Positions 1 to 64,000 of a stretch of DNA of 64,000 nt are shown here, in pieces (position 1 is the stretch's first letter; every line of letters starts with the position of its first letter). The notes under the pieces are model-generated. The model did not search any database and was not told where the DNA came from. It saw only the letters and a program-made list of their open reading frames with translations. A program made the position numbers and the translations under genes. Source of the DNA: Ochotona curzoniae (Eukaryota > Chordata > Mammalia > Lagomorpha > Ochotonidae); NCBI RefSeq assembly GCF_017591425.1, contig NW_024465665.1, forward strand, positions 1-64,000, in the 5' to 3' direction.

Positions 1-369
1 GGGGTGTCTAAGGTTGGCCAGTACTCATTGAAGGAAGAATGAGGAAGCAGGAACAGAATGGGAGGAAGAAGAGAGGTGCTACTCTGTGGACAACTTCTCA
101 AAGCTGCTGCTGCAGCAGGTGGGTAGCTAAGTCCCAGCTGGAGAAACCTCAGCTTCATTTGGCTGTAGAGAATTTGGCAGAGCAGGAGATCCAGTGGCCT
201 CGGGGTATTCTTGTGGCCATGGCTAAGGATGCAGGTGCCAAGCTGGCTTATGCACCGCCCTGGATGTGGGAGATATCACAGTGTCCCTTGTGATCCAGAA
301 ATGTCCCAAGTACAAAATAAGACCCTCGATGTTCATGGTTTCCTTTTATTCCTTTTCTTTCTTTTTAAG

Positions 370-437
370 AATGTCTACTTCCCAACCCATCGTCTGAGCA
401 AGCGTCAGACAGCAAACCTCACCAAGACAAGCTGGAG
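370..437 (+). CDS. Predicted exon A, diverged copy in unit 1
   Basis: Same splice signals as the reference copy. Three private bases: 370 (changes the split junction codon from Ala to Glu), 400 (Pro to Gln) and 407 (third position of a Ser codon, silent). The cassette frame stays open. The donor GGAG|GTAAGT is unchanged. Confidence 0.47.
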
Positions 438-1009
438 GTAAGTCCTGACAGTGTGATTTTACCCGTGTGGTGTGTGCGTGGGACAGAACGGACATGCCCC
501 TGTAATTTGTTTTCTCTAGAAATCTGTTTCTTTTCTGAGTCGACACCTCTCAGGGAGTACACCAGTGTAGCAGGGGATTTGGTTTCCCCCTTTGGATTTA
601 CACAGGAATATTTGGACGTAATGTTTTGAGAGTCTACCTTGCTGAGTTTTTCAGTTTGGTCCTCCGCCACATCTGGAGTCAGCTGCCCACTTGTTCTTTC
701 CCTTCTCGGGCTAAGCGTGCTAGGTACTCTGCATTGGGATCTCCTGGCCAGTGTCTGTGCGTTCTCTTTAGCCAGAATATTGCTGTGTTGTCCAAACCTG
801 CTTTCTGTTCTTTGACCACACAGTTGCGATAGCTCAAACCCATCTGATGTTTCTCTGGACCACTTAGTCTGTATATTATGGGTTTCTTATGATTATGTCC
901 CTAAATATTTGTGTATAAATTTTGCAGTTTTTGATTATTAGTGATATCAGATTCATGTTATTTTGTTACAGACCTGCAGCTTAACTGTGCCAGCAGTTCC
1001 CTGCGAGAA
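370..1009 (+). other. Diverged patch in unit 1
   Basis: Fourteen substitutions plus a 1-bp and a 3-bp deletion relative to all other units, in 640 bp. The flanks, 1-369 and from about 1010 onward, match the consensus except for one G lost near 2231. The patch covers exon A, the A-B intron and the start of exon B. Confidence 0.9.
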
Positions 1010-1206
1010 AAAAGAATTGTGTGATTTCCAGGGGACAACAGCTACGGCTCATCCAGCCAAAAGCCCAACTGTTCCACCGAATCCGTACCGGAGGGTAGGG
1101 CCTCCTCACGCTCGCCCCCCTGCAGGAGCTCCGCCAGCCAGCCCTGCTCAGAAATTTTTGCCCACGGGGGTTCCTGCCATATGGCCACCACCACCGCCTG
1201 CTGGAG
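972..1206 (+). CDS. Predicted exon B, diverged copy in unit 1 with in-frame 3-bp deletion
   Basis: At 235 bp it is three bases shorter than every other copy: one Glu is missing from the EEKKE patch. Position 983 changes Phe to Leu. The frame stays open through the proline-rich end and both splice sites are kept, although the upstream tract carries six private substitutions (915-954). This is the only indel inside a predicted exon in the window, and it is a multiple of three. Confidence 0.5.
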
Positions 1207-2045
1207 GTATGTGATTTGGTTTGTCAGGGAATTTTGTTTTTCTCTTCCTTGCACACTACAAAGACGAAACACTAGTTTGTTCATGAAATAGATGCTCACT
1301 TGACCGTGGCTCATCTACTCATGAGAGAGAAAGCAAAAGCCCAAACTGACTCTAATGCCATGTGAGTGAAGCATGACTTTTCAGATTGGGAAGGGAGCCA
1401 GCCAACCATAGACAGCCTTCATGTGAATGGAAGCCCACTCGCTTCCTTTTGCCCTCTTACAGTAACACGGGCATTATTTCACACTATATCAGTTGATAGA
1501 AAGCGGTTATGCTGGCTGCTACTGAAGATGATCCTAATTCCCATAGTCCACAAAAGGACTAGGTGAAATGGTCTTTCGTGAGTAGCTCCTGTGCGTTCCT
1601 AGTCTATTTACAACCTACTGATTGTAAGGCTGCTTTGATCATGTTTGGCCTCATAACTGCTGAATCTTTTGGCTTTGGTGGGTAACTTGGGATAAGAAAC
1701 AAACAGACAGACAGCTGTGGGGTGGGTGGCGCTGGGGGAAATGGATTGCTTGACTCTTCTCCCCCACCATTCACAAAGACACAGGTGACTGCAGAATGAG
1801 TGGTCGTGTAAGAAATGCTGGGCAGAGCCCATGAACTGTCTTGTCTGATATCAAGACAAGTGCTTTGGAAATGGAAGGCCAAGGAAAATGAGTTTTGTCG
1901 GAGGGGGGCATGCGGGGAGGATATTTTCAGATACACGTTTGGATGCAGCCAAGTGTTTGCCCACCTTTCAGCCAGTCCTGCTTGCATCTGGCTAAGATGT
2001 CCCGAGCCAAACTACTGTTTTCCCATCACTCATTTCCTTCCACAG

Positions 2046-2078
2046 CCTCGTGGCGCTGTCTGAAGTTGGGCAATGTAG
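2046..2078 (+). CDS. Predicted exon C in unit 1
   Basis: Identical in sequence and splice sites to the reference copy. Downstream, the open extension of this frame is altered by the missing G near 2231, so a read-through terminal exon here would end in a different peptide. Confidence 0.4.
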
Positions 2079-3555
2079 GTATGTGGGTTTCCGTGGTGAG
2101 TGGACAACAGGAAGAACTTGTGAAAGTCAACACAAAGTTTGAGAAGAGATTCGCTCAGGAAAGGCTGTGTATTGGCGTGGGAAGCATAAGGTTATCAGGT
2201 GGCAATATTGGGTTTCTATGGTGTTGTTGTCGGTTGTACGATTTAACGGACAAGCATTATGACAGTGAGCGTGAGGGTCAGAGGTGATCTTGGACGCTTG
2301 GATCTGTGTGCACATGGCTGCGATGGCATGGCTTAAGAGGTGATGGCATCTCAGTGGGCACGTTGACACCCTGTATCGTTGGACACGCCATGGAATCTTT
2401 GCTCAGGAAGCCGGGGTTTTGGTAAGGTTTATTTTTCTGTACCTGAAAGGCAGGGCTACAGGCAGGAGGCACCAGGGGTGTGTGGGCTGCATGTTGGGTC
2501 TCTGGATTCTTGTGTTTGTTTGTTTTCTGGAGAGTAGTTGATGTTTAGGGGAGAGGTAGCAGAGTCACACAGAGCAAAACGTGACAAGAGAGCTTGCGTC
2601 CTCTGCCCGACTCCACAAAAGCCACAGCCCAAATCCGGGTCGTTCTGATGCTGGGAGCCAGGAGTATAGTGGGAGTTTGCCGTGTGTCTGCAGGGTGCGA
2701 TGGCCTTGGACCCGCCTCTGCTGGTTTTCCTGGCTTGGAGCCAGCGAGCGGGATTAGAAAACAGAGCAGCAGCCAGTGCTCCCCATGGTGGCCATTAGTA
2801 TGTTGGTGAAGACTGCACTTAATGGATATGAAGCATCTGATACCTTGTGCATTCCAAATGTGCCAGCTCACAGTCTTCACCATTCAGTGACCACATAGCG
2901 AGTGTAGGTGCGTTTCAGGAGGATGGATGTTGTCAGGTGTTGAGGAGCAACCTTGCTTCCATGTCACGGATGGAAGGCCAGGCACTATGAAGCCGGCAGT
3001 ATGTTGAAGGAGATGATCAGGTTGAAATGTTGAGGTTCCAGTTGTCCTAGATGTGGGCTGTTGTGAGTGAGTGAGTGAGTGTGTGTGTTTTCGCAGGGTG
3101 GGGAGTTTGAGGGCTCTTAGTTTTCCACCTCTTCTAGCTGTCCAAGGGGCTCAGGTGTAGGTAAAGGTATGTGTGAGGCTCAGATTGATGTAGGCTTGGC
3201 GTGGTGTCAGTCAAGTACGAAATGGAAATGACTTGTAGGACAAGGATGTTGGCAAGTGTCCGAACTGATGGATCGTGGAGTCTGGTGAATCGGGAGAGGA
3301 GTGAGCCAGTGAGGATGCTGAGAGGTCGGGGAACTAACCCTTAGGTCCGAGCCCCAAGCGAGCTGCAGTGTGAGTGACTAGGCGAGAAGGCAAGGGAAGG
3401 GTCAAAGAGTTGTATTCCCAGGAGGGAGGTCTGAATGGATGTCCTCGGACCCTGAGCATTTCCCGATGGTAGAGTCCAGGAACACGTATTGCCCAGCGGG
3501 GGTGTCTAAGGTTGGCCAGTACTCATTGAAGGAAGAATGAGGAAGCAGGAACAGA

Positions 3556-3616
3556 ATGGGAGGAAGAAGAGAGGTGCTACTCTGTGGACAACTTCTCAAA
3601 GCTGCTGCTGCAGCAG
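3556..3616 (+). CDS. Possible first coding exon E
   Basis: An ATG in a favourable context (A at -3, G at +4) opens a frame reading MGGRREVLLCGQLLKAAAAA and reaches the donor-like GCAG|GTGGGT at 3616/3617 with one base left over. That is exactly the phase exon A needs. In this frame a TGA lies at 3538-3540, and no pyrimidine-rich acceptor precedes the segment, so if it is an exon it is more likely a first exon than an internal one. No TATA box or other clear promoter is seen upstream. The purine-rich stretch could also be simple non-coding sequence, and another frame here (EEAGTEWEEEERCYSVDNF...) is open too. Speculative. Confidence 0.2.
3604..3615. repeat. 12-bp palindrome CTGCTGCAGCAG at the candidate exon E donor
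   Basis: A perfect palindrome whose right end abuts the GCAG|GTGGGT donor-like site. In RNA it could fold and limit access to that site. The short CTG run could equally be chance. Confidence 0.5.
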
Positions 3617-3618
3617 GT

Positions 3619-3867
3619 GGGTAGCTAAGTCCCAGCTGGAGAAACCTCAGCTTCATTTGGCTGTAGAGAATTTGGCAGAGCAGGAGATCCAGTGGCCTCG
3701 GGGTATTCTTGTGGCCATGGCTAAGGATGCAGGTGCCAAGCTGGCTTATGCACCGCCCTGGATGTGGGAGATATCACAGTGTCCCTTGTGATCCAGAAAT
3801 GTCCCAAGTACAAAATAAGACCCTCGATGTTCATGGTTTCCTTTTATTCCTTTTCTTTCTTTTTAAG
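3619..3867 (+). other. Stretch between candidate exon E and exon A
   Basis: No gene recognised. It ends in the long pyrimidine tract (about 3837-3867) that serves as the exon A acceptor. On the minus strand this tract contains an AATAAA (complement of TTTATT near 3842-3847). A short frame continues through here from upstream of E without a stop for part of the way, but I see nothing to support it as coding. Confidence 0.4.
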
Positions 3868-3935
3868 CATGTCTACTTCCCAACCCATCGTCTGAGCCAG
3901 CGTCGGACAGCAAACCTCACCAAGACAAGCTGGAG
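3868..3935 (+). CDS. Predicted exon A of the repeated cassette (reference copy)
   Basis: A 68-bp segment with strong splice signals: a long pyrimidine tract ending TTTCTTTTTAAG before it and GGAG|GTAAGT after it, a near-perfect U1 site. Read with two bases completing a split codon, it encodes 22 residues starting CLLPNPSSEP and ending HQDKLE, polar and proline/serine-rich, with no stop. It ends on a full codon, so exon B is read from its first base. The other reading that stays open (HVYFPTHRL...) runs into a stop inside exon B, and the third has a TGA within exon A. Equivalent copies lie in all 19 units. Unit 1 differs by Pro to Gln, a silent change and a changed junction codon; units 14, 15 and 19 have His to Asn. 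I do not recognise the family. That it is an exon is inferred from motifs and phase. Confidence 0.5.
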
Positions 3936-4470
3936 GTAAGTCCTGACAGTGTAATTTTACCCGTGTGGTGTGTGCGTGGGACAGAACGGACATGCCCCTG
4001 TAATTTGTTTTCTCCAGAAATCTGTTTCTTTTCTGAGTCGACACCTCTCAGGGAGTACACCAGTGTAGCAGGGGATTTGGTTTCCCCCTTTGGATTTACA
4101 CAGGAATATTTGGACGTAATGTTTTGAGAGTCTACCTTGCTGAGTTTTTCAGTTTGGTCCTCCGCCACATCTGGAGTCAGCTGCCCACTTGTTCTTTCCC
4201 TTCTCGGGCTAAGCGTGCTAGGTACTCTGCATTGGGGATCTCCTGGCCAGTGGCTGTGCGTTCTCTTTAGCCAGAATATTGCTGTGTTGTCCAAACCTGC
4301 TTTCTGTTCTTTGACCACACAGTTGCGATCGCTCAAACCCATCTGATGTTTCTCTGGACCACTTAGTCTGTATATTATGGGTTTCTTATGATTATGTCCC
4401 TAAATATTTGTGTCTAAATGTTGCATTTTTTGATTGTTAGTGATACCAGATTTATGTTATTTTGTTACAG
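3936..4470 (+). other. Predicted intron A-B, 535 bp
   Basis: Starts GTAAGT and ends TTACAG. It holds variable sites s1 (4175) and s2 (4458, in the acceptor tract). A 141-codon minus-strand frame overlaps it, but that frame has no recognisable domain and no supporting signals. No dispersed repeat or RNA gene was recognised. Confidence 0.45.
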
Positions 4471-4708
4471 ACCTGCAGCTTCACTGTGCCAGCAGTTCCC
4501 TGCGAGGAGAAAAAAGAATTGTGTGATTTCCAGGGGACAACAGCCACGGCTCATCCAGCCAAAAGCCCAACTGTTCCACCGAATCCGTACCGGAGGGTAG
4601 GGCCTCCTCACGCTCGCCCCCCTGCAGGAGCTCCGCCAGCCAGCCCTGCTCAGAAATTTTTGCCCACGGGGGTTCCTGCCATATGGCCACCACCACCGCC
4701 TGCTGGAG
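4471..4708 (+). CDS. Predicted exon B, proline-rich (reference copy)
   Basis: A 238-bp segment preceded by a T-rich tract ending TTTTGTTACAG and followed by GGAG|GTATGT. In the frame set by exon A it is open for 79 codons and leaves one base. The first 30 or so residues are mixed (TCSFTVPAVPCEEKKELCDF), with three cysteines and an acidic/basic EEKKE patch. The remaining 48 residues hold 18 prolines, with PPNPYRRVGPP near the middle and WPPPPPAG at the end. Such runs are typical ligands for SH3, WW or EVH1 domains, but no target can be inferred. One silent site (4545) and one Gln/His site (4653) vary between units. The same frame is open in all 18 complete copies, though copies are so alike that this is weak evidence of selection. 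Length 238 alone would break the frame; with exon A it makes 306 nt. Confidence 0.55.
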
Positions 4709-5547
4709 GTATGTGATTTGGTTTGTCAGGGAATTTTGTTTTTCTCTTCCTTGCACACTACAAAGACGAAACACTAGTTTGTTCATGAAATAGATGCTCA
4801 CTTGACCGTGGCTCATCTACTCATGAGAGAGAAAGCAAAAGCCCAAACTGACTCTAATGCCATGTGAGTGAAGCATGACTTTTCAGATTGGGAAGGGAGC
4901 CAGCCAACCATAGACAGCCTTCATGTGAATGGAAGCCCACTCGCTTCCTTTTGCCCTCTTACAGTAACACGGGCATTATTTCACACTATATCAGTTGATA
5001 GAAAGCGGTTATGCTGGCTGCTACTGAAGATGATCCTAATTCCCATAGTCCACAAAAGGACTAGGTGAAATGGTCTTTCGTGAGTAGCTCCTGTGCGTTC
5101 CTAGTCTATTTACAACCTACTGATTGTAAGGCTGCTTTGATCATGTTTGGCCTCATAACTGCTGAATCTTTTGGCTTTGGTGGGTAACTTGGGATAAGAA
5201 ACAAACAGACAGACAGCTGTGGGGTGGGTGGCGCTGGGGGAAATGGATTGCTTGACTCTTCTCCCCCACCATTCACAAAGACACAGGTGACTGCAGAATG
5301 AGTGGTCGTGTAAGAAATGCTGGGCAGAGCCCATGAACTGTCTTGTCTGATATCAAGACAAGTGCTTTGGAAATGGAAGGCCAAGGAAAATGAGTTTTGT
5401 CGGAGGGGGGCATGCGGGGAGGATATTTTCAGATACACGTTTGGATGCAGCCAAGTGTTTGCCCACCTTTCAGCCAGTCCTGCTTGCATCTGGCTAAGAT
5501 GTCCCGAGCCAAACTACTGTTTTCCCATCACTCATTTCCTTCCACAG
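4709..5547 (+). other. Predicted intron B-C, 839 bp
   Basis: Starts GTATGT and ends CCACAG. It contains s5 (5003), a short ACAG-type simple run near 5203-5217, a G-rich block at 5219-5240, a hairpin at 5339-5360 and another G-rich block near 5402-5421. Overlapping minus-strand frames of 127 and 74 codons are not recognisable. Confidence 0.4.
5339..5360. repeat. Short inverted repeat (7-bp arms, 8-base loop), one per unit
   Basis: TGTCTTG and CAAGACA flank the loop TCTGATAT. An alternative pairing of CTTGTCT with AGACAAG around a 7-base loop overlaps it. It lies in the predicted B-C intron and is present in all units; no function is evident. Confidence 0.6.
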
Positions 5548-5580
5548 CCTCGTGGCGCTGTCTGAAGTTGGGCAATGTAG
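5548..5580 (+). CDS. Predicted exon C, 33 bp, phase-neutral (reference copy)
   Basis: A small segment with a very good acceptor (pyrimidine-rich from about 5519, ending TTCCTTCCACAG) and donor GTAG|GTATGT. A branch-point-like GGCTAAGA lies near 5492-5499. Joined to the single base left by exon B it reads A-SWRCLKLGNV and again leaves one base. At 33 bp it can be included or skipped without changing frame, and its last base plus the first two of the next unit's exon A make GCA (Ala). If its donor is not used, the same frame stays open for another 61 codons to a TGA at 5763-5765, so it could also start a terminal exon. Unit 1 is frameshifted in that extension near 2231. Confidence is lower than for A and B because it is short. 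Confidence 0.42.
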
Positions 5581-7001
5581 GTATGTGGGTTTCCGTGGTG
5601 AGTGGACAACAGGAAGAACTTGTGAAAGTCAACACAAAGTTTGAGAAGAGATTCGCTCAGGAAAGGCTGTGTATTGGCGTGGGAAGCATAAGGTTATCAG
5701 GTGGCAATATTGGGTTTCTATGGTGTTGTTGTCGGGTTGTACGATTTAACGGACAAGCATTATGACAGTGAGCGTGAGGGTCAGAGGTGATCTTGGACGC
5801 TTGGATCTGTGTGCACATGGCTGCGATGGCATGGCTTAAGAGGTGATGGCATCTCAGTGGGCACGTTGACACCCTGTATCGTTGGACACGCCATGGAATC
5901 TTTGCTCAGGAAGCCGGGGTTTTGGTAAGGTTTATTTTTCTGTACCTGAAAGGCAGGGCTACAGGCAGGAGGCACCAGGGGTGTGTGGGCTGCATGTTGG
6001 GTCTCTGGATTCTTGTGTTTGTTTGTTTTCTGGAGAGTAGTTGATGTTTAGGGGAGAGGTAGCAGAGTCACACAGAGCAAAACGTGACAAGAGAGCTTGC
6101 GTCCTCTGCCCGACTCCACAAAAGCCACAGCCCAAATCCGGGTCGTTCTGATGCTGGGAGCCAGGAGTATAGTGGGAGTTTGCCGTGTGTCTGCAGGGTG
6201 CGATGGCCTTGGACCCGCCTCTGCTGGTTTTCCTGGCTTGGAGCCAGCGAGCGGGATTAGAAAACAGAGCAGCAGCCAGTGCTCCCCATGGTGGCCATTA
6301 GTATGTTGGTGAAGACTGCACTTAATGGATATGAAGCATCTGATACCTTGTGCATTCCAAATGTGCCAGCTCACAGTCTTCACCATTCAGTGACCACATA
6401 GCGAGTGTAGGTGCGTTTCAGGAGGATGGATGTTGTCAGGTGTTGAGGAGCAACCTTGCTTCCATGTCACGGATGGAAGGCCAGGCACTATGAAGCCGGC
6501 AGTATGTTGAAGGAGATGATCAGGTTGAAATGTTGAGGTTCCAGTTGTCCTAGATGTGGGCTGTTGTGAGTGAGTGAGTGAGTGTGTGTGTTTTCGCAGG
6601 GTGGGGAGTTTGAGGGCTCTTAGTTTTCCACCTCTTCTAGCTGTCCAAGGGGCTCAGGTGTAGGTAAAGGTATGTGTGAGGCTCAGATTGATGTAGGCTT
6701 GGCGTGGTGTCAGTCAAGTACGAAATGGAAATGACTTGTAGGACAAGGATGTTGGCAAGTGTCCGAAGTGATGGATCGTGGAGTCTGGTGAATCGGGAGA
6801 GGAGTGAGCCAGTGAGGATGCTGAGAGGTCGGGGAACTAACCCTTAGGTCCGAGCCCCAAGCGAGCTGCAGTGTGAGTGACTAGGCGAGAAGGCAAGGGA
6901 AGGGTCAAAGAGTTGTATTCCCAGGAGGGAGGTCTGAATGGATGTCCTCGGACCCTGAGCATTTCCCGATGGTAGAGTCCAGGAACACGTATTGCCCAGC
7001 G
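5581..7001 (+). other. Region downstream of exon C, no gene recognised
   Basis: The + strand is noticeably rich in G and T and poor in C over much of this stretch. It holds a GT-rich microsatellite (6566-6590), an acceptor-like TTTTCGCAG at 6591-6599 and donor-like GTAAGG, GTAAAG and GTATGT motifs. I could not assemble a convincing additional coding exon. Frames of 71 (+) and 112 (-) codons around 6048-6386 look incidental. No canonical polyadenylation signal (AATAAA or ATTAAA) was found on the + strand. Confidence 0.4.
6566..6590 (+). repeat. GTGA/GT microsatellite, one per unit
   Basis: Four GTGA repeats followed by a short GT run. The copies show the same length in every complete unit, since unit lengths differ only by indels located elsewhere. 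It directly precedes the acceptor-like TTTTCGCAG. Confidence 0.85.
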
Positions 7002-10000
7002 GGGGTGTCTAAGGTTGGCCAGTACTCATTGAAGGAAGAATGAGGAAGCAGGAACAGAATGGGAGGAAGAAGAGAGGTGCTACTCTGTGGACAACTTCTC
7101 AAAGCTGCTGCTGCAGCAGGTGGGTAGCTAAGTCCCAGCTGGAGAAACCTCAGCTTCATTTGGCTGTAGAGAATTTGGCAGAGCAGGAGATCCAGTGGCC
7201 TCGGGGTATTCTTGTGGCCATGGCTAAGGATGCAGGTGCCAAGCTGGCTTATGCACCGCCCTGGATGTGGGAGATATCACAGTGTCCCTTGTGATCCAGA
7301 AATGTCCCAAGTACAAAATAAGACCCTCGATGTTCATGGTTTCCTTTTATTCCTTTTCTTTCTTTTTAAGCATGTCTACTTCCCAACCCATCGTCTGAGC
7401 CAGCGTCGGACAGCAAACCTCACCAAGACAAGCTGGAGGTAAGTCCTGACAGTGTAATTTTACCCGTGTGGTGTGTGCGTGGGACAGAACGGACATGCCC
7501 CTGTAATTTGTTTTCTCCAGAAATCTGTTTCTTTTCTGAGTCGACACCTCTCAGGGAGTACACCAGTGTAGCAGGGGATTTGGTTTCCCCCTTTGGATTT
7601 ACACAGGAATATTTGGACGTAATGTTTTGAGAGTCTACCTTGCTGAGTTTTTCAGTTTGGTCCTCCGCCACATCTGGTGTCAGCTGCCCACTTGTTCTTT
7701 CCCTTCTCGGGCTAAGCGTGCTAGGTACTCTGCATTGGGGATCTCCTGGCCAGTGGCTGTGCGTTCTCTTTAGCCAGAATATTGCTGTGTTGTCCAAACC
7801 TGCTTTCTGTTCTTTGACCACACAGTTGCGATCGCTCAAACCCATCTGATGTTTCTCTGGACCACTTAGTCTGTATATTATGGGTTTCTTATGATTATGT
7901 CCCTAAATATTTGTGTCTAAATGTTGCATTTTTTGATTGTTAGTGATACCAGATTTATGTGATTTTGTTACAGACCTGCAGCTTCACTGTGCCAGCAGTT
8001 CCCTGCGAGGAGAAAAAAGAATTGTGTGATTTCCAGGGGACAACAGCCACGGCTCATCCAGCCAAAAGCCCAACTGTTCCACCGAATCCGTACCGGAGGG
8101 TAGGGCCTCCTCACGCTCGCCCCCCTGCAGGAGCTCCGCCAGCCAGCCCTGCTCAGAAATTTTTGCCCACGGGGGTTCCTGCCATATGGCCACCACCACC
8201 GCCTGCTGGAGGTATGTGATTTGGTTTGTCAGGGAATTTTGTTTTTCTCTTCCTTGCACACTACAAAGACGAAACACTAGTTTGTTCATGAAATAGATGC
8301 TCACTTGACCGTGGCTCATCTACTCATGAGAGAGAAAGCAAAAGCCCAAACTGACTCTAATGCCATGTGAGTGAAGCATGACTTTTCAGATTGGGAAGGG
8401 AGCCAGCCAACCATAGACAGCCTTCATGTGAATGGAAGCCCACTCGCTTCCTTTTGCCCTCTTACAGTAACACGGGCATTATTTCACACTATATCAGTTG
8501 ATAGAGAGCGGTTATGCTGGCTGCTACTGAAGATGATCCTAATTCCCATAGTCCACAAAAGGACTAGGTGAAATGGTCTTTCGTGAGTAGCTCCTGTGCG
8601 TTCCTAGTCTATTTACAACCTACTGATTGTAAGGCTGCTTTGATCATGTTTGGCCTCATAACTGCTGAATCTTTTGGCTTTGGTGGGTAACTTGGGATAA
8701 GAAACAAACAGACAGACAGCTGTGGGGTGGGTGGCGCTGGGGGAAATGGATTGCTTGACTCTTCTCCCCCACCATTCACAAAGACACAGGTGACTGCAGA
8801 ATGAGTGGTCGTGTAAGAAATGCTGGGCAGAGCCCATGAACTGTCTTGTCTGATATCAAGACAAGTGCTTTGGAAATGGAAGGCCAAGGAAAATGAGTTT
8901 TGTCGGAGGGGGGCATGCGGGGAGGATATTTTCAGATACACGTTTGGATGCAGCCAAGTGTTTGCCCACCTTTCAGCCAGTCCTGCTTGCATCTGGCTAA
9001 GATGTCCCGAGCCAAACTACTGTTTTCCCATCACTCATTTCCTTCCACAGCCTCGTGGCGCTGTCTGAAGTTGGGCAATGTAGGTATGTGGGTTTCCGTG
9101 GTGAGTGGACAACAGGAAGAACTTGTGAAAGTCAACACAAAGTTTGAGAAGAGATTCGCTCAGGAAAGGCTGTGTATTGGCGTGGGAAGCATAAGGTTAT
9201 CAGGTGGCAATATTGGGTTTCTCTGGTGTTGTTGTCGGGTTGTACGATTTAACGGACAAGCATTATGACAGTGAGCGTGAGGGTCAGAGGTGATCTTGGA
9301 CGCTTGGATCTGTGTGCACATGGCTGCGATGGCATGGCTTAAGAGGTGATGGCATCTCAGTGGGCACGTTGACACCCTGTATCGTTGGACACGCCATGGA
9401 ATCTTTGCTCAGGAAGCCGGGGTTTTGGTAAGGTTTATTTTTCTGTACCTGAAAGGCAGGGCTACAGGCAGGAGGCACCAGGGGTGTGTGGGCTGCATGT
9501 TGGGTCTCTGGATTCTTGTGTTTGTTTGTTTTCTGGAGAGTAGTTGATGTTTAGGGGAGAGGTAGCAGAGTCACACAGAGCAAAACGTGACAAGAGAGCT
9601 TGCGTCCTCTGCCCGACTCCACAAAAGCCACAGCCCAAATCCGGGTCGTTCTGATGCTGGGAGCCAGGAGTATAGTGGGAGTTTGCCGTGTGTCTGCAGG
9701 GTGCGATGGCCTTGGACCCGCCTCTGCTGGTTTTCCTGGCTTGGAGCCAGCGAGCGGGATTAGAAAACAGAGCAGCAGCCAGTGCTCCCCATGGTGGCCA
9801 TTAGTATGTTGGTGAAGACTGCACTTAATGGATATGAAGCATCTGATACCTTGTGCATTCCAAATGTGCCAGCTCACAGTCTTCACCATTCAGTGACCAC
9901 ATAGCGAGTGTAGGTGCGTTTCAGGAGGATGGATGTTGTCAGGTGTTGAGGAGCAACCTTGCTTCCATGTCACGGATGGAAGGCCAGGCACTATGAAGCC

Positions 10001-10504
10001 GGCAGTATGTTGAAGGAGATGATCAGGTTGAAATGTTGAGGTTCCAGTTGTCCTAGATGTGGGCTGTTGTGAGTGAGTGAGTGAGTGTGTGTGTTTTCGC
10101 AGGGTGGGGAGTTTGAGGGCTCTTAGTTTTCCACCTCTTCTAGCTGTCCAAGGGGCTCAGGTGTAGGTAAAGGTATGTGTGAGGCTCAGATTGATGTAGG
10201 CTTGGCGTGGTGTCAGTCAAGTACGAAATGGAAATGACTTGTAGGACAAGGATGTTGGCAAGTGTCCGAACTGATGGATCGTGGAGTCTGGTGAATCGGG
10301 AGAGGAGTGAGCCAGTGAGGATGCTGAGAGGTCGGGGAACTAACCCTTAGGTCCGAGCCCCAAGCGAGCTGCAGTGTGAGTGACTAGGCGAGAAGGCAAG
10401 GGAAGGGTCAAAGAGTTGTATTCCCAGGAGGGAGGTCTGAATGGATGTCCTCGGACCCTGAGCATTTCCCGATGGTAGAGTCCAGGAACACGTATTGCCC
10501 AGCG
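7002..10504 (+). repeat. Repeat unit 3 (3,503 bp)
   Basis: Predicted exons: A 7371-7438, B 7974-8211, C 9051-9083. Haplotype s1-s7: T G C G G C C. It has the G variant in the exon B acceptor tract, as do units 6 and 12, and one private change, A to C at 9223, between exon C and the next unit. Confidence 0.98.
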
Positions 10505-13500
10505 GGGGTGTCTAAGGTTGGCCAGTACTCATTGAAGGAAGAATGAGGAAGCAGGAACAGAATGGGAGGAAGAAGAGAGGTGCTACTCTGTGGACAACTT
10601 CTCAAAGCTGCTGCTGCAGCAGGTGGGTAGCTAAGTCCCAGCTGGAGAAACCTCAGCTTCATTTGGCTGTAGAGAATTTGGCAGAGCAGGAGATCCAGTG
10701 GCCTCGGGGTATTCTTGTGGCCATGGCTAAGGATGCAGGTGCCAAGCTGGCTTATGCACCGCCCTGGATGTGGGAGATATCACAGTGTCCCTTGTGATCC
10801 AGAAATGTCCCAAGTACAAAATAAGACCCTCGATGTTCATGGTTTCCTTTTATTCCTTTTCTTTCTTTTTAAGCATGTCTACTTCCCAACCCATCGTCTG
10901 AGCCAGCGTCGGACAGCAAACCTCACCAAGACAAGCTGGAGGTAAGTCCTGACAGTGTAATTTTACCCGTGTGGTGTGTGCGTGGGACAGAACGGACATG
11001 CCCCTGTAATTTGTTTTCTCCAGAAATCTGTTTCTTTTCTGAGTCGACACCTCTCAGGGAGTACACCAGTGTAGCAGGGGATTTGGTTTCCCCCTTTGGA
11101 TTTACACAGGAATATTTGGACGTAATGTTTTGAGAGTCTACCTTGCTGAGTTTTTCAGTTTGGTCCTCCGCCACATCTGGAGTCAGCTGCCCACTTGTTC
11201 TTTCCCTTCTCGGGCTAAGCGTGCTAGGTACTCTGCATTGGGGATCTCCTGGCCAGTGGCTGTGCGTTCTCTTTAGCCAGAATATTGCTGTGTTGTCCAA
11301 ACCTGCTTTCTGTTCTTTGACCACACAGTTGCGATCGCTCAAACCCATCTGATGTTTCTCTGGACCACTTAGTCTGTATATTATGGGTTTCTTATGATTA
11401 TGTCCCTAAATATTTGTGTCTAAATGTTGCATTTTTTGATTGTTAGTGATACCAGATTTATGTTATTTTGTTACAGACCTGCAGCTTCACTGTGCCAGCA
11501 GTTCCCTGCGAGGAGAAAAAAGAATTGTGTGATTTCCAGGGGACAACAGCCACGGCTCATCCAGCCAAAAGCCCAACTGTTCCACCGAATCCGTACCGGA
11601 GGGTAGGGCCTCCTCACGCTCGCCCCCCTGCAGGAGCTCCGCCAGCCAGCCCTGCTCACAAATTTTTGCCCACGGGGGTTCCTGCCATATGGCCACCACC
11701 ACCGCCTGCTGGAGGTATGTGATTTGGTTTGTCAGGGAATTTTGTTTTTCTCTTCCTTGCACACTACAAAGACGAAACACTAGTTTGTTCATGAAATAGA
11801 TGCTCACTTGACCGTGGCTCATCTACTCATGAGAGAGAAAGCAAAAGCCCAAACTGACTCTAATGCCATGTGAGTGAAGCATGACTTTTCAGATTGGGAA
11901 GGGAGCCAGCCAACCATAGACAGCCTTCATGTGAATGGAAGCCCACTCGCTTCCTTTTGCCCTCTTACAGTAACACGGGCATTATTTCACACTATATCAG
12001 TTGATAGAGAGCGGTTATGCTGGCTGCTACTGAAGATGATCCTAATTCCCATAGTCCACAAAAGGACTAGGTGAAATGGTCTTTCGTGAGTAGCTCCTGT
12101 GCGTTCCTAGTCTATTTACAACCTACTGATTGTAAGGCTGCTTTGATCATGTTTGGCCTCATAACTGCTGAATCTTTTGGCTTTGGTGGGTAACTTGGGA
12201 TAAGAAACAAACAGACAGACAGCTGTGGGGTGGGTGGCGCTGGGGGAAATGGATTGCTTGACTCTTCTCCCCCACCATTCACAAAGACACAGGTGACTGC
12301 AGAATGAGTGGTCGTGTAAGAAATGCTGGGCAGAGCCCATGAACTGTCTTGTCTGATATCAAGACAAGTGCTTTGGAAATGGAAGGCCAAGGAAAATGAG
12401 TTTTGTCGGAGGGGGGCATGCGGGGAGGATATTTTCAGATACACGTTTGGATGCAGCCAAGTGTTTGCCCACCTTTCAGCCAGTCCTGCTTGCATCTGGC
12501 TAAGATGTCCCGAGCCAAACTACTGTTTTCCCATCACTCATTTCCTTCCACAGCCTCGTGGCGCTGTCTGAAGTTGGGCAATGTAGGTATGTGGGTTTCC
12601 GTGGTGAGTGGACAACAGGAAGAACTTGTGAAAGTCAACACAAAGTTTGAGAAGAGATTCGCTCAGGAAAGGCTGTGTATTGGCGTGGGAAGCATAAGGT
12701 TATCAGGTGGCAATATTGGGTTTCTATGGTGTTGTTGTCGGGTTGTACGATTTAACGGACAAGCATTATGACAGTGAGCGTGAGGGTCAGAGGTGATCTT
12801 GGACGCTTGGATCTGTGTGCACATGGCTGCGATGGCATGGCTTAAGAGGTGATGGCATCGCAGTGGGCACGTTGACACCCTGTATCGTTGGACACGCCAT
12901 GGAATCTTTGTTCAGGAAGCCGGGGTTTTGGTAAGGTTTATTTTTCTGTACCTGAAAGGCAGGGCTACAGGGAGGAGGCACTAGGGGTGTGTGGGCTGCA
13001 TGTTGGGTCTCTGGATTCTTCTGTTTGTTTGTTTTCTGGAGAGTAGTTGATGTTTAGGGGAGAGGTAGCAGAGTCACACAGAGCAAAACGTGACAAGAGA
13101 GCTTGCGTCCTCTGCCCGACTCCACAAAAGCCACAGCCCAAATCCGGGTCGTTCTGATGCTGGGAGCCAGGAGTATAGTGGGAGTTTGCCGTGTGTCTGC
13201 AGGGTGCGATGGCCTTGGACCCGCCTCTGCTGGTTTTCCTGGCTTGGAGCCAGCGAGCGGGATTAGAAAACAGAGCAGCAGCCAGTGCTCCCCATGGTGG
13301 CCATTAGTATGTTGGTGAAGACTGCACTTAATGGATATGAAGCATCTGATACCTTGTGCATTCCAAATGTGCCAGCTCACAGTCTTCACCATTCAGTGAC
13401 CACATAGCGAGTGTAGGTGCGTTTCAGGAGGATGGATGTTGTCAGGTGTTGAGGAGCAACCTTGCTTCCATGTCACGGATGGAAGGCCAGGCACTATGAA

Positions 13501-14007
13501 GCCGGCAGTATGTTGAAGGAGATGATCAGGTTGAAATGTTGAGGTTCCAGTTGTCCTAGATGTGGGCTGTTGTGAGTGAGTGAGTGAGTGTGTGTGTTTT
13601 CGCAGGGTGGGGAGTTTGAGGGCTCTTAGTTTTCCACCTCTTCTAGCTGTCCAAGGGGCTCAGGTGTAGGTAAAGGTATGTGTGAGGCTCAGATTGATGT
13701 AGGCTTGGCGTGGTGTCAGTCAAGTACGAAATGGAAATGACTTGTAGGACAAGGATGTTGGCAAGTGTCCGAACTGATGGATCGTGGAGTCTGGTGAATC
13801 GGGAGAGGAGTGAGCCAGTGAGGATGCTGAGAGGTCGGGGAACTAACCCTTAGGTCCGAGCCCCAAGCGAGCTGCAGTGTGAGTGACTAGGCGAGAAGGC
13901 AAGGGAAGGGTCAAAGAGTTGTATTCCCAGGAGGGAGGTCTGAATGGATGTCCTCGGACCCTGAGCATTTCCCGATGGTAGAGTCCAGGAACACGTATTG
14001 CCCAGCG
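10505..14007 (+). repeat. Repeat unit 4 (3,503 bp, with clustered private variants)
   Basis: Predicted exons: A 10874-10941, B 11477-11714, C 12554-12586. Haplotype s1-s7: A T C C G C C (exon B codes His at s4). Five private substitutions cluster at 12860, 12911, 12972, 12982 and 13021. The rest of the unit looks standard. Confidence 0.98.
12860..13021 (+). other. Cluster of five private substitutions in unit 4
   Basis: Positions 12860 (G for T), 12911 (T for C), 12972 (G for C), 12982 (T for C) and 13021 (C for G) differ from all other units. No other private change was seen in this unit. The clustering is the expected footprint of a short conversion tract from a copy outside the window. 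Confidence 0.85.
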
Positions 14008-17000
14008 GGGGTGTCTAAGGTTGGCCAGTACTCATTGAAGGAAGAATGAGGAAGCAGGAACAGAATGGGAGGAAGAAGAGAGGTGCTACTCTGTGGACAA
14101 CTTCTCAAAGCTGCTGCTGCAGCAGGTGGGTAGCTAAGTCCCAGCTGGAGAAACCTCAGCTTCATTTGGCTGTAGAGAATTTGGCAGAGCAGGAGATCCA
14201 GTGGCCTCGGGGTATTCTTGTGGCCATGGCTAAGGATGCAGGTGCCAAGCTGGCTTATGCACCGCCCTGGATGTGGGAGATATCACAGTGTCCCTTGTGA
14301 TCCAGAAATGTCCCAAGTACAAAATAAGACCCTCGATGTTCATGGTTTCCTTTTATTCCTTTTCTTTCTTTTTAAGCATGTCTACTTCCCAACCCATCGT
14401 CTGAGCCAGCGTCGGACAGCAAACCTCACCAAGACAAGCTGGAGGTAAGTCCTGACAGTGTAATTTTACCCGTGTGGTGTGTGCGTGGGACAGAACGGAC
14501 ATGCCCCTGTAATTTGTTTTCTCCAGAAATCTGTTTCTTTTCTGAGTCGACACCTCTCAGGGAGTACACCAGTGTAGCAGGGGATTTGGTTTCCCCCTTT
14601 GGATTTACACAGGAATATTTGGACGTAATGTTTTGAGAGTCTACCTTGCTGAGTTTTTCAGTTTGGTCCTCCGCCACATCTGGAGTCAGCTGCCCACTTG
14701 TTCTTTCCCTTCTCGGGCTAAGCGTGCTAGGTACTCTGCATTGGGGATCTCCTGGCCAGTGGCTGTGCGTTCTCTTTAGCCAGAATATTGCTGTGTTGTC
14801 CAAACCTGCTTTCTGTTCTTTGACCACACAGTTGCGATCGCTCAAACCCATCTGATGTTTCTCTGGACCACTTAGTCTGTATATTATGGGTTTCTTATGA
14901 TTATGTCCCTAAATATTTGTGTCTAAATGTTGCATTTTTTGATTGTTAGTGATACCAGATTTATGTTATTTTGTTACAGACCTGCAGCTTCACTGTGCCA
15001 GCAGTTCCCTGCGAGGAGAAAAAAGAATTGTGTGATTTCCAGGGGACAACAGCTACGGCTCATCCAGCCAAAAGCCCAACTGTTCCACCGAATCCGTACC
15101 GGAGGGTAGGGCCTCCTCACGCTCGCCCCCCTGCAGGAGCTCCGCCAGCCAGCCCTGCTCAGAAATTTTTGCCCACGGGGGTTCCTGCCATATGGCCACC
15201 ACCACCGCCTGCTGGAGGTATGTGATTTGGTTTGTCAGGGAATTTTGTTTTTCTCTTCCTTGCACACTACAAAGACGAAACACTAGTTTGTTCATGAAAT
15301 AGATGCTCACTTGACCGTGGCTCATCTACTCATGAGAGAGAAAGCAAAAGCCCAAACTGACTCTAATGCCATGTGAGTGAAGCATGACTTTTCAGATTGG
15401 GAAGGGAGCCAGCCAACCATAGACAGCCTTCATGTGAATGGAAGCCCACTCGCTTCCTTTTGCCCTCTTACAGTAACACGGGCATTATTTCACACTATAT
15501 CAGTTGATAGAGAGCGGTTATGCTGGCTGCTACTGAAGATGATCCTAATTCCCATAGTCCACAAAAGGACTAGGTGAAATGGTCTTTCGTGAGTAGCTCC
15601 TGTGCGTTCCTAGTCTATTTACAACCTACTGATTGTAAGGCTGCTTTGATCATGTTTGGCCTCATAACTGCTGAATCTTTTGGCTTTGGTGGGTAACTTG
15701 GGATAAGAAACAAACAGACAGACAGCTGTGGGGTGGGTGGCGCTGGGGGAAATGGATTGCTTGACTCTTCTCCCCCACCATTCACAAAGACACAGGTGAC
15801 TGCAGAATGAGTGGTCGTGTAAGAAATGCTGGGCAGAGCCCATGAACTGTCTTGTCTGATATCAAGACAAGTGCTTTGGAAATGGAAGGCCAAGGAAAAT
15901 GAGTTTTGTCGGAGGGGGGCATGCGGGGAGGATATTTTCAGATACACGTTTGGATGCAGCCAAGTGTTTGCCCACCTTTCAGCCAGTCCTGCTTGCATCT
16001 GGCTAAGATGTCCCGAGCCAAACTACTGTTTTCCCATCACTCATTTCCTTCCACAGCCTCGTGGCGCTGTCTGAAGTTGGGCAATGTAGGTATGTGGGTT
16101 TCCGTGGTGAGTGGACAACAGGAAGAACTTGTGAAAGTCAACACAAAGTTTGAGAAGAGATTCGCTCAGGAAAGGCTGTGTATTGGCGTGGGAAGCATAA
16201 GGTTATCAGGTGGCAATATTGGGTTTCTATGGTGTTGTTGTCGGGTTGTACGATTTAACGGACAAGCATTATGACAGTGAGCGTGAGGGTCAGAGGTGAT
16301 CTTGGACGCTTGGATCTGTGTGCACATGGCTGCGATGGCATGGCTTAAGAGGTGATGGCATCTCAGTGGGCACGTTGACACCCTGTATCGTTGGACACGC
16401 CATGGAATCTTTGCTCAGGAAGCCGGGGTTTTGGTAAGGTTTATTTTTCTGTACCTGAAAGGCAGGGCTACAGGCAGGAGGCACCAGGGGTGTGTGGGCT
16501 GCATGTTGGGTCTCTGGATTCTTGTGTTTGTTTGTTTTCTGGAGAGTAGTTGATGTTTAGGGGAGAGGTAGCAGAGTCACACAGAGCAAAACGTGACAAG
16601 AGAGCTTGCGTCCTCTGCCCGACTCCACAAAAGCCACAGCCCAAATCCGGGTCGTTCTGATGCTGGGAGCCAGGAGTATAGTGGGAGTTTGCCGTGTGTC
16701 TGCAGGGTGCGATGGCCTTGGACCCGCCTCTGCTGGTTTTCCTGGCTTGGAGCCAGCGAGCGGGATTAGAAAACAGAGCAGCAGCCAGTGCTCCCCATGG
16801 TGGCCATTAGTATGTTGGTGAAGACTGCACTTAATGGATATGAAGCATCTGATACCTTGTGCATTCCAAATGTGCCAGCTCACAGTCTTCACCATTCAGT
16901 GACCACATAGCGAGTGTAGGTGCGTTTCAGGAGGATGGATGTTGTCAGGTGTTGAGGAGCAACCTTGCTTCCATGTCACGGATGGAAGGCCAGGCACTAT

Positions 17001-17510
17001 GAAGCCGGCAGTATGTTGAAGGAGATGATCAGGTTGAAATGTTGAGGTTCCAGTTGTCCTAGATGTGGGCTGTTGTGAGTGAGTGAGTGAGTGTGTGTGT
17101 TTTCGCAGGGTGGGGAGTTTGAGGGCTCTTAGTTTTCCACCTCTTCTAGCTGTCCAAGGGGCTCAGGTGTAGGTAAAGGTATGTGTGAGGCTCAGATTGA
17201 TGTAGGCTTGGCGTGGTGTCAGTCAAGTACGAAATGGAAATGACTTGTAGGACAAGGATGTTGGCAAGTGTCCGAACTGATGGATCGTGGAGTCTGGTGA
17301 ATCGGGAGAGGAGTGAGCCAGTGAGGATGCTGAGAGGTCGGGGAACTAACCCTTAGGTCCGAGCCCCAAGCGAGCTGCAGTGTGAGTGACTAGGCGAGAA
17401 GGCAAGGGAAGGGTCAAAGAGTTGTATTCCCAGGAGGGAGGTCTGAATGGATGTCCTCGGACCCTGAGCATTTCCCGATGGTAGAGTCCAGGAACACGTA
17501 TTGCCCAGCG
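14008..17510 (+). repeat. Repeat unit 5 (3,503 bp)
   Basis: Predicted exons: A 14377-14444, B 14980-15217, C 16057-16089. Haplotype s1-s7: A T T G G C C, the same as unit 13 at every site I scored. Confidence 0.98.
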
Positions 17511-20500
17511 GGGGTGTCTAAGGTTGGCCAGTACTCATTGAAGGAAGAATGAGGAAGCAGGAACAGAATGGGAGGAAGAAGAGAGGTGCTACTCTGTGGA
17601 CAACTTCTCAAAGCTGCTGCTGCAGCAGGTGGGTAGCTAAGTCCCAGCTGGAGAAACCTCAGCTTCATTTGGCTGTAGAGAATTTGGCAGAGCAGGAGAT
17701 CCAGTGGCCTCGGGGTATTCTTGTGGCCATGGCTAAGGATGCAGGTGCCAAGCTGGCTTATGCACCGCCCTGGATGTGGGAGATATCACAGTGTCCCTTG
17801 TGATCCAGAAATGTCCCAAGTACAAAATAAGACCCTCGATGTTCATGGTTTCCTTTTATTCCTTTTCTTTCTTTTTAAGCATGTCTACTTCCCAACCCAT
17901 CGTCTGAGCCAGCGTCGGACAGCAAACCTCACCAAGACAAGCTGGAGGTAAGTCCTGACAGTGTAATTTTACCCGTGTGGTGTGTGCGTGGGACAGAACG
18001 GACATGCCCCTGTAATTTGTTTTCTCCAGAAATCTGTTTCTTTTCTGAGTCGACACCTCTCAGGGAGTACACCAGTGTAGCAGGGGATTTGGTTTCCCCC
18101 TTTGGATTTACACAGGAATATTTGGACGTAATGTTTTGAGAGTCTACCTTGCTGAGTTTTTCAGTTTGGTCCTCCGCCACATCTGGTGTCAGCTGCCCAC
18201 TTGTTCTTTCCCTTCTCGGGCTAAGCGTGCTAGGTACTCTGCATTGGGGATCTCCTGGCCAGTGGCTGTGCGTTCTCTTTAGCCAGAATATTGCTGTGTT
18301 GTCCAAACCTGCTTTCTGTTCTTTGACCACACAGTTGCGATCGCTCAAACCCATCTGATGTTTCTCTGGACCACTTAGTCTGTATATTATGGGTTTCTTA
18401 TGATTATGTCCCTAAATATTTGTGTCTAAATGTTGCATTTTTTGATTGTTAGTGATACCAGATTTATGTGATTTTGTTACAGACCTGCAGCTTCACTGTG
18501 CCAGCAGTTCCCTGCGAGGAGAAAAAAGAATTGTGTGATTTCCAGGGGACAACAGCCACGGCTCATCCAGCCAAAAGCCCAACTGTTCCACCGAATCCGT
18601 ACCGGAGGGTAGGGCCTCCTCACGCTCGCCCCCCTGCAGGAGCTCCGCCAGCCAGCCCTGCTCACAAATTTTTGCCCACGGGGGTTCCTGCCATATGGCC
18701 ACCACCACCGCCTGCTGGAGGTATGTGATTTGGTTTGTCAGGGAATTTTGTTTTTCTCTTCCTTGCACACTACAAAGACGAAACACTAGTTTGTTCATGA
18801 AATAGATGCTCACTTGACCGTGGCTCATCTACTCATGAGAGAGAAAGCAAAAGCCCAAACTGACTCTAATGCCATGTGAGTGAAGCATGACTTTTCAGAT
18901 TGGGAAGGGAGCCAGCCAACCATAGACAGCCTTCATGTGAATGGAAGCCCACTCGCTTCCTTTTGCCCTCTTACAGTAACACGGGCATTATTTCACACTA
19001 TATCAGTTGATAGAGAGCGGTTATGCTGGCTGCTACTGAAGATGATCCTAATTCCCATAGTCCACAAAAGGACTAGGTGAAATGGTCTTTCGTGAGTAGC
19101 TCCTGTGCGTTCCTAGTCTATTTACAACCTACTGATTGTAAGGCTGCTTTGATCATGTTTGGCCTCATAACTGCTGAATCTTTTGGCTTTGGTGGGTAAC
19201 TTGGGATAAGAAACAAACAGACAGACAGCTGTGGGGTGGGTGGCGCTGGGGGAAATGGATTGCTTGACTCTTCTCCCCCACCATTCACAAAGACACAGGT
19301 GACTGCAGAATGAGTGGTCGTGTAAGAAATGCTGGGCAGAGCCCATGAACTGTCTTGTCTGATATCAAGACAAGTGCTTTGGAAATGGAAGGCCAAGGAA
19401 AATGAGTTTTGTCGGAGGGGGGCATGCGGGGAGGATATTTTCAGATACACGTTTGGATGCAGCCAAGTGTTTGCCCACCTTTCAGCCAGTCCTGCTTGCA
19501 TCTGGCTAAGATGTCCCGAGCCAAACTACTGTTTTCCCATCACTCATTTCCTTCCACAGCCTCGTGGCGCTGTCTGAAGTTGGGCAATGTAGGTATGTGG
19601 GTTTCCGTGGTGAGTGGACAACAGGAAGAACTTGTGAAAGTCAACACAAAGTTTGAGAAGAGATTCGCTCAGGAAAGGCTGTGTATTGGCGTGGGAAGCA
19701 TAAGGTTATCAGGTGGCAATATTGGGTTTCTATGGTGTTGTTGTCGGGTTGTACGATTTAACGGACAAGCATTATGACAGTGAGCGTGAGGGTCAGAGGT
19801 GATCTTGGACGCTTGGATCTGTGTGCACATGGCTGCGATGGCATGGCTTAAGAGGTGATGGCATCTCAGTGGGCACGTTGACACCCTGTATCGTTGGACA
19901 CGCCATGGAATCTTTGCTCAGGAAGCCGGGGTTTTGGTAAGGTTTATTTTTCTGTACCTGAAAGGCAGGGCTACAGGCAGGAGGCACCAGGGGTGTGTGG
20001 GCTGCATGTTGGGTCTCTGGATTCTTGTGTTTGTTTGTTTTCTGGAGAGTAGTTGATGTTTAGGGGAGAGGTAGCAGAGTCACACAGAGCAAAACGTGAC
20101 AAGAGAGCTTGCGTCCTCTGCCCGACTCCACAAAAGCCACAGCCCAAATCCGGGTCGTTCTGATGCTGGGAGCCAGGAGTATAGTGGGAGTTTGCCGTGT
20201 GTCTGCAGGGTGCGATGGCCTTGGACCCGCCTCTGCTGGTTTTCCTGGCTTGGAGCCAGCGAGCGGGATTAGAAAACAGAGCAGCAGCCAGTGCTCCCCA
20301 TGGTGGCCATTAGTATGTTGGTGAAGACTGCACTTAATGGATATGAAGCATCTGATACCTTGTGCATTCCAAATGTGCCAGCTCACAGTCTTCACCATTC
20401 AGTGACCACATAGCGAGTGTAGGTGCGTTTCAGGAGGATGGATGTTGTCAGGTGTTGAGGAGCAACCTTGCTTCCATGTCACGGATGGAAGGCCAGGCAC

Positions 20501-21013
20501 TATGAAGCCGGCAGTATGTTGAAGGAGATGATCAGGTTGAAATGTTGAGGTTCCAGTTGTCCTAGATGTGGGCTGTTGTGAGTGAGTGAGTGAGTGTGTG
20601 TGTTTTCGCAGGGTGGGGAGTTTGAGGGCTCTTAGTTTTCCACCTCTTCTAGCTGTCCAAGGGGCTCAGGTGTAGGTAAAGGTATGTGTGAGGCTCAGAT
20701 TGATGTAGGCTTGGCGTGGTGTCAGTCAAGTACGAAATGGAAATGACTTGTAGGACAAGGATGTTGGCAAGTGTCCGAACTGATGGATCGTGGAGTCTGG
20801 TGAATCGGGAGAGGAGTGAGCCAGTGAGGATGCTGAGAGGTCGGGGAACTAACCCTTAGGTCCGAGCCCCAAGCGAGCTGCAGTGTGAGTGACTAGGCGA
20901 GAAGGCAAGGGAAGGGTCAAAGAGTTGTATTCCCAGGAGGGAGGTCTGAATGGATGTCCTCGGACCCTGAGCATTTCCCGATGGTAGAGTCCAGGAACAC
21001 GTATTGCCCAGCG
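17511..21013 (+). repeat. Repeat unit 6 (3,503 bp)
   Basis: Predicted exons: A 17880-17947, B 18483-18720, C 19560-19592. Haplotype s1-s7: T G C C G C C. At scored sites it matches unit 12, which differs by one extra C. Confidence 0.98.
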
Positions 21014-24000
21014 GGGGTGTCTAAGGTTGGCCAGTACTCATTGAAGGAAGAATGAGGAAGCAGGAACAGAATGGGAGGAAGAAGAGAGGTGCTACTCTGT
21101 GGACAACTTCTCAAAGCTGCTGCTGCAGCAGGTGGGTAGCTAAGTCCCAGCTGGAGAAACCTCAGCTTCATTTGGCTGTAGAGAATTTGGCAGAGCAGGA
21201 GATCCAGTGGCCTCGGGGTATTCTTGTGGCCATGGCTAAGGATGCAGGTGCCAAGCTGGCTTATGCACCGCCCTGGATGTGGGAGATATCACAGTGTCCC
21301 TTGTGATCCAGAAATGTCCCAAGTACAAAATAAGACCCTCGATGTTCATGGTTTCCTTTTATTCCTTTTCTTTCTTTTTAAGCATGTCTACTTCCCAACC
21401 CATCGTCTGAGCCAGCGTCGGACAGCAAACCTCACCAAGACAAGCTGGAGGTAAGTCCTGACAGTGTAATTTTACCCGTGTGGTGTGTGCGTGGGACAGA
21501 ACGGACATGCCCCTGTAATTTGTTTTCTCCAGAAATCTGTTTCTTTTCTGAGTCGACACCTCTCAGGGAGTACACCAGTGTAGCAGGGGATTTGGTTTCC
21601 CCCTTTGGATTTACACAGGAATATTTGGACGTAATGTTTTGAGAGTCTACCTTGCTGAGTTTTTCAGTTTGGTCCTCCGCCACATCTGGTGTCAGCTGCC
21701 CACTTGTTCTTTCCCTTCTCGGGCTAAGCGTGCTAGGTACTCTGCATTGGGGATCTCCTGGCCAGTGGCTGTGCGTTCTCTTTAGCCAGAATATTGCTGT
21801 GTTGTCCAAACCTGCTTTCTGTTCTTTGACCACACAGTTGCGATCGCTCAAACCCATCTGATGTTTCTCTGGACCACTTAGTCTGTATATTATGGGTTTC
21901 TTATGATTATGTCCCTAAATATTTGTGTCTAAATGTTGCATTTTTTGATTGTTAGTGATACCAGATTTATGTTATTTTGTTACAGACCTGCAGCTTCACT
22001 GTGCCAGCAGTTCCCTGCGAGGAGAAAAAAGAATTGTGTGATTTCCAGGGGACAACAGCTACGGCTCATCCAGCCAAAAGCCCAACTGTTCCACCGAATC
22101 CGTACCGGAGGGTAGGGCCTCCTCACGCTCGCCCCCCTGCAGGAGCTCCGCCAGCCAGCCCTGCTCAGAAATTTTTGCCCACGGGGGTTCCTGCCATATG
22201 GCCACCACCACCGCCTGCTGGAGGTATGTGATTTGGTTTGTCAGGGAATTTTGTTTTTCTCTTCCTTGCACACTACAAAGACGAAACACTAGTTTGTTCA
22301 TGAAATAGATGCTCACTTGACCGTGGCTCATCTACTCATGAGAGAGAAAGCAAAAGCCCAAACTGACTCTAATGCCATGTGAGTGAAGCATGACTTTTCA
22401 GATTGGGAAGGGAGCCAGCCAACCATAGACAGCCTTCATGTGAATGGAAGCCCACTCGCTTCCTTTTGCCCTCTTACAGTAACACGGGCATTATTTCACA
22501 CTATATCAGTTGATAGAGAGCGGTTATGCTGGCTGCTACTGAAGATGATCCTAATTCCCATAGTCCACAAAAGGACTAGGTGAAATGGTCTTTCGTGAGT
22601 AGCTCCTGTGCGTTCCTAGTCTATTTACAACCTACTGATTGTAAGGCTGCTTTGATCATGTTTGGCCTCATAACTGCTGAATCTTTTGGCTTTGGTGGGT
22701 AACTTGGGATAAGAAACAAACAGACAGACAGCTGTGGGGTGGGTGGCGCTGGGGGAAATGGATTGCTTGACTCTTCTCCCCCACCATTCACAAAGACACA
22801 GGTGACTGCAGAATGAGTGGTCGTGTAAGAAATGCTGGGCAGAGCCCATGAACTGTCTTGTCTGATATCAAGACAAGTGCTTTGGAAATGGAAGGCCAAG
22901 GAAAATGAGTTTTGTCGGAGGGGGGCATGCGGGGAGGATATTTTCAGATACACGTTTGGATGCAGCCAAGTGTTTGCCCACCTTTCAGCCAGTCCTGCTT
23001 GCATCTGGCTAAGATGTCCCGAGCCAAACTACTGTTTTCCCATCACTCATTTCCTTCCACAGCCTCGTGGCGCTGTCTGAAGTTGGGCAATGTAGGTATG
23101 TGGGTTTCCGTGGTGAGTGGACAACAGGAAGAACTTGTGAAAGTCAACACAAAGTTTGAGAAGAGATTCGCTCAGGAAAGGCTGTGTATTGGCGTGGGAA
23201 GCATAAGGTTATCAGGTGGCAATATTGGGTTTCTATGGTGTTGTTGTCGGGTTGTACGATTTAACGGACAAGCATTATGACAGTGAGCGTGAGGGTCAGA
23301 GGTGATCTTGGACGCTTGGATCTGTGTGCACATGGCTGCGATGGCATGGCTTAAGAGGTGATGGCATCTCAGTGGGCACGTTGACACCCTGTATCGTTGG
23401 ACACGCCATGGAATCTTTGCTCAGGAAGCCGGGGTTTTGGTAAGGTTTATTTTTCTGTACCTGAAAGGCAGGGCTACAGGCAGGAGGCACCAGGGGTGTG
23501 TGGGCTGCATGTTGGGTCTCTGGATTCTTGTGTTTGTTTGTTTTCTGGAGAGTAGTTGATGTTTAGGGGAGAGGTAGCAGAGTCACACAGAGCAAAACGT
23601 GACAAGAGAGCTTGCGTCCTCTGCCCGACTCCACAAAAGCCACAGCCCAAATCCGGGTCGTTCTGATGCTGGGAGCCAGGAGTATAGTGGGAGTTTGCCG
23701 TGTGTCTGCAGGGTGCGATGGCCTTGGACCCGCCTCTGCTGGTTTTCCTGGCTTGGAGCCAGCGAGCGGGATTAGAAAACAGAGCAGCAGCCAGTGCTCC
23801 CCATGGTGGCCATTAGTATGTTGGTGAAGACTGCACTTAATGGATATGAAGCATCTGATACCTTGTGCATTCCAAATGTGCCAGCTCACAGTCTTCACCA
23901 TTCAGTGACCACATAGCGAGTGTAGGTGCGTTTCAGGAGGATGGATGTTGTCAGGTGTTGAGGAGCAACCTTGCTTCCATGTCACGGATGGAAGGCCAGG

Positions 24001-24516
24001 CACTATGAAGCCGGCAGTATGTTGAAGGAGATGATCAGGTTGAAATGTTGAGGTTCCAGTTGTCCTAGATGTGGGCTGTTGTGAGTGAGTGAGTGAGTGT
24101 GTGTGTTTTCGCAGGGTGGGGAGTTTGAGGGCTCTTAGTTTTCCACCTCTTCTAGCTGTCCAAGGGGCTCAGGTGTAGGTAAAGGTATGTGTGAGGCTCA
24201 GATTGATGTAGGCTTGGCGTGGTGTCAGTCAAGTACGAAATGGAAATGACTTGTAGGACAAGGATGTTGGCAAGTGTCCGAACTGATGGATCGTGGAGTC
24301 TGGTGAATCGGGAGAGGAGTGAGCCAGTGAGGATGCTGAGAGGTCGGGGAACTAACCCTTAGGTCCGAGCCCCAAGCGAGCTGCAGTGTGAGTGACTAGG
24401 CGAGAAGGCAAGGGAAGGGTCAAAGAGTTGTATTCCCAGGAGGGAGGTCTGAATGGATGTCCTCGGACCCTGAGCATTTCCCGATGGTAGAGTCCAGGAA
24501 CACGTATTGCCCAGCG
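21014..24516 (+). repeat. Repeat unit 7 (3,503 bp)
   Basis: Predicted exons: A 21383-21450, B 21986-22223, C 23063-23095. Haplotype s1-s7: T T T G G C C, not shared with any other unit. Confidence 0.98.
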
Positions 24517-27500
24517 GGGGTGTCTAAGGTTGGCCAGTACTCATTGAAGGAAGAATGAGGAAGCAGGAACAGAATGGGAGGAAGAAGAGAGGTGCTACTC
24601 TGTGGACAACTTCTCAAAGCTGCTGCTGCAGCAGGTGGGTAGCTAAGTCCCAGCTGGAGAAACCTCAGCTTCATTTGGCTGTAGAGAATTTGGCAGAGCA
24701 GGAGATCCAGTGGCCTCGGGGTATTCTTGTGGCCATGGCTAAGGATGCAGGTGCCAAGCTGGCTTATGCACCGCCCTGGATGTGGGAGATATCACAGTGT
24801 CCCTTGTGATCCAGAAATGTCCCAAGTACAAAATAAGACCCTCGATGTTCATGGTTTCCTTTTATTCCTTTTCTTTCTTTTTAAGCATGTCTACTTCCCA
24901 ACCCATCGTCTGAGCCAGCGTCGGACAGCAAACCTCACCAAGACAAGCTGGAGGTAAGTCCTGACAGTGTAATTTTACCCGTGTGGTGTGTGCGTGGGAC
25001 AGAACGGACATGCCCCTGTAATTTGTTTTCTCCAGAAATCTGTTTCTTTTCTGAGTCGACACCTCTCAGGGAGTACACCAGTGTAGCAGGGGATTTGGTT
25101 TCCCCCTTTGGATTTACACAGGAATATTTGGACGTAATGTTTTGAGAGTCTACCTTGCTGAGTTTTTCAGTTTGGTCCTCCGCCACATCTGGTGTCAGCT
25201 GCCCACTTGTTCTTTCCCTTCTCGGGCTAAGCGTGCTAGGTACTCTGCATTGGGGATCTCCTGGCCAGTGGCTGTGCGTTCTCTTTAGCCAGAATATTGC
25301 TGTGTTGTCCAAACCTGCTTTCTGTTCTTTGACCACACAGTTGCGATCGCTCAAACCCATCTGATGTTTCTCTGGACCACTTAGTCTGTATATTATGGGT
25401 TTCTTATGATTATGTCCCTAAATATTTGTGTCTAAATGTTGCATTTTTTGATTGTTAGTGATACCAGATTTATGTTATTTTGTTACAGACCTGCAGCTTC
25501 ACTGTGCCAGCAGTTCCCTGCGAGGAGAAAAAAGAATTGTGTGATTTCCAGGGGACAACAGCTACGGCTCATCCAGCCAAAAGCCCAACTGTTCCACCGA
25601 ATCCGTACCGGAGGGTAGGGCCTCCTCACGCTCGCCCCCCTGCAGGAGCTCCGCCAGCCAGCCCTGCTCACAAATTTTTGCCCACGGGGGTTCCTGCCAT
25701 ATGGCCACCACCACCGCCTGCTGGAGGTATGTGATTTGGTTTGTCAGGGAATTTTGTTTTTCTCTTCCTTGCACACTACAAAGACGAAACACTAGTTTGT
25801 TCATGAAATAGATGCTCACTTGACCGTGGCTCATCTACTCATGAGAGAGAAAGCAAAAGCCCAAACTGACTCTAATGCCATGTGAGTGAAGCATGACTTT
25901 TCAGATTGGGAAGGGAGCCAGCCAACCATAGACAGCCTTCATGTGAATGGAAGCCCACTCGCTTCCTTTTGCCCTCTTACAGTAACACGGGCATTATTTC
26001 ACACTATATCAGTTGATAGAGAGCGGTTATGCTGGCTGCTACTGAAGATGATCCTAATTCCCATAGTCCACAAAAGGACTAGGTGAAATGGTCTTTCGTG
26101 AGTAGCTCCTGTGCGTTCCTAGTCTATTTACAACCTACTGATTGTAAGGCTGCTTTGATCATGTTTGGCCTCATAACTGCTGAATCTTTTGGCTTTGGTG
26201 GGTAACTTGGGATAAGAAACAAACAGACAGACAGCTGTGGGGTGGGTGGCGCTGGGGGAAATGGATTGCTTGACTCTTCTCCCCCACCATTCACAAAGAC
26301 ACAGGTGACTGCAGAATGAGTGGTCGTGTAAGAAATGCTGGGCAGAGCCCATGAACTGTCTTGTCTGATATCAAGACAAGTGCTTTGGAAATGGAAGGCC
26401 AAGGAAAATGAGTTTTGTCGGAGGGGGGCATGCGGGGAGGATATTTTCAGATACACGTTTGGATGCAGCCAAGTGTTTGCCCACCTTTCAGCCAGTCCTG
26501 CTTGCATCTGGCTAAGATGTCCCGAGCCAAACTACTGTTTTCCCATCACTCATTTCCTTCCACAGCCTCGTGGCGCTGTCTGAAGTTGGGCAATGTAGGT
26601 ATGTGGGTTTCCGTGGTGAGTGGACAACAGGAAGAACTTGTGAAAGTCAACACAAAGTTTGAGAAGAGATTCGCTCAGGAAAGGCTGTGTATTGGCGTGG
26701 GAAGCATAAGGTTATCAGGTGGCAATATTGGGTTTCTATGGTGTTGTTGTCGGGTTGTACGATTTAACGGACAAGCATTATGACAGTGAGCGTGAGGGTC
26801 AGAGGTGATCTTGGACGCTTGGATCTGTGTGCACATGGCTGCGATGGCATGGCTTAAGAGGTGATGGCATCTCAGTGGGCACGTTGACACCCTGTATCGT
26901 TGGACACGCCATGGAATCTTTGCTCAGGAAGCCGGGGTTTTGGTAAGGTTTATTTTTCTGTACCTGAAAGGCAGGGCTACAGGCAGGAGGCACCAGGGGT
27001 GTGTGGGCTGCATGTTGGGTCTCTGGATTCTTGTGTTTGTTTGTTTTCTGGAGAGTAGTTGATGTTTAGGGGAGAGGTAGCAGAGTCACACAGAGCAAAA
27101 CGTGACAAGAGAGCTTGCGTCCTCTGCCCGACTCCACAAAAGCCACAGCCCAAATCCGGGTCGTTCTGATGCTGGGAGCCAGGAGTATAGTGGGAGTTTG
27201 CCGTGTGTCTGCAGGGTGCGATGGCCTTGGACCCGCCTCTGCTGGTTTTCCTGGCTTGGAGCCAGCGAGCGGGATTAGAAAACAGAGCAGCAGCCAGTGC
27301 TCCCCATGGTGGCCATTAGTATGTTGGTGAAGACTGCACTTAATGGATATGAAGCATCTGATACCTTGTGCATTCCAAATGTGCCAGCTCACAGTCTTCA
27401 CCATTCAGTGACCACATAGCGAGTGTAGGTGCGTTTCAGGAGGATGGATGTTGTCAGGTGTTGAGGAGCAACCTTGCTTCCATGTCACGGATGGAAGGCC

Positions 27501-28019
27501 AGGCACTATGAAGCCGGCAGTATGTTGAAGGAGATGATCAGGTTGAAATGTTGAGGTTCCAGTTGTCCTAGATGTGGGCTGTTGTGAGTGAGTGAGTGAG
27601 TGTGTGTGTTTTCGCAGGGTGGGGAGTTTGAGGGCTCTTAGTTTTCCACCTCTTCTAGCTGTCCAAGGGGCTCAGGTGTAGGTAAAGGTATGTGTGAGGC
27701 TCAGATTGATGTAGGCTTGGCGTGGTGTCAGTCAAGTACGAAATGGAAATGACTTGTAGGACAAGGATGTTGGCAAGTGTCCGAAGTGATGGATCGTGGA
27801 GTCTGGTGAATCGGGAGAGGAGTGAGCCAGTGAGGATGCTGAGAGGTCGGGGAACTAACCCTTAGGTCCGAGCCCCAAGCGAGCTGCAGTGTGAGTGACT
27901 AGGCGAGAAGGCAAGGGAAGGGTCAAAGAGTTGTATTCCCAGGAGGGAGGTCTGAATGGATGTCCTCGGACCCTGAGCATTTCCCGATGGTAGAGTCCAG
28001 GAACACGTATTGCCCAGCG
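24517..28019 (+). repeat. Repeat unit 8 (3,503 bp)
   Basis: Predicted exons: A 24886-24953, B 25489-25726, C 26566-26598. Haplotype s1-s7: T T T C G G C. The rare G at s6 (27786) is shared only with units 2 and 16. Confidence 0.98.
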
Positions 28020-31000
28020 GGGGTGTCTAAGGTTGGCCAGTACTCATTGAAGGAAGAATGAGGAAGCAGGAACAGAATGGGAGGAAGAAGAGAGGTGCTA
28101 CTCTGTGGACAACTTCTCAAAGCTGCTGCTGCAGCAGGTGGGTAGCTAAGTCCCAGCTGGAGAAACCTCAGCTTCATTTGGCTGTAGAGAATTTGGCAGA
28201 GCAGGAGATCCAGTGGCCTCGGGGTATTCTTGTGGCCATGGCTAAGGATGCAGGTGCCAAGCTGGCTTATGCACCGCCCTGGATGTGGGAGATATCACAG
28301 TGTCCCTTGTGATCCAGAAATGTCCCAAGTACAAAATAAGACCCTCGATGTTCATGGTTTCCTTTTATTCCTTTTCTTTCTTTTTAAGCATGTCTACTTC
28401 CCAACCCATCGTCTGAGCCAGCGTCGGACAGCAAACCTCACCAAGACAAGCTGGAGGTAAGTCCTGACAGTGTAATTTTACCCGTGTGGTGTGTGCGTGG
28501 GACAGAACGGACATGCCCCTGTAATTTGTTTTCTCCAGAAATCTGTTTCTTTTCTGAGTCGACACCTCTCAGGGAGTACACCAGTGTAGCAGGGGATTTG
28601 GTTTCCCCCTTTGGATTTACACAGGAATATTTGGACGTAATGTTTTGAGAGTCTACCTTGCTGAGTTTTTCAGTTTGGTCCTCCGCCACATCTGGTGTCA
28701 GCTGCCCACTTGTTCTTTCCCTTCTCGGGCTAAGCGTGCTAGGTACTCTGCATTGGGGATCTCCTGGCCAGTGGCTGTGCGTTCTCTTTAGCCAGAATAT
28801 TGCTGTGTTGTCCAAACCTGCTTTCTGTTCTTTGACCACACAGTTGCGATCGCTCAAACCCATCTGATGTTTCTCTGGACCACTTAGTCTGTATATTATG
28901 GGTTTCTTATGATTATGTCCCTAAATATTTGTGTCTAAATGTTGCATTTTTTGATTGTTAGTGATACCAGATTTATGTTATTTTGTTACAGACCTGCAGC
29001 TTCACTGTGCCAGCAGTTCCCTGCGAGGAGAAAAAAGAATTGTGTGATTTCCAGGGGACAACAGCCACGGCTCATCCAGCCAAAAGCCCAACTGTTCCAC
29101 CGAATCCGTACCGGAGGGTAGGGCCTCCTCACGCTCGCCCCCCTGCAGGAGCTCCGCCAGCCAGCCCTGCTCAGAAATTTTTGCCCACGGGGGTTCCTGC
29201 CATATGGCCACCACCACCGCCTGCTGGAGGTATGTGATTTGGTTTGTCAGGGAATTTTGTTTTTCTCTTCCTTGCACACTACAAAGACGAAACACTAGTT
29301 TGTTCATGAAATAGATGCTCACTTGACCGTGGCTCATCTACTCATGAGAGAGAAAGCAAAAGCCCAAACTGACTCTAATGCCATGTGAGTGAAGCATGAC
29401 TTTTCAGATTGGGAAGGGAGCCAGCCAACCATAGACAGCCTTCATGTGAATGGAAGCCCACTCGCTTCCTTTTGCCCTCTTACAGTAACACGGGCATTAT
29501 TTCACACTATATCAGTTGATAGAGAGCGGTTATGCTGGCTGCTACTGAAGATGATCCTAATTCCCATAGTCCACAAAAGGACTAGGTGAAATGGTCTTTC
29601 GTGAGTAGCTCCTGTGCGTTCCTAGTCTATTTACAACCTACTGATTGTAAGGCTGCTTTGATCATGTTTGGCCTCATAACTGCTGAATCTTTTGGCTTTG
29701 GTGGGTAACTTGGGATAAGAAACAAACAGACAGACAGCTGTGGGGTGGGTGGCGCTGGGGGAAATGGATTGCTTGACTCTTCTCCCCCACCATTCACAAA
29801 GACACAGGTGACTGCAGAATGAGTGGTCGTGTAAGAAATGCTGGGCAGAGCCCATGAACTGTCTTGTCTGATATCAAGACAAGTGCTTTGGAAATGGAAG
29901 GCCAAGGAAAATGAGTTTTGTCGGAGGGGGGCATGCGGGGAGGATATTTTCAGATACACGTTTGGATGCAGCCAAGTGTTTGCCCACCTTTCAGCCAGTC
30001 CTGCTTGCATCTGGCTAAGATGTCCCGAGCCAAACTACTGTTTTCCCATCACTCATTTCCTTCCACAGCCTCGTGGCGCTGTCTGAAGTTGGGCAATGTA
30101 GGTATGTGGGTTTCCGTGGTGAGTGGACAACAGGAAGAACTTGTGAAAGTCAACACAAAGTTTGAGAAGAGATTCGCTCAGGAAAGGCTGTGTATTGGCG
30201 TGGGAAGCATAAGGTTATCAGGTGGCAATATTGGGTTTCTATGGTGTTGTTGTCGGGTTGTACGATTTAACGGACAAGCATTATGACAGTGAGCGTGAGG
30301 GTCAGAGGTGATCTTGGACGCTTGGATCTGTGTGCACATGGCTGCGATGGCATGGCTTAAGAGGTGATGGCATCTCAGTGGGCACGTTGACACCCTGTAT
30401 CGTTGGACACGCCATGGAATCTTTGCTCAGGAAGCCGGGGTTTTGGTAAGGTTTATTTTTCTGTACCTGAAAGGCAGGGCTACAGGCAGGAGGCACCAGG
30501 GGTGTGTGGGCTGCATGTTGGGTCTCTGGATTCTTGTGTTTGTTTGTTTTCTGGAGAGTAGTTGATGTTTAGGGGAGAGGTAGCAGAGTCACACAGAGCA
30601 AAACGTGACAAGAGAGCTTGCGTCCTCTGCCCGACTCCACAAAAGCCACAGCCCAAATCCGGGTCGTTCTGATGCTGGGAGCCAGGAGTATAGTGGGAGT
30701 TTGCCGTGTGTCTGCAGGGTGCGATGGCCTTGGACCCGCCTCTGCTGGTTTTCCTGGCTTGGAGCCAGCGAGCGGGATTAGAAAACAGAGCAGCAGCCAG
30801 TGCTCCCCATGGTGGCCATTAGTATGTTGGTGAAGACTGCACTTAATGGATATGAAGCATCTGATACCTTGTGCATTCCAAATGTGCCAGCTCACAGTCT
30901 TCACCATTCAGTGACCACATAGCGAGTGTAGGTGCGTTTCAGGAGGATGGATGTTGTCAGGTGTTGAGGAGCAACCTTGCTTCCATGTCACGGATGGAAG

Positions 31001-31522
31001 GCCAGGCACTATGAAGCCGGCAGTATGTTGAAGGAGATGATCAGGTTGAAATGTTGAGGTTCCAGTTGTCCTAGATGTGGGCTGTTGTGAGTGAGTGAGT
31101 GAGTGTGTGTGTTTTCGCAGGGTGGGGAGTTTGAGGGCTCTTAGTTTTCCACCTCTTCTAGCTGTCCAAGGGGCTCAGGTGTAGGTAAAGGTATGTGTGA
31201 GGCTCAGATTGATGTAGGCTTGGCGTGGTGTCAGTCAAGTACGAAATGGAAATGACTTGTAGGACAAGGATGTTGGCAAGTGTCCGAACTGATGGATCGT
31301 GGAGTCTGGTGAATCGGGAGAGGAGTGAGCCAGTGAGGATGCTGAGAGGTCGGGGAACTAACCCTTAGGTCCGAGCCCCAAGCGAGCTGCAGTGTGAGTG
31401 ACTAGGCGAGAAGGCAAGGGAAGGGTCAAAGAGTTGTATTCCCAGGAGGGAGGTCTGAATGGATGTCCTCGGACCCTGAGCATTTCCCGATGGTAGAGTC
31501 CAGGAACACGTATTGCCCAGCG
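28020..31522 (+). repeat. Repeat unit 9 (3,503 bp)
   Basis: Predicted exons: A 28389-28456, B 28992-29229, C 30069-30101. Haplotype s1-s7: T T C G G C C, identical at scored sites to unit 17, eight units downstream. Confidence 0.98.
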
Positions 31523-34500
31523 GGGGTGTCTAAGGTTGGCCAGTACTCATTGAAGGAAGAATGAGGAAGCAGGAACAGAATGGGAGGAAGAAGAGAGGTG
31601 CTACTCTGTGGACAACTTCTCAAAGCTGCTGCTGCAGCAGGTGGGTAGCTAAGTCCCAGCTGGAGAAACCTCAGCTTCATTTGGCTGTAGAGAATTTGGC
31701 AGAGCAGGAGATCCAGTGGCCTCGGGGTATTCTTGTGGCCATGGCTAAGGATGCAGGTGCCAAGCTGGCTTATGCACCGCCCTGGATGTGGGAGATATCA
31801 CAGTGTCCCTTGTGATCCAGAAATGTCCCAAGTACAAAATAAGACCCTCGATGTTCATGGTTTCCTTTTATTCCTTTTCTTTCTTTTTAAGCATGTCTAC
31901 TTCCCAACCCATCGTCTGAGCCAGCGTCGGACAGCAAACCTCACCAAGACAAGCTGGAGGTAAGTCCTGACAGTGTAATTTTACCCGTGTGGTGTGTGCG
32001 TGGGACAGAACGGACATGCCCCTGTAATTTGTTTTCTCCAGAAATCTGTTTCTTTTCTGAGTCGACACCTCTCAGGGAGTACACCAGTGTAGCAGGGGAT
32101 TTGGTTTCCCCCTTTGGATTTACACAGGAATATTTGGACGTAATGTTTTGAGAGTCTACCTTGCTGAGTTTTTCAGTTTGGTCCTCCGCCACATCTGGAG
32201 TCAGCTGCCCACTTGTTCTTTCCCTTCTCGGGCTAAGCGTGCTAGGTACTCTGCATTGGGGATCTCCTGGCCAGTGGCTGTGCGTTCTCTTTAGCCAGAA
32301 TATTGCTGTGTTGTCCAAACCTGCTTTCTGTTCTTTGACCACACAGTTGCGATCGCTCAAACCCATCTGATGTTTCTCTGGACCACTTAGTCTGTATATT
32401 ATGGGTTTCTTATGATTATGTCCCTAAATATTTGTGTCTAAATGTTGCATTTTTTGATTGTTAGTGATACCAGATTTATGTTATTTTGTTACAGACCTGC
32501 AGCTTCACTGTGCCAGCAGTTCCCTGCGAGGAGAAAAAAGAATTGTGTGATTTCCAGGGGACAACAGCTACGGCTCATCCAGCCAAAAGCCCAACTGTTC
32601 CACCGAATCCGTACCGGAGGGTAGGGCCTCCTCACGCTCGCCCCCCTGCAGGAGCTCCGCCAGCCAGCCCTGCTCACAAATTTTTGCCCACGGGGGTTCC
32701 TGCCATATGGCCACCACCACCGCCTGCTGGAGGTATGTGATTTGGTTTGTCAGGGAATTTTGTTTTTCTCTTCCTTGCACACTACAAAGACGAAACACTA
32801 GTTTGTTCATGAAATAGATGCTCACTTGACCGTGGCTCATCTACTCATGAGAGAGAAAGCAAAAGCCCAAACTGACTCTAATGCCATGTGAGTGAAGCAT
32901 GACTTTTCAGATTGGGAAGGGAGCCAGCCAACCATAGACAGCCTTCATGTGAATGGAAGCCCACTCGCTTCCTTTTGCCCTCTTACAGTAACACGGGCAT
33001 TATTTCACACTATATCAGTTGATAGAAAGCGGTTATGCTGGCTGCTACTGAAGATGATCCTAATTCCCATAGTCCACAAAAGGACTAGGTGAAATGGTCT
33101 TTCGTGAGTAGCTCCTGTGCGTTCCTAGTCTATTTACAACCTACTGATTGTAAGGCTGCTTTGATCATGTTTGGCCTCATAACTGCTGAATCTTTTGGCT
33201 TTGGTGGGTAACTTGGGATAAGAAACAAACAGACAGACAGCTGTGGGGTGGGTGGCGCTGGGGGAAATGGATTGCTTGACTCTTCTCCCCCACCATTCAC
33301 AAAGACACAGGTGACTGCAGAATGAGTGGTCGTGTAAGAAATGCTGGGCAGAGCCCATGAACTGTCTTGTCTGATATCAAGACAAGTGCTTTGGAAATGG
33401 AAGGCCAAGGAAAATGAGTTTTGTCGGAGGGGGGCATGCGGGGAGGATATTTTCAGATACACGTTTGGATGCAGCCAAGTGTTTGCCCACCTTTCAGCCA
33501 GTCCTGCTTGCATCTGGCTAAGATGTCCCGAGCCAAACTACTGTTTTCCCATCACTCATTTCCTTCCACAGCCTCGTGGCGCTGTCTGAAGTTGGGCAAT
33601 GTAGGTATGTGGGTTTCCGTGGTGAGTGGACAACAGGAAGAACTTGTGAAAGTCAACACAAAGTTTGAGAAGAGATTCGCTCAGGAAAGGCTGTGTATTG
33701 GCGTGGGAAGCATAAGGTTATCAGGTGGCAATATTGGGTTTCTATGGTGTTGTTGTCGGGTTGTACGATTTAACGGACAAGCATTATGACAGTGAGCGTG
33801 AGGGTCAGAGGTGATCTTGGACGCTTGGATCTGTGTGCACATGGCTGCGATGGCATGGCTTAAGAGGTGATGGCATCTCAGTGGGCACGTTGACACCCTG
33901 TATCGTTGGACACGCCATGGAATCTTTGCTCAGGAAGCCGGGGTTTTGGTAAGGTTTATTTTTCTGTACCTGAAAGGCAGGGCTACAGGCAGGAGGCACC
34001 AGGGGTGTGTGGGCTGCATGTTGGGTCTCTGGATTCTTGTGTTTGTTTGTTTTCTGGAGAGTAGTTGATGTTTAGGGGAGAGGTAGCAGAGTCACACAGA
34101 GCAAAACGTGACAAGAGAGCTTGCGTCCTCTGCCCGACTCCACAAAAGCCACAGCCCAAATCCGGGTCGTTCTGATGCTGGGAGCCAGGAGTATAGTGGG
34201 AGTTTGCCGTGTGTCTGCAGGGTGCGATGGCCTTGGACCCGCCTCTGCTGGTTTTCCTGGCTTGGAGCCAGCGAGCGGGATTAGAAAACAGAGCAGCAGC
34301 CAGTGCTCCCCATGGTGGCCATTAGTATGTTGGTGAAGACTGCACTTAATGGATATGAAGCATCTGATACCTTGTGCATTCCAAATGTGCCAGCTCACAG
34401 TCTTCACCATTCAGTGACCACATAGCGAGTGTAGGTGCGTTTCAGGAGGATGGATGTTGTCAGGTGTTGAGGAGCAACCTTGCTTCCATGTCACGGATGG

Positions 34501-35025
34501 AAGGCCAGGCACTATGAAGCCGGCAGTATGTTGAAGGAGATGATCAGGTTGAAATGTTGAGGTTCCAGTTGTCCTAGATGTGGGCTGTTGTGAGTGAGTG
34601 AGTGAGTGTGTGTGTTTTCGCAGGGTGGGGAGTTTGAGGGCTCTTAGTTTTCCACCTCTTCTAGCTGTCCAAGGGGCTCAGGTGTAGGTAAAGGTATGTG
34701 TGAGGCTCAGATTGATGTAGGCTTGGCGTGGTGTCAGTCAAGTACGAAATGGAAATGACTTGTAGGACAAGGATGTTGGCAAGTGTCCGAACTGATGGAT
34801 CGTGGAGTCTGGTGAATCGGGAGAGGAGTGAGCCAGTGAGGATGCTGAGAGGTCGGGGAACTAACCCTTAGGTCCGAGCCCCAAGCGAGCTGCAGTGTGA
34901 GTGACTAGGCGAGAAGGCAAGGGAAGGGTCAAAGAGTTGTATTCCCAGGAGGGAGGTCTGAATGGATGTCCTCGGACCCTGAGCATTTCCCGATGGTAGA
35001 GTCCAGGAACACGTATTGCCCAGCG
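31523..35025 (+). repeat. Repeat unit 10 (3,503 bp)
   Basis: Predicted exons: A 31892-31959, B 32495-32732, C 33572-33604. Haplotype s1-s7: A T T C A C C. The rare A at s5 is shared with units 1, 2 and 18. Confidence 0.98.
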
Positions 35026-38000
35026 GGGGTGTCTAAGGTTGGCCAGTACTCATTGAAGGAAGAATGAGGAAGCAGGAACAGAATGGGAGGAAGAAGAGAG
35101 GTGCTACTCTGTGGACAACTTCTCAAAGCTGCTGCTGCAGCAGGTGGGTAGCTAAGTCCCAGCTGGAGAAACCTCAGCTTCATTTGGCTGTAGAGAATTT
35201 GGCAGAGCAGGAGATCCAGTGGCCTCGGGGTATTCTTGTGGCCATGGCTAAGGATGCAGGTGCCAAGCTGGCTTATGCACCGCCCTGGATGTGGGAGATA
35301 TCACAGTGTCCCTTGTGATCCAGAAATGTCCCAAGTACAAAATAAGACCCTCGATGTTCATGGTTTCCTTTTATTCCTTTTCTTTCTTTTTAAGCATGTC
35401 TACTTCCCAACCCATCGTCTGAGCCAGCGTCGGACAGCAAACCTCACCAAGACAAGCTGGAGGTAAGTCCTGACAGTGTAATTTTACCCGTGTGGTGTGT
35501 GCGTGGGACAGAACGGACATGCCCCTGTAATTTGTTTTCTCCAGAAATCTGTTTCTTTTCTGAGTCGACACCTCTCAGGGAGTACACCAGTGTAGCAGGG
35601 GATTTGGTTTCCCCCTTTGGATTTACACAGGAATATTTGGACGTAATGTTTTGAGAGTCTACCTTGCTGAGTTTTTCAGTTTGGTCCTCCGCCACATCTG
35701 GAGTCAGCTGCCCACTTGTTCTTTCCCTTCTCGGGCTAAGCGTGCTAGGTACTCTGCATTGGGGATCTCCTGGCCAGTGGCTGTGCGTTCTCTTTAGCCA
35801 GAATATTGCTGTGTTGTCCAAACCTGCTTTCTGTTCTTTGACCACACAGTTGCGATCGCTCAAACCCATCTGATGTTTCTCTGGACCACTTAGTCTGTAT
35901 ATTATGGGTTTCTTATGATTATGTCCCTAAATATTTGTGTCTAAATGTTGCATTTTTTGATTGTTAGTGATACCAGATTTATGTTATTTTGTTACAGACC
36001 TGCAGCTTCACTGTGCCAGCAGTTCCCTGCGAGGAGAAAAAAGAATTGTGTGATTTCCAGGGGACAACAGCTACGGCTCATCCAGCCAAAAGCCCAACTG
36101 TTCCACCGAATCCGTACCGGAGGGTAGGGCCTCCTCACGCTCGCCCCCCTGCAGGAGCTCCGCCAGCCAGCCCTGCTCACAAATTTTTGCCCACGGGGGT
36201 TCCTGCCATATGGCCACCACCACCGCCTGCTGGAGGTATGTGATTTGGTTTGTCAGGGAATTTTGTTTTTCTCTTCCTTGCACACTACAAAGACGAAACA
36301 CTAGTTTGTTCATGAAATAGATGCTCACTTGACCGTGGCTCATCTACTCATGAGAGAGAAAGCAAAAGCCCAAACTGACTCTAATGCCATGTGAGTGAAG
36401 CATGACTTTTCAGATTGGGAAGGGAGCCAGCCAACCATAGACAGCCTTCATGTGAATGGAAGCCCACTCGCTTCCTTTTGCCCTCTTACAGTAACACGGG
36501 CATTATTTCACACTATATCAGTTGATAGAGAGCGGTTATGCTGGCTGCTACTGAAGATGATCCTAATTCCCATAGTCCACAAAAGGACTAGGTGAAATGG
36601 TCTTTCGTGAGTAGCTCCTGTGCGTTCCTAGTCTATTTACAACCTACTGATTGTAAGGCTGCTTTGATCATGTTTGGCCTCATAACTGCTGAATCTTTTG
36701 GCTTTGGTGGGTAACTTGGGATAAGAAACAAACAGACAGACAGCTGTGGGGTGGGTGGCGCTGGGGGAAATGGATTGCTTGACTCTTCTCCCCCACCATT
36801 CACAAAGACACAGGTGACTGCAGAATGAGTGGTCGTGTAAGAAATGCTGGGCAGAGCCCATGAACTGTCTTGTCTGATATCAAGACAAGTGCTTTGGAAA
36901 TGGAAGGCCAAGGAAAATGAGTTTTGTCGGAGGGGGGCATGCGGGGAGGATATTTTCAGATACACGTTTGGATGCAGCCAAGTGTTTGCCCACCTTTCAG
37001 CCAGTCCTGCTTGCATCTGGCTAAGATGTCCCGAGCCAAACTACTGTTTTCCCATCACTCATTTCCTTCCACAGCCTCGTGGCGCTGTCTGAAGTTGGGC
37101 AATGTAGGTATGTGGGTTTCCGTGGTGAGTGGACAACAGGAAGAACTTGTGAAAGTCAACACAAAGTTTGAGAAGAGATTCGCTCAGGAAAGGCTGTGTA
37201 TTGGCGTGGGAAGCATAAGGTTATCAGGTGGCAATATTGGGTTTCTATGGTGTTGTTGTCGGGTTGTACGATTTAACGGACAAGCATTATGACAGTGAGC
37301 GTGAGGGTCAGAGGTGATCTTGGACGCTTGGATCTGTGTGCACATGGCTGCGATGGCATGGCTTAAGAGGTGATGGCATCTCAGTGGGCACGTTGACACC
37401 CTGTATCGTTGGACACGCCATGGAATCTTTGCTCAGGAAGCCGGGGTTTTGGTAAGGTTTATTTTTCTGTACCTGAAAGGCAGGGCTACAGGCAGGAGGC
37501 ACCAGGGGTGTGTGGGCTGCATGTTGGGTCTCTGGATTCTTGTGTTTGTTTGTTTTCTGGAGAGTAGTTGATGTTTAGGGGAGAGGTAGCAGAGTCACAC
37601 AGAGCAAAACGTGACAAGAGAGCTTGCGTCCTCTGCCCGACTCCACAAAAGCCACAGCCCAAATCCGGGTCGTTCTGATGCTGGGAGCCAGGAGTATAGT
37701 GGGAGTTTGCCGTGTGTCTGCAGGGTGCGATGGCCTTGGACCCGCCTCTGCTGGTTTTCCTGGCTTGGAGCCAGCGAGCGGGATTAGAAAACAGAGCAGC
37801 AGCCAGTGCTCCCCATGGTGGCCATTAGTATGTTGGTGAAGACTGCACTTAATGGATATGAAGCATCTGATACCTTGTGCATTCCAAATGTGCCAGCTCA
37901 CAGTCTTCACCATTCAGTGACCACATAGCGAGTGTAGGTGCGTTTCAGGAGGATGGATGTTGTCAGGTGTTGAGGAGCAACCTTGCTTCCATGTCACGGA

Positions 38001-38528
38001 TGGAAGGCCAGGCACTATGAAGCCGGCAGTATGTTGAAGGAGATGATCAGGTTGAAATGTTGAGGTTCCAGTTGTCCTAGATGTGGGCTGTTGTGAGTGA
38101 GTGAGTGAGTGTGTGTGTTTTCGCAGGGTGGGGAGTTTGAGGGCTCTTAGTTTTCCACCTCTTCTAGCTGTCCAAGGGGCTCAGGTGTAGGTAAAGGTAT
38201 GTGTGAGGCTCAGATTGATGTAGGCTTGGCGTGGTGTCAGTCAAGTACGAAATGGAAATGACTTGTAGGACAAGGATGTTGGCAAGTGTCCGAACTGATG
38301 GATCGTGGAGTCTGGTGAATCGGGAGAGGAGTGAGCCAGTGAGGATGCTGAGAGGTCGGGGAACTAACCCTTAGGTCCGAGCCCCAAGCGAGCTGCAGTG
38401 TGAGTGACTAGGCGAGAAGGCAAGGGAAGGGTCAAAGAGTTGTATTCCCAGGAGGGAGGTCTGAATGGATGTCCTCGGACCCTGAGCATTTCCCGATGGT
38501 AGAGTCCAGGAACACGTATTGCCCAGCG
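35026..38528 (+). repeat. Repeat unit 11 (3,503 bp)
   Basis: Predicted exons: A 35395-35462, B 35998-36235, C 37075-37107. Haplotype s1-s7: A T T C G C C, with His at s4 of exon B. Confidence 0.98.
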
Positions 38529-41500
38529 GGGGTGTCTAAGGTTGGCCAGTACTCATTGAAGGAAGAATGAGGAAGCAGGAACAGAATGGGAGGAAGAAGA
38601 GAGGTGCTACTCTGTGGACAACTTCTCAAAGCTGCTGCTGCAGCAGGTGGGTAGCTAAGTCCCAGCTGGAGAAACCTCAGCTTCATTTGGCTGTAGAGAA
38701 TTTGGCAGAGCAGGAGATCCAGTGGCCTCGGGGTATTCTTGTGGCCATGGCTAAGGATGCAGGTGCCAAGCTGGCTTATGCACCGCCCTGGATGTGGGAG
38801 ATATCACAGTGTCCCTTGTGATCCAGAAATGTCCCAAGTACAAAATAAGACCCTCGATGTTCATGGTTTCCTTTTATTCCTTTTCTTTCTTTTTAAGCAT
38901 GTCTACTTCCCAACCCATCGTCTGAGCCAGCGTCGGACAGCAAACCTCACCAAGACAAGCTGGAGGTAAGTCCTGACAGTGTAATTTTACCCGTGTGGTG
39001 TGTGCGTGGGACAGAACGGACATGCCCCTGTAATTTGTTTTCTCCAGAAATCTGTTTCTTTTCTGAGTCGACACCTCTCAGGGAGTACACCAGTGTAGCA
39101 GGGGATTTGGTTTCCCCCTTTGGATTTACACAGGAATATTTGGACGTAATGTTTTGAGAGTCTACCTTGCTGAGTTTTTCAGTTTGGTCCTCCGCCACAT
39201 CTGGTGTCAGCTGCCCACTTGTTCTTTCCCTTCTCGGGCTAAGCGTGCTAGGTACTCTGCATTGGGGATCTCCTGGCCAGTGGCTGTGCGTTCTCTTTAG
39301 CCAGAATATTGCTGTGTTGTCCAAACCTGCTTTCTGTTCTTTGACCACACAGTTGCGATCGCTCAAACCCATCTGATGTTTCTCTGGACCACTTAGTCTG
39401 TATATTATGGGTTTCTTATGATTATGTCCCTAAATATTTGTGTCTAAATGTTGCATTTTTTGATTGTTAGTGATACCAGATTTATGTGATTTTGTTACAG
39501 ACCTGCAGCTTCACTGTGCCAGCAGTTCCCTGCGAGGAGAAAAAAGAATTGTGTGATTTCCAGGGGACAACAGCCACGGCTCATCCAGCCAAAAGCCCAA
39601 CTGTTCCACCGAATCCGTACCGGAGGGTAGGGCCTCCTCACGCTCGCCCCCCTGCAGGAGCTCCGCCAGCCAGCCCTGCTCACAAATTTTTGCCCACGGG
39701 GGTTCCTGCCATATGGCCACCACCACCGCCTGCTGGAGGTATGTGATTTGGTTTGTCAGGGAATTTTGTTTTTCTCTTCCTTGCACACTACAAAGACGAA
39801 ACACTAGTTTGTTCATGAAATAGATGCTCACTTGACCGTGGCTCATCTACTCATGAGAGAGAAAGCAAAAGCCCAAACTGACTCTAATGCCATGTGAGTG
39901 AAGCATGACTTTTCAGATTGGGAAGGGAGCCAGCCAACCATAGACAGCCTTCATGTGAATGGAAGCCCACTCGCTTCCTTTTGCCCTCTTACAGTAACAC
40001 GGGCATTATTTCACACTATATCAGTTGATAGAGAGCGGTTATGCTGGCTGCTACTGAAGATGATCCTAATTCCCATAGTCCACAAAAGGACTAGGTGAAA
40101 TGGTCTTTCGTGAGTAGCTCCTGTGCGTTCCTAGTCTATTTACAACCTACTGATTGTAAGGCTGCTTTGATCATGTTTGGCCTCATAACTGCTGAATCTT
40201 TTGGCTTTGGTGGGTAACTTGGGATAAGAAACAAACAGACAGACAGCTGTGGGGTGGGTGGCGCTGGGGGAAATGGATTGCTTGACTCTTCTCCCCCACC
40301 ATTCACAAAGACACAGGTGACTGCAGAATGAGTGGTCGTGTAAGAAATGCTGGGCAGAGCCCATGAACTGTCTTGTCTGATATCAAGACAAGTGCTTTGG
40401 AAATGGAAGGCCAAGGAAAATGAGTTTTGTCGGAGGGGGGCATGCGGGGAGGATATTTTCAGATACACGTTTGGATGCAGCCAAGTGTTTGCCCACCTTT
40501 CAGCCAGTCCTGCTTGCATCTGGCTAAGATGTCCCGAGCCAAACTACTGTTTTCCCCATCACTCATTTCCTTCCACAGCCTCGTGGCGCTGTCTGAAGTT
40601 GGGCAATGTAGGTATGTGGGTTTCCGTGGTGAGTGGACAACAGGAAGAACTTGTGAAAGTCAACACAAAGTTTGAGAAGAGATTCGCTCAGGAAAGGCTG
40701 TGTATTGGCGTGGGAAGCATAAGGTTATCAGGTGGCAATATTGGGTTTCTATGGTGTTGTTGTCGGGTTGTACGATTTAACGGACAAGCATTATGACAGT
40801 GAGCGTGAGGGTCAGAGGTGATCTTGGACGCTTGGATCTGTGTGCACATGGCTGCGATGGCATGGCTTAAGAGGTGATGGCATCTCAGTGGGCACGTTGA
40901 CACCCTGTATCGTTGGACACGCCATGGAATCTTTGCTCAGGAAGCCGGGGTTTTGGTAAGGTTTATTTTTCTGTACCTGAAAGGCAGGGCTACAGGCAGG
41001 AGGCACCAGGGGTGTGTGGGCTGCATGTTGGGTCTCTGGATTCTTGTGTTTGTTTGTTTTCTGGAGAGTAGTTGATGTTTAGGGGAGAGGTAGCAGAGTC
41101 ACACAGAGCAAAACGTGACAAGAGAGCTTGCGTCCTCTGCCCGACTCCACAAAAGCCACAGCCCAAATCCGGGTCGTTCTGATGCTGGGAGCCAGGAGTA
41201 TAGTGGGAGTTTGCCGTGTGTCTGCAGGGTGCGATGGCCTTGGACCCGCCTCTGCTGGTTTTCCTGGCTTGGAGCCAGCGAGCGGGATTAGAAAACAGAG
41301 CAGCAGCCAGTGCTCCCCATGGTGGCCATTAGTATGTTGGTGAAGACTGCACTTAATGGATATGAAGCATCTGATACCTTGTGCATTCCAAATGTGCCAG
41401 CTCACAGTCTTCACCATTCAGTGACCACATAGCGAGTGTAGGTGCGTTTCAGGAGGATGGATGTTGTCAGGTGTTGAGGAGCAACCTTGCTTCCATGTCA

Positions 41501-42032
41501 CGGATGGAAGGCCAGGCACTATGAAGCCGGCAGTATGTTGAAGGAGATGATCAGGTTGAAATGTTGAGGTTCCAGTTGTCCTAGATGTGGGCTGTTGTGA
41601 GTGAGTGAGTGAGTGTGTGTGTTTTCGCAGGGTGGGGAGTTTGAGGGCTCTTAGTTTTCCACCTCTTCTAGCTGTCCAAGGGGCTCAGGTGTAGGTAAAG
41701 GTATGTGTGAGGCTCAGATTGATGTAGGCTTGGCGTGGTGTCAGTCAAGTACGAAATGGAAATGACTTGTAGGACAAGGATGTTGGCAAGTGTCCGAACT
41801 GATGGATCGTGGAGTCTGGTGAATCGGGAGAGGAGTGAGCCAGTGAGGATGCTGAGAGGTCGGGGAACTAACCCTTAGGTCCGAGCCCCAAGCGAGCTGC
41901 AGTGTGAGTGACTAGGCGAGAAGGCAAGGGAAGGGTCAAAGAGTTGTATTCCCAGGAGGGAGGTCTGAATGGATGTCCTCGGACCCTGAGCATTTCCCGA
42001 TGGTAGAGTCCAGGAACACGTATTGCCCAGCG
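38529..42032 (+). repeat. Repeat unit 12 (3,504 bp, one-base insertion)
   Basis: Predicted exons: A 38898-38965, B 39501-39738, C 40579-40611. Haplotype s1-s7: T G C C G C C. One extra C lies in the C run near 40557, inside the pyrimidine tract 20-odd bases before the exon C acceptor. It shifts later units by one base but does not touch an exon. Confidence 0.98.
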
Positions 42033-45000
42033 GGGGTGTCTAAGGTTGGCCAGTACTCATTGAAGGAAGAATGAGGAAGCAGGAACAGAATGGGAGGAAG
42101 AAGAGAGGTGCTACTCTGTGGACAACTTCTCAAAGCTGCTGCTGCAGCAGGTGGGTAGCTAAGTCCCAGCTGGAGAAACCTCAGCTTCATTTGGCTGTAG
42201 AGAATTTGGCAGAGCAGGAGATCCAGTGGCCTCGGGGTATTCTTGTGGCCATGGCTAAGGATGCAGGTGCCAAGCTGGCTTATGCACCGCCCTGGATGTG
42301 GGAGATATCACAGTGTCCCTTGTGATCCAGAAATGTCCCAAGTACAAAATAAGACCCTCGATGTTCATGGTTTCCTTTTATTCCTTTTCTTTCTTTTTAA
42401 GCATGTCTACTTCCCAACCCATCGTCTGAGCCAGCGTCGGACAGCAAACCTCACCAAGACAAGCTGGAGGTAAGTCCTGACAGTGTAATTTTACCCGTGT
42501 GGTGTGTGCGTGGGACAGAACGGACATGCCCCTGTAATTTGTTTTCTCCAGAAATCTGTTTCTTTTCTGAGTCGACACCTCTCAGGGAGTACACCAGTGT
42601 AGCAGGGGATTTGGTTTCCCCCTTTGGATTTACACAGGAATATTTGGACGTAATGTTTTGAGAGTCTACCTTGCTGAGTTTTTCAGTTTGGTCCTCCGCC
42701 ACATCTGGAGTCAGCTGCCCACTTGTTCTTTCCCTTCTCGGGCTAAGCGTGCTAGGTACTCTGCATTGGGGATCTCCTGGCCAGTGGCTGTGCGTTCTCT
42801 TTAGCCAGAATATTGCTGTGTTGTCCAAACCTGCTTTCTGTTCTTTGACCACACAGTTGCGATCGCTCAAACCCATCTGATGTTTCTCTGGACCACTTAG
42901 TCTGTATATTATGGGTTTCTTATGATTATGTCCCTAAATATTTGTGTCTAAATGTTGCATTTTTTGATTGTTAGTGATACCAGATTTATGTTATTTTGTT
43001 ACAGACCTGCAGCTTCACTGTGCCAGCAGTTCCCTGCGAGGAGAAAAAAGAATTGTGTGATTTCCAGGGGACAACAGCTACGGCTCATCCAGCCAAAAGC
43101 CCAACTGTTCCACCGAATCCGTACCGGAGGGTAGGGCCTCCTCACGCTCGCCCCCCTGCAGGAGCTCCGCCAGCCAGCCCTGCTCAGAAATTTTTGCCCA
43201 CGGGGGTTCCTGCCATATGGCCACCACCACCGCCTGCTGGAGGTATGTGATTTGGTTTGTCAGGGAATTTTGTTTTTCTCTTCCTTGCACACTACAAAGA
43301 CGAAACACTAGTTTGTTCATGAAATAGATGCTCACTTGACCGTGGCTCATCTACTCATGAGAGAGAAAGCAAAAGCCCAAACTGACTCTAATGCCATGTG
43401 AGTGAAGCATGACTTTTCAGATTGGGAAGGGAGCCAGCCAACCATAGACAGCCTTCATGTGAATGGAAGCCCACTCGCTTCCTTTTGCCCTCTTACAGTA
43501 ACACGGGCATTATTTCACACTATATCAGTTGATAGAGAGCGGTTATGCTGGCTGCTACTGAAGATGATCCTAATTCCCATAGTCCACAAAAGGACTAGGT
43601 GAAATGGTCTTTCGTGAGTAGCTCCTGTGCGTTCCTAGTCTATTTACAACCTACTGATTGTAAGGCTGCTTTGATCATGTTTGGCCTCATAACTGCTGAA
43701 TCTTTTGGCTTTGGTGGGTAACTTGGGATAAGAAACAAACAGACAGACAGCTGTGGGGTGGGTGGCGCTGGGGGAAATGGATTGCTTGACTCTTCTCCCC
43801 CACCATTCACAAAGACACAGGTGACTGCAGAATGAGTGGTCGTGTAAGAAATGCTGGGCAGAGCCCATGAACTGTCTTGTCTGATATCAAGACAAGTGCT
43901 TTGGAAATGGAAGGCCAAGGAAAATGAGTTTTGTCGGAGGGGGGCATGCGGGGAGGATATTTTCAGATACACGTTTGGATGCAGCCAAGTGTTTGCCCAC
44001 CTTTCAGCCAGTCCTGCTTGCATCTGGCTAAGATGTCCCGAGCCAAACTACTGTTTTCCCATCACTCATTTCCTTCCACAGCCTCGTGGCGCTGTCTGAA
44101 GTTGGGCAATGTAGGTATGTGGGTTTCCGTGGTGAGTGGACAACAGGAAGAACTTGTGAAAGTCAACACAAAGTTTGAGAAGAGATTCGCTCAGGAAAGG
44201 CTGTGTATTGGCGTGGGAAGCATAAGGTTATCAGGTGGCAATATTGGGTTTCTATGGTGTTGTTGTCGGGTTGTACGATTTAACGGACAAGCATTATGAC
44301 AGTGAGCGTGAGGGTCAGAGGTGATCTTGGACGCTTGGATCTGTGTGCACATGGCTGCGATGGCATGGCTTAAGAGGTGATGGCATCTCAGTGGGCACGT
44401 TGACACCCTGTATCGTTGGACACGCCATGGAATCTTTGCTCAGGAAGCCGGGGTTTTGGTAAGGTTTATTTTTCTGTACCTGAAAGGCAGGGCTACAGGC
44501 AGGAGGCACCAGGGGTGTGTGGGCTGCATGTTGGGTCTCTGGATTCTTGTGTTTGTTTGTTTTCTGGAGAGTAGTTGATGTTTAGGGGAGAGGTAGCAGA
44601 GTCACACAGAGCAAAACGTGACAAGAGAGCTTGCGTCCTCTGCCCGACTCCACAAAAGCCACAGCCCAAATCCGGGTCGTTCTGATGCTGGGAGCCAGGA
44701 GTATAGTGGGAGTTTGCCGTGTGTCTGCAGGGTGCGATGGCCTTGGACCCGCCTCTGCTGGTTTTCCTGGCTTGGAGCCAGCGAGCGGGATTAGAAAACA
44801 GAGCAGCAGCCAGTGCTCCCCATGGTGGCCATTAGTATGTTGGTGAAGACTGCACTTAATGGATATGAAGCATCTGATACCTTGTGCATTCCAAATGTGC
44901 CAGCTCACAGTCTTCACCATTCAGTGACCACATAGCGAGTGTAGGTGCGTTTCAGGAGGATGGATGTTGTCAGGTGTTGAGGAGCAACCTTGCTTCCATG

Positions 45001-45535
45001 TCACGGATGGAAGGCCAGGCACTATGAAGCCGGCAGTATGTTGAAGGAGATGATCAGGTTGAAATGTTGAGGTTCCAGTTGTCCTAGATGTGGGCTGTTG
45101 TGAGTGAGTGAGTGAGTGTGTGTGTTTTCGCAGGGTGGGGAGTTTGAGGGCTCTTAGTTTTCCACCTCTTCTAGCTGTCCAAGGGGCTCAGGTGTAGGTA
45201 AAGGTATGTGTGAGGCTCAGATTGATGTAGGCTTGGCGTGGTGTCAGTCAAGTACGAAATGGAAATGACTTGTAGGACAAGGATGTTGGCAAGTGTCCGA
45301 ACTGATGGATCGTGGAGTCTGGTGAATCGGGAGAGGAGTGAGCCAGTGAGGATGCTGAGAGGTCGGGGAACTAACCCTTAGGTCCGAGCCCCAAGCGAGC
45401 TGCAGTGTGAGTGACTAGGCGAGAAGGCAAGGGAAGGGTCAAAGAGTTGTATTCCCAGGAGGGAGGTCTGAATGGATGTCCTCGGACCCTGAGCATTTCC
45501 CGATGGTAGAGTCCAGGAACACGTATTGCCCAGCG
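42033..45535 (+). repeat. Repeat unit 13 (3,503 bp)
   Basis: Predicted exons: A 42402-42469, B 43005-43242, C 44082-44114. Haplotype s1-s7: A T T G G C C, as in unit 5. Confidence 0.98.
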
Positions 45536-48500
45536 GGGGTGTCTAAGGTTGGCCAGTACTCATTGAAGGAAGAATGAGGAAGCAGGAACAGAATGGGAGG
45601 AAGAAGAGAGGTGCTACTCTGTGGACAACTTCTCAAAGCTGCTGCTGCAGCAGGTGGGTAGCTAAGTCCCAGCTGGAGAAACCTCAGCTTCATTTGGCTG
45701 TAGAGAATTTGGCAGAGCAGGAGATCCAGTGGCCTCGGGGTATTCTTGTGGCCATGGCTAAGGATGCAGGTGCCAAGCTGGCTTATGCACCGCCCTGGAT
45801 GTGGGAGATATCACAGTGTCCCTTGTGATCCAGAAATGTCCCAAGTACAAAATAAGACCCTCGATGTTCATGGTTTCCTTTTATTCCTTTTCTTTCTTTT
45901 TAAGCATGTCTACTTCCCAACCCATCGTCTGAGCCAGCGTCGGACAGCAAACCTAACCAAGACAAGCTGGAGGTAAGTCCTGACAGTGTAATTTTACCCG
46001 TGTGGTGTGTGCGTGGGACAGAACGGACATGCCCCTGTAATTTGTTTTCTCCAGAAATCTGTTTCTTTTCTGAGTCGACACCTCTCAGGGAGTACACCAG
46101 TGTAGCAGGGGATTTGGTTTCCCCCTTTGGATTTACACAGGAATATTTGGACGTAATGTTTTGAGAGTCTACCTTGCTGAGTTTTTCAGTTTGGTCCTCC
46201 GCCACATCTGGAGTCAGCTGCCCACTTGTTCTTTCCCTTCTCGGGCTAAGCGTGCTAGGTACTCTGCATTGGGGATCTCCTGGCCAGTGGCTGTGCGTTC
46301 TCTTTAGCCAGAATATTGCTGTGTTGTCCAAACCTGCTTTCTGTTCTTTGACCACACAGTTGCGATCGCTCAAACCCATCTGATGTTTCTCTGGACCACT
46401 TAGTCTGTATATTATGGGTTTCTTATGATTATGTCCCTAAATATTTGTGTCTAAATGTTGCATTTTTTGATTGTTAGTGATACCAGATTTATGTTATTTT
46501 GTTACAGACCTGCAGCTTCACTGTGCCAGCAGTTCCCTGCGAGGAGAAAAAAGAATTGTGTGATTTCCAGGGGACAACAGCTACGGCTCATCCAGCCAAA
46601 AGCCCAACTGTTCCACCGAATCCGTACCGGAGGGTAGGGCCTCCTCACGCTCGCCCCCCTGCAGGAGCTCCGCCAGCCAGCCCTGCTCACAAATTTTTGC
46701 CCACGGGGGTTCCTGCCATATGGCCACCACCACCGCCTGCTGGAGGTATGTGATTTGGTTTGTCAGGGAATTTTGTTTTTCTCTTCCTTGCACACTACAA
46801 AGACGAAACACTAGTTTGTTCATGAAATAGATGCTCACTTGACCGTGGCTCATCTACTCATGAGAGAGAAAGCAAAAGCCCAAACTGACTCTAATGCCAT
46901 GTGAGTGAAGCATGACTTTTCAGATTGGGAAGGGAGCCAGCCAACCATAGACAGCCTTCATGTGAATGGAAGCCCACTCGCTTCCTTTTGCCCTCTTACA
47001 GTAACACGGGCATTATTTCACACTATATCAGTTGATAGAGAGCGGTTATGCTGGCTGCTACTGAAGATGATCCTAATTCCCATAGTCCACAAAAGGACTA
47101 GGTGAAATGGTCTTTCGTGAGTAGCTCCTGTGCGTTCCTAGTCTATTTACAACCTACTGATTGTAAGGCTGCTTTGATCATGTTTGGCCTCATAACTGCT
47201 GAATCTTTTGGCTTTGGTGGGTAACTTGGGATAAGAAACAAACAGACAGACAGCTGTGGGGTGGGTGGCGCTGGGGGAAATGGATTGCTTGACTCTTCTC
47301 CCCCACCATTCACAAAGACACAGGTGACTGCAGAATGAGTGGTCGTGTAAGAAATGCTGGGCAGAGCCCATGAACTGTCTTGTCTGATATCAAGACAAGT
47401 GCTTTGGAAATGGAAGGCCAAGGAAAATGAGTTTTGTCGGAGGGGGGCATGCGGGGAGGATATTTTCAGATACACGTTTGGATGCAGCCAAGTGTTTGCC
47501 CACCTTTCAGCCAGTCCTGCTTGCATCTGGCTAAGATGTCCCGAGCCAAACTACTGTTTTCCCATCACTCATTTCCTTCCACAGCCTCGTGGCGCTGTCT
47601 GAAGTTGGGCAATGTAGGTATGTGGGTTTCCGTGGTGAGTGGACAACAGGAAGAACTTGTGAAAGTCAACACAAAGTTTGAGAAGAGATTCGCTCAGGAA
47701 AGGCTGTGTATTGGCGTGGGAAGCATAAGGTTATCAGGTGGCAATATTGGGTTTCTATGGTGTTGTTGTCGGGTTGTACGATTTAACGGACAAGCATTAT
47801 GACAGTGAGCGTGAGGGTCAGAGGTGATCTTGGACGCTTGGATCTGTGTGCACATGGCTGCGATGGCATGGCTTAAGAGGTGATGGCATCTCAGTGGGCA
47901 CGTTGACACCCTGTATCGTTGGACACGCCATGGAATCTTTGCTCAGGAAGCCGGGGTTTTGGTAAGGTTTATTTTTCTGTACCTGAAAGGCAGGGCTACA
48001 GGCAGGAGGCACCAGGGGTGTGTGGGCTGCATGTTGGGTCTCTGGATTCTTGTGTTTGTTTGTTTTCTGGAGAGTAGTTGATGTTTAGGGGAGAGGTAGC
48101 AGAGTCACACAGAGCAAAACGTGACAAGAGAGCTTGCGTCCTCTGCCCGACTCCACAAAAGCCACAGCCCAAATCCGGGTCGTTCTGATGCTGGGAGCCA
48201 GGAGTATAGTGGGAGTTTGCCGTGTGTCTGCAGGGTGCGATGGCCTTGGACCCGCCTCTGCTGGTTTTCCTGGCTTGGAGCCAGCGAGCGGGATTAGAAA
48301 ACAGAGCAGCAGCCAGTGCTCCCCATGGTGGCCATTAGTATGTTGGTGAAGACTGCACTTAATGGATATGAAGCATCTGATACCTTGTGCATTCCAAATG
48401 TGCCAGCTCACAGTCTTCACCATTCAGTGACCACATAGCGAGTGTAGGTGCGTTTCAGGAGGATGGATGTTGTCAGGTGTTGAGGAGCAACCTTGCTTCC

Positions 48501-49038
48501 ATGTCACGGATGGAAGGCCAGGCACTATGAAGCCGGCAGTATGTTGAAGGAGATGATCAGGTTGAAATGTTGAGGTTCCAGTTGTCCTAGATGTGGGCTG
48601 TTGTGAGTGAGTGAGTGAGTGTGTGTGTTTTCGCAGGGTGGGGAGTTTGAGGGCTCTTAGTTTTCCACCTCTTCTAGCTGTCCAAGGGGCTCAGGTGTAG
48701 GTAAAGGTATGTGTGAGGCTCAGATTGATGTAGGCTTGGCGTGGTGTCAGTCAAGTACGAAATGGAAATGACTTGTAGGACAAGGATGTTGGCAAGTGTC
48801 CGAACTGATGGATCGTGGAGTCTGGTGAATCGGGAGAGGAGTGAGCCAGTGAGGATGCTGAGAGGTCGGGGAACTAACCCTTAGGTCCGAGCCCCAAGCG
48901 AGCTGCAGTGTGAGTGACTAGGCGAGAAGGCAAGGGAAGGGTCAAAGAGTTGTATTCCCAGGAGGGAGGTCTGAATGGATGTCCTCGGACCCTGAGCATT
49001 TCCCGATGGTAGAGTCCAGGAACACGTATTGCCCAGCG
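45536..49038 (+). repeat. Repeat unit 14 (3,503 bp)
   Basis: Predicted exons: A 45905-45972, B 46508-46745, C 47585-47617. Haplotype s1-s7: A T T C G C A. The A at s7 (45955) changes His to Asn in exon A and is shared only with units 15 and 19. Confidence 0.98.
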
Positions 49039-52000
49039 GGGGTGTCTAAGGTTGGCCAGTACTCATTGAAGGAAGAATGAGGAAGCAGGAACAGAATGGG
49101 AGGAAGAAGAGAGGTGCTACTCTGTGGACAACTTCTCAAAGCTGCTGCTGCAGCAGGTGGGTAGCTAAGTCCCAGCTGGAGAAACCTCAGCTTCATTTGG
49201 CTGTAGAGAATTTGGCAGAGCAGGAGATCCAGTGGCCTCGGGGTATTCTTGTGGCCATGGCTAAGGATGCAGGTGCCAAGCTGGCTTATGCACCGCCCTG
49301 GATGTGGGAGATATCACAGTGTCCCTTGTGATCCAGAAATGTCCCAAGTACAAAATAAGACCCTCGATGTTCATGGTTTCCTTTTATTCCTTTTCTTTCT
49401 TTTTAAGCATGTCTACTTCCCAACCCATCGTCTGAGCCAGCGTCGGACAGCAAACCTAACCAAGACAAGCTGGAGGTAAGTCCTGACAGTGTAATTTTAC
49501 CCGTGTGGTGTGTGCGTGGGACAGAACGGACATGCCCCTGTAATTTGTTTTCTCCAGAAATCTGTTTCTTTTCTGAGTCGACACCTCTCAGGGAGTACAC
49601 CAGTGTAGCAGGGGATTTGGTTTCCCCCTTTGGATTTACACAGGAATATTTGGACGTAATGTTTTGAGAGTCTACCTTGCTGAGTTTTTCAGTTTGGTCC
49701 TCCGCCACATCTGGAGTCAGCTGCCCACTTGTTCTTTCCCTTCTCGGGCTAAGCGTGCTAGGTACTCTGCATTGGGGATCTCCTGGCCAGTGGCTGTGCG
49801 TTCTCTTTAGCCAGAATATTGCTGTGTTGTCCAAACCTGCTTTCTGTTCTTTGACCACACAGTTGCGATCGCTCAAACCCATCTGATGTTTCTCTGGACC
49901 ACTTAGTCTGTATATTATGGGTTTCTTATGATTATGTCCCTAAATATTTGTGTCTAAATGTTGCATTTTTTGATTGTTAGTGATACCAGATTTATGTTAT
50001 TTTGTTACAGACCTGCAGCTTCACTGTGCCAGCAGTTCCCTGCGAGGAGAAAAAAGAATTGTGTGATTTCCAGGGGACAACAGCTACGGCTCATCCAGCC
50101 AAAAGCCCAACTGTTCCACCGAATCCGTACCGGAGGGTAGGGCCTCCTCACGCTCGCCCCCCTGCAGGAGCTCCGCCAGCCAGCCCTGCTCAGAAATTTT
50201 TGCCCACGGGGGTTCCTGCCATATGGCCACCACCACCGCCTGCTGGAGGTATGTGATTTGGTTTGTCAGGGAATTTTGTTTTTCTCTTCCTTGCACACTA
50301 CAAAGACGAAACACTAGTTTGTTCATGAAATAGATGCTCACTTGACCGTGGCTCATCTACTCATGAGAGAGAAAGCAAAAGCCCAAACTGACTCTAATGC
50401 CATGTGAGTGAAGCATGACTTTTCAGATTGGGAAGGGAGCCAGCCAACCATAGACAGCCTTCATGTGAATGGAAGCCCACTCGCTTCCTTTTGCCCTCTT
50501 ACAGTAACACGGGCATTATTTCACACTATATCAGTTGATAGAGAGCGGTTATGCTGGCTGCTACTGAAGATGATCCTAATTCCCATAGTCCACAAAAGGA
50601 CTAGGTGAAATGGTCTTTCGTGAGTAGCTCCTGTGCGTTCCTAGTCTATTTACAACCTACTGATTGTAAGGCTGCTTTGATCATGTTTGGCCTCATAACT
50701 GCTGAATCTTTTGGCTTTGGTGGGTAACTTGGGATAAGAAACAAACAGACAGACAGCTGTGGGGTGGGTGGCGCTGGGGGAAATGGATTGCTTGACTCTT
50801 CTCCCCCACCATTCACAAAGACACAGGTGACTGCAGAATGAGTGGTCGTGTAAGAAATGCTGGGCAGAGCCCATGAACTGTCTTGTCTGATATCAAGACA
50901 AGTGCTTTGGAAATGGAAGGCCAAGGAAAATGAGTTTTGTCGGAGGGGGGCATGCGGGGAGGATATTTTCAGATACACGTTTGGATGCAGCCAAGTGTTT
51001 GCCCACCTTTCAGCCAGTCCTGCTTGCATCTGGCTAAGATGTCCCGAGCCAAACTACTGTTTTCCCATCACTCATTTCCTTCCACAGCCTCGTGGCGCTG
51101 TCTGAAGTTGGGCAATGTAGGTATGTGGGTTTCCGTGGTGAGTGGACAACAGGAAGAACTTGTGAAAGTCAACACAAAGTTTGAGAAGAGATTCGCTCAG
51201 GAAAGGCTGTGTATTGGCGTGGGAAGCATAAGGTTATCAGGTGGCAATATTGGGTTTCTATGGTGTTGTTGTCGGGTTGTACGATTTAACGGACAAGCAT
51301 TATGACAGTGAGCGTGAGGGTCAGAGGTGATCTTGGACGCTTGGATCTGTGTGCACATGGCTGCGATGGCATGGCTTAAGAGGTGATGGCATCTCAGTGG
51401 GCACGTTGACACCCTGTATCGTTGGACACGCCATGGAATCTTTGCTCAGGAAGCCGGGGTTTTGGTAAGGTTTATTTTTCTGTACCTGAAAGGCAGGGCT
51501 ACAGGCAGGAGGCACCAGGGGTGTGTGGGCTGCATGTTGGGTCTCTGGATTCTTGTGTTTGTTTGTTTTCTGGAGAGTAGTTGATGTTTAGGGGAGAGGT
51601 AGCAGAGTCACACAGAGCAAAACGTGACAAGAGAGCTTGCGTCCTCTGCCCGACTCCACAAAAGCCACAGCCCAAATCCGGGTCGTTCTGATGCTGGGAG
51701 CCAGGAGTATAGTGGGAGTTTGCCGTGTGTCTGCAGGGTGCGATGGCCTTGGACCCGCCTCTGCTGGTTTTCCTGGCTTGGAGCCAGCGAGCGGGATTAG
51801 AAAACAGAGCAGCAGCCAGTGCTCCCCATGGTGGCCATTAGTATGTTGGTGAAGACTGCACTTAATGGATATGAAGCATCTGATACCTTGTGCATTCCAA
51901 ATGTGCCAGCTCACAGTCTTCACCATTCAGTGACCACATAGCGAGTGTAGGTGCGTTTCAGGAGGATGGATGTTGTCAGGTGTTGAGGAGCAACCTTGCT

Positions 52001-52541
52001 TCCATGTCACGGATGGAAGGCCAGGCACTATGAAGCCGGCAGTATGTTGAAGGAGATGATCAGGTTGAAATGTTGAGGTTCCAGTTGTCCTAGATGTGGG
52101 CTGTTGTGAGTGAGTGAGTGAGTGTGTGTGTTTTCGCAGGGTGGGGAGTTTGAGGGCTCTTAGTTTTCCACCTCTTCTAGCTGTCCAAGGGGCTCAGGTG
52201 TAGGTAAAGGTATGTGTGAGGCTCAGATTGATGTAGGCTTGGCGTGGTGTCAGTCAAGTACGAAATGGAAATGACTTGTAGGACAAGGATGTTGGCAAGT
52301 GTCCGAACTGATGGATCGTGGAGTCTGGTGAATCGGGAGAGGAGTGAGCCAGTGAGGATGCTGAGAGGTCGGGGAACTAACCCTTAGGTCCGAGCCCCAA
52401 GCGAGCTGCAGTGTGAGTGACTAGGCGAGAAGGCAAGGGAAGGGTCAAAGAGTTGTATTCCCAGGAGGGAGGTCTGAATGGATGTCCTCGGACCCTGAGC
52501 ATTTCCCGATGGTAGAGTCCAGGAACACGTATTGCCCAGCG
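49039..52541 (+). repeat. Repeat unit 15 (3,503 bp)
   Basis: Predicted exons: A 49408-49475, B 50011-50248, C 51088-51120. Haplotype s1-s7: A T T G G C A. It differs from its neighbour unit 14 at s4 only, among scored sites. Confidence 0.98.
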
Positions 52542-55500
52542 GGGGTGTCTAAGGTTGGCCAGTACTCATTGAAGGAAGAATGAGGAAGCAGGAACAGAAT
52601 GGGAGGAAGAAGAGAGGTGCTACTCTGTGGACAACTTCTCAAAGCTGCTGCTGCAGCAGGTGGGTAGCTAAGTCCCAGCTGGAGAAACCTCAGCTTCATT
52701 TGGCTGTAGAGAATTTGGCAGAGCAGGAGATCCAGTGGCCTCGGGGTATTCTTGTGGCCATGGCTAAGGATGCAGGTGCCAAGCTGGCTTATGCACCGCC
52801 CTGGATGTGGGAGATATCACAGTGTCCCTTGTGATCCAGAAATGTCCCAAGTACAAAATAAGACCCTCGATGTTCATGGTTTCCTTTTATTCCTTTTCTT
52901 TCTTTTTAAGCATGTCTACTTCCCAACCCATCGTCTGAGCCAGCGTCGGACAGCAAACCTCACCAAGACAAGCTGGAGGTAAGTCCTGACAGTGTAATTT
53001 TACCCGTGTGGTGTGTGCGTGGGACAGAACGGACATGCCCCTGTAATTTGTTTTCTCCAGAAATCTGTTTCTTTTCTGAGTCGACACCTCTCAGGGAGTA
53101 CACCAGTGTAGCAGGGGATTTGGTTTCCCCCTTTGGATTTACACAGGAATATTTGGACGTAATGTTTTGAGAGTCTACCTTGCTGAGTTTTTCAGTTTGG
53201 TCCTCCGCCACATCTGGTGTCAGCTGCCCACTTGTTCTTTCCCTTCTCGGGCTAAGCGTGCTAGGTACTCTGCATTGGGGATCTCCTGGCCAGTGGCTGT
53301 GCGTTCTCTTTAGCCAGAATATTGCTGTGTTGTCCAAACCTGCTTTCTGTTCTTTGACCACACAGTTGCGATCGCTCAAACCCATCTGATGTTTCTCTGG
53401 ACCACTTAGTCTGTATATTATGGGTTTCTTATGATTATGTCCCTAAATATTTGTGTCTAAATGTTGCATTTTTTGATTGTTAGTGATACCAGATTTATGT
53501 TATTTTGTTACAGACCTGCAGCTTCACTGTGCCAGCAGTTCCCTGCGAGGAGAAAAAAGAATTGTGTGATTTCCAGGGGACAACAGCTACGGCTCATCCA
53601 GCCAAAAGCCCAACTGTTCCACCGAATCCGTACCGGAGGGTAGGGCCTCCTCACGCTCGCCCCCCTGCAGGAGCTCCGCCAGCCAGCCCTGCTCAGAAAT
53701 TTTTGCCCACGGGGGTTCCTGCCATATGGCCACCACCACCGCCTGCTGGAGGTATGTGATTTGGTTTGTCAGGGAATTTTGTTTTTCTCTTCCTTGCACA
53801 CTACAAAGACGAAACACTAGTTTGTTCATGAAATAGATGCTCACTTGACCGTGGCTCATCTACTCATGAGAGAGAAAGCAAAAGCCCAAACTGACTCTAA
53901 TGCCATGTGAGTGAAGCATGACTTTTCAGATTGGGAAGGGAGCCAGCCAACCATAGACAGCCTTCATGTGAATGGAAGCCCACTCGCTTCCTTTTGCCCT
54001 CTTACAGTAACACGGGCATTATTTCACACTATATCAGTTGATAGAGAGCGGTTATGCTGGCTGCTACTGAAGATGATCCTAATTCCCATAGTCCACAAAA
54101 GGACTAGGTGAAATGGTCTTTCGTGAGTAGCTCCTGTGCGTTCCTAGTCTATTTACAACCTACTGATTGTAAGGCTGCTTTGATCATGTTTGGCCTCATA
54201 ACTGCTGAATCTTTTGGCTTTGGTGGGTAACTTGGGATAAGAAACAAACAGACAGACAGCTGTGGGGTGGGTGGCGCTGGGGGAAATGGATTGCTTGACT
54301 CTTCTCCCCCACCATTCACAAAGACACAGGTGACTGCAGAATGAGTGGTCGTGTAAGAAATGCTGGGCAGAGCCCATGAACTGTCTTGTCTGATATCAAG
54401 ACAAGTGCTTTGGAAATGGAAGGCCAAGGAAAATGAGTTTTGTCGGAGGGGGGCATGCGGGGAGGATATTTTCAGATACACGTTTGGATGCAGCCAAGTG
54501 TTTGCCCACCTTTCAGCCAGTCCTGCTTGCATCTGGCTAAGATGTCCCGAGCCAAACTACTGTTTTCCCATCACTCATTTCCTTCCACAGCCTCGTGGCG
54601 CTGTCTGAAGTTGGGCAATGTAGGTATGTGGGTTTCCGTGGTGAGTGGACAACAGGAAGAACTTGTGAAAGTCAACACAAAGTTTGAGAAGAGATTCGCT
54701 CAGGAAAGGCTGTGTATTGGCGTGGGAAGCATAAGGTTATCAGGTGGCAATATTGGGTTTCTATGGTGTTGTTGTCGGGTTGTACGATTTAACGGACAAG
54801 CATTATGACAGTGAGCGTGAGGGTCAGAGGTGATCTTGGACGCTTGGATCTGTGTGCACATGGCTGCGATGGCATGGCTTAAGAGGTGATGGCATCTCAG
54901 TGGGCACGTTGACACCCTGTATCGTTGGACACGCCATGGAATCTTTGCTCAGGAAGCCGGGGTTTTGGTAAGGTTTATTTTTCTGTACCTGAAAGGCAGG
55001 GCTACAGGCAGGAGGCACCAGGGGTGTGTGGGCTGCATGTTGGGTCTCTGGATTCTTGTGTTTGTTTGTTTTCTGGAGAGTAGTTGATGTTTAGGGGAGA
55101 GGTAGCAGAGTCACACAGAGCAAAACGTGACAAGAGAGCTTGCGTCCTCTGCCCGACTCCACAAAAGCCACAGCCCAAATCCGGGTCGTTCTGATGCTGG
55201 GAGCCAGGAGTATAGTGGGAGTTTGCCGTGTGTCTGCAGGGTGCGATGGCCTTGGACCCGCCTCTGCTGGTTTTCCTGGCTTGGAGCCAGCGAGCGGGAT
55301 TAGAAAACAGAGCAGCAGCCAGTGCTCCCCATGGTGGCCATTAGTATGTTGGTGAAGACTGCACTTAATGGATATGAAGCATCTGATACCTTGTGCATTC
55401 CAAATGTGCCAGCTCACAGTCTTCACCATTCAGTGACCACATAGCGAGTGTAGGTGCGTTTCAGGAGGATGGATGTTGTCAGGTGTTGAGGAGCAACCTT

Positions 55501-56044
55501 GCTTCCATGTCACGGATGGAAGGCCAGGCACTATGAAGCCGGCAGTATGTTGAAGGAGATGATCAGGTTGAAATGTTGAGGTTCCAGTTGTCCTAGATGT
55601 GGGCTGTTGTGAGTGAGTGAGTGAGTGTGTGTGTTTTCGCAGGGTGGGGAGTTTGAGGGCTCTTAGTTTTCCACCTCTTCTAGCTGTCCAAGGGGCTCAG
55701 GTGTAGGTAAAGGTATGTGTGAGGCTCAGATTGATGTAGGCTTGGCGTGGTGTCAGTCAAGTACGAAATGGAAATGACTTGTAGGACAAGGATGTTGGCA
55801 AGTGTCCGAAGTGATGGATCGTGGAGTCTGGTGAATCGGGAGAGGAGTGAGCCAGTGAGGATGCTGAGAGGTCGGGGAACTAACCCTTAGGTCCGAGCCC
55901 CAAGCGAGCTGCAGTGTGAGTGACTAGGCGAGAAGGCAAGGGAAGGGTCAAAGAGTTGTATTCCCAGGAGGGAGGTCTGAATGGATGTCCTCGGACCCTG
56001 AGCATTTCCCGATGGTAGAGTCCAGGAACACGTATTGCCCAGCG
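52542..56044 (+). repeat. Repeat unit 16 (3,503 bp)
   Basis: Predicted exons: A 52911-52978, B 53514-53751, C 54591-54623. Haplotype s1-s7: T T T G G G C, with the rare G at s6 (55811). Confidence 0.98.
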
Positions 56045-59000
56045 GGGGTGTCTAAGGTTGGCCAGTACTCATTGAAGGAAGAATGAGGAAGCAGGAACAG
56101 AATGGGAGGAAGAAGAGAGGTGCTACTCTGTGGACAACTTCTCAAAGCTGCTGCTGCAGCAGGTGGGTAGCTAAGTCCCAGCTGGAGAAACCTCAGCTTC
56201 ATTTGGCTGTAGAGAATTTGGCAGAGCAGGAGATCCAGTGGCCTCGGGGTATTCTTGTGGCCATGGCTAAGGATGCAGGTGCCAAGCTGGCTTATGCACC
56301 GCCCTGGATGTGGGAGATATCACAGTGTCCCTTGTGATCCAGAAATGTCCCAAGTACAAAATAAGACCCTCGATGTTCATGGTTTCCTTTTATTCCTTTT
56401 CTTTCTTTTTAAGCATGTCTACTTCCCAACCCATCGTCTGAGCCAGCGTCGGACAGCAAACCTCACCAAGACAAGCTGGAGGTAAGTCCTGACAGTGTAA
56501 TTTTACCCGTGTGGTGTGTGCGTGGGACAGAACGGACATGCCCCTGTAATTTGTTTTCTCCAGAAATCTGTTTCTTTTCTGAGTCGACACCTCTCAGGGA
56601 GTACACCAGTGTAGCAGGGGATTTGGTTTCCCCCTTTGGATTTACACAGGAATATTTGGACGTAATGTTTTGAGAGTCTACCTTGCTGAGTTTTTCAGTT
56701 TGGTCCTCCGCCACATCTGGTGTCAGCTGCCCACTTGTTCTTTCCCTTCTCGGGCTAAGCGTGCTAGGTACTCTGCATTGGGGATCTCCTGGCCAGTGGC
56801 TGTGCGTTCTCTTTAGCCAGAATATTGCTGTGTTGTCCAAACCTGCTTTCTGTTCTTTGACCACACAGTTGCGATCGCTCAAACCCATCTGATGTTTCTC
56901 TGGACCACTTAGTCTGTATATTATGGGTTTCTTATGATTATGTCCCTAAATATTTGTGTCTAAATGTTGCATTTTTTGATTGTTAGTGATACCAGATTTA
57001 TGTTATTTTGTTACAGACCTGCAGCTTCACTGTGCCAGCAGTTCCCTGCGAGGAGAAAAAAGAATTGTGTGATTTCCAGGGGACAACAGCCACGGCTCAT
57101 CCAGCCAAAAGCCCAACTGTTCCACCGAATCCGTACCGGAGGGTAGGGCCTCCTCACGCTCGCCCCCCTGCAGGAGCTCCGCCAGCCAGCCCTGCTCAGA
57201 AATTTTTGCCCACGGGGGTTCCTGCCATATGGCCACCACCACCGCCTGCTGGAGGTATGTGATTTGGTTTGTCAGGGAATTTTGTTTTTCTCTTCCTTGC
57301 ACACTACAAAGACGAAACACTAGTTTGTTCATGAAATAGATGCTCACTTGACCGTGGCTCATCTACTCATGAGAGAGAAAGCAAAAGCCCAAACTGACTC
57401 TAATGCCATGTGAGTGAAGCATGACTTTTCAGATTGGGAAGGGAGCCAGCCAACCATAGACAGCCTTCATGTGAATGGAAGCCCACTCGCTTCCTTTTGC
57501 CCTCTTACAGTAACACGGGCATTATTTCACACTATATCAGTTGATAGAGAGCGGTTATGCTGGCTGCTACTGAAGATGATCCTAATTCCCATAGTCCACA
57601 AAAGGACTAGGTGAAATGGTCTTTCGTGAGTAGCTCCTGTGCGTTCCTAGTCTATTTACAACCTACTGATTGTAAGGCTGCTTTGATCATGTTTGGCCTC
57701 ATAACTGCTGAATCTTTTGGCTTTGGTGGGTAACTTGGGATAAGAAACAAACAGACAGACAGCTGTGGGGTGGGTGGCGCTGGGGGAAATGGATTGCTTG
57801 ACTCTTCTCCCCCACCATTCACAAAGACACAGGTGACTGCAGAATGAGTGGTCGTGTAAGAAATGCTGGGCAGAGCCCATGAACTGTCTTGTCTGATATC
57901 AAGACAAGTGCTTTGGAAATGGAAGGCCAAGGAAAATGAGTTTTGTCGGAGGGGGGCATGCGGGGAGGATATTTTCAGATACACGTTTGGATGCAGCCAA
58001 GTGTTTGCCCACCTTTCAGCCAGTCCTGCTTGCATCTGGCTAAGATGTCCCGAGCCAAACTACTGTTTTCCCATCACTCATTTCCTTCCACAGCCTCGTG
58101 GCGCTGTCTGAAGTTGGGCAATGTAGGTATGTGGGTTTCCGTGGTGAGTGGACAACAGGAAGAACTTGTGAAAGTCAACACAAAGTTTGAGAAGAGATTC
58201 GCTCAGGAAAGGCTGTGTATTGGCGTGGGAAGCATAAGGTTATCAGGTGGCAATATTGGGTTTCTATGGTGTTGTTGTCGGGTTGTACGATTTAACGGAC
58301 AAGCATTATGACAGTGAGCGTGAGGGTCAGAGGTGATCTTGGACGCTTGGATCTGTGTGCACATGGCTGCGATGGCATGGCTTAAGAGGTGATGGCATCT
58401 CAGTGGGCACGTTGACACCCTGTATCGTTGGACACGCCATGGAATCTTTGCTCAGGAAGCCGGGGTTTTGGTAAGGTTTATTTTTCTGTACCTGAAAGGC
58501 AGGGCTACAGGCAGGAGGCACCAGGGGTGTGTGGGCTGCATGTTGGGTCTCTGGATTCTTGTGTTTGTTTGTTTTCTGGAGAGTAGTTGATGTTTAGGGG
58601 AGAGGTAGCAGAGTCACACAGAGCAAAACGTGACAAGAGAGCTTGCGTCCTCTGCCCGACTCCACAAAAGCCACAGCCCAAATCCGGGTCGTTCTGATGC
58701 TGGGAGCCAGGAGTATAGTGGGAGTTTGCCGTGTGTCTGCAGGGTGCGATGGCCTTGGACCCGCCTCTGCTGGTTTTCCTGGCTTGGAGCCAGCGAGCGG
58801 GATTAGAAAACAGAGCAGCAGCCAGTGCTCCCCATGGTGGCCATTAGTATGTTGGTGAAGACTGCACTTAATGGATATGAAGCATCTGATACCTTGTGCA
58901 TTCCAAATGTGCCAGCTCACAGTCTTCACCATTCAGTGACCACATAGCGAGTGTAGGTGCGTTTCAGGAGGATGGATGTTGTCAGGTGTTGAGGAGCAAC

Positions 59001-59547
59001 CTTGCTTCCATGTCACGGATGGAAGGCCAGGCACTATGAAGCCGGCAGTATGTTGAAGGAGATGATCAGGTTGAAATGTTGAGGTTCCAGTTGTCCTAGA
59101 TGTGGGCTGTTGTGAGTGAGTGAGTGAGTGTGTGTGTTTTCGCAGGGTGGGGAGTTTGAGGGCTCTTAGTTTTCCACCTCTTCTAGCTGTCCAAGGGGCT
59201 CAGGTGTAGGTAAAGGTATGTGTGAGGCTCAGATTGATGTAGGCTTGGCGTGGTGTCAGTCAAGTACGAAATGGAAATGACTTGTAGGACAAGGATGTTG
59301 GCAAGTGTCCGAACTGATGGATCGTGGAGTCTGGTGAATCGGGAGAGGAGTGAGCCAGTGAGGATGCTGAGAGGTCGGGGAACTAACCCTTAGGTCCGAG
59401 CCCCAAGCGAGCTGCAGTGTGAGTGACTAGGCGAGAAGGCAAGGGAAGGGTCAAAGAGTTGTATTCCCAGGAGGGAGGTCTGAATGGATGTCCTCGGACC
59501 CTGAGCATTTCCCGATGGTAGAGTCCAGGAACACGTATTGCCCAGCG
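56045..59547 (+). repeat. Repeat unit 17 (3,503 bp)
   Basis: Predicted exons: A 56414-56481, B 57017-57254, C 58094-58126. Haplotype s1-s7: T T C G G C C, as in unit 9. Confidence 0.98.
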
Positions 59548-62500
59548 GGGGTGTCTAAGGTTGGCCAGTACTCATTGAAGGAAGAATGAGGAAGCAGGAA
59601 CAGAATGGGAGGAAGAAGAGAGGTGCTACTCTGTGGACAACTTCTCAAAGCTGCTGCTGCAGCAGGTGGGTAGCTAAGTCCCAGCTGGAGAAACCTCAGC
59701 TTCATTTGGCTGTAGAGAATTTGGCAGAGCAGGAGATCCAGTGGCCTCGGGGTATTCTTGTGGCCATGGCTAAGGATGCAGGTGCCAAGCTGGCTTATGC
59801 ACCGCCCTGGATGTGGGAGATATCACAGTGTCCCTTGTGATCCAGAAATGTCCCAAGTACAAAATAAGACCCTCGATGTTCATGGTTTCCTTTTATTCCT
59901 TTTCTTTCTTTTTAAGCATGTCTACTTCCCAACCCATCGTCTGAGCCAGCGTCGGACAGCAAACCTCACCAAGACAAGCTGGAGGTAAGTCCTGACAGTG
60001 TAATTTTACCCGTGTGGTGTGTGCGTGGGACAGAACGGACATGCCCCTGTAATTTGTTTTCTCCAGAAATCTGTTTCTTTTCTGAGTCGACACCTCTCAG
60101 GGAGTACACCAGTGTAGCAGGGGATTTGGTTTCCCCCTTTGGATTTACACAGGAATATTTGGACGTAATGTTTTGAGAGTCTACCTTGCTGAGTTTTTCA
60201 GTTTGGTCCTCCGCCACATCTGGAGTCAGCTGCCCACTTGTTCTTTCCCTTCTCGGGCTAAGCGTGCTAGGTACTCTGCATTGGGGATCTCCTGGCCAGT
60301 GGCTGTGCGTTCTCTTTAGCCAGAATATTGCTGTGTTGTCCAAACCTGCTTTCTGTTCTTTGACCACACAGTTGCGATCGCTCAAACCCATCTGATGTTT
60401 CTCTGGACCACTTAGTCTGTATATTATGGGTTTCTTATGATTATGTCCCTAAATATTTGTGTCTAAATGTTGCATTTTTTGATTGTTAGTGATACCAGAT
60501 TTATGTTATTTTGTTACAGACCTGCAGCTTCACTGTGCCAGCAGTTCCCTGCGAGGAGAAAAAAGAATTGTGTGATTTCCAGGGGACAACAGCCACGGCT
60601 CATCCAGCCAAAAGCCCAACTGTTCCACCGAATCCGTACCGGAGGGTAGGGCCTCCTCACGCTCGCCCCCCTGCAGGAGCTCCGCCAGCCAGCCCTGCTC
60701 ACAAATTTTTGCCCACGGGGGTTCCTGCCATATGGCCACCACCACCGCCTGCTGGAGGTATGTGATTTGGTTTGTCAGGGAATTTTGTTTTTCTCTTCCT
60801 TGCACACTACAAAGACGAAACACTAGTTTGTTCATGAAATAGATGCTCACTTGACCGTGGCTCATCTACTCATGAGAGAGAAAGCAAAAGCCCAAACTGA
60901 CTCTAATGCCATGTGAGTGAAGCATGACTTTTCAGATTGGGAAGGGAGCCAGCCAACCATAGACAGCCTTCATGTGAATGGAAGCCCACTCGCTTCCTTT
61001 TGCCCTCTTACAGTAACACGGGCATTATTTCACACTATATCAGTTGATAGAAAGCGGTTATGCTGGCTGCTACTGAAGATGATCCTAATTCCCATAGTCC
61101 ACAAAAGGACTAGGTGAAATGGTCTTTCGTGAGTAGCTCCTGTGCGTTCCTAGTCTATTTACAACCTACTGATTGTAAGGCTGCTTTGATCATGTTTGGC
61201 CTCATAACTGCTGAATCTTTTGGCTTTGGTGGGTAACTTGGGATAAGAAACAAACAGACAGACAGCTGTGGGGTGGGTGGCGCTGGGGGAAATGGATTGC
61301 TTGACTCTTCTCCCCCACCATTCACAAAGACACAGGTGACTGCAGAATGAGTGGTCGTGTAAGAAATGCTGGGCAGAGCCCATGAACTGTCTTGTCTGAT
61401 ATCAAGACAAGTGCTTTGGAAATGGAAGGCCAAGGAAAATGAGTTTTGTCGGAGGGGGGCATGCGGGGAGGATATTTTCAGATACACGTTTGGATGCAGC
61501 CAAGTGTTTGCCCACCTTTCAGCCAGTCCTGCTTGCATCTGGCTAAGATGTCCCGAGCCAAACTACTGTTTTCCCATCACTCATTTCCTTCCACAGCCTC
61601 GTGGCGCTGTCTGAAGTTGGGCAATGTAGGTATGTGGGTTTCCGTGGTGAGTGGACAACAGGAAGAACTTGTGAAAGTCAACACAAAGTTTGAGAAGAGA
61701 TTCGCTCAGGAAAGGCTGTGTATTGGCGTGGGAAGCATAAGGTTATCAGGTGGCAATATTGGGTTTCTATGGTGTTGTTGTCGGGTTGTACGATTTAACG
61801 GACAAGCATTATGACAGTGAGCGTGAGGGTCAGAGGTGATCTTGGACGCTTGGATCTGTGTGCACATGGCTGCGATGGCATGGCTTAAGAGGTGATGGCA
61901 TCTCAGTGGGCACGTTGACACCCTGTATCGTTGGACACGCCATGGAATCTTTGCTCAGGAAGCCGGGGTTTTGGTAAGGTTTATTTTTCTGTACCTGAAA
62001 GGCAGGGCTACAGGCAGGAGGCACCAGGGGTGTGTGGGCTGCATGTTGGGTCTCTGGATTCTTGTGTTTGTTTGTTTTCTGGAGAGTAGTTGATGTTTAG
62101 GGGAGAGGTAGCAGAGTCACACAGAGCAAAACGTGACAAGAGAGCTTGCGTCCTCTGCCCGACTCCACAAAAGCCACAGCCCAAATCCGGGTCGTTCTGA
62201 TGCTGGGAGCCAGGAGTATAGTGGGAGTTTGCCGTGTGTCTGCAGGGTGCGATGGCCTTGGACCCGCCTCTGCTGGTTTTCCTGGCTTGGAGCCAGCGAG
62301 CGGGATTAGAAAACAGAGCAGCAGCCAGTGCTCCCCATGGTGGCCATTAGTATGTTGGTGAAGACTGCACTTAATGGATATGAAGCATCTGATACCTTGT
62401 GCATTCCAAATGTGCCAGCTCACAGTCTTCACCATTCAGTGACCACATAGCGAGTGTAGGTGCGTTTCAGGAGGATGGATGTTGTCAGGTGTTGAGGAGC

Positions 62501-63050
62501 AACCTTGCTTCCATGTCACGGATGGAAGGCCAGGCACTATGAAGCCGGCAGTATGTTGAAGGAGATGATCAGGTTGAAATGTTGAGGTTCCAGTTGTCCT
62601 AGATGTGGGCTGTTGTGAGTGAGTGAGTGAGTGTGTGTGTTTTCGCAGGGTGGGGAGTTTGAGGGCTCTTAGTTTTCCACCTCTTCTAGCTGTCCAAGGG
62701 GCTCAGGTGTAGGTAAAGGTATGTGTGAGGCTCAGATTGATGTAGGCTTGGCGTGGTGTCAGTCAAGTACGAAATGGAAATGACTTGTAGGACAAGGATG
62801 TTGGCAAGTGTCCGAACTGATGGATCGTGGAGTCTGGTGAATCGGGAGAGGAGTGAGCCAGTGAGGATGCTGAGAGGTCGGGGAACTAACCCTTAGGTCC
62901 GAGCCCCAAGCGAGCTGCAGTGTGAGTGACTAGGCGAGAAGGCAAGGGAAGGGTCAAAGAGTTGTATTCCCAGGAGGGAGGTCTGAATGGATGTCCTCGG
63001 ACCCTGAGCATTTCCCGATGGTAGAGTCCAGGAACACGTATTGCCCAGCG
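59548..63050 (+). repeat. Repeat unit 18 (3,503 bp)
   Basis: Predicted exons: A 59917-59984, B 60520-60757, C 61597-61629. Haplotype s1-s7: A T C C A C C, with the rare A at s5. Confidence 0.98.
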
Positions 63051-64000
63051 GGGGTGTCTAAGGTTGGCCAGTACTCATTGAAGGAAGAATGAGGAAGCAG
63101 GAACAGAATGGGAGGAAGAAGAGAGGTGCTACTCTGTGGACAACTTCTCAAAGCTGCTGCTGCAGCAGGTGGGTAGCTAAGTCCCAGCTGGAGAAACCTC
63201 AGCTTCATTTGGCTGTAGAGAATTTGGCAGAGCAGGAGATCCAGTGGCCTCGGGGTATTCTTGTGGCCATGGCTAAGGATGCAGGTGCCAAGCTGGCTTA
63301 TGCACCGCCCTGGATGTGGGAGATATCACAGTGTCCCTTGTGATCCAGAAATGTCCCAAGTACAAAATAAGACCCTCGATGTTCATGGTTTCCTTTTATT
63401 CCTTTTCTTTCTTTTTAAGCATGTCTACTTCCCAACCCATCGTCTGAGCCAGCGTCGGACAGCAAACCTAACCAAGACAAGCTGGAGGTAAGTCCTGACA
63501 GTGTAATTTTACCCGTGTGGTGTGTGCGTGGGACAGAACGGACATGCCCCTGTAATTTGTTTTCTCCAGAAATCTGTTTCTTTTCTGAGTCGACACCTCT
63601 CAGGGAGTACACCAGTGTAGCAGGGGATTTGGTTTCCCCCTTTGGATTTACACAGGAATATTTGGACGTAATGTTTTGAGAGTCTACCTTGCTGAGTTTT
63701 TCAGTTTGGTCCTCCGCCACATCTGGAGTCAGCTGCCCACTTGTTCTTTCCCTTCTCGGGCTAAGCGTGCTAGGTACTCTGCATTGGGGATCTCCTGGCC
63801 AGTGGCTGTGCGTTCTCTTTAGCCAGAATATTGCTGTGTTGTCCAAACCTGCTTTCTGTTCTTTGACCACACAGTTGCGATCGCTCAAACCCATCTGATG
63901 TTTCTCTGGACCACTTAGTCTGTATATTATGGGTTTCTTATGATTATGTCCCTAAATATTTGTGTCTAAATGTTGCATTTTTTGATTGTTAGTGATACCA
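63051..64000 (+). repeat. Repeat unit 19 (partial, cut by window edge)
   Basis: Only the first 950 bases are present. Exon A is at 63420-63487 and carries the A at s7 (63470, His to Asn) seen in units 14 and 15; s1 is A. Exon B would begin about 23 bases beyond the window, so the array continues past the right edge. Confidence 0.97.

Follow-up and report, generated by a model that had tools for sequence, protein, structure and literature searches.

Among the human arrays that carry one gene or ORF per unit, that of PRR20 at 13q21.1 is described as containing, in each 6.6-kb unit, a gene of three exons whose proline-rich product is found mainly in testis, and the TAF11-Like macrosatellite at 5p15.1 is listed by the same source as having one gene or ORF per unit (PMC3018141). 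A survey of large human arrays gives CT47 and DUX4 as further cases with one gene or ORF per unit, and records units of 3.3 kb for D4Z4 (4q35 and 10q26), of ~3.4 kb for an array at 5p15.1, and of 3.5 kb for arrays of MaLR LTRs (PMC2588610). The ~3.4-kb row for 5p15.1 in the survey's table is, we infer from a common Charlie 2a element, the TAF11-Like array. Each D4Z4 unit contains exons 1 and 2 of DUX4, and exon 3, which has the poly(A) signal, is located outside the units (PMC7564753). Another group of arrays is part of a larger gene: the survey counts 23 arrays wholly within a gene, LPA having an identity of >99%, and gives units of 2.4 kb for DAZ, 2.9 kb for DMBT1 and 1.5 kb for NBPF (PMC2588610). 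The kringle IV-2 repeat of LPA (6q26; 5.6 kb) is protein-coding and is described as present in 1–40 units per allele (PMC11462820).

The window analysed here, the whole stretch of 64,000 nucleotides, consists from end to end of a head-to-tail array, made up of 18 complete units of ~3,503 bp and a 19th of which 950 bp are included. The starts of the 19 units are spaced by 3,503 bp in 16 of 18 intervals, the remaining two measuring 3,498 and 3,504 bp. With many head-to-tail copies of multi-kilobase size and high identity, the array has the makeup of a macrosatellite. In the 19-unit alignment, 33 of 3,504 columns are variable among the 18 complete units, and units 2–18 differ from each other at 0–9 positions (mean 3.6 of ~3,503; 136 pairs). 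Unit 1 stands apart in one tract, which contains 16 of its 17 private difference events, as counted by hand from the alignment table, the remaining one being a single base elsewhere. The tract diverges by ~2.5% from units 2–18, including the loss of one codon in exon B (see below), and its pattern suggests a piece from a more distant copy, perhaps introduced via gene conversion. Unit 2 serves as the reference, and the exon positions given further on lie within it.

1–64000, no strand assigned: tandem array, from the unit starts and spacings and the 19-unit alignment; neither array end lies inside the window
3499–7001, plus strand: unit 2, the reference unit, from the unit starts and the alignment of units
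370–1005, plus strand: diverged tract of unit 1 (alignment columns 369–1007), spanning the interval between the first base of exon A and the beginning of exon B

Five predicted exons were located on the plus strand of the unit. Three of them correspond to segments of 68, 238 and 33 bp which an earlier note, made from the letters, had described as sharing a single open frame and having strong acceptors and donors; they are indeed found at the proposed positions in all 18 complete units.

3556–3616, plus strand: predicted start-codon exon, coding part of 61 nt (MGGRREVLLCGQLLKAAAAA and one further base), leaving in phase 1, with a donor score of 9.85 (rank 2 of 266)
3868–3935, plus strand: predicted exon A, 68 nt, phase 1 in and phase 0 out, acceptor ending in AAG, present in 19 of 19 units
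4471–4708, plus strand: predicted exon B, 238 nt (235 nt in unit 1), phase 0 in and phase 1 out, proline-rich, present in 18 of 18 complete units
5548–5580, plus strand: predicted exon C, 33 nt, phase 1 to phase 1, present in 18 of 18 complete units
6641–6669, plus strand: predicted micro-exon D, 29 nt, acceptor of rank 6 and donor of rank 3, with 18 intact copies, one per complete unit

Exons A, B and C measure 68, 238 and 33 nt in 17 complete units and 68, 235 and 33 nt in unit 1, and the truncated 19th unit contains exon A only. In each of the 18 complete units, A-B-C reads as an open frame and leaves one base at its end. A and B add up to 306 nt and the three exons to 339 nt, and both B and C exit in the phase that A requires. 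The claims that C joins the next A in phase 1 and that A plus B makes 306 nt were thereby confirmed, the result being a cyclic open chain of 339 nt. Given that the units are nearly identical, openness in 18 of them amounts to about one observation, and the 18 open units, as copies of each other, were rejected as 18 independent proofs. The unit-1 type keeps all six splice sites of A–C and the frame despite the ~2.5% divergence of its tract; as both unit types retain them, the frame has survived at least that divergence.

The start-codon exon opens with an ATG (3556) that has an A at −3 and a G at +4. It comprises 20 codons plus one base and is followed by the donor CAG/GTGGGT at 3616. It joins A in frame, and all 19 units carry it intact. 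Because a TGA occurs in the same frame at 3538, 18 nt 5′ of the ATG, in this frame 3556–3616 can only be a protein start and not an internal coding exon. At the other end, D entered in phase 1 from either B or C leads to a TAG after seven codons. When the donor of C is left unused, the frame continues to a stop, for a one-unit protein of 194 residues in 17 units and of 201 residues in unit 1, whose frame is shifted near the end by a one-base difference. The model joining C to D predicts 140 residues (139 in unit 1), and the one-unit readings are uninterrupted in 18 of 18 complete units, each of which contains a start-to-stop frame in the form of a predicted splice model.

Regarding the known arrays, D4Z4/DUX4 resembles the present one in its 3–4-kb unit, its uniformity and the coding start and stop in each unit, the present unit being likewise without AATAAA or ATTAAA. 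The D4Z4 unit is GC-rich. The DUX4 ORF is described as lying in one exon (PMC7564753), whereas the frame found here is split over several. The nearest known array by anatomy is that of PRR20, which we set beside the present one by description, with one gene per unit; the PRR20 units, however, carry CpG islands (PMC3018141), of which the present unit shows none. LPA shares the near-identity of the units and the possibility of fitting exons of adjoining units in phase, realized here in the 339-nt cyclic chain, the joining of which is a prediction. It differs in that its repeat is part of one gene and encodes a folded kringle domain, whereas the present unit has start and stop exons and no recognised domain. 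The products of DAZ, DMBT1, NBPF and SPDYE3 are of other kinds. What these four genes would have in common with the predicted chain is that exons are repeated within one gene (PMC2588610, PMC4063668); the units of DAZ, DMBT1 and NBPF are of other sizes than the present ~3,503 bp. Among the published arrays, human ones of similar unit size were found and none was tied to the present sequence. As read from its letters, the array would be a gene-bearing macrosatellite, which is a known kind, and a hybrid reading, with both monomeric and polymeric products, would be the more novel one.

Splice sites were scored with position-weight matrices. The acceptors of A, B and C score 13.25 (rank 1), 11.92 (rank 3) and 10.55 (rank 5) among 284, and their donors 11.63 (rank 1), 8.80 (rank 6) and 8.21 (rank 8) among 266. 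Strong sites outside the exon set are the acceptors ranked 2 and 4 (4965 and 4018) and the donors ranked 4, 5 and 7, and the top acceptor of both strands (15.97) sits on the minus strand. The longest open, cyclic in-frame exon chain per unit was determined using sites at least as strong as the weakest of the set (donor/acceptor 8.2/10.5), these thresholds having been chosen after the sites had been seen. At 8.2/10.5 the chain measures 339 nt on the plus strand, being exactly A-B-C, and 0 on the minus strand, and 339 nt was reached by none of 300 global and none of 300 local dinucleotide shuffles. The same length was reached in 0/600 shuffles at 8.0/8.0, where one attained 306 nt, and in 0/600 at 8.2/9.6, against 14/300 at the loose setting of 6.4/6.4; the case for the exon set depends, therefore, on the strength of the sites and not on the frame alone. 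The minus strand yielded no cyclic chain at any of three thresholds. The unit contains five strong internal exon pairs on the plus strand and none on the minus strand; among 500 shuffles, 8 had four or more. The site ranks and the cyclic chain support an exon set on one strand, matched in phase, that exceeds chance at the strict site thresholds.

The outer exons were compared with shuffled sequence in the same manner. When the 1.7 kb upstream was shuffled, a comparable start exon appeared in 34 of 1000 cases, and within 500 nt in 8 of 1000; the figure rises to 97/1000 when the condition on −3 and +4 is dropped and to 383/1000 for any ATG exon at loose settings. The real unit offers a second ATG-exon candidate, with an ATG at 5412 reading into C. 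A site pair of the strength of that of D was found in 26 of 1000 shuffles of 5600–7001. The best one-unit model at 8.2/9.6 joins the start exon, A, B and the read-through of C, reaching a stop after 582 nt, against 0 on the minus strand; the maxima in two sets of 300 shuffles were 567 and 588 nt. The 423 nt of the D-ended model, its stop included, were reached by 11 of 600 shuffles at 8.2/9.6 and by 91 of 300 at 6.4/6.4, a setting at which the minus strand gives 177 nt and the best real one-unit model is a different one (ATG 3727, donor 4596, acceptor 5474; 624 nt). The case for a one-unit gene model thus also depends on strong sites.

Two further frames of the unit were recorded. The longest one from stop to stop, of 160 codons, runs on the minus strand at 3920–4399, covering the intron after exon A and part of that exon; it has no Pfam match. 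As a gene it was rejected, given that this strand has no cyclic chain at three thresholds and no strict one-unit model. An 84-residue ORF at 3537–3791 on the plus strand, recurring in other units, overlaps the start exon and the first intron.

The plus strand of the whole window contains neither AATAAA nor ATTAAA. On the minus strand of the window, AATAAA is present in 37 copies, compared with 0 on the plus strand. Both hexamers are also missing from 458 of 1000 shuffles of the unit, so that their absence is not in itself unusual, yet it leaves the unit with no canonical 3′ end; the rarer signals AATAGA and AAGAAA are present. TATAAA was not found in the unit, and none of its 300-nt windows qualifies as a CpG island. 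Units of gene-per-unit arrays usually, though not by definition (D4Z4 has no 3′ signal), show signs of a promoter and a canonical signal for the 3′ end, neither of which was seen here. The observed/expected ratio of CpG is 0.39, with an excess of TpG and CpA, a pattern as in vertebrate DNA.

The sequence collections searched for relatives were mainly prokaryotic, viral and metagenomic, and a spliced animal protein would probably be missed in them. The cassette was compared with 5.8 billion proteins, a database expected to be poor in spliced animal proteins, and none of 35 candidates matched at E 0.001; a query of the start exon plus three modules had no match at E 10 among 7,997 scored candidates of a database expected to be likewise poor. 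Pfam gave no family for the cassette or for four other ORFs of the unit, chosen from a longer ORF list, and thus no homeobox match. The best match of the cassette in the PDB had an E value of only 0.91, and Rfam at gathering scores returned nothing for positions 1–12000 of the 64000. No relative was detected with the DNA pattern of exon B, with the cassette protein in viral contigs or with the unit in plasmids, nor with the 84-residue ORF when scanned against viral and genome contigs. For this same ORF an identical protein was obtained as one of two candidates (four member sequences, one 2,807-base contig), and the contig may come from another genome or be a piece of the source genome itself.

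The comparison of units gives little variation with which to judge the exons, which contain five nonsynonymous and two synonymous substitutions (neutral expectation 0.69 and 0.28, with 0.03 for stops). Eight events fall in their 339 nt versus 23 in the other 3,165 (p 0.008), the exons being the more variable part; leaving out the private events of unit 1, the numbers are 3 and 11 (p 0.15). The only indel in the exons is of 3 nt, a whole codon, and three single-base indels lie outside A–C, one of them in the read-through frame of C. No sign of purifying selection or protein-level constraint is seen on the exons in these few events, which have low power. Regarding codon usage, the other two frames of the joined exons outscore that of A-B-C, 85% of the 339-nt windows of the unit score as high or higher in the best of their three frames, and 283 of 2000 random synonymous versions match the score. 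With so little variation, the selection and codon data do not decide the coding status.

We tentatively favour the reading in which each complete unit carries a single small gene for a proline-rich product, or a copy of it that decayed recently. The start exon, A and B would be spliced together, after which C would either be read to its stop, for a product of 194 residues, or be joined to D, for one of 140 residues. Since the unit has no canonical poly(A) signal, the transcripts would extend over more than one unit, their likely end point being the flanking DNA, on the pattern of D4Z4/DUX4. Second in likelihood, though itself doubtful, is a non-coding macrosatellite in which the exons are relics of a captured older gene, kept intact by recent copying, and which may still make spliced RNA. 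The ratio of nonsynonymous to synonymous changes (5:2) is that of neutral sequence, the exons vary at least as much as the remainder of the unit, codon usage is neutral, and neither the cassette nor the four other ORFs match Pfam, all of which a relic would explain; moreover, the ZAV and SST1 arrays are described as expressed without a clear ORF (PMC3018141). On the other hand, the unit-1 type, ~2.5% different in its tract, retains the six splice sites and the frame, and the sole exon indel is of 3 nt, with the single-base ones outside A–C, an argument that comes from few events and has low power. That the exon set is a mere coincidence of splice-like sites and an open frame seems to us very improbable: the 14 of 300 shuffles at loose thresholds and the post hoc choice of thresholds speak for it, whereas the strict thresholds of 8.2/10.5 and 8.2/9.6 gave 0/600 each, the set takes up three of the top five acceptors and three of the top eight donors, and the minus strand has no chain at three thresholds.

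The earlier note had put forward as a possibility a single giant repeat gene of 18 or more modules, in which A-B, with or without C, is spliced across the units into proline-rich modules of 102 or 113 residues, the outer exons lying beyond the array as in LPA. This reading accounts for the sums of 306 nt for A plus B and 339 nt for A, B and C, for the exit of both B and C in the phase of A, for a cyclic chain found in 0/600 strict shuffles, for a unit that has no canonical poly(A) signal and for the symmetric 1-1 exon C, which could be skipped. Given A, B and C, however, C would fit A by chance in one case out of three, and 339 nt is attained by 14/300 loose-site shuffles. A purely internal cassette would not be expected to come with a start exon, seen in all 19 units, or with a stop-bearing D, seen in each of the 18 complete ones, and neither protein constraint nor a relative was seen. 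The exon set at strict thresholds and the ability of the array to expand in frame have held up from this proposal, which, in view of the start exon and D, no longer stands as the preferred reading and is in our judgement unlikely. The missing AATAAA and ATTAAA fit transcripts that cross units, which leaves room for a polymer, and, as B and C exit in the phase of A, read-through transcripts could make polymers even from a gene normally confined to one unit. A combination of both behaviours, to which we give little probability, is a self-counting array: a transcript starting in unit k would run to the array end and yield anything between the 140-residue monomer that includes D and a polymer that skips D and contains every module downstream. 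If true, this would produce a protein ladder set by the start position, the splicing and the copy number.

Uniform multi-kilobase arrays often defeat assembly and annotation, and genes in them may stay unlisted; the present one comes with a clear and checkable exon map. If it is transcribed, it would be a test case for the passage from tandem gene copies to a repeat protein, given its combination of start exon, in-frame cassette and stop micro-exon with the lack of a poly(A) signal.

Returning to the favoured reading of one small gene, or its recently decayed copy, per unit, the array would be held uniform by unequal crossing-over and gene conversion. Among seven common variants of units 2–18, 11 of 21 pairs of sites show all four combinations; these variants are shuffled between units, which points to the two processes as those keeping the array uniform. 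Unit 4 carries five private substitutions within 162 bp (12860–13021), most units having none or one, and this stretch is a possible conversion tract. Tandem Repeats Finder, whose longest period is 500, called no array, and the comparison of units at lags 1–8 gave no clear higher-order period. Units 5 and 13 are identical, as are units 9 and 17, both pairs lying eight units apart. The mean difference between units is 2.7 at lag 8 versus 3.6 at lag 1, and this similarity is perhaps the trace of a multi-unit duplication.
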